In this document: piece after piece, positions 1 through 64,000 of the stretch
Layout of the letters: every line of letters begins with the position of its first letter
How positions within the stretch are numbered: position 1 is the stretch's first letter
NCBI GenBank assembly: GCA_016875395.1
Contig: VGRF01000002.1
Location: 271,815 to 335,814 of the forward strand
From: Deltaproteobacteria bacterium
GTDB lineage: Bacteria; Myxococcota_A; UBA9160; UBA6930
Direction: 5' to 3'
Length of the DNA: 64,000 nucleotides
Translations under genes and position numbers: made by a program
The notes under the pieces: model-generated
The model's input: only the letters and a program-made list of their open reading frames with translations
Databases searched by the model: none
What the model was told of the DNA's origin: nothing

Positions 1-2136
1 CAGCGCATCGGCCACCACGCGATACGCCTCGAGGAACGGGCGCAAGATGCGGTGCGCGTGAAAGGGGCGAAGGCGCGGCAGCACGCCCGTGATCGCGTCG
101 GCACCCTCTTCGAGCGCGCGCTCCCACTGCAGGGCGTGCATGCCGAGCTCGGCGCGCAGCTCGGCGACGAAGTGCTCGCGGTCGGGGAAAAAGAACTCGA
201 ACTTGAGCAGGTCGCGCAGCGCGAGCGCGGCGTTCCAGAACTCGGCGCGGCGATCCCCGACGCCGGGCTCCGCCGCCCGCAACAACGCCAGCTCCGCGAT
301 CGCGCCCGTCACGAAGTAGTGGATCACCGTGTTGCGGTAGTAGGCCGCCGCGAGGTGCTGCTCGGGCGCGATGCCGTAGACGACCTCGGGGCCTTCGTCG
401 TAGCGATGCAGCAGCCCGTTCTGCACGAGGTGCTCGAGCACGGGCAAGAGCCCCGCCGCGTCGAGCGCGATCTCCTCGCTCACCGGGAGCGCGCGCGCGT
501 GCACGTAGTCGACCAGGTTGCGCAGCGACTCGCGCAGCTCCTCGGCGGTCAGCGCGCGGTCGCCTCGCCCCAACAAGCTGAGGCACACCAGCGAGATCGG
601 CGTGATCGGCGTCGCGCGGTTGATGCGCACGCACACCTCGAACGCGAGCTTCTGCAGCGCGAGGCTCTGCTCGTTCGGATCGGGCGCCGCGTTCGGGTTC
701 GGCGCGCCGAGCGTCTTCGCGAGCGAGACGTCTTCGCCGAAGCGCACGTGGATGCGGCCGTAGCGCTTGTTCAGCCGGCGCACGATGCGCACGAACCACG
801 CGAAGCTCTCGCGCTCCTTCGCCGCGCCGCGCTGCTCGGCGGCGTAGTCGCTCACGTCCGAGATCTGGTCGTAACAAATCGAGACCGGCACGAGGTGCAC
901 GTCCTCGCAGCGCCCCCGCCGATACGCGTCGACGACGTACGCGAGCATTCCGAAGCGGGGCGGCAAGAGCTTCCCGCTTCGCGAGCGCCCGCCCTCGATG
1001 TACCACTCGAGCGGGAAGCGCTTCTCGACGAGGTAGTCGACGTAGTGGCGCAGCACCGCCTTGTAGACCTCGTCGTCCTTGAACGTGCGGCGAATGAAGA
1101 ACACGCCGGCGCGGCGCACGAGCGGGCCGAGCGGAAAGAAGTTCATGTTGATGCCGCCGGCGGTGTGGTTTTGCGGCATGCCGTTCTCGTGCAGCAGCAC
1201 CTGCAGTGAGCCGTGATCGAGGTTCGACTTGTGCGTCGGCAGGAACACCACGCTGTGGTGCTGCGAGAGCGCGCGAATGCGGTCGAGCTCGCGTGGGTCG
1301 TACTGGAGCACGCCGCCGTAGCCGCGCGTGATCATCCAGCGCCAGAGCTGCACCACGAGGTCGATCACGGTGGGCTGATGCGCGGCGGCGATCTCGCGCA
1401 GGTCGGCCTCGGCTTCCTTCAGCACGTCGTCCGCGCTGCGTCCGAGGCGCGACGCGAGCAGCGCGATCTCGCCGCGGAACGCCGGGCGCGCGAGGATCTC
1501 TTCGCGCACGAAGCGCGGGATCTTGTAGCGCGCGCCGCGCAGGCGGCGCTCGGCGCGCTCGAGCGCGAGATGCGCTTGGCGCACCACGAATTCCGCGAAG
1601 CCGAGCGTCGCGCCGGCCTCCGCGGTGGTGTTGCGCCGCCAGCGCTCGCGAAGCTCGTTCGCGCGCGCGGGCTCGCCCGCTACGATGCGTACGCGCTGCT
1701 TCGCGAAGCGCAGGACCAAGCGCTCGCGCAGCGCATCCGGGTCGCGCGGGTCGCCGAACCAGAGCAGGTCCGACCAGCGCGCCGCGCGCACGCCCTTGCG
1801 CGTGGGCGCGAGCCAAACGACGCGCAGCGGCGCGAACAGCGCGTCGTCGCCCGCGGCGAGCGCGGCTTCGAGGTCGAGCCCGAGCTCGCCGCGCGCGCGC
1901 CGCGAAGCCGGAATCGCGAGCGCATCGGCCTGCGCGCGCTCGGGCTTCGCGCGCGCGATCCAGTCGCGCAGCAGCCGCTCCTCGCGCGCACTCGCGGCGT
2001 CGAGCAGAAACACCACGCGCCCGAACGCCGCGGGCCAGCTCGGCTCGTGGGGCGCGTTCTCCGCGAGCGCGGAGGCATCCGCCTGCGGCGCATCCGCGCT
2101 CTTCAGCGGAAGCGAGCCTTGCCGCGGATCGCTCAT
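1..2136 (-). CDS. plsB: Glycerol-3-phosphate 1-O-acyltransferase PlsB (3' end beyond window)
   Basis: Membrane enzyme that acylates sn-glycerol-3-phosphate at position 1, the first step of phospholipid synthesis. The frame is open from an ATG at 2136 to base 1 (712 codons; the family is about 800 aa, so the C-terminus is missing). The acyltransferase blocks are clear: THKSNLDH (HX4D, about residues 299-306), then an FFPLGPLVRRAG segment, YIEGGRSRSGK (about 372-382) and PVSICYD (about 416). This order is diagnostic of PlsB rather than PlsC. The start ATG overlaps the stop of the upstream M20 hydrolase gene (ATGA), so the two are probably co-transcribed and translationally coupled. The N-terminal 200 residues are the less conserved PlsB leader region. 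Confidence 0.93.
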   Translation of the reverse strand, partial: MSDPRQGSLPLKSADAPQADASALAENAPHEPSWPAAFGRVVFLLDAASAREERLLRDWIARAKPERAQADALAIPASRRARGELGLDLEAALAAGDDALFAPLRVVWLAPTRKGVRAARWSDLLWFGDPRDPDALRERLVLRFAKQRVRIVAGEPARANELRERWRRNTTAEAGATLGFAEFVVRQAHLALERAERRLRGARYKIPRFVREEILARPAFRGEIALLASRLGRSADDVLKEAEADLREIAAAHQPTVIDLVVQLWRWMITRGYGGVLQYDPRELDRIRALSQHHSVVFLPTHKSNLDHGSLQVLLHENGMPQNHTAGGINMNFFPLGPLVRRAGVFFIRRTFKDDEVYKAVLRHYVDYLVEKRFPLEWYIEGGRSRSGKLLPPRFGMLAYVVDAYRRGRCEDVHLVPVSICYDQISDVSDYAAEQRGAAKERESFAWFVRIVRRLNKRYGRIHVRFGEDVSLAKTLGAPNPNAAPDPNEQSLALQKLAFEVCVRINRATPITPISLVCLSLLGRGDRALTAEELRESLRNLVDYVHARALPVSEEIALDAAGLLPVLEHLVQNGLLHRYDEGPEVVYGIAPEQHLAAAYYRNTVIHYFVTGAIAELALLRAAEPGVGDRRAEFWNAALALRDLLKFEFFFPDREHFVAELRAELGMHALQWERALEEGADAITGVLPRLRPFHAHRILRPFLEAYRVVADAL

Positions 2137-3419
2137 TCGGGCGCCTGCGCGTTGAACGCGACCGCGAGCTCCGCGAGCGCGCGCACGCCCGTTGCGAGCG
2201 CGCTTTCGTCCACGAGGAAGCGAGGTGAGTGATTCGGCGCCGCCTGTTCGGGCGCGAGCTTGGGATCGCGCGTGCCGAGGAACAGGAACACGCCGCCGAC
2301 TTCGTTCGCGAAGAACGAGAAGTCCTCCGCGCCGGTCACGGGCTTTCCAGCGTGAATCTTCGCGGCGCCGAGCGCGCCCTCGAGCACGCCGCGCGCCCAC
2401 GCGCTGCGCGCCTCGTGGTTGAACGTGACGGGGTAGCCGCGTTCGATCTCCACTTCGGCGGTGGCGCCGCTCGCCTCGGCGGTCTTCGTCGCCACCCGCG
2501 CGATCTTCGCGTGCAGCGCATCGCGCGCGGCTTCGTCGAAGCTGCGAATCGTGCCGATCATCTCCGTGGTCTCGGGGATGATGTTGTTACGGACGCCGCC
2601 GTGGATCGCGCCCACGGTGACGACGCTCGGCGTCATCACGTCGATTTCGCGCGCGGGCAGCGCCTCGATCGCGAGCACGATGCGCGCGGCGATCGGGATC
2701 GGATCGATGCCCGCGGCCGGCATCGCGCCGTGCGTCTGCCGCCCCTTCACCACGATGCGGAAGCGGTCCGACGCCGCCATCGCCGGGCCGGGCACGAGGT
2801 TGATCTCGCCCGCCACGTTCCACGGGCCGACGTGGAGGCCGAACACGGCCTCGGGCTCCGGGTTCGCGAGCGCGCCGTCCGCGAGCATCGCCTGCGCGCC
2901 GCCGGGCTGGCCGGGCGCGCCGCCTTCCTCCGCGGGCTGGAACAGGAACACGACCGTTCCCGCGAGCTCGCTCTGCATGCCCGCGAGCACCTCGGCCACA
3001 CCCAACAAGATCGCGGTGTGCGCGTCGTGGCCGCACGCGTGCATCACGCCCACTTCCTGGCCGTTGTAGGTGGCGCGCACCTTCGACGCGAAGGGCAGTC
3101 CCGTCTCCTCCGTTACGGGCAGCGCGTCCATGTCCGCCCGCAGCGCAACGGTGCGCCCCGGCATTGCGCCGCGCAGGACGCCCACCACGCCGGTCTGGCC
3201 CACGCCCTCGCGCACTTCGAGGCCGAGCTTCCTCAGCCGCTTCGCGACGATGCCCGCCGTGCGCTTCTCCTGGAAGCCGAGCTCCGGGTTCGCGTGAAAG
3301 TCGCGGCGCAGCTCGATCACGCGCGCCTCGACCGCGGCGACGCGCCCGGCGAGGTCCTGGGCGACCGCGGGGGAAGTCATTAGGGCGAGCGCGGAGCAGA
3401 ACGCGAGCGTGCGAAACAT
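2133..3419 (-). CDS. Exported M20 family metallo-amidohydrolase
   Basis: 428 aa. It starts with a signal peptide (MFRTLAFCSALALMTSPAVAQ) and continues as an M20D/HipO-type amidohydrolase. Visible metal-site motifs are RADMDALP (about residue 94), HACGHDAH (about 127-134), PAEEGG (about 170) and a C-terminal TGAEDFSFF plus PNHSP. The family removes acyl or aminoacyl groups from amino acids and small peptides; the substrate cannot be read from sequence. An open frame extends upstream to 4043, but the ATG at 3419 is chosen because it directly precedes the signal peptide and the extension overlaps the divergent gene at 3565. Its stop overlaps the plsB start by 4 nt. Confidence 0.9.
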   Translation of the reverse strand: MFRTLAFCSALALMTSPAVAQDLAGRVAAVEARVIELRRDFHANPELGFQEKRTAGIVAKRLRKLGLEVREGVGQTGVVGVLRGAMPGRTVALRADMDALPVTEETGLPFASKVRATYNGQEVGVMHACGHDAHTAILLGVAEVLAGMQSELAGTVVFLFQPAEEGGAPGQPGGAQAMLADGALANPEPEAVFGLHVGPWNVAGEINLVPGPAMAASDRFRIVVKGRQTHGAMPAAGIDPIPIAARIVLAIEALPAREIDVMTPSVVTVGAIHGGVRNNIIPETTEMIGTIRSFDEAARDALHAKIARVATKTAEASGATAEVEIERGYPVTFNHEARSAWARGVLEGALGAAKIHAGKPVTGAEDFSFFANEVGGVFLFLGTRDPKLAPEQAAPNHSPRFLVDESALATGVRALAELAVAFNAQAPE

Positions 3420-3564
3420 CGAGACCTCGTGCGGGGGTTCGATTCTATCGCCGCGCAGCCAGCAGTTTTCGCGCAAGTGCGCGGGCGGGCGCGGCATTCT
3501 TGTCGCGTGGCGCGCATCCGGCGCGTCGTAGACTCGTGACTCTGCCTGGAGGACTGCGCGCGCG

Positions 3565-4965
3565 ATGCCCTCGAACCCGCGCCTTTCGCCCGAGAATCTC
3601 CTCGTGCTCGCGGCCGGGCTCGCGTGGTTCGCGCTGGGGCGGGGCGGCTGGCTCGGCTTCGCGCTCGCGATCGTGCCCGGAGCGCTGCTCGTCGCGAGCG
3701 GCGTCGCCACGCTGTTGGGGCACGGCGAGGGCCGACTGCGCGACATGGCGGCGCTCGGCGGCGGAGCGGGCGCGCTGATCGCGGTGTTCTTCTCGCCACT
3801 GTGGGGCGTCGCGGGCGCGCTGACGTTGCTCGCGCTCTCGGGCGGGGCGTTCGTGGCGGCGGGTGCGCTCACCGCACGCGACGCCGAGCGCGTCGAGGGC
3901 ACGCCGCACTTCGAGCGAACGGCGAGGCTCCACACCGAGATCGCGACCGACCAGGCGATCCGCGGCGCGATGCTCTCGCTGGTCCCGTTCGCGCCCGCGA
4001 GCGAACGAACGCGCCTCGCCCGCGAGTTCGACGAAGCGAGCAAGCTGTGGAGCGAGCGCGGCTGGGACTCAGCGCCCGCGACCTATCACGTGGCGCCGCC
4101 GCCCGCGGAGCGCGTCGCGAGTCGGGCGCGGCGCACGCTCGGGGCGGCGTTCGAGGAGCTTCGCTTCGAGAGCGGCTACGCGCCGCACGCGGACGAGCCC
4201 GGGCGCGAGCGCTACCTTGGCTACGAGCCGAATCGGCTCGCCTTTGCCTGGTTGTTACGGGCGAGCGACTCCAGCCGGCCGTGGCTGATCTGCCTTCACG
4301 GCTACCAGATGGGCACGCCCGCGATCGACCTGCAGGTGTTCCGCGCCCAGCAGTGGCGCGAGCGCGGCTTCAACGTCGTGCTGCCCGTGCTGCCGTTTCA
4401 CGGCCCGCGCCGGCTCGGCGCGATCTCCGGCATCGGCATGTTCGGCGCGGACTTCCTCGACAGCGCGCACGCGCTCGCGCAAGCGATGTGGGACGTGCGC
4501 CGCTTGATCGGCTGGATTCGCGCGCAGGGCGGCAGCGAGATCACTTGTTACGGCCTCTCGCTCGGCGGCTACTCCGCGGCGCTGCTGGCAAGCCTCGCGC
4601 CCGAGCTGCACGCCGTCGTCGCCGGCATTCCCGCCGCCGACTTCGTGCGCCTCGTCTTCACGCACGCTCCCGCGGCCGAGCGCGAGCGCATCCTGCGCGC
4701 GGGCGTCACGCGCGAGCTCGCCACGAAGGTGATGCGCCCCGTCTCGCCGCTCGCGCTCGCGCCGCTCGTCCCGCACGAGCGCCGCTTCGTGTTCGGCGCG
4801 CCCGACGATCAATTCGTGCCGGCCGACCAAGTGCGCGACCTGCTCTCACACTGGGAGAAGCCGCGTCACGTGTGGTTCCCCGGCGCCCACGTCACGTTCC
4901 GCGTGCACGCACAGGTGCAGGCGCTCGTGGCGGAGGCATTGGTTTCCGGAGGACCGAGAGCATGA
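3565..4965 (+). CDS. Membrane-anchored alpha/beta hydrolase, ABHD18-like
   Basis: 466 aa. The first ~110 residues hold about three hydrophobic segments. The rest is an alpha/beta-hydrolase fold: oxyanion segment ICLHGYQMG, nucleophile elbow GLSLGGYSA (Ser in GxSxGG), acid segment FGAPDDQFVPADQ and a terminal PGAHVTF with the probable catalytic His. The combination resembles ABHD18-type hydrolases (family assignment from memory, substrate unknown). A good ribosome binding site (TGGAGGA) precedes the ATG. The stop codon overlaps the ATG of the next gene (ATGA), so the two form an operon. Confidence 0.82.
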   Translation: MPSNPRLSPENLLVLAAGLAWFALGRGGWLGFALAIVPGALLVASGVATLLGHGEGRLRDMAALGGGAGALIAVFFSPLWGVAGALTLLALSGGAFVAAGALTARDAERVEGTPHFERTARLHTEIATDQAIRGAMLSLVPFAPASERTRLAREFDEASKLWSERGWDSAPATYHVAPPPAERVASRARRTLGAAFEELRFESGYAPHADEPGRERYLGYEPNRLAFAWLLRASDSSRPWLICLHGYQMGTPAIDLQVFRAQQWRERGFNVVLPVLPFHGPRRLGAISGIGMFGADFLDSAHALAQAMWDVRRLIGWIRAQGGSEITCYGLSLGGYSAALLASLAPELHAVVAGIPAADFVRLVFTHAPAAERERILRAGVTRELATKVMRPVSPLALAPLVPHERRFVFGAPDDQFVPADQVRDLLSHWEKPRHVWFPGAHVTFRVHAQVQALVAEALVSGGPRA

Positions 4966-5444
4966 CTCCTCGAATTGCCGGCGTATTCCTCGCGGCGCTG
5001 CTTGCGACGAGTGCCTTTGCACAGGCGCCCGCCGCCACGGCGCGCTCCGTCTCCTGGCTCGCGGGCTGCTGGGCTCATCGGGGAGGGGAGGCCGGCTCGG
5101 GCGAGACCTGGATGCCGCCCGCAGGCGGCGCGCTGCTCAGCGTCGCCCGGCGCATCGAGAGCGGGAAGCTCGCCTCGTGGGAGTTCCAGCGCATCGTCGA
5201 GCGAGGCGGCAGCCTCGTGTTCATCGCGCTGCCGTCGGGTCAGAGCGAGGGGCGCTTTCCGCTGAAGTCCCTAACAGCTCACGAAGTCGTGTTCGAGCGC
5301 CCCGAGGACGACTTCCCGAAGCGCGTGATCTATCGCCTCGCGCAGAACGGCAACATCGCCGCGCGCATCGAGAGCTCGGATGGGAAGGAAGCGATCGATT
5401 TTCCGATGAAGCGGACGCACTGCGAGAAGGCGCGGAAGCGCTGA
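4962..5444 (+). CDS. Exported DUF6265 family protein
   Basis: 160 aa with a signal peptide (cleavage near AFAQ). The mature part carries the DUF6265 pattern: WLAGCW near the N-terminus, GETWMPPAGG, then the antiparallel-strand motif RPEDDFPKRVIYR. Members are small secreted beta-barrel or lipocalin-like proteins of unknown function. It is translationally coupled to the upstream ABHD18-like hydrolase by an ATGA overlap. Confidence 0.8.
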   Translation: MTPRIAGVFLAALLATSAFAQAPAATARSVSWLAGCWAHRGGEAGSGETWMPPAGGALLSVARRIESGKLASWEFQRIVERGGSLVFIALPSGQSEGRFPLKSLTAHEVVFERPEDDFPKRVIYRLAQNGNIAARIESSDGKEAIDFPMKRTHCEKARKR

Positions 5445-5456
5445 CCGCGCGCGGTT

Positions 5457-5717
5457 CTACCGAAGCACGAGCTCGACGGGATCGCAGTCGAGGCCCGCCG
5501 CGACCAGCACGAGGGTCGCGTAGTCGACCGCCTCGTTCTCTTCCTCGACGTGCTGCAGCAGGTTCAAGTTGAATGGCAGGCGCATGCCCGTCGCGCGCTC
5601 TTGGGCGTCGCCGATCGCTCGCACGAGGTCGCGCTGCGACCAGCCGCGTTCGCGCCGTCGTCGGCGAATGCCGACGCCGTCGGGCACGACGCGCGCGTGA
5701 TCCGCGAAGCGCGTCAC
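5457..5717 (-). CDS. Small XRE-type helix-turn-helix protein
   Basis: 86 aa from a GTG that overlaps the stop of the upstream VOC gene (GTGA). Residues from about 17 on read as a Cro/C1-type HTH (GIRRRRRERGWSQRDL, then a recognition-helix segment with NLNLLQHVEEEN). A much longer open frame exists upstream but it lies antisense to the VOC gene, so the GTG at 5717 is preferred. It may regulate the VOC gene or neighbours; no operator was identified. Confidence 0.62.
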   Translation of the reverse strand: MTRFADHARVVPDGVGIRRRRRERGWSQRDLVRAIGDAQERATGMRLPFNLNLLQHVEEENEAVDYATLVLVAAGLDCDPVELVLR

Positions 5718-6619
5718 GCGCCGGCTCGCACGCGCGGGCGCTCGATCCACTCGAGGCACGCGCCGTCGGGGTCGGGGAAGAAGCCGGCGTGAAGGCCCTC
5801 GATCGGGATGTCGGGACCCATGTCGAGCCAGACCGAGCCCGAGTGCGCGAGCCCCAACGAATCGAGCTGCGCGCATGCGCGCGCAGCGTCGTCGACGAGC
5901 AACGCCATGCGATAGAGGCCGAGCGCGTTCGCGCTGCGCGCGGCGCCGCGCGCGGGCAGCGGCTGCTGCCACTCCACGATGCGAATCGCGAACGTCGGCG
6001 TCGCGGCGAACGTCGCCTCGCGCCAGCGGACTTCGCCCGCGAGGCCGAACGCGACGCCCTCCGCGCGGCAGGTCGCGGGCGCGCTCGCGCGCAGGCCGAG
6101 CAGGCGCTCGTACCACGGCACGGCGCGCGCGAGGCTGGCGACGTTGATCGCGACGCCCGCGAAGCGCGGCGTCGCCGCGCCGGTCGCGTCGTCGGCGATC
6201 TCGAGCAGCGCGCCGTCGGGGTCGCGCGCGACGAAGCCGAAGCGCGCGCCGCCGAGGAGCGCGGGCGCCGCGAGCGCGTGCGCGTCGCCGAGCCGCGCGT
6301 GCAGCGCGCTCGCGCTGCGCGCGCCCAACACGAGGCGCGAGAGGCCGAGCTCGTTCGCGAGCGCGGGCCGGCCCACGGGCGGCGGCTGCTTCCACTCGAG
6401 CAGGTCGATGCCTTGCGCCGCCTGGCCGCGGTCGTCGTGGATGATCCATGCATCCCACTGCACGCGGCCCGCGAGCCCGAAGCCCGCGCCGTCCTGCGGC
6501 ACCGGGTTCGTGTGCGAGAGCGGCATGAGGCCGAGCGCGTCGCGATAGAAAGCGAGCGAGCGCGCGAGGGCGGAGCAGTTCACGTTCACGTGCACGACGG
6601 AGACGAAGTCGAGCGCCAT
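5714..6619 (-). CDS. Two-domain VOC (glyoxalase/dioxygenase-like) protein
   Basis: 301 aa with two tandem vicinal-oxygen-chelate modules (about 1-140 and 150-295). Each has the betaalphabetabetabeta pattern, an N-terminal VVHVNVN or GVAINVA strand and a DPDGALLEI or DPDGACLEW block carrying the terminal Glu metal ligand. The family includes glyoxalase I, extradiol dioxygenases and resistance proteins; the substrate is unknown. The first gene of a two-gene unit with the HTH protein. Divergent from the CYTH gene. Confidence 0.8.
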   Translation of the reverse strand: MALDFVSVVHVNVNCSALARSLAFYRDALGLMPLSHTNPVPQDGAGFGLAGRVQWDAWIIHDDRGQAAQGIDLLEWKQPPPVGRPALANELGLSRLVLGARSASALHARLGDAHALAAPALLGGARFGFVARDPDGALLEIADDATGAATPRFAGVAINVASLARAVPWYERLLGLRASAPATCRAEGVAFGLAGEVRWREATFAATPTFAIRIVEWQQPLPARGAARSANALGLYRMALLVDDAARACAQLDSLGLAHSGSVWLDMGPDIPIEGLHAGFFPDPDGACLEWIERPRVRAGA

Positions 6620-6675
6620 CTCGCGTGGCTAGCACACGCGCTGCGCAGCTCTGCGAAGCGCGCGAAGGTGCGCAC

Positions 6676-7197
6676 ATGCGAGCGAACCTCGAGCTGAAGG
6701 CGCACTGCGCGGACCTCGATGCCGCGCGCGAGCGCGCGCGCGAGGTGGCGACCGAGTGGCTCGGCGTCGACGAGCAAGTCGACACGTACTTCGCGACGCG
6801 CGCAGGCCGGCTCAAGCTGCGCGAGTCGAGCCGCTCCGGCGCGCAGCTGCTCCCGTACCTGCGCGCAGACGAGCCCGGCGCGAAGCGCAGCGATTATCAG
6901 GTGATCGCGGTCGAGGACGGACCCGGTCTCGTGCGCCAGCTCGCCGCGATGCTGGGCATCCACCGCGTGGTGCGGAAGCGCCGCGAGATCGCGCTCTACG
7001 AGAACGTGCGCATCCACCTCGACCGCGTCGAAGGCCTCGGCTCGTTCATCGAGCTCGAGGCGGTGTGGGATGGCGCGGAGAGCGGGCTCGCGGAGCAGCA
7101 GCGCAAGCTCGCCTTCCTGCGCGAGAAGCTCGGCGTGCGCGACGCAGACCTGATCGCGGGCAGCTACGAGACGTTGTTAGGGCGGCGCGAACCCTGA
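6676..7197 (+). CDS. CYTH-domain protein (class IV adenylate cyclase / thiamine-triphosphatase fold)
   Basis: 173 aa. The whole protein is a CYTH triphosphate-tunnel domain: N-terminal NLELKAH in place of the ExExK signature, an RLKLRES strand, a KRREIALYENVRIHLD block and GLGSFIELEAV. These last two blocks are typical of CyaB-like proteins. The family hydrolyses or cyclises nucleotide or organic triphosphates with Mg; activity cannot be chosen here. An in-frame upstream ATG at 6625 exists, but the ATG at 6676 sits directly before the conserved first strand. Confidence 0.8.
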   Translation: MRANLELKAHCADLDAARERAREVATEWLGVDEQVDTYFATRAGRLKLRESSRSGAQLLPYLRADEPGAKRSDYQVIAVEDGPGLVRQLAAMLGIHRVVRKRREIALYENVRIHLDRVEGLGSFIELEAVWDGAESGLAEQQRKLAFLREKLGVRDADLIAGSYETLLGRREP

Positions 7198-7611
7198 AGC
7201 TCGCCGAGCGAGCGCACACACGAGCGCGCCCCGCAGCACGGTCTGCACCCGAAACGCGGCGGGGCCGAGGGCCGGGGCGAACTGCGCAGTAGCCCGCAAC
7301 GGCCACGAACCTCCGGGCCACGCGGATGCCGCGCACCGCATCTGGCGCACCGCCCCGCATCGCCGCTGCGGCGTCGGGCGCGTGCGCCGCGCCGGACGCG
7401 TAGCTCCCTAACACCGCGGGGCCCAGCGCGAGCCGAGCCCAAAGCAAGCGCCGGCGTGCGGGTGCTTGCACAGGGCACAGAAGGCGAACGAAGCTGGGCG
7501 CCTCGCACGCCGAGTTGCGCAGCCCACGGACCCGCACTTCGAGGCGAGACCTCGAGAAGTCTCGCCACCACGCTGCGCTTCGAGGCGACTCTATTCCTGG
7601 AGGACTCCGCG
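7198..7611. other. 414-nt gap without a convincing gene
   Basis: No supported gene. A minus-strand open frame (start near 7537) has a short hydrophobic stretch around AVLGSYASGAA that might be a decayed small membrane protein, but its other half is antisense to the CYTH gene. The right end holds the leader of the ParA-like gene, with a TGGAGGA ribosome binding site just before 7612. Confidence 0.4.
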
Positions 7612-8556
7612 ATGGGTACGTTCGACGCGCTGCGGCAGGCGGAACGACGCCGCAACGAGCGGCGCGCGCTCGAAGCCACGGCCGCGCCGCGTCGTTTTCG
7701 CGTCGTGACGATCGCGAATCCGAAGGGCGGCGTCGGCAAGACCACGCTCACCGCGAACCTCGCCGTGTACCTGCGCGCGCTCCGCGAGGACCTGCCCGTG
7801 ATCGTGCTCGGCCTCGACGGCCAGGACGGGCTCGATCGCACACTCGCGCCGAGCCATGCAGCGCCAGCGCCTGACTTGCTGGACGCGCTGGCTTCGGGCG
7901 ACCTCTCGCGCGCCGCGTGCTTGGGCGAGTTCGGGATCGAGTTCGTGCCGAGCCCGCCTTCGCGCGAAGCGCTGAGCGAATCGCTTCGAGACGCGGGCGG
8001 TCTCGGCCGTCGGCTTGCCTCGCGCGACGCGGAAGGCGTGGTCCTGATCGACACCGGCAGCGAGCTGGGCGCCCCGGTGCGCGCCGCACTCGCGCAAAGC
8101 GATCTCGTGATCCTCCCCGTTCGCGATCTCGAGTCTCTCGCGCAGGCAGAGCGCCTACTCGCGCTCGGCGTCGACCGCGGACGATTTCGTTTCGCGCTCA
8201 GTGGCCTCGACCTGCGCGTCAAGTTCGCAGACGAGACGCGCCCCGACGTGCTCGCGCTGCTGCTCTACGAGCTGCGCGTGCGCGGGCTCGCGCACTTCGC
8301 GACACCGATCTCGCGCAGTCCTGCGGTCGAGGCGCTCGGGACGACGCCGGATGGGCGGCGCCGAACCGTGCTGCACGGCGCGCCGACATCGGTCGTGCAC
8401 CGCCAGCTGCATGCGCTCGCGCAAGAAGTGCTCGAGGCGCTGGATGCACTTCCCGCCGCGCCGACCGCGCCCGTCGCGGAGCCGGTCGCCGTGCTTCCGC
8501 AAGCTCGCGGTGTGCTGCAGTGGCTGCGATCACCGTCGCGTGTGACCGCGACGTAG
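7612..8556 (+). CDS. Orphan ParA/MinD-like ATPase
   Basis: 314 aa. A deviant Walker A, KGGVGKTT (residues 38-45, signature Lys present), follows a basic N-terminal stretch. Then come a switch I-like GLDGQDGLDR and a Walker B-like GVVLIDTGSE. This is the ParA/MinD/Soj class that positions DNA or cellular cargo by ATP-driven dimerisation. No parB or parS candidate lies beside it, so it may be a cargo-positioning ParA rather than a chromosome partition protein. The ATG at 7612 is chosen over an in-frame start at 7456 because of the TGGAGGA leader. The C-terminal 40 residues are Ala/Pro-rich. Confidence 0.78.
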   Translation: MGTFDALRQAERRRNERRALEATAAPRRFRVVTIANPKGGVGKTTLTANLAVYLRALREDLPVIVLGLDGQDGLDRTLAPSHAAPAPDLLDALASGDLSRAACLGEFGIEFVPSPPSREALSESLRDAGGLGRRLASRDAEGVVLIDTGSELGAPVRAALAQSDLVILPVRDLESLAQAERLLALGVDRGRFRFALSGLDLRVKFADETRPDVLALLLYELRVRGLAHFATPISRSPAVEALGTTPDGRRRTVLHGAPTSVVHRQLHALAQEVLEALDALPAAPTAPVAEPVAVLPQARGVLQWLRSPSRVTAT

Positions 8557-8593
8557 CGACATTCGAGCACGCTGCGCCCCACCCTCGCGAGAT

Positions 8594-8995
8594 TCAGCTT
8601 CCCGTCGCGACTTCGCGCTGCTCCTCGCGCCAGCGCTTCATCGAGCCGTCGAGCAGCCGCACGTTCGCGAAGCCCGCAGCGCGCAGAATCTCGGCGGCCT
8701 TGCTCGCGCGCCCGCCGACTTCGCAGTACGCGACGACGCCTCGCTCCTTGTACGCCGCGAGCTCCGCCGCGCGCGCTTCGAGCTCCTGCACCGGCACCAG
8801 CGTCGCGCCAGGCACGTGCCCCGCCGCGAACTCCTCGGGAGTCCGCACGTCGAGCAGCAGCGGCGCCTCCTCGCGCGCGAGCACTGCGGCGAGCTCCGCA
8901 GGCTGCACCGGTGCCGAGTCGTGCGACGACTCGGCACACGCTGCGAAAGCGATCAGCACGAACGCGAGCGAGCAGAAGCGTGCGGCGGTGGACAT
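8594..8995 (-). CDS. Rhodanese-domain lipoprotein
   Basis: 133 aa. A lipoprotein signal (hydrophobic stretch ending FAACAES, lipobox Cys about residue 20) is followed by one rhodanese domain with LLLDVRTPEEFAAGHVPGA and active-site YCEVGGRASKAA. The Cys in the active loop makes a persulfide-transfer or thiosulfate sulfurtransferase role possible. It is probably anchored to the periplasmic face of a membrane. Confidence 0.85.
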   Translation of the reverse strand: MSTAARFCSLAFVLIAFAACAESSHDSAPVQPAELAAVLAREEAPLLLDVRTPEEFAAGHVPGATLVPVQELEARAAELAAYKERGVVAYCEVGGRASKAAEILRAAGFANVRLLDGSMKRWREEQREVATGS

Positions 8996-9077
8996 GTGCG
9001 CACACTACCGCGCAGCGGCCCGACGAGTTGCGCAAGAACGACCCCAACTCCGAGTGATGCGACGCGTCTGCGCGGGA

Positions 9078-9083
9078 TACCGT
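9078..9083 (+). promoter_or_regulatory. Putative -10 element (TACCGT) of a leaderless transcript
   Basis: TACCGT lies 6 nt before the ATG at 9090 with no ribosome binding site between them. The layout is shared with five other genes in the window and suggests transcription starting at or near the ATG. No clear -35 box seen. Confidence 0.4.
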
Positions 9084-9089
9084 GCGCGC

Positions 9090-9512
9090 ATGCCGAGTCT
9101 CTTCACGCGCATCATTCGGGGCGAGCTGCCGGGCCGGTTCGTCTGGCGCGACGCGCAGTGCGTCGCGTTTCTCACCATCGCGCCGCTGCGGCAAGGGCAC
9201 ACGCTGGTCGTGCCCATTCGCGAGGTCGATCACTGGCTCGATCTCGCGCCCGAGGAGGCGGCGCACCTCACCGTGGTGGCGCAGAAGATCGGGCGCGCAA
9301 TGCAGAGTGCGTTCTCGCCCGTGAAGGTTGGGCTGATGATCGCGGGCCTCGAGGTGCCGCACGTCCATCTGCACCTCGTGCCGATTCACGAGCTGCGCGA
9401 CCTCGACTTCGCGCGCGCCGAGAAGAACCCCGCGCCCGCCGCGATGGATGAAGCCGCCGCGAAGCTGCGCGCCGCGCTGCGTGCTGCGGGGCACGCGGAA
9501 GTCTCGGCGTGA
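9090..9512 (+). CDS. HIT family protein
   Basis: 140 aa histidine-triad protein. The triad HVHLHLVP sits at about residues 91-98 after the typical N-terminal RIIRGELPGRFVW and GHTLVVPIREVDHW. HIT proteins hydrolyse or transfer nucleoside monophosphates such as AMP-lysine or dinucleoside polyphosphates. Its stop overlaps the GTG start of the next gene (GTGA). Confidence 0.9.
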   Translation: MPSLFTRIIRGELPGRFVWRDAQCVAFLTIAPLRQGHTLVVPIREVDHWLDLAPEEAAHLTVVAQKIGRAMQSAFSPVKVGLMIAGLEVPHVHLHLVPIHELRDLDFARAEKNPAPAAMDEAAAKLRAALRAAGHAEVSA

Positions 9513-10720
9513 CGCGCGCGCTGCTCGCGCTGTGCGCGGCGCTCGCGCTAGCCGAGGCTGCGCCCGCGAAGCCGACCGTGATTCTCGTCTCGATGGATGG
9601 CGTGCGGCACGACTACCTCGCGCGGGGCGAGCTGCCCACGTTCGCGCGCATCGCGAGGGACGGAGCGCGCGCGGAGTCCCTCACACCTGTGTTCCCGAGC
9701 ATCACGTTCCCCGCGCACACGACGCTCTCGACCGGAGCGCATCCCGACGTTCACGGCATCGTGAACAACACGTTCACGCCGCCCGGCGGCGAGACGCTCG
9801 CCTACGGCACGACCGGCGTCGCGCTCGAGGCGGAGCCGCTCTGGGCAGCGGCGGAACGGCAAGGCGTGAAAGCGGCGACGTTCTTCTGGCCGATCTCGGA
9901 GACCGCGTGGCGCGGCGTCGCCCCGAGCTACTCACGCGCGCCGTTCGACTCCGAGCTGCCCGAGAGCGCGAAGGTCGAGCAGATTCTCGCGTGGCTCGAT
10001 CTGCCGGAGGCGCAGCGGCCCGGCCTCGTGATGACGTGGTGGCACGGCGCCGACGGCGCGGGTCACGAGAACGGGCCGGACGCCGAAGCCACGCGTGCGG
10101 CGCTGCGCGATCAGGATGCCGAGCTTGGGCGCCTCATCGCGGGCATCGACGCGAGAAAGCGCTGGCACGAAGTCACGCTGCTCGTCGTGAGCGATCACGG
10201 CATGCTCGCGCCCGAGGACGTGCTCGACGCGAACGATCTGCTCGCGGAAGCCGGCGTCGCGGGCCGCGCGATCAACGCGAGTGCGCTCGCGCTCGTGACG
10301 CTCAGCGAGCCGCGCGAGGCGGATGCCGCCGCGAAGCAGCTCGCGGCCGCCGACCCGCGTGTGCGCGCCTACCCGCGCGCGCAGCTTCCCCGCGCGCTGC
10401 GCTTCGCGCACCCGAACGCGGGCGACGTGGTGCTGCTCGTCGATCCGCCGCTCGCGTTCATGGACTCCTACACGCGGCTCGACTGGTGGCGGCGCATCTC
10501 CTCGCTGTGGGGAGGCGAGGTCGGCGTGCACGGCTACGACGCGGAGAAGAGCCCCGCGATGCGCGCGATCTTCTGCGCGCTCGGCCGCGGCATCGCGCCC
10601 GGCGCGAAGCTCGCCCGCGTGCGCGCGCTCGACGTCGCCGCCACCGTCGCGCACCTGCTCGGGATCGCGCCGCCCGCGCAGAACGAAGGGCGCGTGATCG
10701 CGGGGATCGGAGGCCCGTAG
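9509..10720 (+). CDS. Exported alkaline-phosphatase-superfamily phosphodiesterase (NPP-like)
   Basis: 403 aa from a GTG coupled to the HIT gene. A signal peptide (ALLALCAALALAEAAPA) precedes a type I phosphodiesterase/nucleotide-pyrophosphatase domain. Metal and nucleophile motifs are visible: SMDGVRHDY, PSITFPAHTTLSTG (Thr nucleophile), HGADGAGHENGPD and VVSDHGM. Such enzymes cleave extracellular nucleotides or phosphodiesters with two Zn ions. Pairing with a HIT nucleotide hydrolase suggests nucleotide scavenging (inference). Confidence 0.87.
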   Translation: MTRALLALCAALALAEAAPAKPTVILVSMDGVRHDYLARGELPTFARIARDGARAESLTPVFPSITFPAHTTLSTGAHPDVHGIVNNTFTPPGGETLAYGTTGVALEAEPLWAAAERQGVKAATFFWPISETAWRGVAPSYSRAPFDSELPESAKVEQILAWLDLPEAQRPGLVMTWWHGADGAGHENGPDAEATRAALRDQDAELGRLIAGIDARKRWHEVTLLVVSDHGMLAPEDVLDANDLLAEAGVAGRAINASALALVTLSEPREADAAAKQLAAADPRVRAYPRAQLPRALRFAHPNAGDVVLLVDPPLAFMDSYTRLDWWRRISSLWGGEVGVHGYDAEKSPAMRAIFCALGRGIAPGAKLARVRALDVAATVAHLLGIAPPAQNEGRVIAGIGGP

Positions 10721-10783
10721 CCATCGGTGCCAGGCACGGATGGCTACGCCCGCGGGCGGCCTTTCGTGCCTGGCACGGATGGC
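10721..10783. repeat. Pair of REP-like palindromes between convergent genes
   Basis: Two copies of GTGCC(A/T)GGCACGGATGGC occur at 10727-10744 and 10766-10783, 39 bp apart and in the same orientation. Each has a GTGCC/GGCAC dyad, so each can form a hairpin. The first is extended by CCATC/GATGG arms into a 23-nt near-palindrome. They fill the gap between two convergent genes, where a bidirectional terminator or REP element would sit. Confidence 0.6.
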
Positions 10784-10786
10784 CAA

Positions 10787-11563
10787 CTACGGCTTCGGCA
10801 TCACGTCCGCGCTGATGCCGTGGCGCTTGCCCGCGGTGTAGCCGCCGTCGACGGTGAGCGCGGCGCCGTTCACGAACGAGGCGTCGTCGCTGCACAGGAA
10901 GAGCGCGGCGGCGGCGATCTCCTCGGGCTCGCCGAGGCGCCCGAGCGGGTGTGCGGAGACCACGCGGTCGGCGACTTCCTTCATCGTGGGGTCCCCGAGC
11001 GCCGCGGTCATCGGCGTGCGGATGAAGCCGGGGCAAATCGCGTTGGTGCGGATGCGGTGCGGGCCGTAGTCGATCGCGAGGTTGCGCGTGAGCAGCACCA
11101 CGCCGCCCTTCGACGCGTTGTACGGCGCCGTCGACTCGCCGCCTTCGAGCCCGTACACGCTCGCGAGGTTCACGATCGAGCCCGGCCGCTTGCGCTTAAG
11201 CATCGCTGCGAGCGCGTGCTTCGCGACGAGGAACGTGCCGGTGAGGTTGATGTCGACCACGCGCTTCCACTCTGCGAGGTCGAGCTCGTGCGCGAGCGTG
11301 CCGCCGGCGACGCCCGCGGCGTTGATCACGCAGTCGATGCCGCCGAGCGCCGCGTCGATCGCCGCGATCGCGCGCTTCACCTGCTCCTCGTCGCGCACGT
11401 CGGCGCTCTCGAACGCGTCGAGCGGCAGCGCGTTCGCGGGCCGCGACAGGTCGAGCCCCGCCACGCGCGCGCCCTCGGCCGCGAAGCGCTTCACGCACGC
11501 GCTGCCGATGCCGGACGCTGCGCCCGTAACAAGTGCGCGTTTTCCTGCGAGACGTCCCGACAT
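10787..11563 (-). CDS. SDR family oxidoreductase
   Basis: 258 aa classical short-chain dehydrogenase: nucleotide motif TGAASGIG (about 13-20), NAAG, catalytic Ser in NLASVYG, YNASKGG (Tyr-x3-Lys), and a GGYTAG C-terminus. NAD(P)-dependent oxidation or reduction of an unidentified alcohol or ketone. The ATG at 11563 is chosen because a strong AAGGAG ribosome binding site lies 7 nt upstream. Confidence 0.9.
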   Translation of the reverse strand: MSGRLAGKRALVTGAASGIGSACVKRFAAEGARVAGLDLSRPANALPLDAFESADVRDEEQVKRAIAAIDAALGGIDCVINAAGVAGGTLAHELDLAEWKRVVDINLTGTFLVAKHALAAMLKRKRPGSIVNLASVYGLEGGESTAPYNASKGGVVLLTRNLAIDYGPHRIRTNAICPGFIRTPMTAALGDPTMKEVADRVVSAHPLGRLGEPEEIAAAALFLCSDDASFVNGAALTVDGGYTAGKRHGISADVMPKP

Positions 11564-11652
11564 CGTGGCTCCTTCGTGTGCGAGGGCGCGCACGTTATCG
11601 CGGTGTCGGAACCCGCCGGCGTAGAGTTCGCCGGATCGACCGAGGGCAAGCC

Positions 11653-12828
11653 ATGGCGACCCAAGTTCACGGCACGTGTGATCCGCAGTTCGACGCGGTG
11701 CGCGAAGTCTTTGCGCGCAGCTTCGAGCGCGCGGACGGGAAGAACGAAGTCGGCGCGTCGGTGGCGCTCTGGCGCGAGGGGAGGCTGGTGGTCGACTTGT
11801 GGGGCGGCTTCGCGGACGCGGCGAAGACGCGCCCGTGGGCGCGCGACACGATCGCGAACGTCTACTCCACCACGAAAGGCGTGACGGCGCTGTGCGCGCT
11901 GCGCCTCGCGGAGACGGGCGCGCTCGATCTCGACGCGCCGGTCGCGCGCTACTGGCCCGAGTTCGCGGCGAGCGGGAAGGGCGCGATTCCCGTGCGCTGG
12001 TTGCTCACGCATCAAGCCGGCCTCGCCGCGGTGCGCGAGAAGCTGCCCGACGAAGCGCTCTTCGATTGGCGCGCGACCTGCGACGCGCTCGCGGCGCAGG
12101 CGCCATGGTGGGAGCCGGGCACGAGGCACGGCTACCACGCGATGACGTTCGGGCACCTCGTCGGCGAAGTGATCCGCCGCGTCGACGGCCGCACCGTCGG
12201 CAACTATTTCCGCGAAGAGCTCGCGCAGCCGTTGGGACTCGATTTCCAGATCGGCGTGCACGAGGCGGACCTCGGACGCTGCGCGGAGATGGTTCCGACG
12301 CCCGTCGCGCCCGGCGAGAAGGACGCGCTCGCGACGTTCGCGACCGAAGGCGGCGGCGCGTCGGTGACGGCGCACGCGTTCAACAACCCGCGCCAGCGCC
12401 GCGGGGTCGTGAACACGGCCGAGTGGCGGCGCGCGGAGCTGCCCGCCGGAAACGGACATGGCACGGCGCGCTCGCTCGCGAAGCTCTACGGGATTCTCGT
12501 GAACGGCGGCGCCCACGAGGGCGTGCACGTGCTCTCACCGGCGTGGGTCGCGCGCGCGCGCACGGAGCAGGTGTTCGGCAAGGACGCGGTGCTGATGGGG
12601 ATGCCGACGCGCTTCGGCCTCGGCTTCATGCTGCGCCACGACATGCTGCCGCTCGGACCTAACAAGAGCTCGTTCGGCCACCCCGGCGCGGGCGGCTCGA
12701 TCGCGTTCGCGGACCCCGACGCGCAGATCGGCTTCGGCTACGTGATGAACCAGATGCAGGCTGGAGTCGCCGGCGACCCGCGCGGGTACCGATTGATCAA
12801 GGCTGCCTACGAAGGGCTCGCGGCCTAA
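11653..12828 (+). CDS. Class C beta-lactamase-fold serine hydrolase (EstB/LACTB-like)
   Basis: 391 aa. The beta-lactamase/PBP4-like fold shows NVYSTTKGV (S-x-x-K nucleophile, about residues 73-81), HGYHAMTFG in the Y-x-N position and a terminal HPGAGGS triad element. No signal peptide is seen, which points to a cytoplasmic esterase or amidase rather than an antibiotic-resistance enzyme. Its stop overlaps the stop of the convergent gene at 12825. Confidence 0.85.
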   Translation: MATQVHGTCDPQFDAVREVFARSFERADGKNEVGASVALWREGRLVVDLWGGFADAAKTRPWARDTIANVYSTTKGVTALCALRLAETGALDLDAPVARYWPEFAASGKGAIPVRWLLTHQAGLAAVREKLPDEALFDWRATCDALAAQAPWWEPGTRHGYHAMTFGHLVGEVIRRVDGRTVGNYFREELAQPLGLDFQIGVHEADLGRCAEMVPTPVAPGEKDALATFATEGGGASVTAHAFNNPRQRRGVVNTAEWRRAELPAGNGHGTARSLAKLYGILVNGGAHEGVHVLSPAWVARARTEQVFGKDAVLMGMPTRFGLGFMLRHDMLPLGPNKSSFGHPGAGGSIAFADPDAQIGFGYVMNQMQAGVAGDPRGYRLIKAAYEGLAA

Positions 12829-13814
12829 TCGTCCGGCCGCCAGTCCTCGCTGCGGATCTCGCGCCCCGTCATCGCGTCCATCACGCGCGCGACGCCGAGG
12901 CAGTCGCCGACGTAGCGCTCGAAGGTGTCGCGATCCTCGGGCGCGAGCGCGAACCAGACGGCGCGCACGTAGACGGCGCGCTCGTCGAGTCGCCACGCGG
13001 CGACGAGGTCGCCGAGCGCGTCTTGGCGCATCGAGCTGCACAGCGCCTCGCTCGTGCTCGCGCTCGGGCGCAGCGCTTCGCGCAGCGGCGCGAGGCGCTC
13101 GCTCATGCGCTCGGGAGCGCCGATGTCTGGCGTGCTCGCGTCGGCGGGCAGCCAGCCCGTGAGTCCGTCCGAGGTGCGCGCGAGCTTCCAGCCGCGCTCG
13201 ATGCGGTCGACCGCGAGGCGCGCGCCGCTGGGCTGCTCACCCACGCTCGCGGCATTCGCGCTCGGCGCTTCGCGCAGCGCGACGTGCGCGGCGAGCATGC
13301 GCTCCCAGCGCAGCTTCGGCGGCGCGATCAGGAGCGGCGGTTCTTCTGCCGCTGCGTCGCTTGTTAGGGGGTCGGGCGCGTTCGCCGCGACATCGGGCGC
13401 GCCGCCCTCGTCCCCGGGCTCGGCGAAGTCGGCGTCGCGGTCGTGCGCGAGCGCGCGCACGTCCCGGAAGGTGCAGCCGCACTCGCGGTGCTTCGGGTCG
13501 GCGGCGACGCGCACGGTGAGCTCCTGCGTCTCCCGCGCGCGCAGGCGGAGCGAGCTCGTGACGGGAGCCAGGAAGAACGGCGCGCCGTCTTCGCCGTAGG
13601 CGCCGCACTGAAGCGGCGGCAGCTCGAGCGCGCTGCCGCGCGCGCGCAGCTTCACGTGCGCTTCGAGCAGTGCGTCGCTGCCGCCGATCGGGCGACAGCG
13701 CTTCACCTTCAGCTCGACGCGGTCGCGAAGCTCCCGCGGAAGCTCCGGCGTGCGAGCGAAACTCGCACTCGCGCACAGTGCAGCGAACGCCATCGCGAAC
13801 CAGCCGAGCCGCAC
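12825..13814 (-). CDS. Exported protein with bacterial SH3-like domain
   Basis: 329 aa from a GTG with a GGGAG ribosome binding site. A signal peptide (AFAALCASASFA) is followed by a ~100-residue domain with paired Cys residues (CRPIGGSD, LQCGAYG, ECGCTF), an acidic linker, then an SH3b-like segment (about 170-225) including AHVALREAPSANAAS and GWLPADA. The C-terminal ~90 residues are unrecognised. Probably a periplasmic or cell-wall-associated protein of unknown role. Confidence 0.62.
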   Translation of the reverse strand: MRLGWFAMAFAALCASASFARTPELPRELRDRVELKVKRCRPIGGSDALLEAHVKLRARGSALELPPLQCGAYGEDGAPFFLAPVTSSLRLRARETQELTVRVAADPKHRECGCTFRDVRALAHDRDADFAEPGDEGGAPDVAANAPDPLTSDAAAEEPPLLIAPPKLRWERMLAAHVALREAPSANAASVGEQPSGARLAVDRIERGWKLARTSDGLTGWLPADASTPDIGAPERMSERLAPLREALRPSASTSEALCSSMRQDALGDLVAAWRLDERAVYVRAVWFALAPEDRDTFERYVGDCLGVARVMDAMTGREIRSEDWRPDD

Positions 13815-13845
13815 GTCGATCTCCCGAGCTCGCGGCTTGTGACGT

Positions 13846-13851
13846 TACGCT
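13846..13851 (+). promoter_or_regulatory. Putative -10 element (TACGCT) of a leaderless transcript
   Basis: TACGCT lies 8 nt before the ATG at 13860 with no Shine-Dalgarno sequence between. Same layout as the elements before 9090, 46321, 48909, 50570 and 60906. Confidence 0.35.
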
Positions 13852-13859
13852 GCGCCGGA

Positions 13860-15719
13860 ATGTTCTCCTCGCCCACGCTGCGCGCGAGTTGCCTACGCCT
13901 GCTCCTCTCGGGAGAGCTCGAAGCGAAGCTCGCGCCGCTGGAGGGCGCGTGGCAGCCCGGCGGGGCGCCGGTTCGCTGCGCGAGGCCGGCGCGCGGCGTC
14001 TCCCTAAGGATGGGCGCGGGCGCTGCGCCGCTGCCGCGCCCGGAGCAGCTCGGCGCTGCGCCGGCCCGCGCGGCAGCGCTCGCGCGCTTCGCGCACCACG
14101 AGATTCAGGCGGCGGAGCTGTTCGCCGCGGCGCTGCTGCGCTGGCCCGAGCTGCCGGCGCCCCTCGCTCGCGCGCTCGCCGGCGTGCTCGCGGACGAGCA
14201 GCGCCACGCGCGCGTCTATCTGGCGCGGCTCGAGGGCCTCGGCGCGCGCTTCGAGGATTTCGCGCCGCACAGCGATTACTTCTGGAAGCACGAAGCGGCG
14301 CTGCTCGGCGGCGAGCCGGCGGCGTTCTTCGCCGCGCTGGGTCTCACACTCGAGCAGGCGAACCTCGACTTCGCGGGCATCTACCGCGACGCGTTTCTCG
14401 CTGCGGGCGATGCCGAGAGCGCGGCCGTGTGTGCGCAGGTTCACGCAGACGAGATTCGCCACGTCGCGCTGGCGGCGCGCGCGCTGCGCGAGCTGGGCGT
14501 TCCCGGCGCGGGCGACACGCAGCGCTTCGAGCGCGCCGTGCCGTTTCCGTTCTCGGCGGCGCGCGCGAAGGGGCGGCGCTTCGATGCGGACGCGCGGCGC
14601 GACGCGGGCCTCGACGCGAAGTTCATCGCCCACGTGCGCCACGCGCGCTCGCCGCAAGAAGCGCCGCGTGCGCGCGCGGGCCTGACGTTGCTCGCGAACA
14701 TCGGAGCCGAGGAGGGCGCGGGCGCAGAGCGTGCGCGCGGCGCGCCGCAGCCGCGCGCGCTCGCGGCGCTGTGGCGCGCGCTCTGGGACGAGCCGCTCGC
14801 GTTCGCGTGGCTGCCGCGCGCAGGCGTCGCGGCGTGGTGGAACGACGAAGCGGCGGGGCACGCGGCGCGCGATGCGAACGCGGCGCTCTTCGGCGTCGCT
14901 CCCGGGATCGTTCGCGCGGCGCACGACAAAGCGTTCGCGTGGCGCGCAGCGTGCGAGGCGAAGCTCGTTCCGCCGCTGCTGCGCGAAGTGATTACGGTGC
15001 TCGAGCCCGAGCAACTGAGCGCGCCCGGCGCAGCGCGCGAGATCGAGGCGCGCATCGCGGCGTGGCCGGCGTGGGCGCGGCGCAGCTTCGTGCTGAAGCC
15101 GCGGCTCGGCACGAGCGGGCGCGGCCGCGCGGTCGGCGGCGAAGGGCGCGAGCCGCGCTGGCACGGCGCGCTCGCGCGGCTCGCAGAGCGCGGCGGCGCA
15201 ATGCTCGAGCCGTGGCTCGAGCGCACCTGGGACGCCTCGACGCAGCTCTTCATCGCGCCGAGCGGCGAGGTCGAGCTGTTAGGGACGCTCGCGCAGATCG
15301 TGACGCCGGCGGGGATCGCGCTCGGGCATCGCGGCGTGATCGATGCACGTGGCGAGATCAGCTCCGGGCTCGCCGCCGACGCCGAGCTGCGAGCTGCGGC
15401 GCTGCGCATCGCAGAGGCAGCCGCGCGCGCGGGCTACCGAGGGCCGTGTGGCGTCGACGCATTCGCCTTTCGCGATCCCGAGGGCGGCGACGAGACGCTG
15501 CGCGCGGTGGTCGAGCTCAACGCGCGCTTCACGCTCGGCACCGTCGCGCTCGGGCACGTCCGGCGCGCCCTACGAGATCGCGCGGACTTCGCGAGGGAGC
15601 TGCCGGCGCGCTTCGCGTTCGCGCTCGACGGTGCGCAGCTGCCCGCGCGCGCGGGGGCCGTTCGCATCTCGCTCGGCCCGCGCGCGGCCCTCGAGCTGGA
15701 GCCCGTGCGCGCTTCGTGA
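13860..15719 (+). CDS. DUF455 ferritin-like domain fused to an ATP-grasp domain
   Basis: 619 aa. Residues ~1-290 match the DUF455 ferritin-like family: HHEIQAAELF (E81), ADEQRHARVY (E113, H116), an E near 165 and HADEIRHVAL (E198, H201). This is a full set of di-iron carboxylate/His ligands. Residues ~400-600 look like an ATP-grasp: FVLKPRLGTSGRGR lysine/glycine loop, and a C-terminal VELNARFTLG in the place of the usual ENxR metal-binding motif. The joined protein would carry an oxidase-like domain and an ATP-dependent ligase-like domain. Substrates are unknown. No partner biosynthetic genes are adjacent. An open frame upstream to 13443 is antisense to the SH3 gene and was discarded. Confidence 0.72.
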   Translation: MFSSPTLRASCLRLLLSGELEAKLAPLEGAWQPGGAPVRCARPARGVSLRMGAGAAPLPRPEQLGAAPARAAALARFAHHEIQAAELFAAALLRWPELPAPLARALAGVLADEQRHARVYLARLEGLGARFEDFAPHSDYFWKHEAALLGGEPAAFFAALGLTLEQANLDFAGIYRDAFLAAGDAESAAVCAQVHADEIRHVALAARALRELGVPGAGDTQRFERAVPFPFSAARAKGRRFDADARRDAGLDAKFIAHVRHARSPQEAPRARAGLTLLANIGAEEGAGAERARGAPQPRALAALWRALWDEPLAFAWLPRAGVAAWWNDEAAGHAARDANAALFGVAPGIVRAAHDKAFAWRAACEAKLVPPLLREVITVLEPEQLSAPGAAREIEARIAAWPAWARRSFVLKPRLGTSGRGRAVGGEGREPRWHGALARLAERGGAMLEPWLERTWDASTQLFIAPSGEVELLGTLAQIVTPAGIALGHRGVIDARGEISSGLAADAELRAAALRIAEAAARAGYRGPCGVDAFAFRDPEGGDETLRAVVELNARFTLGTVALGHVRRALRDRADFARELPARFAFALDGAQLPARAGAVRISLGPRAALELEPVRAS

Positions 15720-15792
15720 CCTGTTCGTGACCGCGCGCCACGACGCCCCACGTCGGTGTCACTTCAGCGTGGAACGAGAATTGGGGTTCTTC

Positions 15793-16556
15793 ATGCTGCG
15801 CGCGTTCGGAATCGTCTCGCTCACCTATCTGCTCGCGGCTCCCGCATCCGCATCGACGGTCACGCTCTTCAGCGACGACTTCGAGAGCCCGGCCTACACG
15901 CTCGGCACCGTTTCCACCAACCAGCACGATCCGTCGACTTGGCAAGGCGGCTGGAATGGCGTGTTCGCGAGCGCGACGATCTCGGACGATTTCGCTCACA
16001 CCGGCACGCAGTCGATGCGAACGAATGGCTCGCTTTCGGGCGCGGTGAAGGCCATCCCGAACGCCGGCTCCGGCTTCGAGCTGAACAACGCGCAGGACTG
16101 GTGGGTGCAGGCCTGGGTGCGCGTGAACTCCGGCAGCAGCGGGGCGCAGATCGCGCTGGCGAACGGGCTCGGTGGTTGCCCGCTTTTCAGATCAGCGGAT
16201 CCGGCGTGCCCTACCCGAACACGTGCACTCAGCACCTCCCGGGTCTCGCTTCGCTCGGATCGGCGGCGTTCGACCAGTGGTTGCTCGTCGAGTTGTTCCA
16301 CACCGCTTCGATGGGCCAGGGCATGGTGATTCGCCTCTCCGGCGCCGGCGTCTTCGAGGAGTACCAGCTCCAGAGCTACAGCGGCCCAGGTTCGGGGAAC
16401 CCCAGCTCGCTCGCGATCGGCGGCGACGCGTACTGGGACGACATCCGCGTCGGCTACGGCCCCCTGCCGGCCGCGGTGCCCGCACCGAGCGCGCTCGCGC
16501 TGCTCGGCTGCGCCGGGATCGCGCTCGCGCGTGCTCGAATGCGCGCCCGCCCCTAA
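15793..16556 (+). pseudogene. PEP-CTERM-type exported protein gene with a frameshift
   Basis: The N-terminal part (signal peptide LRAFGIVSLTYLLAAPASAS, then LFSDDFESPAYTLGT, a concanavalin/lamin-G-like start) is in one frame to about 16185. The rest continues in the -1 frame (FQISGSGVPYPNT to the stop at 16556) and ends with a VPAPSALALLGCAGIALARA sorting-signal-like tail. One missing base near 16180-16192, beside a run of four T, would restore a ~254 aa protein. Either a recent mutation or an assembly error. Function of the protein is unknown; PEP-CTERM proteins are surface or matrix proteins. Confidence 0.65.
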
Positions 16557-17183
16557 TCACTCCGCCGCGAACACGAGGAACGACTGCCGCTCGAGGAAGT
16601 CGTGCTGCGCGGTTTTGCGGAAGCCCGCCTGCACGAGCTCGCGCTCGATCACGGCCGGGTCGGTCGCGTGCGAGAACTTCTCGGGCAGGAAGTCGATCAC
16701 CGCGAGCCGTCCGCCGCTCGCCAGGTACTTCTCGCGCAGCTGCGCGAAGTACGCGACGCGATCCTCGATGTGGTGGTACGTGTTGCACGTGAACACGAGG
16801 TCGACGCGTTCGGGCAGCTTCGCGTCGTCGAAGGCGGCGAGCACGGTCGTCACCTGTGCGAGGCCGTCGTGCGCGGCTCGCTCAGCGACGCTCGCGTTCA
16901 GGTCGGCGTCGACGTCGGCGGCGTAGACGCGCCCGCTCGGGCCGACGGCGCGAGCGAAGTGCCACGTGAAGTAGCCGCCTCCGGAGCCGAGATCGGCGAC
17001 GCGCATGCCCGGCGCGAGCGCGAGCGCTTCCACGACGCGCTCCGGTTGCTGCCAGCGGTCGCGGGCGATGCCCTCGTATGCGAAGCGCTTCAGCGTGGCG
17101 GGCGAGAACAGCCAGAGCGCGCCGCCTGCGAGGGCGACGGCGGCGGCGAGCGCGAGCACGGCGACGAGAAGGCGGCGAAGCAT
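16557..17183 (-). CDS. Membrane-anchored class I SAM-dependent methyltransferase
   Basis: 208 aa. One N-terminal transmembrane segment (LLVAVLALAAAVALAGGALW) is followed by a Rossmann methyltransferase: VADLGSGGGYFTWH (motif I), YAADVDADL, DLVFTCNTYHHI and a LVQAGFRK helix. Resembles the UbiE/Methyltransf_25 group. Substrate unknown. The ATG at 17183 has a GAGGT leader and abuts the membrane segment; an upstream in-frame start at 17249 overlaps the divergent gene. Confidence 0.8.
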   Translation of the reverse strand: MLRRLLVAVLALAAAVALAGGALWLFSPATLKRFAYEGIARDRWQQPERVVEALALAPGMRVADLGSGGGYFTWHFARAVGPSGRVYAADVDADLNASVAERAAHDGLAQVTTVLAAFDDAKLPERVDLVFTCNTYHHIEDRVAYFAQLREKYLASGGRLAVIDFLPEKFSHATDPAVIERELVQAGFRKTAQHDFLERQSFLVFAAE

Positions 17184-17248
17184 GTGGACCTCGGTCGGGC
17201 GCTCGCGGCAGTATGCGCCCAACCACACCCGAACGAGGGGGACTCGCA

Positions 17249-17740
17249 ATGGACGAGATGCAGCGCGTGCTCGACGAAGCGGCGATTCAGCGCGTGCTCG
17301 TGCAGTACTGCCGCGGCGTCGACCGCGGCGACGAGGAGCTGATCGCGGCTTGCTACTGGGAAGACTCGATCGACGACCACGGCGGCTACAAGGGCAGCGG
17401 CCCCGGCTTCGCGCCGTTCGTGGTGAAGGCGCTGAACGCCCACGCGATCAACACGCAGCATCTCGTCGCGAACGTCACGATCGAGCTCGTGGGCGCGAAG
17501 GCGTTCGTCGAGAGCTACGTGCTCGCGCGTCACAAGATTCGCCGCGACGGGCGGCTCGTCCTCGAGACCTTTGGCGGGCGCTACACGGACCGCTTCGAGA
17601 AGCGCGGCGGCGAGTGGCGCATCGCGTACCGCCAGGTGATCCACGACTGGAGCAACATCGTGCCGATCACCGCCGAGTACCCGAACGAGGCGTTCGAGAA
17701 CGGCAAGCGCAGCCGCGAGGACATCACCTACCGGCGCTGA
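17249..17740 (+). CDS. SnoaL/NTF2-like protein
   Basis: 163 aa cone-fold protein of the SnoaL_4 type: QRVLVQYCRGVDRGDEELI, then YWEDSIDDHG and a C-terminal ITAEYPNEAF. Members include polyketide cyclases, ring-hydroxylating dioxygenase small subunits and steroid isomerase-like proteins, so an aromatic or steroid-related role is possible but unproven. A GAGGGGG leader precedes the ATG. Confidence 0.75.
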   Translation: MDEMQRVLDEAAIQRVLVQYCRGVDRGDEELIAACYWEDSIDDHGGYKGSGPGFAPFVVKALNAHAINTQHLVANVTIELVGAKAFVESYVLARHKIRRDGRLVLETFGGRYTDRFEKRGGEWRIAYRQVIHDWSNIVPITAEYPNEAFENGKRSREDITYRR

Positions 17741-17825
17741 CGCCGGTTCCGGATAGAGTGAAGCGCCGCGCCCCGATCGCCCGCGCGTAGCGCTGCGTTC
17801 GTGGCTCGCGCTCGACGGTGGAGGA

Positions 17826-20259
17826 ATGAGCATGCTTCTGGTCCCCCGGCTCTCGCTAGCGGCGGCTCTTGCCGCGCTCGCACTCGCTTCTGCGCAAGCG
17901 CAGGAGGCCGCCGCGCCCGCGGCTCCCGCCGGCGAGGTGGAGGAGCTGATCGTCACCGGCACCGCGGCGACGGATCGCACCGCGCTCGACAGCCCCGTGC
18001 CCGTCGACCTGATCAGCGGCGAAGACCTCGCGCGCACGGGCGCGGTGGGCGACGAGCTCGGGCAGGCGCTCGCGGTCGCGGCGCCGTCGTTCAACTTCCC
18101 GCGCCAGTCGAACTCGGGCACCTCCGACCACGTGCGCGCGGGGCAGCTGCGCGGCCTCTCGCCCGATCAGCTGCTCGTGCTCGTGAACGGCAAGCGCCGC
18201 CACGGCTCGGCGGTCGTGAACTCCGAGACGAAGATCGGGCGCGGCACCGCGGCGGTGGACTTCAACACGATCCCGCTGGCCGCGGTCGAGCGCGTCGAGA
18301 TCCTGCGCGACGGCGCGGGCGCGCAGTACGGGAGCGACGCGCTCGCCGGCGTGATCAACGTGCTGTTCGACGAGGATCCCGACCGCACCGAGATCGAGGT
18401 CACGACGGGCGCGCACTTCACGCACCACGAGCCGACGGGTCGCGACATCAGCGACGGCGAGACGTTCACGCTCAACGCCAGCACCGGCTTCGCGCTGCCG
18501 AACGAGGGCTTCCTGCGTATCGGCTTCGAGCTCGAGAACCGCAACAAGACCAACCGCGCTGGCTTCGACGACGTGCCGTTCTTCGAGGACCCGCTGAACG
18601 CCTATCTCGCGGGGCGCCGCAACTACACGATGGGCGACCCGAAGACCGACGCGTACGGCGCGTGGTTCAACGGCGAGCTGCCTCTCGCGGAAGGCAGCCT
18701 CTACGCGTTCGGCACGATCAGCCACCGCGAGTAGCGCGGCGGCGCGGCCTTCTACCGCTACCCGATCAGCTCGCAGAACGAGCCGAGCATCTACCCCGAT
18801 GGCTATCGCCCGCACACGCGCGCCGACGATCTCGACTTCGCGCTCACGGGCGGATCTTGCGGGCTGGGCGGCCGACACGAGCGTCGGCTTCGGCCGCGAC
18901 GAGCTCGACTTCGGCGTGTCGAACTCGCTGAACCCCTCGCTCGGCCCCGCGAGCCCGACGCGCTTCGATTCCGGCGGCTACGAGTTCGGGCAACTCGCGC
19001 TGAATGCGGACGCGACCCGGGAGTTCGCGGTTGGCGCGCTCGACGGCCCGCTCACGGTCGCCGTCGGCGTCGAGTACCGTCGCGAGATGTACGAGACGAA
19101 GCGCGGCGATCTCGAGAGCTACGTCGCCGGCCCCGTGGTCGGGAACTCCATCGGCGCGCAAGCGGGCCCCGGACTAACGCCAGGCGATGAAGTCGACCTC
19201 GATCGCGACGTGGTCGGCCTCTACGTCGACCTCGCGGCCGAGGTGCTCCCGAACCTGCTCCTCGACGTCGCGGGCCGTTACGAGCACTACTCGGACTTCG
19301 GCAGCGAGGTCACCGGCAAGCTCTCGGCGGCGTTCACGGTGGGCGACGCCGTCACGTTCCGAGGCGCGGTCAGCAACAGCTTCCGCGCGCCCGGCATTCA
19401 GCAGAACGGCTTCAGCGACACATCCACCAACTTCGGGACTGCCGGCGCGCTCGTGCGCACGCGCACAGTGCGCCCCGACGACCCGATTGGGCAAGTGCTC
19501 GGCGCCGACGAACTCGACCCGGAGCAGTCCTTCAATGCGAGCCTCGGCGCGACCGCGCAGTTCGGGGATTTCTCCGCGTCCCTCGATCTGTTCCACGTTG
19601 CGATCGACGACCGCATCACGCTCTCGGAGCGCTTCTTCGGTCCCGGTGTGGAGGCGCTCGTTCAAGCGCTGCCCGGCGGTGCAGGCATCGAGTCCGTGCG
19701 CTTCTTCGCGAACGCCATCGACACCACGACGCAGGGAGTCGACGTGGTGCTCGGCTACGGCCACGAGGTCCTCGGCGGATCACTCGGGCTCGACGTGGCG
19801 TTCAGTTACGCCGACACAGAGATCGACTCGTTTCGCGATACGCCGAGCCAGCTCACGAACATCGATCCGACCTTCCGCCTCGTCGGCATCGAGGAGTCGA
19901 ACACGATCCTCACGGCGGCGCCGAAGACCAAGCTCGTGATGACCGCGGATTGGGAGAACGAGCGCTTCGCGTTCTTGCTGCGCGCGAGCCGCTTCGGCAA
20001 GGCGCAGCGCGTGTTCAACTTCGGCGGCGGCTTCGAGCCCTCGCAGTGGTACGGCTCCGAGTGGCAGCTCGACCTCGAAGGCGAGTGGCGCGTGACCGAG
20101 ATCGTCACCGTCGCGCTCGGCGCCGCGAACGTGCTCGACGAGTACCCGGATCGCTCGATCTACGACATCACGTACTTCGGGAATCTGCCGTACGACATCC
20201 TCTCGCCCGTCGGCGTGAACGGCCGCTACGTCTACGCGCGCTTGAACCTCAGCTTCTGA
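17826..20259 (+). pseudogene. TonB-dependent receptor, interrupted by a stop and a frameshift
   Basis: Signal peptide, TonB-box-like EVEELIVTGT (about residues 36-45), plug domain with RVEILRDGAGAQYGSDALAG, then a beta-barrel ending in YVYARLNLSF with terminal Phe. The first frame stops at a TAG (18732-18734). The same frame continues with recognisable barrel sequence (AAFYRYPISS) until about 18855, where the reading shifts by one and runs on to 20259. Two lesions mean either decay or assembly errors. Intact, it would be an ~810 aa outer-membrane receptor with several barrel segments typical of the large-substrate group. It lies outside the metal island. Confidence 0.75.
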
Positions 20260-20305
20260 GCGCGCCGTTCTGCGCGCGCAGCTCTCCGTCGTCGACCAAG
20301 CGCCC

Positions 20306-21292
20306 GTGCGCAAAGGCGGCAGCGCCGCCGAGGCGCTGCGCGAGGCGCTCGCGCTGGCGGAGCGCTGCGATGCGCTCGGCTACGCGCGCTACTGGGTGGC
20401 GGAGCATCACAGCCTGCCCGGCATCGCGAGCACGAGCCCAGAGATCCTGATCGGGCAGATCGCAGCGCGCACCCGCGCGATCCGCGTCGGCAGCGGCGGC
20501 GTGATGCTGATGCACTACAGCGCGCTCAAAGTCGCCGAGAACTTCCGCATGCTCGAATCGCTCTTCCCTGGCCGCATCGACTGCGGCCTTGGGCGCGCGC
20601 CGGGCAGCGACCAGCGCACCGCGGCGGCGCTCGCGTACCCCGGCCAGCTGCGCAGCGTCCACCACTACCCGGAGCAGCTCGACGACCTCGCCGCGTTCCT
20701 CACGGATGAAATGCCCGCCGGGCACCCATTTCGCGGGATCCAGGCGAGCCCAACGCGGGACGGCGTGCCCGAGCTGTGGCTGCTCGGCTCTGGCATCGAC
20801 TCGGCGCTGATGGCCGCCGAGCGCGGCCTGCCTTTCTCGTTCGCGCACTTCTTCGGCGCACACGCGGGCGGCGGCCCGAAGATCGTGGCCGCCTACCGCG
20901 ACCGCTTCCGCCCCTCGCGCTGGCTCGCCGCGCCGCGCGTGCACGTGGGCGTGATGACGATCTGCGCCGAGAGCGAGGAGCGCGCCCGGTACCACGCCGC
21001 GAGCCTGCGGCTCTCGCGCCTCAACCTCGCCCGGGGCGTGAACACCGGGCTCGCAAGCCCCGAAGAGGCGCTCGCCTACCCGTACTCGCAGGCCGAGCTC
21101 GACTACCTCGAGAAGGCGGCGATGCCGGCGGTGGTCGGCGACCCCGGGCAGGTCCTCGCGGGGCTCGAGCGCGTCGCCGCCGACTACGCCGCGGACGAGC
21201 TCGGCATCGTCACGTTCTGCTTCGACTTCGCGGCCCGCGTCCGCTCCTACGAGCTGATCGCCGAGGCCGCACGGCTCGCGCCGCGAGGCTGA
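20306..21292 (+). CDS. Luciferase-like flavin-dependent oxidoreductase (LLM, MsnO8-like)
   Basis: At least 328 aa. LLM fold: RYWVAEHHSLPGIAS, GSGGVMLMHYSALKVAE, LGRAPGSDQRTA, typical of F420- or FMN-dependent monooxygenases of the MsnO8 group. The GTG at 20306 is the first standard start, but the frame is open upstream, and LSVVDQAPV just before it is the conserved first beta-strand. Translation therefore probably begins near a CTG at 20270. The gene follows the broken TonB receptor by 46 nt. Confidence 0.78.
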   Translation: MRKGGSAAEALREALALAERCDALGYARYWVAEHHSLPGIASTSPEILIGQIAARTRAIRVGSGGVMLMHYSALKVAENFRMLESLFPGRIDCGLGRAPGSDQRTAAALAYPGQLRSVHHYPEQLDDLAAFLTDEMPAGHPFRGIQASPTRDGVPELWLLGSGIDSALMAAERGLPFSFAHFFGAHAGGGPKIVAAYRDRFRPSRWLAAPRVHVGVMTICAESEERARYHAASLRLSRLNLARGVNTGLASPEEALAYPYSQAELDYLEKAAMPAVVGDPGQVLAGLERVAADYAADELGIVTFCFDFAARVRSYELIAEAARLAPRG

Positions 21293-21346
21293 GCGCGTCC
21301 GCCGGAGAATCGCTCGCGATTCCGAGAGGTTACGCGAGCGGGGAGA

Positions 21347-21393
21347 GTGGTGGCCCAGGCCAGAATCGAACTGGCGACACCCGCATTTTCAGT
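21347..21393 (-). repeat. attL: displaced 3' fragment of tRNA-Phe
   Basis: Corresponds to positions 31-76 of the tRNA-Phe (anticodon loop to CCA end) on the minus strand plus one flanking base. It differs from the right copy at 21365 (T-loop), a change that still fits the T-loop consensus. Sequence after 21393 is unrelated to the tRNA. This is the original host tRNA end left behind when the island inserted. Confidence 0.88.
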
Positions 21394-21826
21394 CGGTCGC
21401 GGCGGGCCGAAGAAACGCTGAAACCACGGGAACTTGCGGGGTTAGATTCGCCCCGAGGGTAGTTGGAGGGGGCCACTCGGAGCGAAGTGGCCCCACGGTG
21501 GCCCCACCTCAGGCGCTCCGTGATTCCAGGTGCTTCGTCGCCCAGATCGACCCCGAGCACTGGAGTAGACGGCTACCTGTGTTTCTTGGCGCTGAACGAG
21601 CCGGTGCTCTTCGGCGGCCTGCTGCGCGCACTCATCCCCCATGAGCTCAAGGCGTTGGGTAATGGACTGCCGCTTCTCGACGTGCGCGTGTACACGCGCC
21701 CGGAGCAGCCGGCGAATCGGGCCGTGCATGACGTCCCGGGATCTCTCTCATGAGCGCAAGGCGAACGCCTGCGTGCGCTCGGCGTGCTGCGTGCCGACGA
21801 GGGTTAGGTGCGAGAGCGAAGACCCG
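21394..21826. other. Left end of the island, no convincing gene; GTGGCCCCAC repeats
   Basis: No supported gene. A perfect 9-bp hairpin GGGGCCACT/AGTGGCCCC (21469-21477 and 21486-21494) is followed by a second GTGGCCCCAC, so two direct copies lie about 100 bp from attL. A further copy lies in the integrase gene near 45325. Repeats near both ends could be integrase arm-binding sites. Confidence 0.4.
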
Positions 21827-21964
21827 GTGAGCGGACGGGAAGACATCCTGCGCGAAGCGCTGAGTGCATTCGAGCGCATCAAAGCCGACCCCGTGGAGAT
21901 CGATCGCGCTCCACAGATCGCTCAGCAGGCGCACGACTTGCTGGCCCGCAAGACGCCGAGCTGA
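21827..21964 (+). CDS. Possible small protein, 45 aa
   Basis: A GTG-started frame encodes a mainly helical, acidic peptide (DILREALSAFERIKADPVEI then QQAHDLLARK). It lies just before the DUF5681 gene in the same direction, where small phage-type genes are common. No family recognised and no strong ribosome binding site, so only tentative. Confidence 0.3.
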   Translation: MSGREDILREALSAFERIKADPVEIDRAPQIAQQAHDLLARKTPS

Positions 21965-22099
21965 GAGCACGCCGGAGGGCCACCGCTCTGACTACCCAAC
22001 AACCAGGCGACCGAGCCCGGCGGGGGGTGTGGGCGCCCACGGATCAACGCGGAGCTGCCCTGCAGCGAAGCGCTGATCACGAATACAATGTGGTCATCT

Positions 22100-22426
22100 A
22101 TGGATGCGCGACGAGATGAGAACGGCCGCTTCCTCCGCGGGCCTGGACGACCCAAGGGGTCTCCCAATCGCATCACGGCGAACGTCCGCAGCATGATCGA
22201 GGAGGCGCTCGCGGCGGAAGGCGGCGTCGCCTACTTGCGCAAGCAGGCGCGAGAGAACCCACAGTCGTTTCTCGCGCTCGTCGGCAAGCTCTTGCCGAAG
22301 GATGTTCGGACGAAGACCGATCTCCCCACGGTCATCTTCCGAGACTACACGGGGCTAGGGGCCGAGGTCCTCAAGCGCGTGGACGCGGAGCTAAAGCGAG
22401 AGAAGGGTTCGGCACCCCGCGCGTAG
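22100..22426 (+). CDS. DUF5681 family protein
   Basis: 108 aa (an in-frame ATG at 22088 would add four residues). The N-terminus DENGRFLRGPGRPKGSPN followed by a helical region with ENPQSFLALVGKLLPKDV is the DUF5681 pattern. These proteins are found in prophages and integrative elements, often near terminase or replication genes; their role is unknown. It marks the mobile backbone at the left end of the island. Confidence 0.72.
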   Translation: MDARRDENGRFLRGPGRPKGSPNRITANVRSMIEEALAAEGGVAYLRKQARENPQSFLALVGKLLPKDVRTKTDLPTVIFRDYTGLGAEVLKRVDAELKREKGSAPRA

Positions 22427-22810
22427 TTTCGCCCGAGATGCTGCGCGTCGACCCCGACGAAGCCGACTGGACGCTCGGAAACTGCGCCATAACAACTGCT
22501 CCACCGAAGCCGACCAGCGAGATCGGGCGCTCGATAGGGGCGCCGACGGGAGACCCGCCGGCGACCGAATCTCGGCGCTCAGGTTGGCCCGTGCCCCGGG
22601 TCCAGCGGCGATCGGCGAACTCGCGCAGCCGACCAAGCGATCAGATCGTCAGCGCGTAGACGACGTGGCTCCCGTGCCACGCCGACTTCCGAGCGCTGTT
22701 CGCGCGGTCCTCAACGAGTTGCGCGAAGCCTCGGGCGGCCGCCTGCGCAGTCGCGAGCGCGTATCCATCGCGGTACGCGGCTCCCAGTGGCTCGCGTGGG
22801 TGTGCGGCCG
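22427..22810. other. 384-nt region, probable gene remnants and left cargo seam
   Basis: No supported complete gene. A plus-strand frame through 22700-22800 contains AVRAVLNELREASGGRLRS, which looks coding-like but has no start or family. The similarity of the next segment to PyrE begins abruptly around 22811, so a recombination seam is placed near 22800. Confidence 0.35.
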
Positions 22811-23221
22811 CTCGGCCAGAAGCTCGCCGGCGAGTTGTTACTGGCGAAGCTGATGAACGGCGGCGCCTGGGTCGAGGCGGTGGGCGCGGTGCCGCTCGTC
22901 AGCGCGGTGCTCTCCGCCGCGGCGCATCACGACGCGGACACGAAGCTGCTCGGCTTCTTCGTGCGCAAAGAGGCGAAGAAGCACGGCAAGGGTCAGCAGA
23001 TCGAGGGCGCGTTCAAGAGCGGCATGAGCGTCGCGCTCGTCGAAGACACCACGACGACGGGCGGCTCCACGCTCGAGGCGCAGGGCATCGTGCAGGCTGC
23101 CGGCGGCAAGGTGGCGCGCGTGCTCTGCCTCGTGGACCGCGGCGAGGGCGCCGCCGAGGCGTTCGCGGCGCGCGGCGTCGCGCTCGAGGCGCTGTTCACG
23201 CGCGCCGACCTGCCGGTGTGA
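22811..23221 (+). pseudogene. pyrE: 5'-truncated orotate phosphoribosyltransferase
   Basis: About 135 residues match the C-terminal two thirds of PyrE: FFVRKEAKKHGKGQQIEG (mobile loop with catalytic Lys residues) and the PRPP-binding loop VALVEDTTTTGGST, then a C-terminal CLVDRGEGA. The first ~55-60 residues are absent, and the segment preceding the loop (VEAVGAVPLVSAV) may also be shortened. A GTG or ATG within this piece cannot restore the fold, so it is treated as a remnant. It sits at the left edge of the metal cargo. Confidence 0.72.
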
Positions 23222-23230
23222 GCTGCCCCG

Positions 23231-23761
23231 TCACGGGTAGCGCCCGAGCTCTCCACGGAGCGCCGCGCGCGCGCGATTGAGTCGCGAACGCACGGTGCCG
23301 ACCGGCACGCGCAGCTGCGCAGCGATCGCCTCGTAGTCGAGCTCTTCGACCTCGCGCAGCGCGAGGATCAGGCGCTGCTCTTCGCTGAGGCGCGCGAGCG
23401 CCTCGTCGAGGAGGTTGCGCTGCTCGGCGCGCTCGATCTCCTGGTCCGCGCCGCACATCGTGCAGCTGCGGGCCCAGTCGAGCCCGCCGCGTTCCTCCCA
23501 CTTGCGCCGACGCAGCTCGCTGCGACGCAGGTGGAGCGAGCGGTGCACCACGGCGCGCAGCAGCCAGGCGAGCACGTTCTCGGGCGCGCGCGGCGCGGCG
23601 GCGAGGGTGCAGAGCGCCTCCTGCACGGCGTCGTGCGCGAGGTCGGGATCTTGGAGGATTCGTTTGGCGATGCGCAGCAGGTGCGGCGAATGGCGCCACG
23701 CCGCGCGCGCGCGCGCGTCGGGCGTGTCGTCGCCGAGAGACTCGGCGAGGGCAGTCGTCAT
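23231..23761 (-). CDS. ECF-type RNA polymerase sigma factor
   Basis: 176 aa. Region 2 (RIAKRILQDPDLAHDAVQEA, about 35-54) and region 4 (LSEEQRLILALREVEELDYE then VPVGTVRSRLNRARAALR) are clear. A CTMCGAD segment lies in the linker. No anti-sigma gene is adjacent; the small exported His/Cys protein gene 92 nt upstream is the only co-directional neighbour. Could direct part of the island's expression (inference). Confidence 0.85.
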   Translation of the reverse strand: MTTALAESLGDDTPDARARAAWRHSPHLLRIAKRILQDPDLAHDAVQEALCTLAAAPRAPENVLAWLLRAVVHRSLHLRRSELRRRKWEERGGLDWARSCTMCGADQEIERAEQRNLLDEALARLSEEQRLILALREVEELDYEAIAAQLRVPVGTVRSRLNRARAALRGELGRYP

Positions 23762-23853
23762 GGAGCACTTTCCAGGCTCGCGGCGCGGAAGCGCGCGAGC
23801 GGACGGCATGAATCGCGGGCAGGGCGCTCGCTGCGCCCGGCGCTGGAGGCGAA

Positions 23854-24153
23854 TCAGCCGATGCTGGGCGGTGCGCGTGCGCGCGCGACGTCGAGCGCGT
23901 GGCTCGGACCGCCGAGCGCGATGCGCGGCGCGTCGCTGTGCGAAGCAGCGGGCGCCGCGACTGATGGTGCGGGGGGCGCCTCGTCCAGCGGGTTGCCGTG
24001 CAAGGGGCCGCACAAGGCGCAGGAGGCCTCGAGCGCGCTGCTCTCCGTGACGTCGTGAAGCGCGTGGCCCGCTGCATGTGCCGCGCGCAACGCGGGGAGC
24101 AGCGCGAACGCAAGCGCCAGCGCGAGTGAAATGACGTGACGGCGGAGAAGCAT
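23854..24153 (-). CDS. Small exported DUF2946-like His/Cys protein
   Basis: 99 aa. Signal peptide (ISLALALAFALLPALRAAHA) then a short domain with HALHDVTESS and CALCGPLHG. The CALC-plus-His pattern resembles DUF2946-type proteins that often accompany TonB receptors and metal transport genes. Possible periplasmic metal binder. Divergent from the flavoprotein gene; the shared 79-nt region contains GAGCGGCACTC at 24214-24224. Confidence 0.5.
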   Translation of the reverse strand: MLLRRHVISLALALAFALLPALRAAHAAGHALHDVTESSALEASCALCGPLHGNPLDEAPPAPSVAAPAASHSDAPRIALGGPSHALDVARARAPPSIG

Positions 24154-24232
24154 CTTCACGCCGATTAGTTCAGCGCTCGCTGTCGCGCAACTCGCAACGA
24201 ACCCGAACCACCCGAGCGGCACTCGTCAGGCG

Positions 24233-25384
24233 ATGCTCGAATGGCTCGTCGTCGGTGCCGGGATCCACGGCACGCTCCTCGCGCACCGCTTGCTCGCGTC
24301 GGGCCGCGTCTCGCGCGATCGCCTCCGCCTGCTCGATCCACACGACGAGCCGCTCTCCGCTTGGCGCTTGCGCGCGGAGACCGTGGGCATGCCGTTCCTG
24401 CGCTCGCCGTCGGTTCACCACCTCGCAGTTGAGCCCGGCGCACTCGTCGCGTTCGCCGCAGCGCGAGACCGCGGCTCCGAGTTCATCGGGGCCTATGGGC
24501 GCCCTTCCACCGCGCTGTTCGCGGCACACTGCCGCGACCTCGTGATGCGCGAGAAGCTTTGCGAGGTCTGCGTGCGAGCTGAGGCGCGCGGGTTGACGCG
24601 CAGCGCGCGCGGCTTCCGAGTCGAGACGACGAGCGGTGCGCTCAAAGCGCGCAACGTCCTGGTCGCCCACGGGCGCAGCCGTCTCACGCGCCCCGCATGG
24701 ACGCGCGAGCTCGCCGCCGCCGGTGCGCGGGTCGCCCACGTGTTCGAGCCGGGCATCGACGCGGCCCTCGCGGGCGCGCAGCGGATCGCAATCGTGGGCG
24801 GAGGCATCACGGCGGCGCAGCTCGCCGTACGCCTCGCCGAGCGCGCGCAGCTGACCGTGATCGCGCGTCACCCAATCCGAGAGCACGACTTCGATTCCGA
24901 CCCGGGCTGGCTCGGGCCGCGGCACCTCGCCGACTTCGCGCGGCTCCGCGATCCCGAAGAGCGCCGCGCCCGGATCCGCAAGGCGCGCAATCGCGGCTCG
25001 CTCCCGCGCGACGTCGCTCTCGCGGTCGACCAGGCGCGCACGCGCAGCGCGCTGGACTGGCGGAAAGACGAAGTGCGCTCCGCGGGCTTCGCCGGTGGCA
25101 CGATCGCACTCGACTGCGCGAGCGGCGCACGTCTCTCGTGCGACGCCGTCGCCCTTGCGACCGGATTCGCGCCCGAGCCGGCGCGCGATACGTGGCTCGG
25201 CGACGCAGTCGACGTGCTTGGCCTCCCGTGCGCACCCTGCGGCAGCCCGCTGGTCGACGGCGCACTGCGCTGGGCGCCGGGCCTTTTCGTGAGCGGCGCC
25301 CTCGCGGAGCTCGAGATCGGGCCCGCCGCGCCGAACATTGCGGGAGCGCGCATGGCGGCAGAGCGAATCCTCGCAGCGCTCTGA
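24233..25384 (+). CDS. FAD/NAD(P)-binding oxidoreductase
   Basis: 383 aa. FAD-binding [15 protein letters not shown] at the N-terminus (GxGxxG), a second dinucleotide-binding site [14 protein letters not shown] around residue 185, and ALATGFAP near 310. The two-dinucleotide layout resembles the lysine/ornithine N-hydroxylase-like flavoproteins, but substrate is not evident. It is the first gene of a run with the COG0523 GTPase and dihydroorotase; spacing to the next gene is 37 nt. Confidence 0.75.
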
Positions 25385-25414
25385 GTGCGAACTCGGCTGC
25401 CGCGAGCGGCACTC
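25383..25414 (+). promoter_or_regulatory. Inverted repeat GAGTGC/GCACTC before the COG0523 gene
   Basis: Arms at 25383-25388 and 25409-25414, ending 7 nt before the ATG at 25422; an inner CTCG/CGAG pair is also present. The 3' arm is part of GAGCGGCACTC, also found at 24214-24224 before the flavoprotein. Member of the island's repeated element (see 28008, 32607, 39218, 42298). Confidence 0.4.
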
Positions 25415-25421
25415 CTTGCGC

Positions 25422-26651
<1,230 letters not shown>

Positions 26652-26655
26652 AGCG

Positions 26656-27981
26656 ATGACGGCGCCCGCGCTCGACCTCCTGCTCCGAGGCGGAAATCTC
26701 CTCACCAGCGCAGGGGTGACGCGCGCCGACATCGGCGTTCGCGACGGCAAGATCGTCGCGCTCGGCGACCTCGAGCTGGAGCGCGCGGCGCTCACCGTCA
26801 AGGCTGAGCACCTGCACATCATGGCCGGCGCGATCGACACGCAGGTCCACTTCCGCGAGCCCGGCCTCGAGCACAAGGAAGACCTCGCGACGGGCACTGC
26901 CGCGGCCATCGCGGGAGGCATCACGAGCGTGCTCGAGATGCCGAACACGCAGCCGCCCACCCTCGATGCCGCAGCCCTCGCAGACAAGCTCGCTCGCGCC
27001 AGCGGCCGCGCGTGGTGCGACCACGCCTTCTACGTCGGTGCGAGCCCGAGCAACGTCGACTCGCTCGCCGCGCTCGAACGGCTTCCTGGCTGTGCGGGCG
27101 TGAAGCTGTTCATGGGCTCCTCCACCGGCGGTCTGCTCGTTGCGGACGACGAGACGATCGCGCGCGTGCTCGCGAGCGGTCGCCGCCGAATCGCGGTGCA
27201 CGCGGAAGACGAGGCGCGGCTGCGCGAGCGGCGCGCGCTGATCGGCGCGGGCGCGACCGCGGCCATGCACCCGGTATGGCGCGACGCGGAGACCGCACTG
27301 CGCGCGACGCAGCGCCTGCTCACGCTGGCCGAGCGCGCCGGGCGCCGCGTGCACGTGCTGCACGTGACCACTGCGGAGGAAGTCGCGCTGCTCGGGCGAC
27401 ACCGTGCGCTCGCGAGCGTCGAAGTGACGCCGCAGCATCTCACGCTGGCAGCGCCGCACTGTTACCAGGCGCTCGGGACGCTCGCGCAGATGAATCCGCC
27501 GATCCGCGACGAGCGCCACCGTGCTGCGCTTTGGGAAGCGGTCCGCGACGGCCGCGTCGACGTGATCGGCTCGGATCACGCGCCGCACACGCTTGCAGAG
27601 AAGGCACGCGCGTACCCGGAGTCGCCTTCCGGCATGCCCGGCGTGCAGACGCTCCTGCCGCTGCTGCTCGATCACGCCGCCACGGGCCGCCTGCCGCTGG
27701 CGCGCATCCCCGATCTCATGAGCGAGGGGCCCGCGCGCGTGTTCGGCATCGCGGGCAAGGGATTCCTGCGTGCGGGCTACGACGCCGACTTCTCGCTCAT
27801 CGACCTCGCGGAGAGGTGGACGGTGGAGAAGAGCTGGCTGCGCAGCCGCTGCGGCTGGAGCCCGTTCGAGGGAATGAAGCTGACGGGCAAGCCGGTGATG
27901 ACGGTGCTGCGCGGGCGGATCGCGATGCGCGACGGGGAGCTGATCGGAGCACCGACGGGAGAACCGCTGCGCTTTGCATGA
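26656..27981 (+). CDS. Dihydroorotase-like amidohydrolase with altered metal motif
   Basis: 441 aa of the PyrC class I/dihydroorotase family: GAIDTQVHFREPGLEHKED, GGITSVLEMPNTQPP, VHAEDEARL, and GSDHAPHT near residue 303. The first metal motif usually reads D-x-H-x-H, but here it is D-T-Q-V-H: the first His is Gln. Such paralogues accompany COG0523 genes and may replace or support the Zn-dependent enzyme when zinc is short (inference from family context). The gene follows the GTPase by 4 nt. Confidence 0.85.
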   Translation: MTAPALDLLLRGGNLLTSAGVTRADIGVRDGKIVALGDLELERAALTVKAEHLHIMAGAIDTQVHFREPGLEHKEDLATGTAAAIAGGITSVLEMPNTQPPTLDAAALADKLARASGRAWCDHAFYVGASPSNVDSLAALERLPGCAGVKLFMGSSTGGLLVADDETIARVLASGRRRIAVHAEDEARLRERRALIGAGATAAMHPVWRDAETALRATQRLLTLAERAGRRVHVLHVTTAEEVALLGRHRALASVEVTPQHLTLAAPHCYQALGTLAQMNPPIRDERHRAALWEAVRDGRVDVIGSDHAPHTLAEKARAYPESPSGMPGVQTLLPLLLDHAATGRLPLARIPDLMSEGPARVFGIAGKGFLRAGYDADFSLIDLAERWTVEKSWLRSRCGWSPFEGMKLTGKPVMTVLRGRIAMRDGELIGAPTGEPLRFA

Positions 27982-28007
27982 GCGCCCTCCGGTCGTGCGC
28001 CGGCGGG

Positions 28008-28045
28008 GTGCCGCCGCGAGGGAACGCAGCCTCGCCGAACGGCAC
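28008..28045 (+). promoter_or_regulatory. Nested inverted repeat before the COG0523-like gene
   Basis: Outer arms GTGCCG (28008-28013)/CGGCAC (28040-28045); inner arms GCGAGG (28016-28021)/CCTCGC (28030-28035) with an 8-nt loop. It lies 26 nt after the dihydroorotase stop and 11 nt before the ATG at 28057. Could be an operator or an RNA hairpin; no T-run, so not a standard terminator. Confidence 0.5.
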
Positions 28046-28056
28046 TCGCCCTAGCG

Positions 28057-29082
28057 ATGGACGCCGCGCGACTGACGCTCTTCCTGCTGACGTCATTCCC
28101 GTACGCAAGCACGCAGCGTGTGCTCAGCGAGATCCGTCGTCGCTTCGCCACGTTGCAGTTGCAGGCACCGAGCCTGCCCGATCTCGCAGGCGCTGCGGTA
28201 CTTCCGGTCGAGGCTCCGCCGTCAGTCGAGCCGGCAGTCCTGACGGAACAGTGGAGCGATCCTGGATTCCTCTCCGAGTGGCTGGGCCGTCCTGCACGCC
28301 TTGGGGGCGTGGTCGCGCTCCTCGATGCACACCGCATGCTCGGTGATCTCAGCTCGGACGACCGACTCGCAGATCGCGGATGGGCAGCGACTCCGTTCGA
28401 CGGCCGAAGCGTCGCGGATCTCCTGGTCGAGCAGATCGAATCCGCGTCGATCGTCGTGCTGCTCGACCCCGACGATCGACTCGAGGCAACGCGACGCAAG
28501 GTGCGCGTGTTGAATCCGACGGCGCGGATCGCGTCGTGCAGCTCCGACGATCTCGAGCTGCCGCCCAGGCTGCTCTCCGTGGAAGCGACTCCTCACTCCG
28601 TGAGCACGCCTCCGTGGCTTCGCGCACTTCGCGGCGCGCCGCCCTGGCACGAGGGCTTTCGCGAAGGCCACTGCCTCGACTTCCGGAGGCGGCTGCCGTT
28701 CGACCCTGAGCGACTCGCTCGGTGGCTCGAGCGGCCGCTGCCCGGCCTCGTGCGCGGCAAGGGCTACCTGTGGCTGTCCGATCGCGATGACGAGCGAATC
28801 GGGTATTCGCGCGCGGGCTCGCTCCAGCGCACGTTCCAAGCGGGAGGTTGGTGGGCGAGCGCGGCGCCTGGACGCTGGCCTGCTTGTCCTACGCAAGCCG
28901 CCGATCTGCTCTCACGCTGGGATCCGCGCGTCGGCGACCGAGAGCAGCGGCTCGTGTTGATCGGCGATGACTTCGATCCCGTCGAGCTGGAGAGATCACT
29001 CGACGAGTGCTTGGTCTCCGACAGTGCACGCGGAGGCGTGTGGGGTCTCGGCAGCCACCCGGGCGGCGCGGCGTTTCACTAG
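28057..29082 (+). CDS. Degenerate COG0523-like protein lacking GTPase motifs
   Basis: 341 aa. The P-loop position reads TSFPYASTQ instead of GxxGxGKT, and the CxCC metal site and NKxD motif are absent (LLDPDD). Homology to the neighbouring GTPase remains visible: RSVADLLVEQIESASIVVLL aligns with its [20 protein letters not shown]. The C-terminal VRGKGYLWLSDR and GGWWAS also align with its [11 protein letters not shown] and GGWFA. The reading frame is open and intact, so it is a probable pseudoenzyme, perhaps a partner or regulator of the active COG0523 protein. What it binds is unknown. Confidence 0.7.
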   Translation: MDAARLTLFLLTSFPYASTQRVLSEIRRRFATLQLQAPSLPDLAGAAVLPVEAPPSVEPAVLTEQWSDPGFLSEWLGRPARLGGVVALLDAHRMLGDLSSDDRLADRGWAATPFDGRSVADLLVEQIESASIVVLLDPDDRLEATRRKVRVLNPTARIASCSSDDLELPPRLLSVEATPHSVSTPPWLRALRGAPPWHEGFREGHCLDFRRRLPFDPERLARWLERPLPGLVRGKGYLWLSDRDDERIGYSRAGSLQRTFQAGGWWASAAPGRWPACPTQAADLLSRWDPRVGDREQRLVLIGDDFDPVELERSLDECLVSDSARGGVWGLGSHPGGAAFH

Positions 29083-29105
29083 CGCGACTCGCCCCGGAGC
29101 TGCGC

Positions 29106-29162
29106 ATGCCTCGTAGCGCCGGACGCTGCGCAGCGTCGCCATCGCTGTCGTTGCCGAGGCAT
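29106..29162 (+). promoter_or_regulatory. Nested palindromes upstream of the island TonB receptor
   Basis: A perfect 16-bp palindrome GACGCTGCGCAGCGTC (29122-29137) lies between outer arms ATGCCTCG (29106-29113) and CGAGGCAT (29155-29162). Located 53 nt before the receptor ATG. The layout resembles the other island elements, but the outer arm sequence differs. Confidence 0.45.
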
Positions 29163-29214
29163 CGCGGCGGAACGTCGCGCACCCCACCGGCACAAGGCGC
29201 GGGAGGGAGATGCC

Positions 29215-31340
29215 ATGCGGCGCGGGTCATTCATCTGGGCAGTTGCGTTTGCGGCGACGGCGAACGCGCAAGAGCCGCCGCGGAGCGAAGAGTCGCCCGG
29301 TCTCGACGAGACAGTCGAAGAGCTGATCGTCACCGCCCAGCGGCGCGAGCAGCGCGCAATCGAGGTGCCCGCGAGCCTGCACGTTCTTCCCGGCGACGCG
29401 CTCGCCGCTCGGGGCGTGCGGGACGTGCGAGACGCCTTTGCGGCGGTCCCGAACCTCCAGTTCAACATGCTCGGCGACGGCGGTGGTGGCACCGGCATCG
29501 CGATTCGCGGCGTTTCGGCGGCCGGCGTGTTCGGCGTGGATCAGGCCGTGGCGATCTACGTCGACGGCGTGTTGATGAACGCGGAGGGAGCTTGGAACCC
29601 GCGGCTCGTGGACGTAGACCGGGTCGAAGTTCTGCGCGGACCCCAAGGAACGCTCTACGGGCGCAACGCACTCGCCGGGGCGGTGTCGATCATCTCGGTG
29701 CAGCCGAATCCGGAACGGCTCGGCGGGTTCGCGGAGGCGACAGTTGGTTGGTTCGGAGAGTTCGGCGCGAGTGGCGCCCTGAACGTCCCACTCGGTGAAG
29801 CGGCCGCGTTCCGCGTCACAGCGTTCGGAGCGCAGAGCGACGGCTTCATTCGGAATCGCCTCGGTGGTCGCCGCTTCGGTGGCCTCGCGGAAGGAGGTGT
29901 GCGCGCACAGCTTGCCGTCGAACCGGCGGAGCGCTGGTCGTTGGCACTGGCCGCGGACTACGCGAAGGACGACGGACGCAAGTGGGGCGTCGGCGATCGG
30001 GTTCGCGTTGCCGACGAGCTCGCAGTCGACGTTGCGACGCCCTTCCTCAGTGAGCTCGAGAACTACGGCGCCGCGCTCACCGCGACGCGGGAGGGTGCCT
30101 GCTGCGCTGGGTGAGCATTTCCGCCTACCGCAAGACCGAGTCCGACGGCAGCGGCGGCGACTTCACCTCGTCGCCGTTCGTGAAGCAGGGCTACGCGCGT
30201 CGCAATCGTCAGCTGTCCCAAGAGCTTCGCGTGCATCGCGAAGGCACTCGTGGGGACTGGGTGCTTGGCCTCTACGCCTTCGGCTACGACGAAGAGCGTG
30301 TCGACTTTTTCGGCTTCACGGAGCTGACCCCCGCGGACACCTTCTTTCCCGGACAACCGGAGCTGCCGGCCGGTTATCAGGAGCAGTCGATTCCGGACAT
30401 CGAGGCGCGCAGTGCATCGCTGTTCTCCGACGGCACTCTGCGCGTCGGCGAGCGCTGGGAGCTGACGGCCGGCCTCCGAGTGAGCTGGGACAGGCGCTGG
30501 ATCCGCTACGACCACGCCGGGACGCTGCCGGGCTTCTCGTTCTTCGCACCGACGCTGCGCTTCACAGACTCGTTCGAGGAGACGACCGTCACGCCGCGGG
30601 TCGCCGTGCGCTACGCGGCCAACGACGCACTGAGCCTGTACGCAACGATTGCCCGCGGCCAGAAGGCGGCAGGCTTCAATCCGAGCTTCGCGTTCTCGTC
30701 GGACCTGCTTTACGACAAGGAGTCGGCGTGGAGCTACGAGATCGGCGCCAAGGGGATGGCGCTCGATGGCGCGATCGACTTCGCGCTGTCCGCGTTCTAC
30801 TTCGATTGGCGCGACAAGCAGGCCTACTACTACAACGGCTTCTTCGTGACGATTCAGAACGCGCCGAAGGCGCGGTCCTACGGCGCAGAGCTCGAGCTCG
30901 CGTGGCGGGCGAGCGAGCGGTTGAGCATCGGCGCCCAACTCGGCTGGCTGCGAGCGAACTTCGTGCGTTTCGAGAACGCGGGCGACTCGAGCACGGGGTC
31001 GCCGGTGGACGCGAGCGGCTTCCGGCTGCCGCTCGCACCGCGCTTCAGCGGCAACGTCTTCGCGGAGTACGTGCTGCCCCTACCGCGCGAGATCTCGCTG
31101 CGCGGTCGCCTCGCCTACGACTTCCGATCGTCGTTCACCTTCGACGTGCTCGAGCGCTCGCGAACCGAAGCGGTGGGGCTGCTCGGCGCGACGCTTGCGC
31201 TCGAGCGAGGTCGCTTCGAGCTGTCGTTCGCGGCCGAGAATCTCGTCGACGAGCGCTACCTCGCGTACGCCTACTCGACCGATCGCGGGCTTCCTGCGGA
31301 GCCGCGGACGTTCCGCGGCAGCTTGCGCGTGCGCTTCTGA
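29215..31340 (+). pseudogene. TonB-dependent receptor with a frameshift
   Basis: Signal peptide (AFAATANAQ), TonB-box region ETVEELIVTAQRR, plug with VEVLRGPQGTLYGRNALAG, then beta-barrel to a terminal RGSLRVRF. The first frame runs to a TGA at 30112-30114; the barrel continues from about 30100 in the -1 frame (SISAYRKTESDG onward). One missing base near 30090-30105 explains it. Intact length would be ~708 aa, typical for siderophore/metallophore receptors. A GGGAGGGAG ribosome binding site precedes the ATG. It converges on an RhtX-like permease gene, so the pair looks like an outer- plus inner-membrane chelate import route. Confidence 0.78.
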
Positions 31341-31343
31341 CCC

Positions 31344-32597
31344 TCAGCGTCGCGCATCTCCGAAGCGCAGGCGCCACGACGCGAGCCAGAGCAGCGGAAC
31401 GACGCCGATCGCGAGCGCGATCGGCGCGACGGAGGTCCAGCGCTCCGCAAGCACACCGCCGGCGCCCCAGCTCGCAAAGCCAGCAATCTGCAGCACCGAG
31501 TACTGCGCGGTGAAGTCGGTCCCCGCGGTCGAGCCACGCGCGCGATCCATCATCATCGCGTAGAGCGTCGTGGTGGAGAAAGCGACACCGAAGTGGGCGG
31601 CGGCGATGCAGGCGACGAGCGCGGATGGAGCGGGCGCTCCGCTCGCGAACGTGGCAAGGCCCGGCGCTAGCGAGAGCGCGAACACGGCACCCGCGGCGCG
31701 GAACGCCCGCTCGCGCGGACGGCCCCGCATCCATGCCCCCGCCGCCCCCGCCCCGCCGATCCCTGCCGCGCTCGAACAGACGCCGTACACGAGGCCGATC
31801 TGCGTGAGATCCAAGCCCGCGTCGACGAGCGCGCCCTGGTAGGGAACGCCGAACAGCCCGTAACCAAGACCGAAGCCCGCAAGCCACACGAGCCAGCGGC
31901 GCATCTCCCAGCCCCGGCCGATCGCAGCGAAGTCTGCGAGGCGCGCGCGGGGGAGGCGCGCCAGCGAATCGGGCTCCGAAGCTCGTGCCGCAAGGAGAAA
32001 CGGAATCGCGTAGAGGGCCGCGACCCCATAACAAGTCGCGCTCCAGCCCCACAGTCCGACCCCCACCACGGCCACGCCTCCGCCGAGAAGGTTTCCCGCC
32101 ATCTGCCCTGCATTCAGCGCCGCGTTGCCGTCGCCTCGCTCGTGTGACTCGAGCACCACGACCGCGAGACCGTGAGCCGCCGTATCGACCGTGGCGCAGA
32201 GCGTCGTCAGAAGGACGAGGAAGCCGATCCCGAGCGCGCGATCTCGGGCGATCACGTCGGAGACGTCGGCTGCGCCGAGTGCGCACACGAGGGCCGCAAC
32301 ACTGGGCAGCAGCGTGATCACCCAGCTCCGGTAGCGACCGAACCGCTCGCTTCCGAAGCGATCGACGAGCGGCGCCCACGCGAACTTGAAGGCCCACGGG
32401 AGGAAGGCGAGCGAGAGCCAGCCGATCTCTTCGAGCGAGGCTCCCGCACGGCGCAGCAGCACGGGCAGCGTGGTGTTGAGCAGCGCCATCGGTAACTGCT
32501 CGCCGAGACCGAGCGCGAACAACAACGCGAGCCGATCACGCCGCGTCCGTGGTTTGCGAGGCCGGTCGTCCACCGACGAGGCGAGGTGTTCGGCCAT
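31344..32597 (-). CDS. MFS permease, AmpG/RhtX-like
   Basis: 417 aa, about 12 hydrophobic segments. LLFALGLGEQLPMALLNTTL at the N-terminus, APLVDRFGSERFGRYRSWV (MFS loop 2-3) and STAGTDFTAQYSVLQ near the C-terminus are typical of the PAT/AmpG group that includes siderophore importers RhtX/FptX. With the convergent TonB receptor it may import a metal chelate. The ATG at 32597 is preferred; an in-frame start at 32723 would run into the divergent gene. Confidence 0.8.
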   Translation of the reverse strand: MAEHLASSVDDRPRKPRTRRDRLALLFALGLGEQLPMALLNTTLPVLLRRAGASLEEIGWLSLAFLPWAFKFAWAPLVDRFGSERFGRYRSWVITLLPSVAALVCALGAADVSDVIARDRALGIGFLVLLTTLCATVDTAAHGLAVVVLESHERGDGNAALNAGQMAGNLLGGGVAVVGVGLWGWSATCYGVAALYAIPFLLAARASEPDSLARLPRARLADFAAIGRGWEMRRWLVWLAGFGLGYGLFGVPYQGALVDAGLDLTQIGLVYGVCSSAAGIGGAGAAGAWMRGRPRERAFRAAGAVFALSLAPGLATFASGAPAPSALVACIAAAHFGVAFSTTTLYAMMMDRARGSTAGTDFTAQYSVLQIAGFASWGAGGVLAERWTSVAPIALAIGVVPLLWLASWRLRFGDARR

Positions 32598-32606
32598 GAT
32601 CCGAGC

Positions 32607-32666
32607 GGTGCCGACGGGAGAGCGCGAGTTCCTGCGCGACGGAACCTCCCGAGGCCGATCGGCACC
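32607..32666. promoter_or_regulatory. Strong nested inverted repeat in a divergent promoter region
   Basis: Outer arms GGTGCCGA (32607-32614)/TCGGCACC (32659-32666), middle arms GGGAG (32616-32620)/CTCCC (32646-32650), inner arms GTTCC (32628-32632)/GGAAC (32641-32645): 18 bp of pairing in a 60-nt span. It fills the space between the divergent MFS and luciferase-like genes and could serve both. Confidence 0.6.
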
Positions 32667-32694
32667 CTCTGACTCGCCGACCGCGAGGATCGTC

Positions 32695-33720
32695 ATGTCC
32701 CTCTCATTCGGGTTGTTCGTCAACTGCGGGGCACCCGAAGGACGAGACGACGCCGGCGTGCTCGATCTCGCCGTCGCGCAGGCGGATCACGCGGAGCGGC
32801 TCGGCTACGACCAGGTGTGGCTCACCGAGCACCACTTCATCCGCTTCGGGATCAATCCCTCGGCGCTCGCGTTCGCCGGGTACCTGCTGGGGAGGACGCA
32901 GCGGATCCGCGTCGGCACTGCCGTGACGCTCGCGCCGCTCTACCACCCGCTCCAACTCGCCGAGCAGGCAGCGCTGCTCGACCAGCTATCGAATGGCCGC
33001 TTTGACTTCGGGCTTGGGCGAGGCGGTTATCGACGCGACTTCGAGGAGTTCGAGATCGACTCGGCGCGCTGGGGCATCGAGGTCGAGAGGACTCTCAGCG
33101 CGCTCGAACGCGCCTGGGCGCCCGGTTCCGACGTTCTGCCTCGCCCGCGAACGCAGCCGTTCCCGCCGCTCTACGTGGCGAGCACGACGCCCGCTTCGCT
33201 CGACCGAGCCGCGCGTATCGGAGCGCCGCTACTCCACTACTTCGCGACACCGCTCGACGCGCGCGCGAAGGTCGAGGCCGCGTACCGCGAAGCGGCGCGA
33301 GCCGCGGAGGCTCCGCCGCAGCGCGGGCCGCACGTGCACAGCTTCGTATGCGCCGTCAGCGACGACGCGCCCGCAACGCGCGCTGCGATACGCGACTACC
33401 TCACGCGCTCCTTCCGAGACGGAGACCATCCGCACGTCGGCGGCGCGGCGAGCCGCGGACGCCACGGCCCCGAAGGAGCGCCGCGCGACAATGCCGCGCT
33501 CGCGAACGGCGTCGCCGACGCTGCGCTGATCGGGACCCCGGCCGAGCTCGTCCGCGCATTCGAGACGCTTCGCGACGAGCACGGCGTTCGCAACGCGGCG
33601 CTCTACGTGGAGCCGTGCGGGGAGCGCAGCGCCGTACTCGAGACCGTGTCGCGTTTCGCAACGGAGGTGATGCCGCGGCTGAGCGCGAGTCAGCGCCTTC
33701 GCGCCGACCACGCGCCGTAG
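32695..33720 (+). CDS. Luciferase-like monooxygenase family protein
   Basis: 341 aa. LLM fold: FGLFVNCG, YDQVWLTEHHF, RIRVGTAVTLAPLYHPLQLAE, FDFGLGRGGYRRDFEEF. Flavin-dependent oxidoreductase; substrate unknown. In this setting it could modify or degrade a metallophore (speculative). The ATG at 32695 has GAGGA upstream. Its 3' end overlaps the convergent methyltransferase by 31 nt. Confidence 0.82.
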   Translation: MSLSFGLFVNCGAPEGRDDAGVLDLAVAQADHAERLGYDQVWLTEHHFIRFGINPSALAFAGYLLGRTQRIRVGTAVTLAPLYHPLQLAEQAALLDQLSNGRFDFGLGRGGYRRDFEEFEIDSARWGIEVERTLSALERAWAPGSDVLPRPRTQPFPPLYVASTTPASLDRAARIGAPLLHYFATPLDARAKVEAAYREAARAAEAPPQRGPHVHSFVCAVSDDAPATRAAIRDYLTRSFRDGDHPHVGGAASRGRHGPEGAPRDNAALANGVADAALIGTPAELVRAFETLRDEHGVRNAALYVEPCGERSAVLETVSRFATEVMPRLSASQRLRADHAP

Positions 33721-34367
33721 ATCAGCGAGCCGAACACCTTCTGCACCTCCTCGAAGCCGGCGCCCTCGAGGAGCGCGACGATGCGCGCTTCGTCGCGCAG
33801 GGCGGGATCGACGCCGATGCGCGCGAGCATGCCGTCGGCGAGCGTGGGCTCGATGCCGGACATCACCGCCTGGCGCCGCCACGAAGCGAGGAGGAGCTGC
33901 CGGTCCTGGCCCGCCGCGACATGCGCGTCTGCGGTGAAAAGCAGGCCCCCCGGGCGCAGCAACGCGGCGAGCTTCCCGAAGAACGCGGCAGCCGCATCGT
34001 CGGGCACGACGTGCTGCGACACGAGGATTGACGTAGCGGCGTCGAACGCGCGGGTCGGCACAAAGGCGTCGAGCGTCTCGGCCCGGAGCGCGATGCGCTC
34101 GCCCAAGCCTTCGTCCGCAACCCGGTGCGCGCAGTGCGCGAGCATCGGCTCAGCGGGCTCGATCGCGACGAAGCGTGCGTCCGGAAGCGAGCGCGCGAGC
34201 GCAAACAGCTCTTCACCCGTTCCGGCGCCGACCACGAGCACGTCGGACCGCGGAGGCAGTTGCGTGAGGAACGCGCGGCAGAGGCGGTAGAGCCCCTCGC
34301 GTCCGGGGATCGCCGCGTCGGCGCGCCGCGCGTAGTTCGCTGCCCATTCGCCGTCGTAAGTCGCCAT
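33690..34367 (-). CDS. Class I SAM-dependent methyltransferase
   Basis: 225 aa. VLVVGAGTGEELFALA (motif I), FVAIEPAEPMLAHC, ATSILVSQHVVPDD and GLLFTADAH follow the small-molecule methyltransferase pattern. Last gene of the six-gene minus-strand run that starts with cbiM; 27 nt after the WD40 gene. Substrate unknown; a role in metallophore or cofactor modification is possible only by context. A GTG at 34394 is an alternative start. Confidence 0.75.
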   Translation of the reverse strand: MATYDGEWAANYARRADAAIPGREGLYRLCRAFLTQLPPRSDVLVVGAGTGEELFALARSLPDARFVAIEPAEPMLAHCAHRVADEGLGERIALRAETLDAFVPTRAFDAATSILVSQHVVPDDAAAAFFGKLAALLRPGGLLFTADAHVAAGQDRQLLLASWRRQAVMSGIEPTLADGMLARIGVDPALRDEARIVALLEGAGFEEVQKVFGSLIYGAWSARRR

Positions 34368-34394
34368 GCTTCGTCTTCGTCCGAGCCGGTGCAC

Positions 34395-35438
34395 TCACGC
34401 AGCGGTTTGTCGCCACACCGCGACGTTGCCGTCGCCGTCGATCGCGGCGAGCAGCCGATCGTCCGGCGAGAACGCGACGCGTTCGATCGCGCCGCTGAGC
34501 ACCGCGGCGCCCGCGGTGCGCGCCTTGCCCGTCTGCCCGATCGACCACACCCCGACGCCGCCATCGCGGCCGCCCGAAGCGAGCAGACCCTTGCGGTTCG
34601 CGAAGCGCAGCGCGGAAACCGGCAGCTGGTGGAGGTCGAGCAGCAGCGGGCGGCTTCCCTCGGGCCCGCGGCCGGAGAAGTCCCACACGCAGATCTGCTT
34701 ACCGCCGCCGGTGGCGAGCCAGCGCGATCGCGCATCGAACGCGAGCGCCGTGGGCTTCACCTCGTAGCCCGACATCTCCGCGTCTCGGCCACTCGTGCGC
34801 CGCCAGAAGTGCACGCTCGATTCCTGCGTCGCGCACGCGGCGATCTTCGCGTCCGACGAGATGACGAGCCCGAGCAGCGAGCTCTTGTACGACAGGCGCT
34901 GCTCGAGCGCCCCCGTCTCCGCGTTCCAGAATGCGACGGCGCCGTAACAACTCGTGCCGAGCTGCTCGCGGCAAAAGGCGAGGCCGCTAACGGTGCTGGC
35001 GTGGTCGTCGCAAGAGAACGCCTCGCTGCCGTCCTCGCGGTAGACGCGCGCACGCTTGCCGGCGGCGATCGCGTAGCGCGCACCGTCGGGCGACCACGCG
35101 GCGTGCTCGCCCCAGCTCGCGCCGAGCGCATGCTCGCGCCGCAGCGCGCCGCTCGTCTCTTCCCAGAGTCGCGCGGCACCGTCCTGGCCCGTGCTGAGGA
35201 GTCCTCGCGCATTGGGATGGCCGGCGATCGCGAGCACGCCGCCCGGGTGCGCCTCGACGCGCCACGCCTCGGCGCCGCTTTGGGCGTCGAACGCCGCGAG
35301 GGCTCCGCTCGCATCGCTCACGAACAGCCGCGCGCTGCTCGCCGACCAGGCGAGGTCCGTCGCCCAATCGCCGGCCTTCGCCTGCCAGAGCAACGCGAGG
35401 GCGCCCGTGGAATACGCCTTGCCTCCCGCCGCCTTCAC
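34395..35438 (-). CDS. WD40-repeat beta-propeller protein
   Basis: 347 aa from a GTG coupled to the upstream GTPase (GTGA). About seven WD40-like repeats: [92 protein letters not shown]. No signal peptide, so cytoplasmic. Overlap with the COG0523 gene suggests the two proteins work together, for example as a scaffold for metal delivery (inference). Confidence 0.85.
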
Positions 35439-36775
35439 GCGAGACAGGCCCGGAAGCCAGTCTCGATCTCGGCGCGCGGCAGATCGCGCCCGATGAACAC
35501 GAGCTGGTTGCGGCGCGGCTTGCGGCCCCAGGCGCGTTCCGGCTTCGCCTCGAAGAGCATGTGTACGCCCTGGAACACGTAGCGGCGCTCGTCGCCGGTG
35601 AAGGCGAGGAAGCCCTTCATGCGAAAGAGATTCACGCCGTGAGTGCGCAGCAGGTCGCCGATCCACGCGTCGAACTTGTCCGGGCGCACGTCGCCGTCGG
35701 CCTCGATCGCGATCGACGAGACGGCCTCGTCGTGCTCGTGCTGCAGCGCCCAGCGCCGCTCGGCGACCGGGACAGCGCTCGCACCGTCCGGCAGCGCGAT
35801 GCGCATCGAGAACTCTTCGGGGAAGTGCTCGGTGAAGACGGCGACGTGCGCCGGCTCCTCGAGCGCGAGCCCGAAGTGTTTGACGCCAGGGCCCTCGAGC
35901 ACGGCGGACGCGTGCTCCCCCGTCGCACGAATGGTCCCGCCGGGCGCGACGCGCCGCGCCGGCTCCGAGAAGGCGCGCATCGCCTCGTCTGCGGCCTCGC
36001 GCAAGGACGCCTCGTCCCAGTGGACCACGGGCGTCACACGGATCGACATGGTTGGGTCGGGCCCCTCGGCGAGCTCGAGCGTCGCGCGTCCGGCCGGCAG
36101 GGCGTAGACGCCGCTCCACTCGAACGGGTACTCCGGTTCGAGGAAGGTTGGTCGCTTCGCCAGCGCGCCGTCGAGATCGAAGCCGCCGATCGAGAGCACA
36201 CGCTCGACTGCGATCTCGGCGTTCCGCGTGCGGAAGATTCTCGCCATGCCGTTCATCGCGCGGATCCGCGTTTCGAGCGTGTCGAGCTCGCGCGGCATCA
36301 CGAGGTCCGTCTTGTTGAGCAGAACGACGTCCGCGAAGGCGACCTGCTCTTCGCACTCGCGGCTTCGCCCGAGTTGTTGGGCGACATGCTTGGCGTCGAC
36401 GAGCGTGACGATTCCGTCGAGCCAGAACTGCTCACGGACCTCGTCGTCCATGAAGAAGGTCTGCGCCACGGGACCCGGGTCGGCGAGGCCGGTGGTCTCG
36501 AGCAGCACGTGGTCGAACTTGTCGCGGCGCTTCGCGAGGTTGCCGAGGATGCGGATCAGGTCCCCCCGCACCGTGCAGCAGATGCAGCCGTTGTTCATCT
36601 CGAAGATTTCTTCGTCGGCGTCGATCACGAGCCCTTGGTCGACGCCGATCTCGCCGTACTCATTCTCGATCACGGCGATCCGTTGGCCGTGTCGTTCGGT
36701 GAGGATTCGATTCAGCAGCGTCGTCTTCCCGGAGCCAAGAAATCCGGTGAGGATCGTTACGGGCGTCCTATCCAT
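35435..36775 (-). CDS. COG0523 GTPase, CobW-like metallochaperone
   Basis: 446 aa. P-loop GFLGSGKT (11-18), metal motif GCICC (C64, C66, C67), [14 protein letters not shown] near 195, and a long CobW C-terminal domain including [20 protein letters not shown]. It differs from the copy at 25422 in the C-terminal region and lies in the cbiM-cbiQO operon, which makes Co, Ni or Zn handling likely. Starts 8 nt inside the end of the upstream small gene and ends in a GTGA overlap with the WD40 gene. Confidence 0.9.
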
Positions 36776-37046
36776 CGGGGCGCTCCTTTTTCTCGAAGAG
36801 CGCGCGCACGTCGGCCTCGACGACCTCCGCGAGCGGTTTGTGGATCGAGCGGCGGTCCGGCCGCGCTCCGGAGCGCGAGACCGCGATCACCGTCTCGAGC
36901 GGCGGGCAGCCCGGCTCGCGGCATGCGAGCTCGATCACCAACACCGTGTCGTCGTCGGCGAGCTGAGCGTGTGCAGCCGTCCACGCCTTGATCGCGCGCA
37001 CGAGCGCGATCCGGGCGCGCGCGTCGTCAGCGCCGTTACGCAGCAT
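36768..37046 (-). CDS. Small CxxxxC protein of the CobW neighbourhood
   Basis: 92 aa, no signal peptide. A central [18 protein letters not shown] strand carries two Cys (C-x4-C) next to a CPPLET motif; the rest is helical with basic segments. Not recognised as a named family. It lies between the fused importer gene and the CobW-like GTPase with overlaps at both ends (11 and 8 nt), so it is almost certainly expressed with them. It may bind metal through the Cys pair (inference). Confidence 0.65.
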
Positions 37047-38322
37047 CGATCGCTCTGGGCGCGTCGCGCTCGGCGAGCCACGTGCGCCCGTCCTCGAGAT
37101 GAACGACGCGGGTGATCTCGTTGGGAAGGCTCGCCGTCTCGTGTGCGGTCCAGACGATCGTGAGCGGACGCGCGCGCGAGAGCTCACGCAGCCGCTCGAC
37201 GACGCGCGCCTGCGCGCGCCGATCGATGCCGGCGGTGGGTTCGTCGAGCAGCAGCAGCTCGGGATCTGTCGCGAGCAGTCCGGCGAGTGCGACGCGCCGC
37301 CGCTCGCCGAAGCTAAGCGAGTAGGGGGAGCGGCCGGCGAGCGCGGAGAGCGCGAGCGCGTCGAGCTCCGCGAGCGCGCGTGCGTGTGCCGCTCCGGCGG
37401 AGACGCCGCGCTGCAGCAGCCCCCACGCGACGTCGTCGCTGACGGTCGGCGCGAGCAGCTGGTCATCCGGGTTCTGGAACAGAAAGCCGACGCGTGGATC
37501 GAGCCGGTCTGCGAGCCGCGAGCGCGCGTCGAGCACGTGTCCGAAGCGGTGGAGCGCACCGCTCGCGATCGCGTCGAGGCCAGCGATCGCGCGAAGCAGC
37601 GTCGTCTTGCCCGATCCGCTGTCGCCAACGAGTGCGATCCACTCGCACTCGCCGGCGCGAAAGCAGATCTCTTCGAGCAGGGGCCGCGCCGCGCGTCCCG
37701 CGAGACTCACCCCGACGAGCGCGAGCGTGTCTCCGCCCAAGCACGGCGTCGCGGCGCCGCCCTTCCCGCGGAGCTGCGCACACTCGGCGGCGCGCTCGCC
37801 GCGTTCGATCGCACCCGCGAGCCCGTTTCCGATCAAGGAGCCGAGTGCGCCGAGCGGCGCGCTCGCGCGGCCGAGTCGCGCGCGGACGGCGCATTGACGC
37901 GCGCGCCATTCCGCTTCGAGCACGCGGGCGTGAAGCACCGAGCGGTCGATCGAGTCGAGGACCGGGAGCGGCGCCCCGAGCGCGCTCACGAGTGCGCGGA
38001 AATCTCGCCACGGCGTCGTCGCCGCGAACCAAGCCGCCCACGCGCCTCCGCACACTATGCGCGCCGCCACCAGCGCGAGCTCCGAGGTGGCGCCGAGCGC
38101 CCAGTGACCCAGCAGCGCCGCGGCGGCTGGCGGCGCGACCCACACCGCGCGACCGAGCGCGCGGCGGCCACCCTCTACCGCGCATGCAACGACGCCGCAG
38201 CATCCGAGGGCGACGATCGGCGCGAGATCGGCGAGCGCCGCGTTCGCGAGCAGCGCGACGAGTAGCGCGGTGAAGCGCGCGGCCGCGGCGCGCACGCCGA
38301 GCCGCTCAACGCGCATCATCAC
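37036..38322 (-). CDS. Fused ECF importer CbiQ (T component) - CbiO (ATPase)
   Basis: 428 aa. Residues ~1-190 form a hydrophobic T-component with the coupling motif AAECAQLRGKGG at its end. Residues ~200-428 form an ABC ATPase: Walker A GDSGSGKTT, Q-loop FLFQNPDDQ, signature SLSFGERRR, Walker B LLLLDEP, H-loop AHE. Energises uptake through the substrate subunit encoded directly upstream. Normally separate cbiQ and cbiO genes are fused here. It overlaps cbiM by 17 nt. Confidence 0.85.
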   Translation of the reverse strand: MMMRVERLGVRAAAARFTALLVALLANAALADLAPIVALGCCGVVACAVEGGRRALGRAVWVAPPAAAALLGHWALGATSELALVAARIVCGGAWAAWFAATTPWRDFRALVSALGAPLPVLDSIDRSVLHARVLEAEWRARQCAVRARLGRASAPLGALGSLIGNGLAGAIERGERAAECAQLRGKGGAATPCLGGDTLALVGVSLAGRAARPLLEEICFRAGECEWIALVGDSGSGKTTLLRAIAGLDAIASGALHRFGHVLDARSRLADRLDPRVGFLFQNPDDQLLAPTVSDDVAWGLLQRGVSAGAAHARALAELDALALSALAGRSPYSLSFGERRRVALAGLLATDPELLLLDEPTAGIDRRAQARVVERLRELSRARPLTIVWTAHETASLPNEITRVVHLEDGRTWLAERDAPRAIDAA

Positions 38323-39187
38323 GCTGCTGCGACGCTTGCACGAAGCGGCCCGTGACGAAGCCGGCGCCGAACAGCAGCGCGATCGTCGCGGCGAGTCCGA
38401 GCTCGCTCCCGCTCAGGTCGAGCAGCGAAGCACGCGCCGGCTGACCCGCCCGCTCCGCGGTGGCTGCGAACACGCTCTCGTCGATCCCGGTCACTGCGCA
38501 GCCGGTCAGCGCCACCACGGCGAACGCGGCCGCTGCCGATCGCCCGAGCCGGAGACGGGCCGGGACGCGGTCCCGCGCCGCCAGCGCGCGGAGCGCATAC
38601 GCGGACAGCGCGCCCTCGAGCACCGCGAGTGGGATCTGGGTCGGGGCAAAGCCGAGCAGCACGGCGGTGAAGGTCTGGGCCGGTGCGACGGAGCGCGCGA
38701 GGCCGAACGCGAGCAGGGCTGCATCCCCGACGTAGACGCACAGGTCTGCGATCGCACAGCTGGCCGCGACCGCGGGGAACGCGGGCACCCGACAGGCGCG
38801 CAGCAGCGCGAACAATGCGAGCGCCGAGACCGGCCCGATCACGCCGAGCGTGAGCAAGTTGGCGCCGAGTGTGGTCAGCCCGCCGTGCGCGAAGAACAGT
38901 GCATGGGCCGCGAGCACGCACGCAGTCGGCCAGACGACGCGCCGCACGCCGACCATCAGGGCGAACAGCGGCGTCAAGCAGATGTGCGAGCTCGCCCCTG
39001 CGACCGGCACCGGAATCGGGAACAGAGACGCCGCGAAGATCACTGCGGTCGCGGTCGCAGTGAGAGCGCGTTCATCCGGGGGAGCAGCGTGCCGCTCGCC
39101 CGCCAGGCTCCAGGTGAGCGGGACCGCCGCCACGGCCGTCCAAAGCGCGGCGTGCGCGAGGGGGAGGGTGCCTTCAGCGAGATGCAA
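38306..39187 (-). CDS. cbiM: CbiM-type metal-binding subunit of an ECF importer
   Basis: 293 aa. The TTG at 39187 gives the N-terminus MHLAEGTLP, which matches the CbiM/NikM pattern MHI-x-(D/E)G in which the amino end and His2 coordinate Co or Ni. Later HICLTPLFALMVG also fits the family. An in-frame start further upstream (39265) would add 26 residues before the conserved Met and is rejected. The C-terminal ~80 residues (GIDESVFAATAER plus one more membrane helix) resemble a fused CbiN/PDGLE-type segment. Metal could be Co, Ni or Zn. Confidence 0.8.
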   Translation of the reverse strand: MHLAEGTLPLAHAALWTAVAAVPLTWSLAGERHAAPPDERALTATATAVIFAASLFPIPVPVAGASSHICLTPLFALMVGVRRVVWPTACVLAAHALFFAHGGLTTLGANLLTLGVIGPVSALALFALLRACRVPAFPAVAASCAIADLCVYVGDAALLAFGLARSVAPAQTFTAVLLGFAPTQIPLAVLEGALSAYALRALAARDRVPARLRLGRSAAAAFAVVALTGCAVTGIDESVFAATAERAGQPARASLLDLSGSELGLAATIALLFGAGFVTGRFVQASQQRDDAR

Positions 39188-39217
39188 CGCGGGGGCTCCA
39201 GAAGCGCATCCGACGCT

Positions 39218-39307
39218 AAGTGCCGACCTGCGCCGCGAAGTTCCCTCCACGTGCGCCCTGCTCACACCGCGGAGACTGAGGGAACTAGAAGATAGGGACC
39301 GGCACTT
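39218..39307. promoter_or_regulatory. Large nested inverted repeat between divergent metal operons
   Basis: Outer arms AAGTGCCG (39218-39225)/CGGCACTT (39300-39307); inner arms AGTTCCCTC (39239-39247)/GAGGGAACT (39278-39286), both perfect. It lies between cbiM (minus) and the His-rich protein gene (plus) and ends 7 nt before the GTG at 39315. Does not match the cobalamin riboswitch core by eye. Confidence 0.6.
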
Positions 39308-39314
39308 CGTCCTC

Positions 39315-39773
39315 GTGAGTCGCGTCTTACGTCTCGCGACGGCCCTTCTCTGGGGAGCTCTGGCCTCCGCTCACCTCAACGCGGAGCCCCACGCTGGCGC
39401 GCACCGCCACGAACACGCGGCGCCCCACGCCGGCGAGCTGATCGAGCTCGGCGAGGAGTTCGCACACGTCGAGCTGCTGCGAGACGTCGCAGGGGGCCGC
39501 GTCACCGCGTGGATCCTGGACGGCGAGGCTCAGCGCGGCGTGCCGATCGCTCAGGCCGAGGTGGTGATCGCGTGGCGCACTCCATCCGGCGCGCCGCTAA
39601 GGCTGGTCCTCCGCGCGGTCGAGAATCCGCTCTCCGGCGAGCGCGTGGGCTCGACATCGCAGTTCACGGCGACCCATCCGCAGTTGAAGCGCCCGGGTGC
39701 AGTCGACGGGGAGATCGAACGCATCGAGCTGAAGGGGCGTGCGTTCGAGCGCATCCCCGTTCGCCTCGACTGA
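39315..39773 (+). CDS. His-rich exported protein of a Zrg-like operon
   Basis: 152 aa from a GTG. Signal peptide (VLRLATALLWGALASA) then a His cluster, HAGAHRHEHAAPHAGE (about residues 26-41), followed by a ~110-residue beta-rich domain. The cluster suggests periplasmic metal capture. It leads an operon with DUF3299 and an ABC transporter, an arrangement that recalls the zinc-regulated zrg system of vibrios (known from literature; homology of this particular protein not shown). Confidence 0.68.
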   Translation: MSRVLRLATALLWGALASAHLNAEPHAGAHRHEHAAPHAGELIELGEEFAHVELLRDVAGGRVTAWILDGEAQRGVPIAQAEVVIAWRTPSGAPLRLVLRAVENPLSGERVGSTSQFTATHPQLKRPGAVDGEIERIELKGRAFERIPVRLD

Positions 39774-39789
39774 TCGCGAAGGAGGCCGC

Positions 39790-40347
39790 ATGCAGGGCGA
39801 TTCGGCAGTGACGCAAGAACCTCCGAAGAAGAGGACGTGGCGAGCCGCGTTCGGCTTTGGTGCCTACCTCGCGTTCGTGTTCGGCGGGGCCCTGTGGATC
39901 GCCGGCTCACCGGAGACGGCGGAGGCCGACCTCAACCGCGCGGAGCGGGCGAAGTACAGCGTCGTGTCGTGGGCGCAGCTGACCCGCTCCTCGGTTCCGG
40001 CCACTCTCTGGGAAGAGCCTCGAGCGCCCGTCGTCCTCCCGGCGGATGTAAAGGCGCTCGACGGCAAGTCGGTGGCGCTGCGCGGCTTCGTTATTCCGAC
40101 GTGGGTGGAGGCGGGCGGCGTCCGAGAGTTCGTGCTCGCCGCGAAGAACGAGATCGGCTGCTGCTTCGGCGACGGGCTCACCATCAACCAACTCGTCGTC
40201 GTCAGCGTCCCAGAGACGAAGAAGCTGAGGCTCGAGCCCTACCGGCTGATGACGGTGCTCGGAACGCTCGCCGTCGGTGAGGAGCGGAGCGGAGAGATGT
40301 TGCTGAGCCTCTATCGGATGACGGCGGACGACGTCCGCGATGAGTGA
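39790..40347 (+). CDS. DUF3299 protein, membrane-anchored
   Basis: 185 aa. One N-terminal membrane segment (AYLAFVFGGALWIAG) and a periplasmic DUF3299 domain: ALDGKSVALRGFVIPT, EIGCCFGDGLTINQLVVVSV. DUF3299 proteins occur with lipoprotein-type ABC transporters in zinc-responsive operons. A strong AAGGAGG leader precedes the ATG. Its end overlaps the ABC ATPase start by 8 nt. Confidence 0.78.
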   Translation: MQGDSAVTQEPPKKRTWRAAFGFGAYLAFVFGGALWIAGSPETAEADLNRAERAKYSVVSWAQLTRSSVPATLWEEPRAPVVLPADVKALDGKSVALRGFVIPTWVEAGGVREFVLAAKNEIGCCFGDGLTINQLVVVSVPETKKLRLEPYRLMTVLGTLAVGEERSGEMLLSLYRMTADDVRDE

Positions 40348-41014
40348 GGCGCCCGCGCTCGAGCTTCTCGGGCTCCGCAAGTCGTACCCGGACGCCGAGG
40401 GGCGCGAGCTCCGGATCGTCTCCGTCGAGCGCTTCGTGCTGGCCCGCGGCGAGCAAGCGGCCCTCTTCGGCGAGAGCGGATCCGGAAAGACCACACTGCT
40501 GCACCTCGTGAGCGGCATTCTCGCGCCCGATGCGGGCGTCGTGCGGGTCGCCGGCGAAGAGCTCACGGCGCTCTCCGAGGCCGCGCGGGATCGCCTGCGC
40601 GCCCGTGCGATCGGCATCGTGTTCCAGACCTTCCACTTGTTAGGAGGGTACGACGTCCTCGAGAACGTCCTGCTCGCGCAGAACTTCGGACGCGGCGAAG
40701 ACGAGGCCTACGCGCGCGAGCTGCTGCGTCGCGTGGGGCTCGAACGCCACCTGCGCGCCAGGCCGGCGCGGCTCTCGGTCGGGCAGCGACAGCGCGTCGC
40801 CGTCGCCCGCGCGCTCGCGAACCGCCCTGCGCTCGTGATCGCCGACGAGCCCACCGGGAGCCTCGATGGCGCAAACGCCGCTGCCGCGCTGACGCTGATC
40901 CGGGAGGCGTGTGCAGAGGTTGGCGCGGCGCTGCTCTTGGTGAGCCACGATGCGGTGGTGCTGAGCGCGTTCCCGCGGCGCCACGCGCTCGCGGATCTCG
41001 CGAGCGCCGCGTGA
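40340..41014 (+). CDS. LolD/MacB-type ABC transporter ATPase
   Basis: 224 aa. Walker A GESGSGKTT, Q-loop VFQTFHLLGGYDVLENV, signature LSVGQRQRVAVARAL, Walker B ALVIADEPTGSLD, H-loop SHD. Partner of the FtsX-like permease encoded by the next gene (GTGA overlap). With DUF3299 and the His-rich protein it may form a metal-related export or extraction machine. Confidence 0.9.
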   Translation: MSEAPALELLGLRKSYPDAEGRELRIVSVERFVLARGEQAALFGESGSGKTTLLHLVSGILAPDAGVVRVAGEELTALSEAARDRLRARAIGIVFQTFHLLGGYDVLENVLLAQNFGRGEDEAYARELLRRVGLERHLRARPARLSVGQRQRVAVARALANRPALVIADEPTGSLDGANAAAALTLIREACAEVGAALLLVSHDAVVLSAFPRRHALADLASAA

Positions 41015-42252
41015 GGGCCGGCATCGGCCTGCGCGTGCGCCGAAGCCTCGCACGCCACGCACTTTCGAGCGGCGTTGCGGTCGTCTCGATCGCGCTCGCG
41101 TGCGGACTCGCGGTGGCGGTGTTCTCCCTGCGCACGCAGGCTGAGCGCGCGTTCACCGAGAGCCGCATGGGCTTCGACGCGGTGCTCGGCGCGCGCGGAA
41201 GTCCGCTCCAGCTGGTGCTCAACTCCGTTTTCCATCTGGAGACGTCGCCCGGCAATCTGCCGTGGTCCATGTTCGAGGCGATCGCGACGAACACGCTCGT
41301 GAAGCGGGCCGTGCCTTACGTCGTCGGTGACAGCTATCGCGGGCACCGCATCGTCGGCACCTTTGCGGGCGCGTTCGATCACGCGAGCGCTCCGCGCCTT
41401 CGAGCCGGAGGGCGGCTGTTCGCGGCCGGCGCGCGCGAGGCCGTCGTCGGTGCGGCCGTCGCGGAGGAGGCCGAGCTCGAACGGGGCGCCCGCTTCAAGC
41501 CCTATCACGGGCTCGTGAACGACGCCGCGGCGCAACACGATGAGGAGTTCACCGTCGTCGGCGTGCTGGAGGCGACCGGCGGCCCCGCCGATCGCGCGAT
41601 CTGGGTCCCGCTCGAGGCGCTCTATGCGATGTCCGGGCACGTGCTGCGGGGGGCGGGCGAGGAGCGCCGCGGCGTCGAGGCTGCCGGCGATCGGGCGAAC
41701 TGGGAGGTGAGCGCGGTGATGCTCGAGCTGCGCTCGCCGCAGGCTGGCTTCGCGCTCGATCAGCTCGTGAACAAGCAGGGCAAGGTCGCGACGCTGGCAT
41801 GGCCGATCGCGACCGTGATGGCGGATCTGTTCCGCAAGCTCGGCTGGGCGACGCGCGTCCTCGGCTTCGTGGCCTACCTGGTCGTGGTCGTCGCGGCAGG
41901 CACGATCCTCGCCGCCGTCAGTAGCGCGATGAACGAGCGACGGCGCGAGATGGCGATCCTCCGTGCGCTCGGCGCGCGCCGCGCGGGGCTCTCGCTCGGA
42001 GTGGTGCTCGAGTCCGCGACCCTCGGCGCCGCGGGCTCGATCCTCGGACTGCTCGTGTTCGCAGGGCTCGCCGGCATCGCTCGCGAGATCGTGCGCAGGC
42101 AGACCGGCGTCGCTCTAGATCCATGGGTGTGGCATCCCGTGTTCGCGTACGCGCCGCTCGGCGCGACAGCGCTGGCTTCGGTCGCCGGCGCGATTCCAGC
42201 CGTTTTGCTCTATCGGACCGACGTCGCGACTCAGCTCGCCAGCACGGAGTGA
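41011..42252 (+). CDS. FtsX/MacB-like ABC transporter permease
   Basis: 413 aa from a GTG overlapping the ATPase stop. One N-terminal membrane helix (VAVVSIALACGLAVAVFSL), a ~220-residue periplasmic domain and three C-terminal helices with NERRREMAILRALGARR, the FtsX coupling helix. Such permeases move lipoproteins or peptides, or act as mechanotransmission units; in Zrg-like sets they support zinc acquisition. Confidence 0.85.
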   Translation: MRAGIGLRVRRSLARHALSSGVAVVSIALACGLAVAVFSLRTQAERAFTESRMGFDAVLGARGSPLQLVLNSVFHLETSPGNLPWSMFEAIATNTLVKRAVPYVVGDSYRGHRIVGTFAGAFDHASAPRLRAGGRLFAAGAREAVVGAAVAEEAELERGARFKPYHGLVNDAAAQHDEEFTVVGVLEATGGPADRAIWVPLEALYAMSGHVLRGAGEERRGVEAAGDRANWEVSAVMLELRSPQAGFALDQLVNKQGKVATLAWPIATVMADLFRKLGWATRVLGFVAYLVVVVAAGTILAAVSSAMNERRREMAILRALGARRAGLSLGVVLESATLGAAGSILGLLVFAGLAGIAREIVRRQTGVALDPWVWHPVFAYAPLGATALASVAGAIPAVLLYRTDVATQLASTE

Positions 42253-42297
42253 ACGATCGTCCGGTAGGGCGCGCGCCCTGGAACTCACGGCTCTCCA

Positions 42298-42337
42298 TCG
42301 GCACCTCCGACAAACGAACTCGGAGGTTCCTTGCCGA
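42298..42337 (+). promoter_or_regulatory. Nested inverted repeat before the truncated TonB receptor
   Basis: Outer arms TCGGCA (42298-42303)/TGCCGA (42332-42337); inner arms TCCGA (42306-42310)/TCGGA (42320-42324). The outer pair is in reverse order compared with the other island elements (CGGCA first). It overlaps the TTG start at 42331. Confidence 0.4.
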
Positions 42338-42593
42338 CGTCATTCCTGTCCCAACTGCTGTTCGTCGCTACCTCGCTCGCGGTCGGCACGCTCGCTCACG
42401 CCCAGGCCGCACCGACTCCGCCCGCGTCGGATCGCGTGGAGGAGCTCGTCATCATCGCGACGCGCACGGAGCAGCCGTCTCTGTTCGTGCCCGCGGCCGT
42501 CTCGACGCAGGACTTCAGCGAGCTTCGCCAAGAGGGCTTCCTCTACGGCACCGACGAGTTCCGCGGCGTGCCGGGAGTCTATTTCCGGCGAGG
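42331..42593 (+). pseudogene. N-terminal fragment of a TonB-dependent receptor
   Basis: A TTG start, signal peptide (LLFVATSLAVGTLAHAQA), TonB-box region DRVEELVIIATRTEQ and the beginning of a plug domain (YGTDEFRGVPGVYFRRG) are present, then similarity stops at about 42593. Beyond that the DNA encodes a primase in another frame; this frame stays open by chance to 42864. More than 85% of the receptor is missing. Right seam of the metal cargo. Confidence 0.72.
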
Positions 42594-43879
42594 CGTGGGG
42601 CCGTTGGTTGATTTGGGACGGTCGTCGTTGGGCCATCGACGATGGAAACCGGGTTCGCGAACTCGTGCGCCAGAGCGTGCTCACGCTGTACATGGACGCC
42701 GCGGGTGCGGAATCCGATCGGCAGCGGGACGCATTCGCAAGCGCCGCGAAGCGCCTGCGTCACGCCAACCGCATGCAGGCCGCCCTATGGATCGCGGCCG
42801 GGGACCCGAAGTTGACCGTGCATCACATGATGCTCGACACCGATCCGTGGCTTCTGAATGTTGAGAACGGGACGATCGATCTGCGCACCGGGAATTTGCG
42901 CGAGCACCGGCGCGAAGACCTCATCACGAAGCTCGTGCCGACCTACTTCGACCCGAGCAAGGACGCACCCGGTTGGGATGCATTCCTGAATCGAGTGCAG
43001 CCTGACGCCGCGATGCGGGACTACCTGCAGCGCGCAATCGGGTATTCGATCACCGGGAGCACGCGCGAGGAGTGTGTGTTCCTAAACCATGGGGGCGGTG
43101 CCAACGGGAAGACCACTTTCATCGAGACGTTTCGCTTACTGCTCGGGGACTATGGCATCGCGCTCCCGCAGGAGACGGTGGTCCGCGCTCGCTTCTCGTC
43201 GATCCCCAACGACCTCGCTCAGCTGCCGGGCCGCCGTTTCGCGACGATCGTCGAGACCGGCGAGGACCAGCGCCTTGATGAGGAGCGGATCAAGGCGCTC
43301 GCGACCGGCGACAAGCTGCCCGCGCGCTTCATGCGCCAGGAGTGGTTCGAGTTCGAGCCGAGATCGAAGTTCTGGATGGCGACCAACCACCTTCCAACAG
43401 TGTCCGGCGACGATGACGGGATTTGGCGGCGGATTCGCCTCGTGCCGTGGGCCGTTCAGATCCCCGAAGCCGAGCGGGATCGCGACCTCCGCGAGAAGCT
43501 GCAGGCTGAACTGCCGGGCGTTCTGGTTTGGGCCGTTCGTGGCTGTCTTGACTGGCAGCGTGACGGTCTTCGGCCACCGAACGCAGTTACTGCTGCCACA
43601 GGCGAGTACCGGGAGGAAGAAGACGTGATCGGCGCCTTCCTCCAGGAGCGGTGCGATTTCGGCCCCGCCCTAACGGTCTCGAACAAGCGACTGCGGCGGG
43701 AGTTCTCGGGTTGGTGCGAGCAGCAGGGGCACCCGCTGCCGAGTCCGAAGGCGGTTGCTTCACGGTTTTCGCGGCGCGGCATGCTGAAGTGCAAGGTGGG
43801 CTCTGACAGAGGCTGGCGCGGTCTCAACGTGCGCAGCCTCGAGGAGGGAGAACATGCGAGGGACGGATGGGACGGTTAG
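42594..43879 (+). pseudogene. Truncated phage/plasmid primase-helicase (D5/P4 family)
   Basis: The open frame gives 423 aa from a TTG at 42608, and similarity begins just before it at WGRWLIWDGRRW. Present are the D5_N-like region and an SF3 helicase: Walker A GGGANGKTT, VETGEDQRLDEERIKALATG, WMATNHLPTV, then a C-terminal winged-helix-like part. The N-terminal primase/polymerase domain is lost at the seam with the TonB receptor fragment. Replication by the element is therefore doubtful. It ends 172 nt before the integrase gene; that gap holds no gene. Confidence 0.78.
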
Positions 43880-44051
43880 GACGAGATTCCAGCTATCGAT
43901 CAGATCCTACGCGCGCGATCCGGTGATGAGATAAGACGAGGAAGATGTGTCCCATCTGGCCGGCTCCCAAAGGCTCCGCGACGCGCGTTTGCTGATGCCC
44001 CAACCCCGTTTGGCGGCCACGCCCACCGGTACAGGAAACTAGGTAGTCGCC

Positions 44052-45455
44052 ATGAAGAAGAAGCCCTCCGGCCCTCGATATCGAAACCTCTTCGCCCGCG
44101 GCGGAGTCATCTACTACAGGCGCAAAATCGGCGGGCGTCGGCTGAAGGTCAGCACAGCGACGAGCGACTGGAGTGAGGCCGCCGCATTCCGCGATCTCTA
44201 CGAGCAGCGGAAGGGCATCGGGCGCCTCCCGCTCGCGATACTGGACACGCCGACATTCGCGGCGTTCGCCACCCGCTATCTCGCTGAGGACACATCGCAC
44301 CTCGCCGGGACGACGCGGGCCGATCGCGAGGGGTACCTGAGGCCAGACGGGCCGCTGATTCGCTTTTTCGGTGGGCGCAAGCTCGACGAGATCACCGCGC
44401 CGATCGTTCGCGAGTGGTGGAACCAGGAGGTCCTCGGCAGGAGCCGTTCGATCTCGACCGGCCGGTCCTACCTCTCCGCTCTCGCTGGCGTGGTCGGCTA
44501 CGCGACGGATCTCGGGCTTCTAGAGGCGAACCCGCTGCCCGCGTTCCGGGAGCAGCTGCGGCGCCGTGGGCGCACGAAGGGCGCGCGCGCACGGTCGGAT
44601 TCGGGAAGCACGATCCGCCCGATCGAGAGCCTCGGCGACCTCCTGAGCTTCACGCGGGCCGCGTTCGCTGAAGCCGAGATCGACCTTGCGCAGACGCGAA
44701 GCGTTCAACGCCACAGGGAGACTCGGCACGCGCGGTCGCTCGAGGAGCGGACCGGGGGCTTGCGAGCCGTCGTCGCGATCCTCTGCATGTTGGACGCTGG
44801 CCTTCGCGTAGGCGAAGTAGCGGGCATGACTTGGGGGCAGGTTCGCTGGGGGTCCGATGAGAGCGACCCCAATCGCGCCATCGTGATCGACAGGTCTCGC
44901 CCTCGCGGTGGAGAGGTCGCCCCTCCGAAGAGTGGACGCCGCCGAGTGGTCGCACTCTCTCGGCGCCTACGCGCAGCACTAGAGCTCTTGTATCGGATTC
45001 AGTTTCGCCCCGCCCCCGAAGCTGCGGTGCTGCCCGGCTTCGAGCCCCACAACTTCTCGACGCGAGCTTGGAGGCGAATCACCGAACGCGCTGGGATCGG
45101 GCACCGGGCACCGAAGGACCTCCGCGACACATTCGCCTCGTGGGTGCTCAGCCTGGGCGTCCAGCTCGGGTACGTCTCCCAACAGCTCGGCCACGCGGAC
45201 GTAGCCGTCACGGCGCGGCACTACGCACGCTGGTGCGGCGGCGACGTTTACCGGGATCCCATGCCGCTCGAGGCTGGGGAGGTGCCCGCGGATCTGATCG
45301 CGCGGGCGTCGGAGTGGTCCCAGAGTGGCCCCACCCCCGAGTTCTCGTGGCGCGACGAGATCGAAAAGCTCAGCAATCTCGCAGGTTTGGTGGTGGCCCA
45401 GGCCAGAGTCGAACTGGCGACACCCGCATTTTCAGTGCGGTGCTCTACCAACTGA
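44052..45455 (+). CDS. Tyrosine recombinase/integrase of the tRNA-Phe island
   Basis: 467 aa. N-terminal RGGVIYYRRKIGGRRLKVST (arm-binding type start), a SAM-like core-binding region, then the catalytic domain: DAGLRVGEVAGM (Arg I), APKDLRDTFASW (Arg II; the usual preceding His is replaced by Lys), LGHADVAVTARHY (His/Tyr). The last ~22 residues (VVAQARVELATPAFSVRC...) are antisense translation of tRNA-Phe. In an excised circle the frame would instead continue past attL and end at a TGA at 21419-21421. Confidence 0.9.
   Translation: MKKKPSGPRYRNLFARGGVIYYRRKIGGRRLKVSTATSDWSEAAAFRDLYEQRKGIGRLPLAILDTPTFAAFATRYLAEDTSHLAGTTRADREGYLRPDGPLIRFFGGRKLDEITAPIVREWWNQEVLGRSRSISTGRSYLSALAGVVGYATDLGLLEANPLPAFREQLRRRGRTKGARARSDSGSTIRPIESLGDLLSFTRAAFAEAEIDLAQTRSVQRHRETRHARSLEERTGGLRAVVAILCMLDAGLRVGEVAGMTWGQVRWGSDESDPNRAIVIDRSRPRGGEVAPPKSGRRRVVALSRRLRAALELLYRIQFRPAPEAAVLPGFEPHNFSTRAWRRITERAGIGHRAPKDLRDTFASWVLSLGVQLGYVSQQLGHADVAVTARHYARWCGGDVYRDPMPLEAGEVPADLIARASEWSQSGPTPEFSWRDEIEKLSNLAGLVVAQARVELATPAFSVRCSTN
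45390..45436 (-). repeat. attR within tRNA-Phe
   Basis: Right copy of the 47-bp repeat. It reaches from one base past the CCA end to position 31 of the tRNA, so the crossover most likely falls in the anticodon stem-loop, as is usual for tyrosine recombinases using tRNA genes. The 3' part of the present tRNA is island-derived; the 5' part is host DNA. Confidence 0.88.
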
Positions 45456-45466
45456 GCTACCGGGCC
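45391..45466 (-). tRNA. tRNA-Phe (GAA)
   Basis: 76 nt with encoded CCA. Acceptor GGCCCGG/CUGGGCC, D-arm with AGCUCAGUUGGUAGAGC, anticodon loop CUGAAAA (GAA at 45433-45431) closed by CCGCA/UGCGG, T-arm GCCAG/CUGGC with loop UUCGACU. All four stems pair. It is the integration site of the island. Confidence 0.95.
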
Positions 45467-45631
45467 GAAGGCGCGGCAACGTACCTCACGCATCTGGTGG
45501 GGCCATCGGACCGCCCGAGTTTTTTCGCTCGTCCGCGCGACCTGCTCGCATTCGTACGAATTCCGCACTTCCTTTGCCACTTCGCGCCCTTGCCTCCCAC
45601 TTAAAGCAGAGGGAAGGCAGAGGGGATTTGC

Positions 45632-46240
45632 ATGAAGCGGCTGTTGCTGGGTCTGCTCTTTTCGATTTGTGCCGCGAGCTCGGCACAAGCCGTCACGTTC
45701 GGCTTCGACTGCTTGGCAGGACCGTCGGCGGCCTGCGGAGTCGGTGAGGCACAGATCAGGGTCGAGGTGACCGACGCCGGCAGCGGCATGGTGAACCTCG
45801 TGTTCACGAACACCGGGGCCGAGGTGTCCGCGGTCCGAAGCATCTACTTCGATCGTCCCGAGAATTTCGCCAAGCTCGTGCTGTTGGGTGGAGCGGGCAC
45901 CCGGTTCAAGAAGGGCGGGAAGCCCAAGGATCTTCCGGGCGTTCCGAGCTTCATGAGCGACTTCCGCTTCACGGCGCGGTCGCCGCAGGACATCAACGGC
46001 CTCAACCCGGGCGAGAGCCTCACCATCGTGCTCAAGCTGGCGTCGGGTCGCACCTTCGCCGACGTGGTGAGCGCGCTCGAGAGTGGTTCGCTGAAGATCG
46101 GCGTCTTCATGGTCGCCAACACGCCAACGACCGGAGAGGCGAGCCTGGTGAACCTGCCGAGGCCGGTACCTGAGCCCGTCGCCGCGCTGATGGGCGGTGT
46201 GGCTTGCCTCGGCCTCGCGCTCTTGGGTCGCCGCCGCTAG
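45632..46240 (+). CDS. PEP-CTERM sorting domain protein
   Basis: 202 aa. Signal peptide (KRLLLGLLFSICAASSAQA), a ~150-residue beta-rich domain with two nearby Cys, and a C-terminal PVPEPVAALMGGVACLGLAL followed by RRR: the VPEP motif, one membrane helix and a basic tail of the exosortase pathway. Role of the mature protein unknown; such proteins are exported to the envelope or matrix. First chromosomal gene after the island. Confidence 0.85.
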   Translation: MKRLLLGLLFSICAASSAQAVTFGFDCLAGPSAACGVGEAQIRVEVTDAGSGMVNLVFTNTGAEVSAVRSIYFDRPENFAKLVLLGGAGTRFKKGGKPKDLPGVPSFMSDFRFTARSPQDINGLNPGESLTIVLKLASGRTFADVVSALESGSLKIGVFMVANTPTTGEASLVNLPRPVPEPVAALMGGVACLGLALLGRRR

Positions 46241-46292
46241 CACGCAAAGCCCGCAGCCCGGCGGACTCCGCCGCGAATCCCTAACAACCCGT

Positions 46293-46320
46293 GGCCCGGA
46301 CGTGCGATAGCGTCCGGGCC
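46293..46320 (+). promoter_or_regulatory. Perfect hairpin touching the ggt start codon, with -10-like TAGCGT
   Basis: GGCCCGGACG (46293-46302) and CGTCCGGGCC (46311-46320) form a 10-bp stem with an 8-nt loop, ending at the base before the ATG. TAGCGT (46308-46313) lies 7 nt before the ATG, overlapping loop and stem. No ribosome binding site is visible. Confidence 0.5.
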
Positions 46321-48012
46321 ATGTGCTTTTCGAGAGCCGCGCACGCGGCGTTCTTCATCGTATTTCTCGCTGCGCGGCTGTCGTTCGCCGCATCTCCCGA
46401 TCCCGCGACGGGAACGCGCGGGATGGTCGTCACGCCGCATCCCTCCGCGACCGCGGCGGGCGTGCGCGTGCTCGAGCGCGGCGGCAACGCGATCGACGCG
46501 GCGATCACCGCTGCCCTCGCGATCGCCGTGGCGCAGCCGAACTCCACCGGCATCGGTGGCGGCGCGTTCATCCTCGTGCGCCTCGCGGATGGCCGCGCGT
46601 TCGCGATCGACGCGCGCGAGACGGCGCCCGCCGCTGCGCACGCCGAGATGTACACGCGCCCCGACCTCGCGGCAGACGCATCGCGCTTCGGTGGGCTCGC
46701 CGTCGGCACGCCGGGCCTGATCGCGGGCTTCGCGCTCGCGCTCGAGGAGCACGGCACGATCTCGTGGAAGCACGCGCTCGCGCCGGCCATCGCGCTCGCG
46801 GACGAGGGCACGCCGCTCGGGCCCTACACGCGCCGCTTCATGGGCTTCATGCGCGCGACCCCGCTGCCCGCGCGCTTTCCCGAGGTCGCGCGCATCCAGC
46901 TGCCGCCGGAGCCGATCGCGGGGGGCAAGCTGCGCCAGCCCGAGCTCGCGGGGACGCTGCGCCTGCTCGCGAAGCGCGGCCCGCGCGCCTTCTACGAGGG
47001 CGCGCTCGCGGAGAAGATCGCGGCCGCGGCGCAGGCGAGCGGCGGCGTGCTCACGGCGCGCGACCTCGCGGGCTACACGCCGCTCGTGCGCGAGCCGCTG
47101 CGCGGCGAGTACCGCGGCGTCGAGCTGCTCGCGTTCCCGCCTCCGTCGTCGGGCGGAGTGACGCTGATCCAGACGCTGAACATTCTCGAAGGCTTCGACC
47201 TGCGCGCGAAGGGCGCCGGCTCCTCCGAGTCGATTCACCTCGTGAGCGAGGCGCTGAAGCTGGCCTTCGCCGATCGCGCGCTTCACCTCGGTGACCCGGC
47301 GTTCGTGGCCGACATGCCGGTGAAGCAGCTGCTCAGTGACGAGTACGCGGCGAAGCTGCGCGCGCGCATTCGCGCGGACCGCGCGAGTCGCGTCGACGGC
47401 TCGCAGCTCGCGGTCGACGACGCCGGCACTGCGCATCTCTCGGTGGTGGACGGAGCGGGCAACGCCGTCGCGATCACGCAGACCGTGAACGGCCCCTACG
47501 GCGCGTGGGTCGTCGTGCCCGGAACCGGCGTGATCCTCAACAACGAAATGGACGACTTCGTCACGCAGCCGGGCGAGGTGAACCAGTGGGGCTTGTTAGG
47601 GCTCGCCGATGCCGCGAATCGCGTCGAGCCGGACAAGCGCCCGCTCTCGAGCATGGCGCCGCTGATCGGCATCGAGAACGGGCGCGTGCGCTTCGTGGCC
47701 GGCAGCAACGGCGGGCCCCGCATCATCACCTCCACCTTGATCGCACTGCTCAACGTCGTCGACTTCGGGATGGACGCGCAGGAGGCCGTCTCGGCGCCGC
47801 GCTTCCATCACCAGTGGCGGCCCGACGTGCTCGACGTCGAGGGCGAGACGCCCGCCGACGTCGTCGCTGCGCTGAAGGCGCGCGGGCACGAGGTGAAAGT
47901 CTCGGACGAGATCATCAGCGGTGTCGAAGCGATCGTGGTCGATCCGAAGACGGGCGTGATGAGCGGCGGCGCCGATCCGAGGCGCGACAGCAGCGCGATG
48001 GGGCTCGACTAG
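46321..48012 (+). CDS. ggt: Gamma-glutamyltransferase
   Basis: 563 aa proenzyme. Signal peptide (AAFFIVFLAARLSFAA), then GMVVTPHPSATAAGVRVLERGGNAIDAA (start of the family domain) and self-cleavage site AGTAHLSVVD with the catalytic Thr at about residue 370. GSNGGPRIITS follows in the small subunit. Cleaves glutathione and other gamma-glutamyl compounds in the periplasm. An upstream in-frame GTG (46291) would add ten residues through the hairpin and is less likely. Confidence 0.92.
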   Translation: MCFSRAAHAAFFIVFLAARLSFAASPDPATGTRGMVVTPHPSATAAGVRVLERGGNAIDAAITAALAIAVAQPNSTGIGGGAFILVRLADGRAFAIDARETAPAAAHAEMYTRPDLAADASRFGGLAVGTPGLIAGFALALEEHGTISWKHALAPAIALADEGTPLGPYTRRFMGFMRATPLPARFPEVARIQLPPEPIAGGKLRQPELAGTLRLLAKRGPRAFYEGALAEKIAAAAQASGGVLTARDLAGYTPLVREPLRGEYRGVELLAFPPPSSGGVTLIQTLNILEGFDLRAKGAGSSESIHLVSEALKLAFADRALHLGDPAFVADMPVKQLLSDEYAAKLRARIRADRASRVDGSQLAVDDAGTAHLSVVDGAGNAVAITQTVNGPYGAWVVVPGTGVILNNEMDDFVTQPGEVNQWGLLGLADAANRVEPDKRPLSSMAPLIGIENGRVRFVAGSNGGPRIITSTLIALLNVVDFGMDAQEAVSAPRFHHQWRPDVLDVEGETPADVVAALKARGHEVKVSDEIISGVEAIVVDPKTGVMSGGADPRRDSSAMGLD

Positions 48013-48016
48013 AGCG

Positions 48017-48820
48017 CTAGGCGGGGCTCATCGCGCCGAGCGTGCGGTCGACGCTCGCGCCGAAGTCTTCGCCCCACGCGTAGGGCAGGTCGACGAGCGT
48101 GCCGCCGTGTGTCGCGGTCTCGGCGAGGTGCAGCGCGTCTGACAGCACGCGGCGCTGCATCGCGACATCGCGGGCCCGCCCGAACGGGTTGCCCATCGGG
48201 AAGTTCACGAACACGCTGCGCGGCGGCAGCACCTGCGCGGTGAGATCGCGCCCCGTCGAGACGAGCACGGTCGGAATGCCGCGAGCTTCGAGGACGCGAG
48301 CGACCAGACCCACGGTCTGGTGGTCGAGCGGTCAAGCGGGCACGAGCACGAAGAGATCGACGTGCTCCTTCGAGAGCGTCTCCGCGAGCGCGGGCGCTGC
48401 GACCTCCGTGACGTGCGAGCGCTTGTAGATGCGCCCCATGAAGCCGCTGTAGTGGTGCGGCGCGACTTCGGCGATCACGACTTCGCGCGCGAGCTCGCGC
48501 AGGCGCTCGAGCGGGAACACGCAGTTCACGTCCTCGCGCGCCGAGCGCACGTCGTAGTAGGAGTCGTGCACCTGGAAGTCCGGCGCGGAAGCGCCGCTCG
48601 CGATCGCGTCGAGCCGGAACTCGTTGCGCGCGTCGGGATTCCACGCCGGCATCGCGCAGTGTGACACGCCTCCGGAGGTGAGCAGCGAAACGCGGCACTC
48701 GCGCAACGGCTTCGCGAGGGGCGTCAGCGGCGCTTCGCGGTGAATCGTCCATTGATAAGGCGGGAAGCCTTGTGCGCGGTAGCGCGCGTTCAGGCGATCG
48801 ACGTAGCGGACGGGTTCCAC
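48017..48820 (-). CDS. GrdB/PrdB-like reductase family protein, probable selenoprotein (in-frame TGA)
   Basis: Read through a TGA at 48334-48332 as selenocysteine, this gives 267 aa from a GTG at 48820 (GAGG leader 5 nt upstream). N-terminus EPVRYVDRLNARY and PLRECRVSLLTSGGV, middle HDSYYDVRSAREDVN and HHYSGFMGRIYKRS, then VLVPA-U-PLDHQTVGLVARVLE with U at residue 163, and EARGIPTVLVSTGRD, FPMGNPFG downstream. This is the selenoprotein B family of glycine/betaine/proline reductases (often single-gene relatives of unknown substrate). Both sides of the TGA are clearly one protein. A redox-active U or C is expected at this place. Without recoding it would be a pseudogene. Confidence 0.75.
48303..48321 (-). 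promoter_or_regulatory. SECIS-like hairpin after the in-frame TGA
   Basis: On the coding strand an 8-bp stem ACCAGACC/GGUCUGGU with a GUG loop begins 10 nt after the UGA. An alternative fold pairs CGACC/GGUCG below AGACC/GGUCU with a 3-nt bulge. Stem distance and a GU in the apical loop fit bacterial SECIS elements such as that of fdhF. Confidence 0.6.
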
Positions 48821-48894
48821 GCGCACCTCGATCTGGCTCGGTAGCGCAGCGCGTTGCTCGCGCGCTCCATCGTTCAGGCCGCGCGGGCTCGCGT

Positions 48895-48900
48895 TAGCGT
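48895..48900 (+). promoter_or_regulatory. Putative -10 element (TAGCGT) of a leaderless transcript
   Basis: TAGCGT ends 8 nt before the ATG at 48909; no ribosome binding site between them. The selenoprotein gene diverges from here. Confidence 0.35.
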
Positions 48901-48908
48901 GCGCTCCG

Positions 48909-49589
48909 ATGCGCCTCGCAAAGCCCTGCATCGACGTCGGCATCCTCACCAACCGCGGTGAGGAGCAGCTCGCGTTCTGGCAGAACGAAGTCGGGTTGCC
49001 GTTCGAGGAGCGGCTGCCGGTGCGGCGCGGCTTCGTGCAGATGCGCCACGCGCTGAACGGATCCGTGTTCAAGCTGAACGTGGTGGACGCGGAGATTCCC
49101 GGCGCGCCGCCGAGCGGCTACCGCGAGCTGTGGATCGCGCGCGAGGGTGTGGCAGCGCCGCGCGCGCTCGCAGATCCCGACGGCAATCGCGTCGTGCTCG
49201 TGCCGCCGGGGCACGCGGGAGTCAGGGGAATCGGCGTCGTGCTCGCGGTGCGCGACGCGGCTGCGCACCGCGCGTTCTTCACGCGCGCGCTCGGGCTCGC
49301 CGAGGAGGCGCCGGGCGCGTACCGCTGCGGCACCTCGCTGTTCCTCGCGCGCGAAGACGCGAGCGCGCGCGGCGACGTCGTGCGCGACGGCCTCGGCTAC
49401 CGCTACACGACGATCCAGATCTTCGACTGCGACGCGGAGACGAACGGCATCGTGGCGCGCGGCGGCGTGCTCGGTGCGCCTGCGATCACGCTCGGCAAGA
49501 CCGCGCGCTTCTCGTTCGTGCGCGATCCCGACGGCAACTGGATCGAGATCTCGCAGCGCGCCTCGCTCACCGGCCCGCTGCCCGAATGA
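48909..49589 (+). CDS. VOC family (glyoxalase-like) protein
   Basis: 226 aa with two VOC half-domains. First: DVGILTNRGEEQLAFWQNEVG and LADPDGNRVVLV; second: GVVLAVRDAAAHRAFFTRALG and FVRDPDGNWIEIS. The DPDGN-x-(V/I) blocks carry the metal-ligand Glu/Val positions. Lyase or dioxygenase activity on an unknown substrate. Confidence 0.8.
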   Translation: MRLAKPCIDVGILTNRGEEQLAFWQNEVGLPFEERLPVRRGFVQMRHALNGSVFKLNVVDAEIPGAPPSGYRELWIAREGVAAPRALADPDGNRVVLVPPGHAGVRGIGVVLAVRDAAAHRAFFTRALGLAEEAPGAYRCGTSLFLAREDASARGDVVRDGLGYRYTTIQIFDCDAETNGIVARGGVLGAPAITLGKTARFSFVRDPDGNWIEISQRASLTGPLPE

Positions 49590-49605
49590 CGCGCGCGATT
49601 CGCTG

Positions 49606-50523
49606 ATGCCTGCATCGGCAGACGCCTTCGCCGCGCCCGCGTGGCTGTGGATCCCGATCACGATCGCCGCCGCGCTCGCGCAGAACTTGCGAACCGCGGT
49701 CCAGCGCAAGCTGAAGGGCGCGCTCTCGACGAACGGCGCGAACTACACGCGCTTCGTGTTCGGCATCCCCCTCGCAGCGGCCTGGCTCGCGGCGCTGCAC
49801 GCGGCGGGCATCTCGCTCGCTCGGCCGAACGCGCAGTTCTTCGCCGGCATCGCCGTGGGCGGCGTCGCGCAGATCCTCGCGACCTCCGCGCTGCTCGAAG
49901 CCACCGCGCGCCGCAACTTCGCGGCTGGCATCGCGTTCTCGAAGACCGAGGCGGTGCAGGCGGCGTTGTTCGAGGCGCTCGTGCTCGGCGCCGCACTCGC
50001 GCCGCTCGGCTGGCTCGCGATCGCGGTGGCGACTGCGGGCGTGATGGCGATCTCGCTCGCGCGCCCGAGCGACGCGGGGCTGCGCGATCCCGCGCTCTGG
50101 CTCGGCGTCGCTTCGGGGGGGCTCTTCGCGATCGCGGCGGTCGCGTTTCGCGCCGCTTCGCTCTCGCTCGCGCATCCGTCGTTCCTGATGAGCGCCGCCA
50201 CCACGTTGTTAGGCGCGCAAGCCCTGCAGACCGCACTTCTCGGCGGCTGGCTCGCGCTGCGCGAGCCCGGCCAGCTCGCCGCGGTGCGCGCGAACTGGCG
50301 CGTCGCGAGCCTCGCTGGCGCCGCGGGCACCCTCGCGAGCGCGGGCTGGTTCACTGCGATGACGCTCACCGTTGCCGCCTACGTGCGCACGCTCGGCCTC
50401 GTCGAGCTGCTGTTCACGTTCGCGGTCGGCCGCATCGCGTTCCGCGAGACGCCCGCGCCGCGCGAGATCGCCGGCGCGCTCCTGCTCGCCGCGGGCATCG
50501 CACTGCTGCTGAACGCGGGTTAG
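49606..50523 (+). CDS. DMT/EamA-type membrane permease
   Basis: 305 aa, ten predicted hydrophobic segments in two halves, e.g. IAVGGVAQILATSALL and WLAIAVATAGVMAISLA, ending GALLLAAGIALLLNAG. Layout of the drug/metabolite exporter superfamily (EamA repeats). Substrate unknown. Starts 16 nt after the VOC gene, probably the same transcript. Confidence 0.8.
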   Translation: MPASADAFAAPAWLWIPITIAAALAQNLRTAVQRKLKGALSTNGANYTRFVFGIPLAAAWLAALHAAGISLARPNAQFFAGIAVGGVAQILATSALLEATARRNFAAGIAFSKTEAVQAALFEALVLGAALAPLGWLAIAVATAGVMAISLARPSDAGLRDPALWLGVASGGLFAIAAVAFRAASLSLAHPSFLMSAATTLLGAQALQTALLGGWLALREPGQLAAVRANWRVASLAGAAGTLASAGWFTAMTLTVAAYVRTLGLVELLFTFAVGRIAFRETPAPREIAGALLLAAGIALLLNAG

Positions 50524-50556
50524 CGCGGCGCCGATTCGCGCCGCGGGTGCGCGCGA

Positions 50557-50562
50557 TAGGCT
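50557..50562 (+). promoter_or_regulatory. Putative -10 element (TAGGCT) of a leaderless transcript
   Basis: TAGGCT ends 7 nt before the ATG at 50570, without a Shine-Dalgarno sequence in between. Confidence 0.4.
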
Positions 50563-50569
50563 GCGTCGC

Positions 50570-51391
50570 ATGCCGGCCGCGCGCCCGCCCGTGACGGGCA
50601 TCGTCACTTGCTTCAACGAGGAGCGGCACATCGCTGCTTGCCTCGAGAGCCTCGCGTGGTGCGACGAGATCGTGGTGCTCGACTCGTTCTCCACGGATCG
50701 CACGGCCGAGATCGCGCGTGCGTTCCCGCGTGTGCGCTTCCTCGAGCGCACTTATTACGGCGCCGCCGCCGCGAAGAACTTCGCGATGGATCAGGCGCGC
50801 CACGAATGGATGTTCATCCTCGATGCCGACGAGCGCTGCACGCCCGAGCTGCAGCGCGAGATCGAGGCGCTGCTCGCTGCTGGCCCCGAACGCGGCGCTT
50901 GGTTCGTGAAGCGCCGCTGCTTCTTCCTCGGGCGCGAGATTCGCTTCTCGGGCTGGCGCAACGATCGCGTCGTGCGCTTGATTCGGCGCGGCGCCGCGCG
51001 CCACGAGGACGCGCGGGTGCACCCGAAGGTGGTCGTCGCGGGCGGCGCGGCGTCGGTCCTGACGAATCCGCTCGTCCACTACGTGGTCGAGGACTTTCAC
51101 GCCTACCTGCAGCGCATGGTGAAGTACGGCTACTGGGGCGCGGCGCAGGCGTGGCGCGAGGGCAAGCGCGCGCACTCGTTCGCCGACGTGCTGTTCCGCC
51201 CCGCCTGGCGCTTCCTGCGCACGTACGTGCTGCAGCTCGGCTTTCTCGACGGCGGCGTCGGCATCGCGTTCTGCCTCTGCCAAGCGTTCGCCACTTACGC
51301 GAAGTGGTCCGTGCTCTGGAGCTGGCAGCTCGACGCGAAGCGCGGGCGCGAGCCGCAGCTGCCGGAGTTCGAAGCCCGCGGCGACGCCTGA
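50570..51391 (+). CDS. Family 2 glycosyltransferase (WaaE/KdtX-like)
   Basis: 273 aa. TGIVTCFNEERHIAACLESL, VVLDSFSTDRTAEIA, FILDADERCT (DxD-like metal site) and a late YLQRMVKYGYWGA are typical of lipopolysaccharide-core glycosyltransferases of the WaaE group. Probably adds a sugar to lipid A core or a related glycan at the inner membrane. Ends one base before the convergent ferredoxin gene. Confidence 0.85.
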   Translation: MPAARPPVTGIVTCFNEERHIAACLESLAWCDEIVVLDSFSTDRTAEIARAFPRVRFLERTYYGAAAAKNFAMDQARHEWMFILDADERCTPELQREIEALLAAGPERGAWFVKRRCFFLGREIRFSGWRNDRVVRLIRRGAARHEDARVHPKVVVAGGAASVLTNPLVHYVVEDFHAYLQRMVKYGYWGAAQAWREGKRAHSFADVLFRPAWRFLRTYVLQLGFLDGGVGIAFCLCQAFATYAKWSVLWSWQLDAKRGREPQLPEFEARGDA

Positions 51392-51607
51392 CTACGGCTC
51401 CTCGACCAGCTTCAGCGCGCGGTTCGGGCAGTACTTCACCGCAGCCTCGACTTGCGCGCGCATCGTCTCCGGGATCGGGTCGAGCAGCAGCTGCGCCTGC
51501 CCATGATCACCGGCGCGCTCGACCACGAGGAACGCCTCCGGCGCTTCGCCCATGCACACGCCGTGGCCTTGGCAGAGATCGCGATCGATCACGACGTGCA
51601 GCTTCAT
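51392..51607 (-). CDS. P450-type ferredoxin
   Basis: 71 aa. IDRDLCQGHGVCMGEAPEAF and a C-terminal YCPNRAL give a C-x5-C ... C-P pattern as in [3Fe-4S] ferredoxins that donate electrons to bacterial P450s. Starts in an ATGA overlap with the P450 gene, so it is the likely redox partner. Confidence 0.88.
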   Translation of the reverse strand: MKLHVVIDRDLCQGHGVCMGEAPEAFLVVERAGDHGQAQLLLDPIPETMRAQVEAAVKYCPNRALKLVEEP

Positions 51608-52935
51608 CTCGCGCCGCGCCTCCGGTACCGCAGCCGGCACGGGTCGCTCGTGCGCAGGATCAGACTCGGCATCACGTCCTGATAACTCTCGGGTGCATCC
51701 ACCAGCTCGAACTCGTAGCGCGCGAGCAGCGCGGCGAAGATCGCCTTCACTTGCAGCAGCGCGAACGCGTTGCCCACGCACTTGCGGCGCCCGCCGCCGA
51801 ACGGGATGTAGGCGAACACGTTTTCCGGGAACGCGCGCTCGGGATCGAAGCGTTCCGCGTCGGGGAAGCTCTCGGGCAGGCGGTGCGCGACGTAGGGCGA
51901 GACCACGACGACGCTGCCCGCCGGAATCACGACGTCTCGGAACGCGAGGTCGCGCTTCACGAGGCGCATCAACGTCACGAGTGGCGGATGCTTGCGCAGC
52001 ACCTCGAACACGAAGCGCTCGAGCGCGGGCAGCTCGCGCAGCGCGGTGTGTGCGAGCTGGCTGCCCGGCGCGACCACCGCGTCGATCTCGCGCACCACCC
52101 TCGCCGCGTGCTGCGGGTTGCGCGCGAGCTCGACGAGCGTCCAGGTCGCGGTGTTCGAGCTGGTGTGAAAGCCCGCGAACATGATCCAGATGACCATGCC
52201 TACGATCTCGTCATCCGTCAGGCGGCGGCCATCGAGGTACGCAGCCTCCATGAACGACTGCAGCATGTCGGGCGACGAGGCGCCCGTGCGGCGTCGCTCC
52301 TCGATCACTGCGGTGACGAGCTGCGCGAGCCGCGCGCGCGAGCGGTCGCGCTTCGCGAACGCCTCCTCCTGCGCGTAGGGGTCGACGATCGAGGACGCGC
52401 TCACGGCGTGCTCGAGGTCTTGGTAGAGCGCCCCGAACTCGCCGGTCAGCTTCGCGCGGAACTCGCTGCCCATCAGGCAATGCGTCGACGTGCGCAGCAC
52501 GAGCTCCTTGAGCTCCTCGTAGAAATCCTTCTCGCCCTCGTCGTCCCAGGTCGAGACGTACGCCTCGACTTCGCGAGCGATCACCTGCGCGTAGCTCTTC
52601 ATGCGATCGAGGCGCAGCGCGTTCGATTGCATCTTCACCTGCTGCCGCTCGAGCTCGAGCGGCGCGCCGTACTGAATGCCCGCGCCGAACACCGGGACCA
52701 TGAAGTGGTACGGCTCGCGCGGGCTCAGCTGATCGTCGCCCGCGCGGAACACGGCTTCGTAGGCGGCGGGGCTGCTCAAGAGCAAGTGCTTCGCGCCGCC
52801 GAGATCGAACTCCGCAAGCTCGCCGCACTCGCGATACGCGCGCCACATGAAGTGCGCGGGGTGCGCGTTGAACTCCTCGAAGTGCCCCGAGCCGGGCTTC
52901 GCGCCCGACACCTGAGGCCAGCGCGGTGCGCTCAC
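51604..52935 (-). CDS. Cytochrome P450, CYP51-like
   Basis: 443 aa from a GTG overlapping the PhyH gene. I-helix MFAGFHTSSNTATW, K-helix EVLRKHPP, haem loop PFGGGRRKCVGNAFALLQVK with Cys386. The HTSS and NAFALLQ features and the VPVFGAGIQYGAP segment resemble sterol 14-demethylases (CYP51), so a sterol or triterpenoid substrate is possible. Reduced by the ferredoxin encoded downstream. Confidence 0.87.
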   Translation of the reverse strand: MSAPRWPQVSGAKPGSGHFEEFNAHPAHFMWRAYRECGELAEFDLGGAKHLLLSSPAAYEAVFRAGDDQLSPREPYHFMVPVFGAGIQYGAPLELERQQVKMQSNALRLDRMKSYAQVIAREVEAYVSTWDDEGEKDFYEELKELVLRTSTHCLMGSEFRAKLTGEFGALYQDLEHAVSASSIVDPYAQEEAFAKRDRSRARLAQLVTAVIEERRRTGASSPDMLQSFMEAAYLDGRRLTDDEIVGMVIWIMFAGFHTSSNTATWTLVELARNPQHAARVVREIDAVVAPGSQLAHTALRELPALERFVFEVLRKHPPLVTLMRLVKRDLAFRDVVIPAGSVVVVSPYVAHRLPESFPDAERFDPERAFPENVFAYIPFGGGRRKCVGNAFALLQVKAIFAALLARYEFELVDAPESYQDVMPSLILRTSDPCRLRYRRRGAR

Positions 52936-53777
52936 GCCGCGCTCCTGGGTCGCACTCTCGGGAACTCCGGGTGACGGAACGCGTCGCCGGGCTTCAGGCG
53001 GCCCGACAACAGCTGGAACACGCTCGTCGCCTTCGCCTCGGGGATCTGCTTGTCCGTGAGAAACGGGCGCCGCGCGTAGTGTGCGTCGGCGCCGAAGAAG
53101 CGCAGCGAGAGCGTGCGGCGCCGCATGTCTCGCCGCGTCGCCGCGCCGCCATGCAACAGGCCCGGATGAAACACGACGGCATCGCCCGGCTCGACCGCGA
53201 ACGACGTGATGTCCCACGCGCCGCGGTTCTTCTCGATGTCGGGCAGCCGCGGCAGCGAGCCGTCGCCGTAGATCGGCAGCGTGTCGTCGCTCGGGTCGAA
53301 GCGCGAGCCGTCGTACATCGGACCGCGGTGCGAGCCGCGCACGAACTCGAGCGAGTGCGCGGCGTCGACCGCGTCGAAGCTGATCCACACCACTGCGATC
53401 TGCTCGCCGTCGACGGGCAGGTACGACGAGTCCTGATGCCACGGCGTGCGGCGCGTGTCGCCGCCTTCCTTCAGGAACACCTGCTCGTACATGAACCACA
53501 CGTCGGGCGCGCCCCACAGCGCAGCGCACGCGTCGGCCGCGGGCGTCGCGTGCACGAGGTCGCGATAGACGGGCTGTGCCTTGCGGTTCGCGAGGTCCTG
53601 ATAGAAACGCCCCTCGCCGCCCTGGTACACGTTCGCGCTCGGGCTCGGATTCGCGAGGCTCCACTCGTACGCCGCGCGCGCTTCGGCCAGGTCGTGCTCC
53701 CCTAACAACCCGCGCAGGCACACCACGCCGTCGCTCCGGAACGCTTCCCGCTGCGCGTCGTCCACGCGAATGCTCAT
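52932..53777 (-). CDS. Phytanoyl-CoA dioxygenase (PhyH) family protein
   Basis: 281 aa Fe(II)/2-oxoglutarate oxygenase. Iron ligands appear as WHQDSSYL (HxD) and HPGLLHGGAA (distal His), with Arg in RRRTLSLRF for 2-oxoglutarate. Hydroxylates an unknown small molecule. Coupled at both ends by 4-nt overlaps (BVMO upstream, P450 downstream). Confidence 0.86.
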   Translation of the reverse strand: MSIRVDDAQREAFRSDGVVCLRGLLGEHDLAEARAAYEWSLANPSPSANVYQGGEGRFYQDLANRKAQPVYRDLVHATPAADACAALWGAPDVWFMYEQVFLKEGGDTRRTPWHQDSSYLPVDGEQIAVVWISFDAVDAAHSLEFVRGSHRGPMYDGSRFDPSDDTLPIYGDGSLPRLPDIEKNRGAWDITSFAVEPGDAVVFHPGLLHGGAATRRDMRRRTLSLRFFGADAHYARRPFLTDKQIPEAKATSVFQLLSGRLKPGDAFRHPEFPRVRPRSAA

Positions 53778-55708
53778 GAGAGCACGTAGTCGTCTGCGTT
53801 CACGGCGCGCGTCTGTTGCCAGTACCCGAGCAGCGTGAAGGGCCAGTTCTGCGCGACGCGTCCGCTCGCGCTCTTGTACCAGCTGTTCACCTTCGAGACG
53901 CCCCACGCCATCTCGAGGTTGCCCTGGTCGATCCAGGCGTTGTAGCGGTCGTGCACGTCCTTCTTGCAGTCCATCGCGCGCTTGCCGCTCTCGAGCAGCA
54001 GGCGGATCGCCGCCGTGATGTACGTCATCTCGCACTCGCTGAAGTAGATGATGCTGCCGTTCACCACGATGTTGGTGTTGGGGCCGTACATGAAGAAGAA
54101 GTTCGGGAAGCTCGGTGCGACCAGGCCGAGGTAGGCCCTCGCGTTGCCGTCCCACTGCTTGTGAAGGTCCGCGCCGTTCCGCCCCAACACCTGCATCGGC
54201 GTCAGGAACTGCGAGGCCTTGAAGCCGGTCGCGTAGATGATCACGTCGGCGGCGCGCTCGACTCCCGCCTTGTCGACGACACCGCGGGGCGTGATCTCGC
54301 GAATGCCGCCGGTATGCAGGTTTACGTTGGGGCGCTTCAGCGCCGCGCACCACACGCCGTTGTCGACGAGGATGCGCTTGCTCGCGGGCGGGTACTTCGG
54401 GACGACCTTCTCGGCGAGGTCGGGGCGATCCGCGAGCTGGTCGCGCAGCGCCTGCGCCAGCATCGCGCGCAGCTCCTCGTTGCTCTCGCTCACGCTGTCC
54501 TCGCGCTGCCAGCCCTTCTGCACGCGCACGCGCGGCAGGAACCAGCCGTCGCCGGTACGCCAGAACAGCCAGAAGCGATGCCAGTGCGCCGCGTGCGGCA
54601 CGTGCGAGAACACCCAGCGTTGGCCTTCGGGAATCGGCGCGTGGTAGTCAGGCGCCGGCAGCAGCCAGTTCGGCGTGCGCTGGTAGATGTCGAGTTGCGC
54701 GGCCTCTTCCGCGATCACGGGCACGAACTGCGCCGCCGTCGCGCCGGTGCCGATCACCGCGACGCGCTTGCCCTTCAGCGAGACGCCGTGATTCCAGCGC
54801 GCCGAGTGCCAGCTCGGCCCCCCGAACTTCTCCATGCCCGCGATGTCCGGCAGCTTCGGCTGATTGAGCTGGCCCACCGCGCTGATCAGCGCGTTCGCCT
54901 CGATCACGTCCTCGGCGCCGTCGGGCTTGCGCACGCGGATGCGCCACACCGCGCGATCTTCTTGCCATGCCGCCTGCAGCACTTCCGTCTTGAAGCGAAG
55001 GAGCTTGCGCAGATCGAAGCGCTCGGCGCACTCGCGGAAGTAGGAGAGCAGCGCGGGCTGCGTCGAATAATGATTCGGCCAGTCCGAGCGCTGCGCGAAC
55101 GAGTAGGAGAAGAACGAGTTCGCGACGTCGACGCGGCAGCCGGGGTACGAGTTCTCGTACCACGTCCCGCCCACTTCGTCGTTCTTCTCGAGGATCACGC
55201 ACGCGACGCCGGCTTGTTGCAGGCGATACGCCGCGAGCAGGCCCGACATGCCCGCGCCGATGATCGCGACGAGGAATTCGCGCGCCGGCGCGAGCTTCTC
55301 CTTCCTCCACTGCGGCGCGCGCAGGTCGTTCTCGCCGACCGAGAGCTCTTCCTGAATCAGCGGCAGATACGGATCCGCGTCCGCGCTCGGCGTGACCCAG
55401 CGCATGATCGCGCGCAGAAAGTCCTCGCTCGGCGTCTTCGGCGGCGGGCAGCCCGCATCGCGGTACTTCGCGAGCACCTCGAGCGCGAGTGCGCGCGCGC
55501 GCGCCGCGGCCGCCTCGCCGCCCGCGAACCCGGACGGATCGCCCGCGAGCGCGATCGCGTCGGGCTTCACGTCGTCGCGCAGCACGCTGAGATCGCCGGT
55601 GACGTGCGCGAGCGCGGGGAGCAGCGAGGGCAGATGCGCCTGCGCGAGCGCGCGCGCGATCTCGTCGTTCGACTCGGTGATGCGCAGGGCGGGGCGCGAC
55701 AAGTCCAT
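53774..55708 (-). CDS. Baeyer-Villiger-type flavin monooxygenase with N-terminal extension
   Basis: 644 aa. FAD motif VAIIGAGMSGLLAA near residue 147, followed by VGGTWYENSYPGCRVD. NADP motif VAVIGTGATAAQFVP lies near 311, with the BVMO-type ATGF near 500. The first ~140 residues are an extra domain found in some BVMOs acting on large or steroid ketones. Inserts oxygen next to a ketone, or hydroxylates. First gene of the four-gene operon BVMO-PhyH-P450-ferredoxin. Confidence 0.88.
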   Translation of the reverse strand: MDLSRPALRITESNDEIARALAQAHLPSLLPALAHVTGDLSVLRDDVKPDAIALAGDPSGFAGGEAAAARARALALEVLAKYRDAGCPPPKTPSEDFLRAIMRWVTPSADADPYLPLIQEELSVGENDLRAPQWRKEKLAPAREFLVAIIGAGMSGLLAAYRLQQAGVACVILEKNDEVGGTWYENSYPGCRVDVANSFFSYSFAQRSDWPNHYSTQPALLSYFRECAERFDLRKLLRFKTEVLQAAWQEDRAVWRIRVRKPDGAEDVIEANALISAVGQLNQPKLPDIAGMEKFGGPSWHSARWNHGVSLKGKRVAVIGTGATAAQFVPVIAEEAAQLDIYQRTPNWLLPAPDYHAPIPEGQRWVFSHVPHAAHWHRFWLFWRTGDGWFLPRVRVQKGWQREDSVSESNEELRAMLAQALRDQLADRPDLAEKVVPKYPPASKRILVDNGVWCAALKRPNVNLHTGGIREITPRGVVDKAGVERAADVIIYATGFKASQFLTPMQVLGRNGADLHKQWDGNARAYLGLVAPSFPNFFFMYGPNTNIVVNGSIIYFSECEMTYITAAIRLLLESGKRAMDCKKDVHDRYNAWIDQGNLEMAWGVSKVNSWYKSASGRVAQNWPFTLLGYWQQTRAVNADDYVLS

Positions 55709-55815
55709 GCGAGAGATCTCCCGTGCGAGAGGACGGATTGCATCGCAGCACGCAGGCGGGCGCTAGGGGACGCGGTCTCGAGCCGCCTGGCGGCGCTCGC
55801 TAGCGGACGCGGGTC

Positions 55816-55835
55816 CGACGCTCTAGTGAGCGTCG
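55816..55835. terminator. Hairpin between SDR end and BVMO start
   Basis: CGACGCT (55816-55822)/AGCGTCG (55829-55835), 7-bp stem, 6-nt loop, lying 3' of the SDR gene's stop on the minus strand's upstream side for the BVMO gene. No T-run, so only a possible terminator or operator. Confidence 0.25.
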
Positions 55836-55906
55836 CGCGGCGGTCGTGCGGCGCGACGCCGGCGAGCGCCAGTTCTCTCCGGCGGTGCCGGCGGAGCTCT
55901 GAGCGC

Positions 55907-56869
55907 TCACGTCCCCAGCTTCCAGTTCGCCTCGGCCGCGAGCTTCTGCATGAACGCCTCGCCGTAGGCGTCTTCAGGCGCCTCGCGCACGAGGCGGTCG
56001 AGCACGTGCGCGTCGTGGCCGACGAGGATGCGCCACTTCTTCGCGCGCACGCCGTCGAGGATGATCTTCGCGGCCTGCGAGGCGGTGGTGGGTGCGTCGT
56101 TCTCGAACGCGTCGCCCATCGCGATCATCGCGAGTCGCAGCTGCTCGGCAGAGAGCGTGGCGACAGGAAGACCCGCGCGGGTCATGCGAGCACGCGCGTC
56201 GAGCAGCTGCTGCTCGCTCAGCTCCTTCGGGTCGCGCCCCAACACCTTCGCCGAGTTCTTCGCGATCGCGGTGCCGATGTGGCCGGGCATCACGACCGAG
56301 ACGCCGACGTGCGGCGCGTTCACCTTGAAGTCGTTGATCAGCGCCTCGCTGAAGCCCTTCACCGCGAACTTCGCCGCGCTGTAGGCGCTGTGCGCGCTCT
56401 TCGGCCCGAGCGAGGCCCAGAAGCCGTTCACACTCGCGGTGTTCACGAGCCAGCCCTCGGGCGCGGCCACGAGCAGCGGCACGAACGCGCGCGCCGTGAA
56501 GTACACGCCGTTCCAACACACCGCGAAGGTCTTGTCCCACTCCTCGCGGGCGTCGCTCACGAAGCTGCCGCCGCCGCCGATGCCCGCGTTCGCGAATACG
56601 AGGTGCACGCACCTCGTCGCGTGCTCGCGCACCACGGCGTCCCGAAACGCCACGATCTGCGCCTCGCTCGACACGTCCGCGACTTGCGTGGTGACGCGCA
56701 CGCTTCGGTTCTCGCGCTCACACAGTGCCTTCGTCGCGGCCATGTTCTCCGCCGACACGTCGCACATCGCGATGTGGCAGCCCTCCGCAGCGAGCTGGCG
56801 CGCGAGCTCGCGCCCCATGCCGGTGCCGCCGCCCGTAATCACTGCGATCTTTCCGTCGAAGCGCTCCAT
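55907..56869 (-). CDS. SDR family oxidoreductase
   Basis: 320 aa. TGGGTGMGRELA cofactor motif near residue 12, NAGIG, catalytic Ser in NTASVNGFW, YSAAKFAVKG (Tyr-x3-Lys). The long C-terminus (~75 residues after the fold core) resembles SDRs that act with P450/BVMO sets. Start ATG at 56869 with GGGAGA leader; an upstream in-frame extension would overlap the divergent BVMO. Confidence 0.88.
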   Translation of the reverse strand: MERFDGKIAVITGGGTGMGRELARQLAAEGCHIAMCDVSAENMAATKALCERENRSVRVTTQVADVSSEAQIVAFRDAVVREHATRCVHLVFANAGIGGGGSFVSDAREEWDKTFAVCWNGVYFTARAFVPLLVAAPEGWLVNTASVNGFWASLGPKSAHSAYSAAKFAVKGFSEALINDFKVNAPHVGVSVVMPGHIGTAIAKNSAKVLGRDPKELSEQQLLDARARMTRAGLPVATLSAEQLRLAMIAMGDAFENDAPTTASQAAKIILDGVRAKKWRILVGHDAHVLDRLVREAPEDAYGEAFMQKLAAEANWKLGT

Positions 56870-56939
56870 CACGCGTTCTCCCGTTGAAGGGAGCGAGGGT
56901 GCCGCGCTACGACGCAGCGCGCGACACCGAGGAGCCGCC

Positions 56940-58397
56940 ATGCCCGAGCGCAATCTCCGCTTCGTGATCATCGGCGCCGGCATGGCCGGCATCATGAGCG
57001 GGATCAAGCTGCGCGAGGCCGGCTACGACGACTGGGTCGTGTACGAGAAGGGCGAGAGAGTCGGCGGCACTTGGTTCTATAACAGCTACCCCGGCCTCTC
57101 CTGCGACGTGCCCTCGCACATCTACAGCTACGCGTTCGAGCCCAATCCGGAGTGGAGCCATCGCTTCTCGCCGGGTCCGGAGATCCGCGAGTACTTCGAG
57201 GGCGTCGCGCGCAAGCGCAACGTGCTGGAGCGGATTCGATTCAACGAAGAGATCGTGCGCATGGAGCTCTCCGGCTCGCGCTGGCACATCGAGACGAGCG
57301 CGGGCCGGCGCGACGAGGCCGATGTCGTGATCGCCGCGACGGGCGTCCTGCATCACCCGATGATTCCCGAGATCGCGGGCCTCGAGACGTTCGCGGGCGC
57401 GCGCTTCCACAGCGCGCAGTGGGACCACTCGGTCCCGCTCGATGGCAAGCGCGTCGGCGTGATCGGCACGGGCTCCACCGCGATCCAGATCACCGGCGCG
57501 CTCGTGCCGCGCGTCGCGAGGTTTTCGCTGTTCCAGCGCACCGCGCAGTGGGTCGCGCCGCAGGACAATCCCGCCTACACGGACGAAGAGAAGACGCAGC
57601 TGCGCCGCGATCCGAATGCGCTGCGCGCGCTCAGCATCGAGATGACGCGCGCGTTCCACGAGAACTTCTCGAACGGCGTGGTCGACGCCAACAGCGAGCA
57701 GATGCGCCTGCTCGAGCAGACTTGCCGCGATCACCTCGAGAGCGCGGTGAAGGATCCCGTGCTGCGCGAGAAGCTGCGCCCGAACTACCGCGCGGCCTGC
57801 AAGCGCCTGATCATCTCGGGCGAGTTCTACCCCGCGATCCAGCAGCCGAACGCCGAGCTCGTGACGGAGGCGATCGAGCGCATCGAGCCGCGCGGTGTGC
57901 GCACGAAAGACGGGCGCCTGCACGAGCTCGACGTGCTCGTGCTCGCGACGGGCTTCCGCGTCGACCGCTTCCTACGCCCGATTCAGGTGGTCGGCCGCGA
58001 TGGCGTGAAGCTCGACACGGTGTGGGCGCAGCGGCCGAACGCGTACCTGTCCATCTCGGTGCCCGGCTTCCCCAATCTCTACATGCTGAACGGCCCGAAC
58101 GGCCCGGTCGGCAATTTCTCCCTCATCACCATCGCCGAGATGCAGCTCCACTACATCCTGCAGCTCGTCGCTGAGCTGCGCGCCGGCCGCGCGCGCGAGG
58201 TGTGCGCGAGCGAGGCCGCGATGGCGCGCTTCAGCGCCGAGTTCGACGCCGCCGCGAAGAACACGATCTGGGCGACGGGCTGCCGCAGCTGGTACCTCGA
58301 CTCGCGCGGCGTGCCGGCGGTTTGGCCGTTCACGTATCAGCGCTTCGTCGACGAGATGAAGGGGCCGAAGCTCGAGGCGTACGAGCTGCGGGCGTGA
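56940..58397 (+). CDS. Baeyer-Villiger-type flavin monooxygenase
   Basis: 485 aa. FAD motif FVIIGAGMAGIMSG at residues 8-21, VGGTWFYNSYPGLSCD, NADP motif VGVIGTGSTAIQIT, and VLVLATGFRVDRF. Shorter than the 644 aa homologue because it lacks the N-terminal extension. GAGGAG precedes the ATG. The stop overlaps the GTG start of a P450, so ketone/alkyl oxygenation by the pair is probable. Confidence 0.88.
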   Translation: MPERNLRFVIIGAGMAGIMSGIKLREAGYDDWVVYEKGERVGGTWFYNSYPGLSCDVPSHIYSYAFEPNPEWSHRFSPGPEIREYFEGVARKRNVLERIRFNEEIVRMELSGSRWHIETSAGRRDEADVVIAATGVLHHPMIPEIAGLETFAGARFHSAQWDHSVPLDGKRVGVIGTGSTAIQITGALVPRVARFSLFQRTAQWVAPQDNPAYTDEEKTQLRRDPNALRALSIEMTRAFHENFSNGVVDANSEQMRLLEQTCRDHLESAVKDPVLREKLRPNYRAACKRLIISGEFYPAIQQPNAELVTEAIERIEPRGVRTKDGRLHELDVLVLATGFRVDRFLRPIQVVGRDGVKLDTVWAQRPNAYLSISVPGFPNLYMLNGPNGPVGNFSLITIAEMQLHYILQLVAELRAGRAREVCASEAAMARFSAEFDAAAKNTIWATGCRSWYLDSRGVPAVWPFTYQRFVDEMKGPKLEAYELRA

Positions 58398-59614
58398 ACG
58401 CTCCCCCCGACGATCTCCTCGCCCCGGACGCCGTCGCCGACCCGCACGCGTTCTTCGCGCGGCTGCGCGAGCACGCGCCGGTGCACTGGAGCGCGCGGCA
58501 TCGCGCTTGGCTCCTCACCTCGCACGCGGAGGTGAGCGCGGCGCTGCGCGACAACTCGCTCTCGACGGCGCGCATGGACGCGTTCGCGGCGCGGCTCGCG
58601 CCCGCGCGCCGCGAGGCGCTCGCGCCGGCGCTCGACTTGTTACGGGGCTGGATGCTCTTCAACGATCCCCCCGCGCACGACCGCATGCGCGCGCCGGTCG
58701 CGCGTGCGTTCACGCCGCGGCGCGTGGAGAAGCTGCGCGGTGCAATCGAGCAGGTCGTGGACGAGCTGCTCGCCGCGTTCGAAGCGCGCGGTGGCGGCGA
58801 CTTCGTCGCGGAGCTCGCGCATCCGCTGCCCGCGATCGTGATCGCGGATTTGTTCGGCGTGCCCAAGGCGGACCGCGACATGCTCGTGCGCTGGTCCGCG
58901 AAGTTCGGCGTGATCGTGTTCGGCGCGACCGAGCGCGCCGACTACGAGCAGAAGGCGCGCGAGGCGGGCCTCGAGCTGCGCGACTACGTCGCCTGGCTCG
59001 TGGCGCAGCGCAAAGCCGCGGGCGAGCTCGGCGACGACTTGTTGGGCGCGCTGCTCGCGACCGCCGGAACACAGGACGGGCTGCGCGAGGAGGAGCTCGC
59101 GGGCGCGTGCTCGCTGCTCCTGTTCGCCGGCCACGACACGACCGCGAGCCTGCTCGGCAGCAGCGTGAACGCGCTGCTGCGCGACGACGCCGCGCGCGCC
59201 GCGTTCCCACGCGATGCCGACGATCCGCGCGCGCCGGCGGCGATCGAGGAGCTGCTGCGCTTCGAGGGCCCGGCGAAGATCATGATGCGGCGCGCGCTCC
59301 ACGCGCACGAACGCGGCGGACGGCGCATCGAAGCGGGGCACACGATCTTCATGGCGCTCGGCGCCGCGAACCGCGACCCGGCGGTGTTCGCGCAGCCCGA
59401 TCGCCTCGACCTCGCGCGCTCGCCGAACCCGCACGTCGCGTTCGGCGACGGCATCCACTTCTGCCTCGGCGCTCCGCTCGCGCGCCTCGAGGCGCGCATC
59501 GCGCTCACGCGCCTGTTCGCGCGCTTCCCGAAGCTCGCGCTCGCGCGCGAGGAGGTGCGCTGGCGCGCGACGATCTCGGATCGCTCGCTGGTCGAGCTGC
59601 ACGTCGCGATCTGA
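58394..59614 (+). CDS. Cytochrome P450
   Basis: 406 aa from a GTG coupled to the BVMO gene (GTGA). I-helix LLFAGHDTTASLL, K-helix EELLRFEGP, haem loop FGDGIHFCLGAPLARLEAR with Cys357. Typical soluble class I bacterial P450. No ferredoxin gene is adjacent, so it may share the one at 51392. Substrate unknown. Confidence 0.9.
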   Translation: MNAPPDDLLAPDAVADPHAFFARLREHAPVHWSARHRAWLLTSHAEVSAALRDNSLSTARMDAFAARLAPARREALAPALDLLRGWMLFNDPPAHDRMRAPVARAFTPRRVEKLRGAIEQVVDELLAAFEARGGGDFVAELAHPLPAIVIADLFGVPKADRDMLVRWSAKFGVIVFGATERADYEQKAREAGLELRDYVAWLVAQRKAAGELGDDLLGALLATAGTQDGLREEELAGACSLLLFAGHDTTASLLGSSVNALLRDDAARAAFPRDADDPRAPAAIEELLRFEGPAKIMMRRALHAHERGGRRIEAGHTIFMALGAANRDPAVFAQPDRLDLARSPNPHVAFGDGIHFCLGAPLARLEARIALTRLFARFPKLALAREEVRWRATISDRSLVELHVAI

Positions 59615-59622
59615 GGGGCACC

Positions 59623-60834
59623 TCAGCCAATCACGCCTTCCTCCGCGAGCTTCGCGAGCTCTTCATCCGTGAGTCCGAGCCGCGTCAGCTCCTCGAAGGT
59701 GTGCTCGCCCGCAGCCGGCGCCGGGCCGCGCACGCCGACGTCGGCGCCGTACATCTTGAACGGCGTGCCCAGCGTCTCGAACTTGCCGAGCACGGGGCTG
59801 TCGATCGTGGTGAACCAGCCCATCTCGCGCGCCTGCGGGTCGTTGATGACGTCGGTGAGCGTTGCGACCGGCGCCCAGATCAAGCCCTGCGCGTCCATGC
59901 GCGCGGCCCACTCCGCGCGCGTCCGCGTCGCGAAGATCGCGTCGAGCGCGGCTGTCAGATCGCGTGAGCGCTCGCGGCGTTTCGCGAGCGAGTCGTAGCG
60001 AGGGTCGCTCGCCCACTCGGGCTTCGCGATCGCGGCGCAAAACTTCGGCCAGTACGGGTCGGGCATCGGCATCACGAGCAGCACCCAGAGCCCGTCCTTC
60101 GCCTGATAACTGTTCCAGATCGGATTCGCGGGCTGCGTGCGCACGTGGCGCCCCGGGTTCTCGCGCGCCACGAGCGCGGCCTGCATGTCGCCCGCGAGCG
60201 TCCACATGCCCGTGCCCTGCAGCGTCACCTCGACGTGCTGGCCCTCGCCCGTGCGATCGCGCAGGCGCAGCGCGGCGAGCACCGCGGCGAGAATGTTGAG
60301 CGCGGTGGTGTGGTCGCCTTGGCCGCCGCGGCAGAGCGGCGGCGGCGAGGGCGGCTCGCCGAGCAGACCCATCAGCCCCGAGCGCGCCCAGAACGCGGCG
60401 TAGTCGAAGCCCGGCCGCGCGCGATCGGGCCCGCGCACGCCGTAGCCGCTGAACGAGGCGAACACGCAGCGCGGATTCACGGCGCGCACGTCCTCGTAGG
60501 TGAGCCCGTACTTCTCGCGCCGCGTCTGCACGAGGTTGGTGAGGAACACGTCCGCGTCCTTCGCAAGCCGCTTCACCAGCTCGGGGCCGCCGGGCTTGTC
60601 GAGCGCGACGGTGACGGAGCGCTTGCCGCGGTTGTCGAGCTCGAAGCCGTAGTTGCCGGCGAACTCGTGCTTGTATCCCATCGAGCTCAGCAGGAAGCCG
60701 CGAAACGCATCGCCCTCCGGCGGCTCGATCTTGATCACTTCGGCGCCGAGATCGCGCATCAACGCGGCAGCGGCCGGCGCTGCGAGCCAGTTCGCCACCT
60801 CGATCACACGAACGCCTTCGAGCGGTGCGGGCAT
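59623..60834 (-). CDS. CaiB/BaiF family (class III) CoA-transferase
   Basis: 403 aa. GVRVIEVANWLAAPAAAALM and LGAEVIKIEPPEGDAFRG, DNRGKRSVTVALDK, the catalytic-Asp region LEDV-like PGFDYAAFWARSG, and RTGEGQHVEVTL are standard for the family (formyl-CoA transferase, CaiB, racemase). Moves CoA between carboxylic acids, likely serving catabolism of the oxygenated products made by neighbours (inference). GAGGAG precedes the ATG at 60834. Confidence 0.88.
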   Translation of the reverse strand: MPAPLEGVRVIEVANWLAAPAAAALMRDLGAEVIKIEPPEGDAFRGFLLSSMGYKHEFAGNYGFELDNRGKRSVTVALDKPGGPELVKRLAKDADVFLTNLVQTRREKYGLTYEDVRAVNPRCVFASFSGYGVRGPDRARPGFDYAAFWARSGLMGLLGEPPSPPPLCRGGQGDHTTALNILAAVLAALRLRDRTGEGQHVEVTLQGTGMWTLAGDMQAALVARENPGRHVRTQPANPIWNSYQAKDGLWVLLVMPMPDPYWPKFCAAIAKPEWASDPRYDSLAKRRERSRDLTAALDAIFATRTRAEWAARMDAQGLIWAPVATLTDVINDPQAREMGWFTTIDSPVLGKFETLGTPFKMYGADVGVRGPAPAAGEHTFEELTRLGLTDEELAKLAEEGVIG

Positions 60835-60893
60835 GAGAGCTCCTCGATGGAAGGAGCGCATTCTATGCGCGCCGGCGCAGAGATTCGCCGTGA

Positions 60894-60899
60894 TAGGTT
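60894..60899 (+). promoter_or_regulatory. Putative -10 element (TAGGTT), extended type, leaderless transcript
   Basis: TGATAGGTT has the TGn of an extended -10 and ends 6 nt before the ATG at 60906. No ribosome binding site between. Confidence 0.4.
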
Positions 60900-60905
60900 G
60901 CGCGA

Positions 60906-61709
60906 ATGACGACTCCCGAACGCGACCTCACGAAACACGACGACCTCGGCGACTTCGAAGCCCGCGAGCTCACGTTCCTTGGCGAAACGAAGCGCGTGTT
61001 CGTCGCGGGCAAGGGGCCTGCGGTGATCGTGATGGCCGAGATGCCCGGCATCTCGCCGCACGTCGCGCGCTTCGCGCGCTGGGTGACGGGTGCGGGCTTC
61101 ACGGTGTGGATGCCCGACTTGTTCGGCCGCGCGGGCGCGCCCGCCACGATGGCGCGCGCGGTCGGCACGATGCTGCGCTGCTGTGTGAGCCGCGAGTTCA
61201 AGGCGTTCGCGGCGAATGAGTCGAGCCCCGTGATCGACTGGCTGCGCGCGCTCGCCGCGCACGCGTTCCCGCTGTGCGGCGGCAAGGGCGTGGGCGCGAT
61301 CGGCATGTGCTTCACCGGCAACTTCGCGCTCTCGCTGATGCTCGAGCCCGCCGTGCTCGCGCCAGTGCTCTCGCAGCCCTCGCTGCCGATGGGCCGCGCG
61401 GGCGGCATGCACATCTCGCCGAGCGAGCTCGCGCAGGTGAAGGCGCGCATGGAGCGCGAAGACCTGACCGTGCTCGCGTATCGCTTCGAAGGCGACTCGT
61501 TCTGCAAAGCCGAGCGCTTCGCCGCTTATCAGGCCGCGCTCGGCGATCGCTTCGTCGCGCGCGTGCTGCCCGATTCCGCCGCGAATCCCGACGCGCAGAT
61601 GAAGAACCCCCACAGCGTGGTGACGATTCACCTGATCGACCGCGAGGGCGAGCCCACGGCGAAGGCGCGGGACGAGATCCTCGCCTTCTTCAAGACGCGG
61701 CTCAGCTGA
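60906..61709 (+). CDS. Dienelactone hydrolase family protein
   Basis: 267 aa alpha/beta hydrolase. Nucleophile elbow GAIGMCFTGNFAL (Cys in GxCxGx, as in dienelactone hydrolases), acid around VARVLPDSAANPD, and His in NPHSVVTIH. Hydrolyses lactones or esters; may open lactones formed by the BVMO enzymes (context inference). Confidence 0.85.
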   Translation: MTTPERDLTKHDDLGDFEARELTFLGETKRVFVAGKGPAVIVMAEMPGISPHVARFARWVTGAGFTVWMPDLFGRAGAPATMARAVGTMLRCCVSREFKAFAANESSPVIDWLRALAAHAFPLCGGKGVGAIGMCFTGNFALSLMLEPAVLAPVLSQPSLPMGRAGGMHISPSELAQVKARMEREDLTVLAYRFEGDSFCKAERFAAYQAALGDRFVARVLPDSAANPDAQMKNPHSVVTIHLIDREGEPTAKARDEILAFFKTRLS

Positions 61710-61786
61710 CCAGCGCGTGGGCAGCAGCGAGGCGGTGGGCAAGGTGACCGTGTGGGAGACGGCGTAGCGCCCGAGGAGGACGCGGA

Positions 61787-62974
61787 TTGGACGCGCAGCT
61801 GCGCCTCGAGGATGTGGACTTCGGCCTGCACGAGCTGCCGGGAGAGTCACTGTACGACGTGCTGCGCCGCTTTCGCGAGCGCGGGCCGATCCAGCCGACG
61901 CGCTTCCTCGGGCTCCCGAGCTTCGTGATCACCAGCTACGACGCGCTGCACGCGGCCTTCCTCGACGAGCACGTGCTGCCCGGCCACCGCATGTATCAGG
62001 CTTCGTTCGAGCCGGCGGTCGGGAAGAGCTTCATTTCGGACCCCGACCCCGCGAGCCATCTGCTCTTTCGCAAGCTCGCGACGCCCGCGTTCCGTTCGCG
62101 CGCCGTCGCCAGCTACGAGGAGTCGGGTCTCGCTGCGCTCGCGAACGAGCTCGTCGATCGTTTGGCTCGTCGCGACGAGCTCGATCTCGTGCGCGACTTC
62201 ACGGCGCGCTTTCCGTATCTCGTCATCAGCCGCCTGCTCGGTTTGCCGCGCGACCGCGAGGACGAGTTCCACGGCTGGGCGATCGCGCTCTTCGCGTTCC
62301 GCGGGGATCCGGCGGGAGCGCTCGCGGCCAAGCAGTCGCTGACCGAGTTCCTGCTTCCGCTGCTCGAGGAGCGCAGGCGGCGCCCACAGAACGACGTGCT
62401 CTCCGAGCTGCTCGCGGCCGAGGTCGAGGGCCGCCGGCTCTCGGACGAGCAGGTGCTTTCGCACATCCGTCTGCTCTTCCCGACGGGTGGCGAGACGACG
62501 CATGGCGCGCTCGCGAACTTGCTCGCGGCGCTGCTGCTTCGCGACGGCGCGTGGCAGGCGCTGTGTCGCGAGCCGCACAAGATTCCCGCCGCCGTCGCCG
62601 AGGGGTTGCGCTTCGACACGTCGATCGCGGTGCTGCCCCGCCTCACGCGCTCCGAGCCGACGCGCTTTCGTGGCGTCGATTTTGCCCCCGACACGTGGGT
62701 GCTGTTCGCCATCGCAGGCGCGAATCGCGACCCCGCCATCGTGGCGAGCCCCGACCACTTCGACATCGACCGCGTGCAGCCGCCGAATCTCACCTTCGGC
62801 CGCGGCGCGAAGAGTTGCCCAGGCATGCACCTCGCGCGCCGCAACATGGCGGTGGCGCTGGAGACGTTGACGCGGCGCATGCCCGACCTCGCGCTCGTCG
62901 ACCGCGAGGCCGCGCTGCCTCGCAAGACGGTGCTGCGCGCTCCCGCGGCGCTGCGCGTCCGGCGTCGCGGCTGA
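61787..62974 (+). CDS. Cytochrome P450
   Basis: 395 aa from a TTG with GAGGAGGA a few bases upstream. I-helix LLFPTGGETTHGALA, haem loop FGRGAKSCPGMHLARR with Cys344. The ExxR glutamate lies in the AVAEGLRFDTS helix. Third P450 in 12 kb; belongs to the soluble CYP group. Separated from the dienelactone hydrolase by 77 nt. Confidence 0.88.
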   Translation: MDAQLRLEDVDFGLHELPGESLYDVLRRFRERGPIQPTRFLGLPSFVITSYDALHAAFLDEHVLPGHRMYQASFEPAVGKSFISDPDPASHLLFRKLATPAFRSRAVASYEESGLAALANELVDRLARRDELDLVRDFTARFPYLVISRLLGLPRDREDEFHGWAIALFAFRGDPAGALAAKQSLTEFLLPLLEERRRRPQNDVLSELLAAEVEGRRLSDEQVLSHIRLLFPTGGETTHGALANLLAALLLRDGAWQALCREPHKIPAAVAEGLRFDTSIAVLPRLTRSEPTRFRGVDFAPDTWVLFAIAGANRDPAIVASPDHFDIDRVQPPNLTFGRGAKSCPGMHLARRNMAVALETLTRRMPDLALVDREAALPRKTVLRAPAALRVRRRG

Positions 62975-63005
62975 CGCAGGCGCAGCGGCTCGAGCTCGCC
63001 CGGCC

Positions 63006-64000
63006 TCAGCGCTCGCCGTCGCGCTTCACGAGCACGCGCTTGCCGCGGATCTTCGAGCCGCGCAGCGCGTCGATCACGACCTGCGCCGCGTCGGCCGGCA
63101 CCTCGACGAGCGAGAAACCGTCGGTGATCTCGATCGCGCCGATCGCCGAGCCCGGCACGCCCGCCTCGTTCGCAATCGCGCCCACGATGTCCGCAGGCCG
63201 CAGCCCCGCAGCGCGGCCCGCGTTGATGAAGAGGCGCACGCGATCCCACGCGCGCGGATCGCGCCCGCCTTCGTCGCGCCGCTGCGACCCACGTCGCTGC
63301 GGCGCGCGTTCGTCTCCGCGCGGCGCGAAGTCGCGCGCGCCGCGCCCTCGCGCGGGGACGCGCTCGTGAGGCTCGTGCACGCGCGGCGTGGGAATGTCCT
63401 GCTCGTCGGCGCGCGCGCCTTCCTCGTCATGCGTGGCTTGATGCGCGAGCTTCACCGCGGCGGCGGCGACGTCGAGCGGGTCGAGCTCGGAGGCGAGGTC
63501 CTCGACGAGCTTGCGGAACGAGTCGAGCTCGCCGGATTCGACCGCATCGCGCAGCGCGGCGCGCGTCAGCTCGAGCCGGCGATTGCGCAGATCATTCACC
63601 GTGGGCAGCGTCGCCACCGCGATCTTGTGCTTCGTCGCGAACTGGATGTTGCGCAGCAGGCGGTGCTCGCGCGGCTCGACGAAGGTGATCGCGACGCCTT
63701 CGCGCCCCGCGCGCCCAGTGCGGCCGATGCGGTGCACGTACGCGTCGGCCTCGGTGGGAACGTCGTAGTTGAAGACGTGGCTCAGGTGCTCGATGTCGAG
63801 CCCGCGCGCGGCCACGTCGGTCGCGATGAGCAGGTCGGCCGCGCCGCTGCGGAAGCGCTTCATCACGCGGTCGCGCTGCTCCTGCGCGAAGCCGCCGTGC
63901 AGCGCCTCCGCGCGATACCCGCGCGCGTTCATCGCCTCGGCCAGCTCGTCGACCTCGAGGCGCGTGCGGCAGAACACGATCGCGGAAGTGGGCGACTCCA
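63006..64000 (-). CDS. DEAD-box RNA helicase, DeaD/CsdA-like (5' end beyond window)
   Basis: The C-terminal 331 residues are present; the frame is open to the window edge, so start and helicase motifs I-III are missing. Visible are IVFCRTRLEVDELAEAM, LIATDVAARGLDI (motif V), YVHRIGRTGRAGREG (motif VI), a linker rich in Arg/Gly/Asp, and a terminal DbpA-type RNA-binding fold (RVRLFINAGRAAGLRPADIV). Cold-shock/ribosome-assembly helicases of the DeaD group have this layout. Confidence 0.9.
   Translation of the reverse strand, partial: ESPTSAIVFCRTRLEVDELAEAMNARGYRAEALHGGFAQEQRDRVMKRFRSGAADLLIATDVAARGLDIEHLSHVFNYDVPTEADAYVHRIGRTGRAGREGVAITFVEPREHRLLRNIQFATKHKIAVATLPTVNDLRNRRLELTRAALRDAVESGELDSFRKLVEDLASELDPLDVAAAAVKLAHQATHDEEGARADEQDIPTPRVHEPHERVPARGRGARDFAPRGDERAPQRRGSQRRDEGGRDPRAWDRVRLFINAGRAAGLRPADIVGAIANEAGVPGSAIGAIEITDGFSLVEVPADAAQVVIDALRGSKIRGKRVLVKRDGER

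Follow-up and report, generated by a model that had tools for sequence, protein, structure and literature searches.

A minus-strand gene within the window (the whole analyzed stretch of 64,000 nucleotides) is almost certainly a true bacterial selenoprotein gene of the PF07355 (GrdB/PrdB-like) family, in which the UGA at codon 163 would be decoded as selenocysteine (Sec). This assignment is based on sequence comparison: on the codons that homologues carry at the same site, and on the pairing pattern of a hairpin shortly downstream of it. Genes of this kind, Sec-encoding members of the GrdB/PrdB family, were described from environmental bacteria as early as 2005; less familiar are a widespread branch with a UxxD motif and without a partner protein, to which the gene belongs, and the way in which the family has multiplied within one Myxococcota class.

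Gene organization and reading frame

If its single TGA is read as a residue, the gene forms one open frame from a GTG start codon to a TAG stop codon (Table 1). The first-pass annotation had described two minus-strand frames, separated by one TGA at 48334-48332 without any frameshift, as a single GrdB/PrdB-like protein. These coordinates are exact, the frame stays open throughout, and the reading as one protein agrees with the match to PF07355 (30.1 bits, over the gathering cut-off of 22) and with the single domain predicted for the product. The GTG start is backed by the alignment, in which nearly all homologues begin with M-E/K-P-I/V-x-Y-V at this place. The gene is flanked by a convergent gamma-glutamyltranspeptidase gene (46291-48012) and by a divergent gene of the glyoxalase family (48909-49589).

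Table 1. Position of the PrdB-like selenoprotein gene and its elements in the window.
Feature	Position	Strand	Remarks
PrdB-like selenoprotein gene	48017..48820	-	GTG start (48820), TAG stop (48019-48017), 267 residues, putative Sec163
Putative Sec-UGA codon	48332..48334	-	Codons of homologues and column of Terrisporobacter PrdB
Putative bacterial SECIS hairpin	48303..48321	-	Stem of 6-8 bp, GU of the loop conserved at 48313-48312
PF07355 (GRDB) match	48341..48739	-	Profile search; profile positions 212-345 of 347
Possible ribosome-binding site GAGG	48826..48829	-	5 nt before GTG; read from the sequence

Codon identity at the UGA site

The homologues used for comparison, 57 from other genomes, were fetched with patterns leaving out the UGA site and belong to Myxococcota, Actinomycetota, Pseudomonadota, Acidobacteriota, and Hydrogenedentota. 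At the site, 52 of them carry TGA and five a Cys codon (TGC or TGT), and nothing else is found, just as the first-pass annotation had expected with Cys or Sec. Concerning the wider family, obtained by a TIGR04483 profile search over 379 genomes of the phylum, nearly every listed match contains exactly one TGA, and the extracted set comprises 126 sites with TGA and 7 with Cys. Furthermore, the UGA of the window aligns to the same column as the Sec-UGA of Terrisporobacter prdB, a D-proline reductase gene according to NCBI; the comparison with family members thus yields Sec-UGA or Cys only. In the genome of the window, TGA is also the ordinary stop codon of selA, of selB, of the glyoxalase-family gene, and of others, so that neither a changed genetic code nor a general recoding is at work.

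The hairpin downstream of the UGA

The hairpin (ACCAGACC-GUG-GGUCUGGU) starts 10 nt downstream of the UGA. Its folding energy is unremarkable (z -1.2 and -0.9), and across the window around 1.3% of the TGAs are followed by a comparable hairpin at the same spacing, such that the hairpin alone would not prove much. An Rfam search returned no element matching it.

Across homologues, the core positions (six pairs) of 119 distinct TGA elements are standard-paired in 99.6% of the cells, and all six pairs are formed in 97.5% of the elements, whereas synonymous codons drawn from the same genes give only 65% paired cells and 4% complete cores, and synonymous codons drawn from the same columns 87% and 39%. 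Counting the U of UGA as position 0, compensatory changes are found at pair 14-30 (C-G, U-A, G-C), at pair 17-27 (G-C, A-U, U-A, C-G), and at pair 18-26 (A-U, U-A, G-C), and the loop pair 20-23 covaries (C-G, G-C, A-U), enclosing a G that never varies and a U present in 118 of the 119 elements. A hairpin with GU in its loop at this spacing, as proposed from the sequence of the window, is thereby borne out. The element also fits the published model of bacterial SECIS structures, with a G in the first two loop positions, a loop of the form N1-G-U-N2 with N1 and N2 paired (here pair 20-23), and a spacing of 16-37 nt (PMC13188914).

Within the clade of the window protein, the Gly codon in the hairpin region is GGT in all 53 distinct TGA forms, with GGC as the commonest Gly codon nearby, whereas the five Cys forms of the clade possess GGC or GGG and never GGT; pair 18-26 is broken in all five of them, and the Val of the loop is replaced by Ala in four. 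We regard this contrast between Sec and Cys forms inside one protein clade as the strongest single piece of evidence. By this comparison the hairpin is a genuine SECIS element, its pairing being maintained through compensatory changes, and the Cys forms have lost it.

Selenium machinery and other candidate selenoprotein genes

All four genes of the Sec pathway (selA, selB, selC, and selD), whose presence had been named as a check, are found in the genome of the window: SelA; SelB with the winged-helix domains wing_2 and wing_3; a tRNA-Sec with the anticodon TCA (UCA); and a SelD domain over the SelD cut-off. This last domain follows a pyridine-nucleotide oxidoreductase domain within one fusion protein of 742 residues (L019:283-2511), which also resembles a model named 'not SelD', though with a score under the cut-off of that model. 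Where a genome of the same class possesses a PrdB-like gene, selA is present too in 68 of 69 cases, compared with 16 of 22 genomes lacking such a gene (Fisher p 0.0007).

The same genome contains a second PrdB-like gene (contig C32:41415-42035; L109:4914-5666) with one in-frame TGA, a UPVC motif, and a SECIS-like hairpin of its own (CACCAGACCGTGAGTCTGGTC). A SelW-like match (C21:43194) and four AhpC-TSA (peroxiredoxin-family) matches over cut-off (C29:57572, C3:113907, C1:299554, C3:71709) hold one TGA each as well. None of the formate dehydrogenase-type matches in this genome holds a TGA, nor does its selD. A survey of 2006 argued that the Sec trait is maintained by a Sec-containing formate dehydrogenase or SelD (PMC1794560); since neither was found here, the PrdB-like proteins together with the peroxiredoxin-like and SelW-like ones may be what keeps Sec decoding in this genome.

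Predicted structure

The AlphaFold2 model, built with 82 aligned family members, exhibits a single continuous domain across the UGA (mean pLDDT 95.9, pTM 0.93). Sec163 is situated between a strand (156-160) and a helix (164-179), at the N-terminal end of the latter; reactive Sec or Cys residues typically occupy such a position, where a strand leads into a helix. According to the model, the part after the UGA is integral to the fold, and a truncated product would miss it. No convincing match to a solved structure emerged: a fold search of the PDB gave a best E of 0.04, and every listed hit had a TM (by query) under 0.4, while the search for solved relatives by sequence gave spurious hits only, including designed repeat proteins.

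Alternative readings of the UGA

The in-frame UGA might also be explained by a Cys codon that was mutated or misread to TGA, such that only fragments are made. TGA lies one base from the Cys codons TGC and TGT, and the genome of the window is a draft of 96 contigs. However, the same TGA recurs in 52 of the 57 independent homologues, and its occurrence in dozens of independently assembled genomes excludes a read error, which the first-pass annotation had wished to see checked. Moreover, the sequence beyond the TGA, described there as conserved-looking, is conserved to near the C-terminus of the homologues and is predicted to form a single domain together with the preceding part, and downstream synonymous sites are constrained into the hairpin. 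In view of these comparative data, a pseudogene or an assembly error thus appears exceedingly improbable and in practice already refuted. Hardly more probable is a UGA serving as a regulated stop, which under low selenium would yield a 162-residue N-terminal form with a role of its own. Sec insertion generally competes with termination in bacterial selenoproteins; yet three invariant residues (E178, R201, and Q222) lie in the C-terminal third, and Cys forms without any stop exist, which argues for the full-length form as the selected product.

Phylogeny and conserved residues

In the tree, the window protein falls into a clade of 61 rows (support 100/99) with 56 Sec and five Cys members. The site is followed by PLDHQT in all 61 rows, whereas the other Sec branches exhibit UPxC; the resolving Cys of the UxxC motif is thus replaced by Asp (D166 in the window protein) in the whole clade and has probably been lost. 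Conserved together with Sec163 are D97, E178, R201, and Q222. The Cys forms arise twice on the drawn tree, and a single origin of them is conceivable as well. One clade protein (L022) comes from a source that NCBI names Deltaproteobacteria and places in Myxococcota; its sequence is the same as that of genome G144, which shares its class with the genome of the window. Such NCBI-named relatives point to Myxococcota as the phylum of the latter.

Four genomes of the same class, order, or family (G144, G154, G348, and G120) contain five to seven PrdB-like matches each, nearly all with one TGA; these multi-copy genomes represent a lineage-specific selenoprotein expansion.

Relationship to D-proline and glycine reductases

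The protein could be a true D-proline reductase (PrdB) or a GrdB of glycine, sarcosine, or betaine reductase. Its best NCBIfam match is indeed PrdB (TIGR04483, E 5e-37), and it has the family, a similar length, the Sec/Cys column (UGA in Terrisporobacter), and the residues D97, E178, R201, and Q222 in common with the PrdB proteins of Terrisporobacter and Enterococcus. Environmental relatives were also called PrdB in earlier surveys (PMC1088965, PMC2398784). However, the match reaches only 127.5 bits, far below the cut-off of 300; the identity to annotated PrdB amounts to 32-33%; neither prdA nor a prd operon is present; and the UxxC/CxxC active-site motif is missing, the window protein and all Sec members of its clade possessing UPLD where PrdB has U/C-G-T-C. 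With respect to GrdB, the protein covers the C-terminal section of PF07355 given in Table 1, whereas the N-terminal half is missing (267 residues vs a full length of around 430), and the score for TIGR01917 (31.6 bits) lies far under the cut-off of 602. PF09338, the domain of the PrdA/GrdE partner, was not found in the genome of the window or in 12 relatives, whereas it adjoins PrdB in two relatives over the PrdB cut-off (G369 and G371), which served as a positive control. Of the assignment as GrdB/PrdB-like, membership in PF07355 and the closest resemblance to PrdB therefore stand, whereas with scores below the NCBIfam cut-offs and no PrdA/GrdE neither glycine nor D-proline reductase is to be assumed, and an enzyme of either kind is very unlikely.

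The selenoproteins listed as 'proline reductase PrdB' in the Sargasso Sea and GOS surveys are likewise related to PF07355, are abundant in environmental bacteria, and comprise more Sec than Cys members. There is an apparent difference in the active site: the motif listed in these surveys is UxxC (PMC1088965, PMC2398784), whereas the clade of the window has UxxD. A Cys form of the same family, Roseomonas WP_207415257.1 ('glycine/sarcosine/betaine reductase selenoprotein B family protein'), is 38% identical to the window protein and differs in that it has kept CxxC (CPVC), as in the UPVC branch that holds the second copy of the genome. In Roseomonas haemaphysalidis, the Cys form (CPVC; L159:3968-4876) is convergent with selO (protein adenylyltransferase SelO). 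Concerning PrdB-like or GrdB-like proteins outside anaerobes, the literature search yielded environmental surveys and papers on Synergistota only.

Gene neighbourhood

No neighbouring gene is shared throughout the clade. A conserved operon was considered and rejected: the largest cluster (54 loci) and the cluster of 17 loci to which the window belongs both overlap the gene itself in antisense orientation. The listed members of the 17-locus cluster are open frames antisense to the gene or to the region immediately downstream, and the 54-locus cluster is taken to be of the same kind.

In five Alphaproteobacteria loci (L045, L053, L054, L060, and L066), the UPLD gene is followed immediately, on its own strand, by a gene for a TauD-like dioxygenase, and luciferase-like monooxygenases upstream and methyltransferases downstream are found in some relatives. 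All three kinds of neighbours, assigned by reading the sequences, are confined to small groups of Alpha- and Gammaproteobacteria. The window itself holds a P450 gene besides the glyoxalase-family gene, and together with the oxygenase-like neighbours of relatives this gives a hint of aerobic hosts, which, if so, would argue against Stickland metabolism.

Putative mechanism and implications

In the proposed course of events, SelB carrying the Sec-tRNA with its UCA anticodon would bind the hairpin just 3' of the UGA, and the ribosome would insert selenocysteine as residue 163 and continue to the TAG, giving a 267-residue protein of the GrdB/PrdB fold. The selenol would then attack the substrate to form a selenenyl species, and an outside thiol, for instance thioredoxin or glutathione, might then regenerate the selenol, since the clade does not possess the second Cys of UxxC. 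With this Cys replaced by Asp and no PrdA/GrdE partner, the protein may work through its single selenol as a reductase, reducing or cleaving a small substrate and depending on such a thiol for its regeneration, and be neither D-proline nor glycine reductase; we offer this reading tentatively, at somewhat less than even chances. With similar caution, the UPLD clade may be viewed as a distinct family: a stand-alone single-selenol reductase, apparently of aerobes, without resolving Cys and pyruvoyl partner, with a fold without counterpart in the PDB, and one of several PrdB-like lines that have multiplied in one Myxococcota class (up to seven matches per genome).

As standard gene callers stop at UGA, existing annotations are likely to show clade members as truncated or broken genes. 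The clade is a widespread Sec family of uncultured bacteria, and its chemistry probably differs from that of the anaerobic Stickland reductases.
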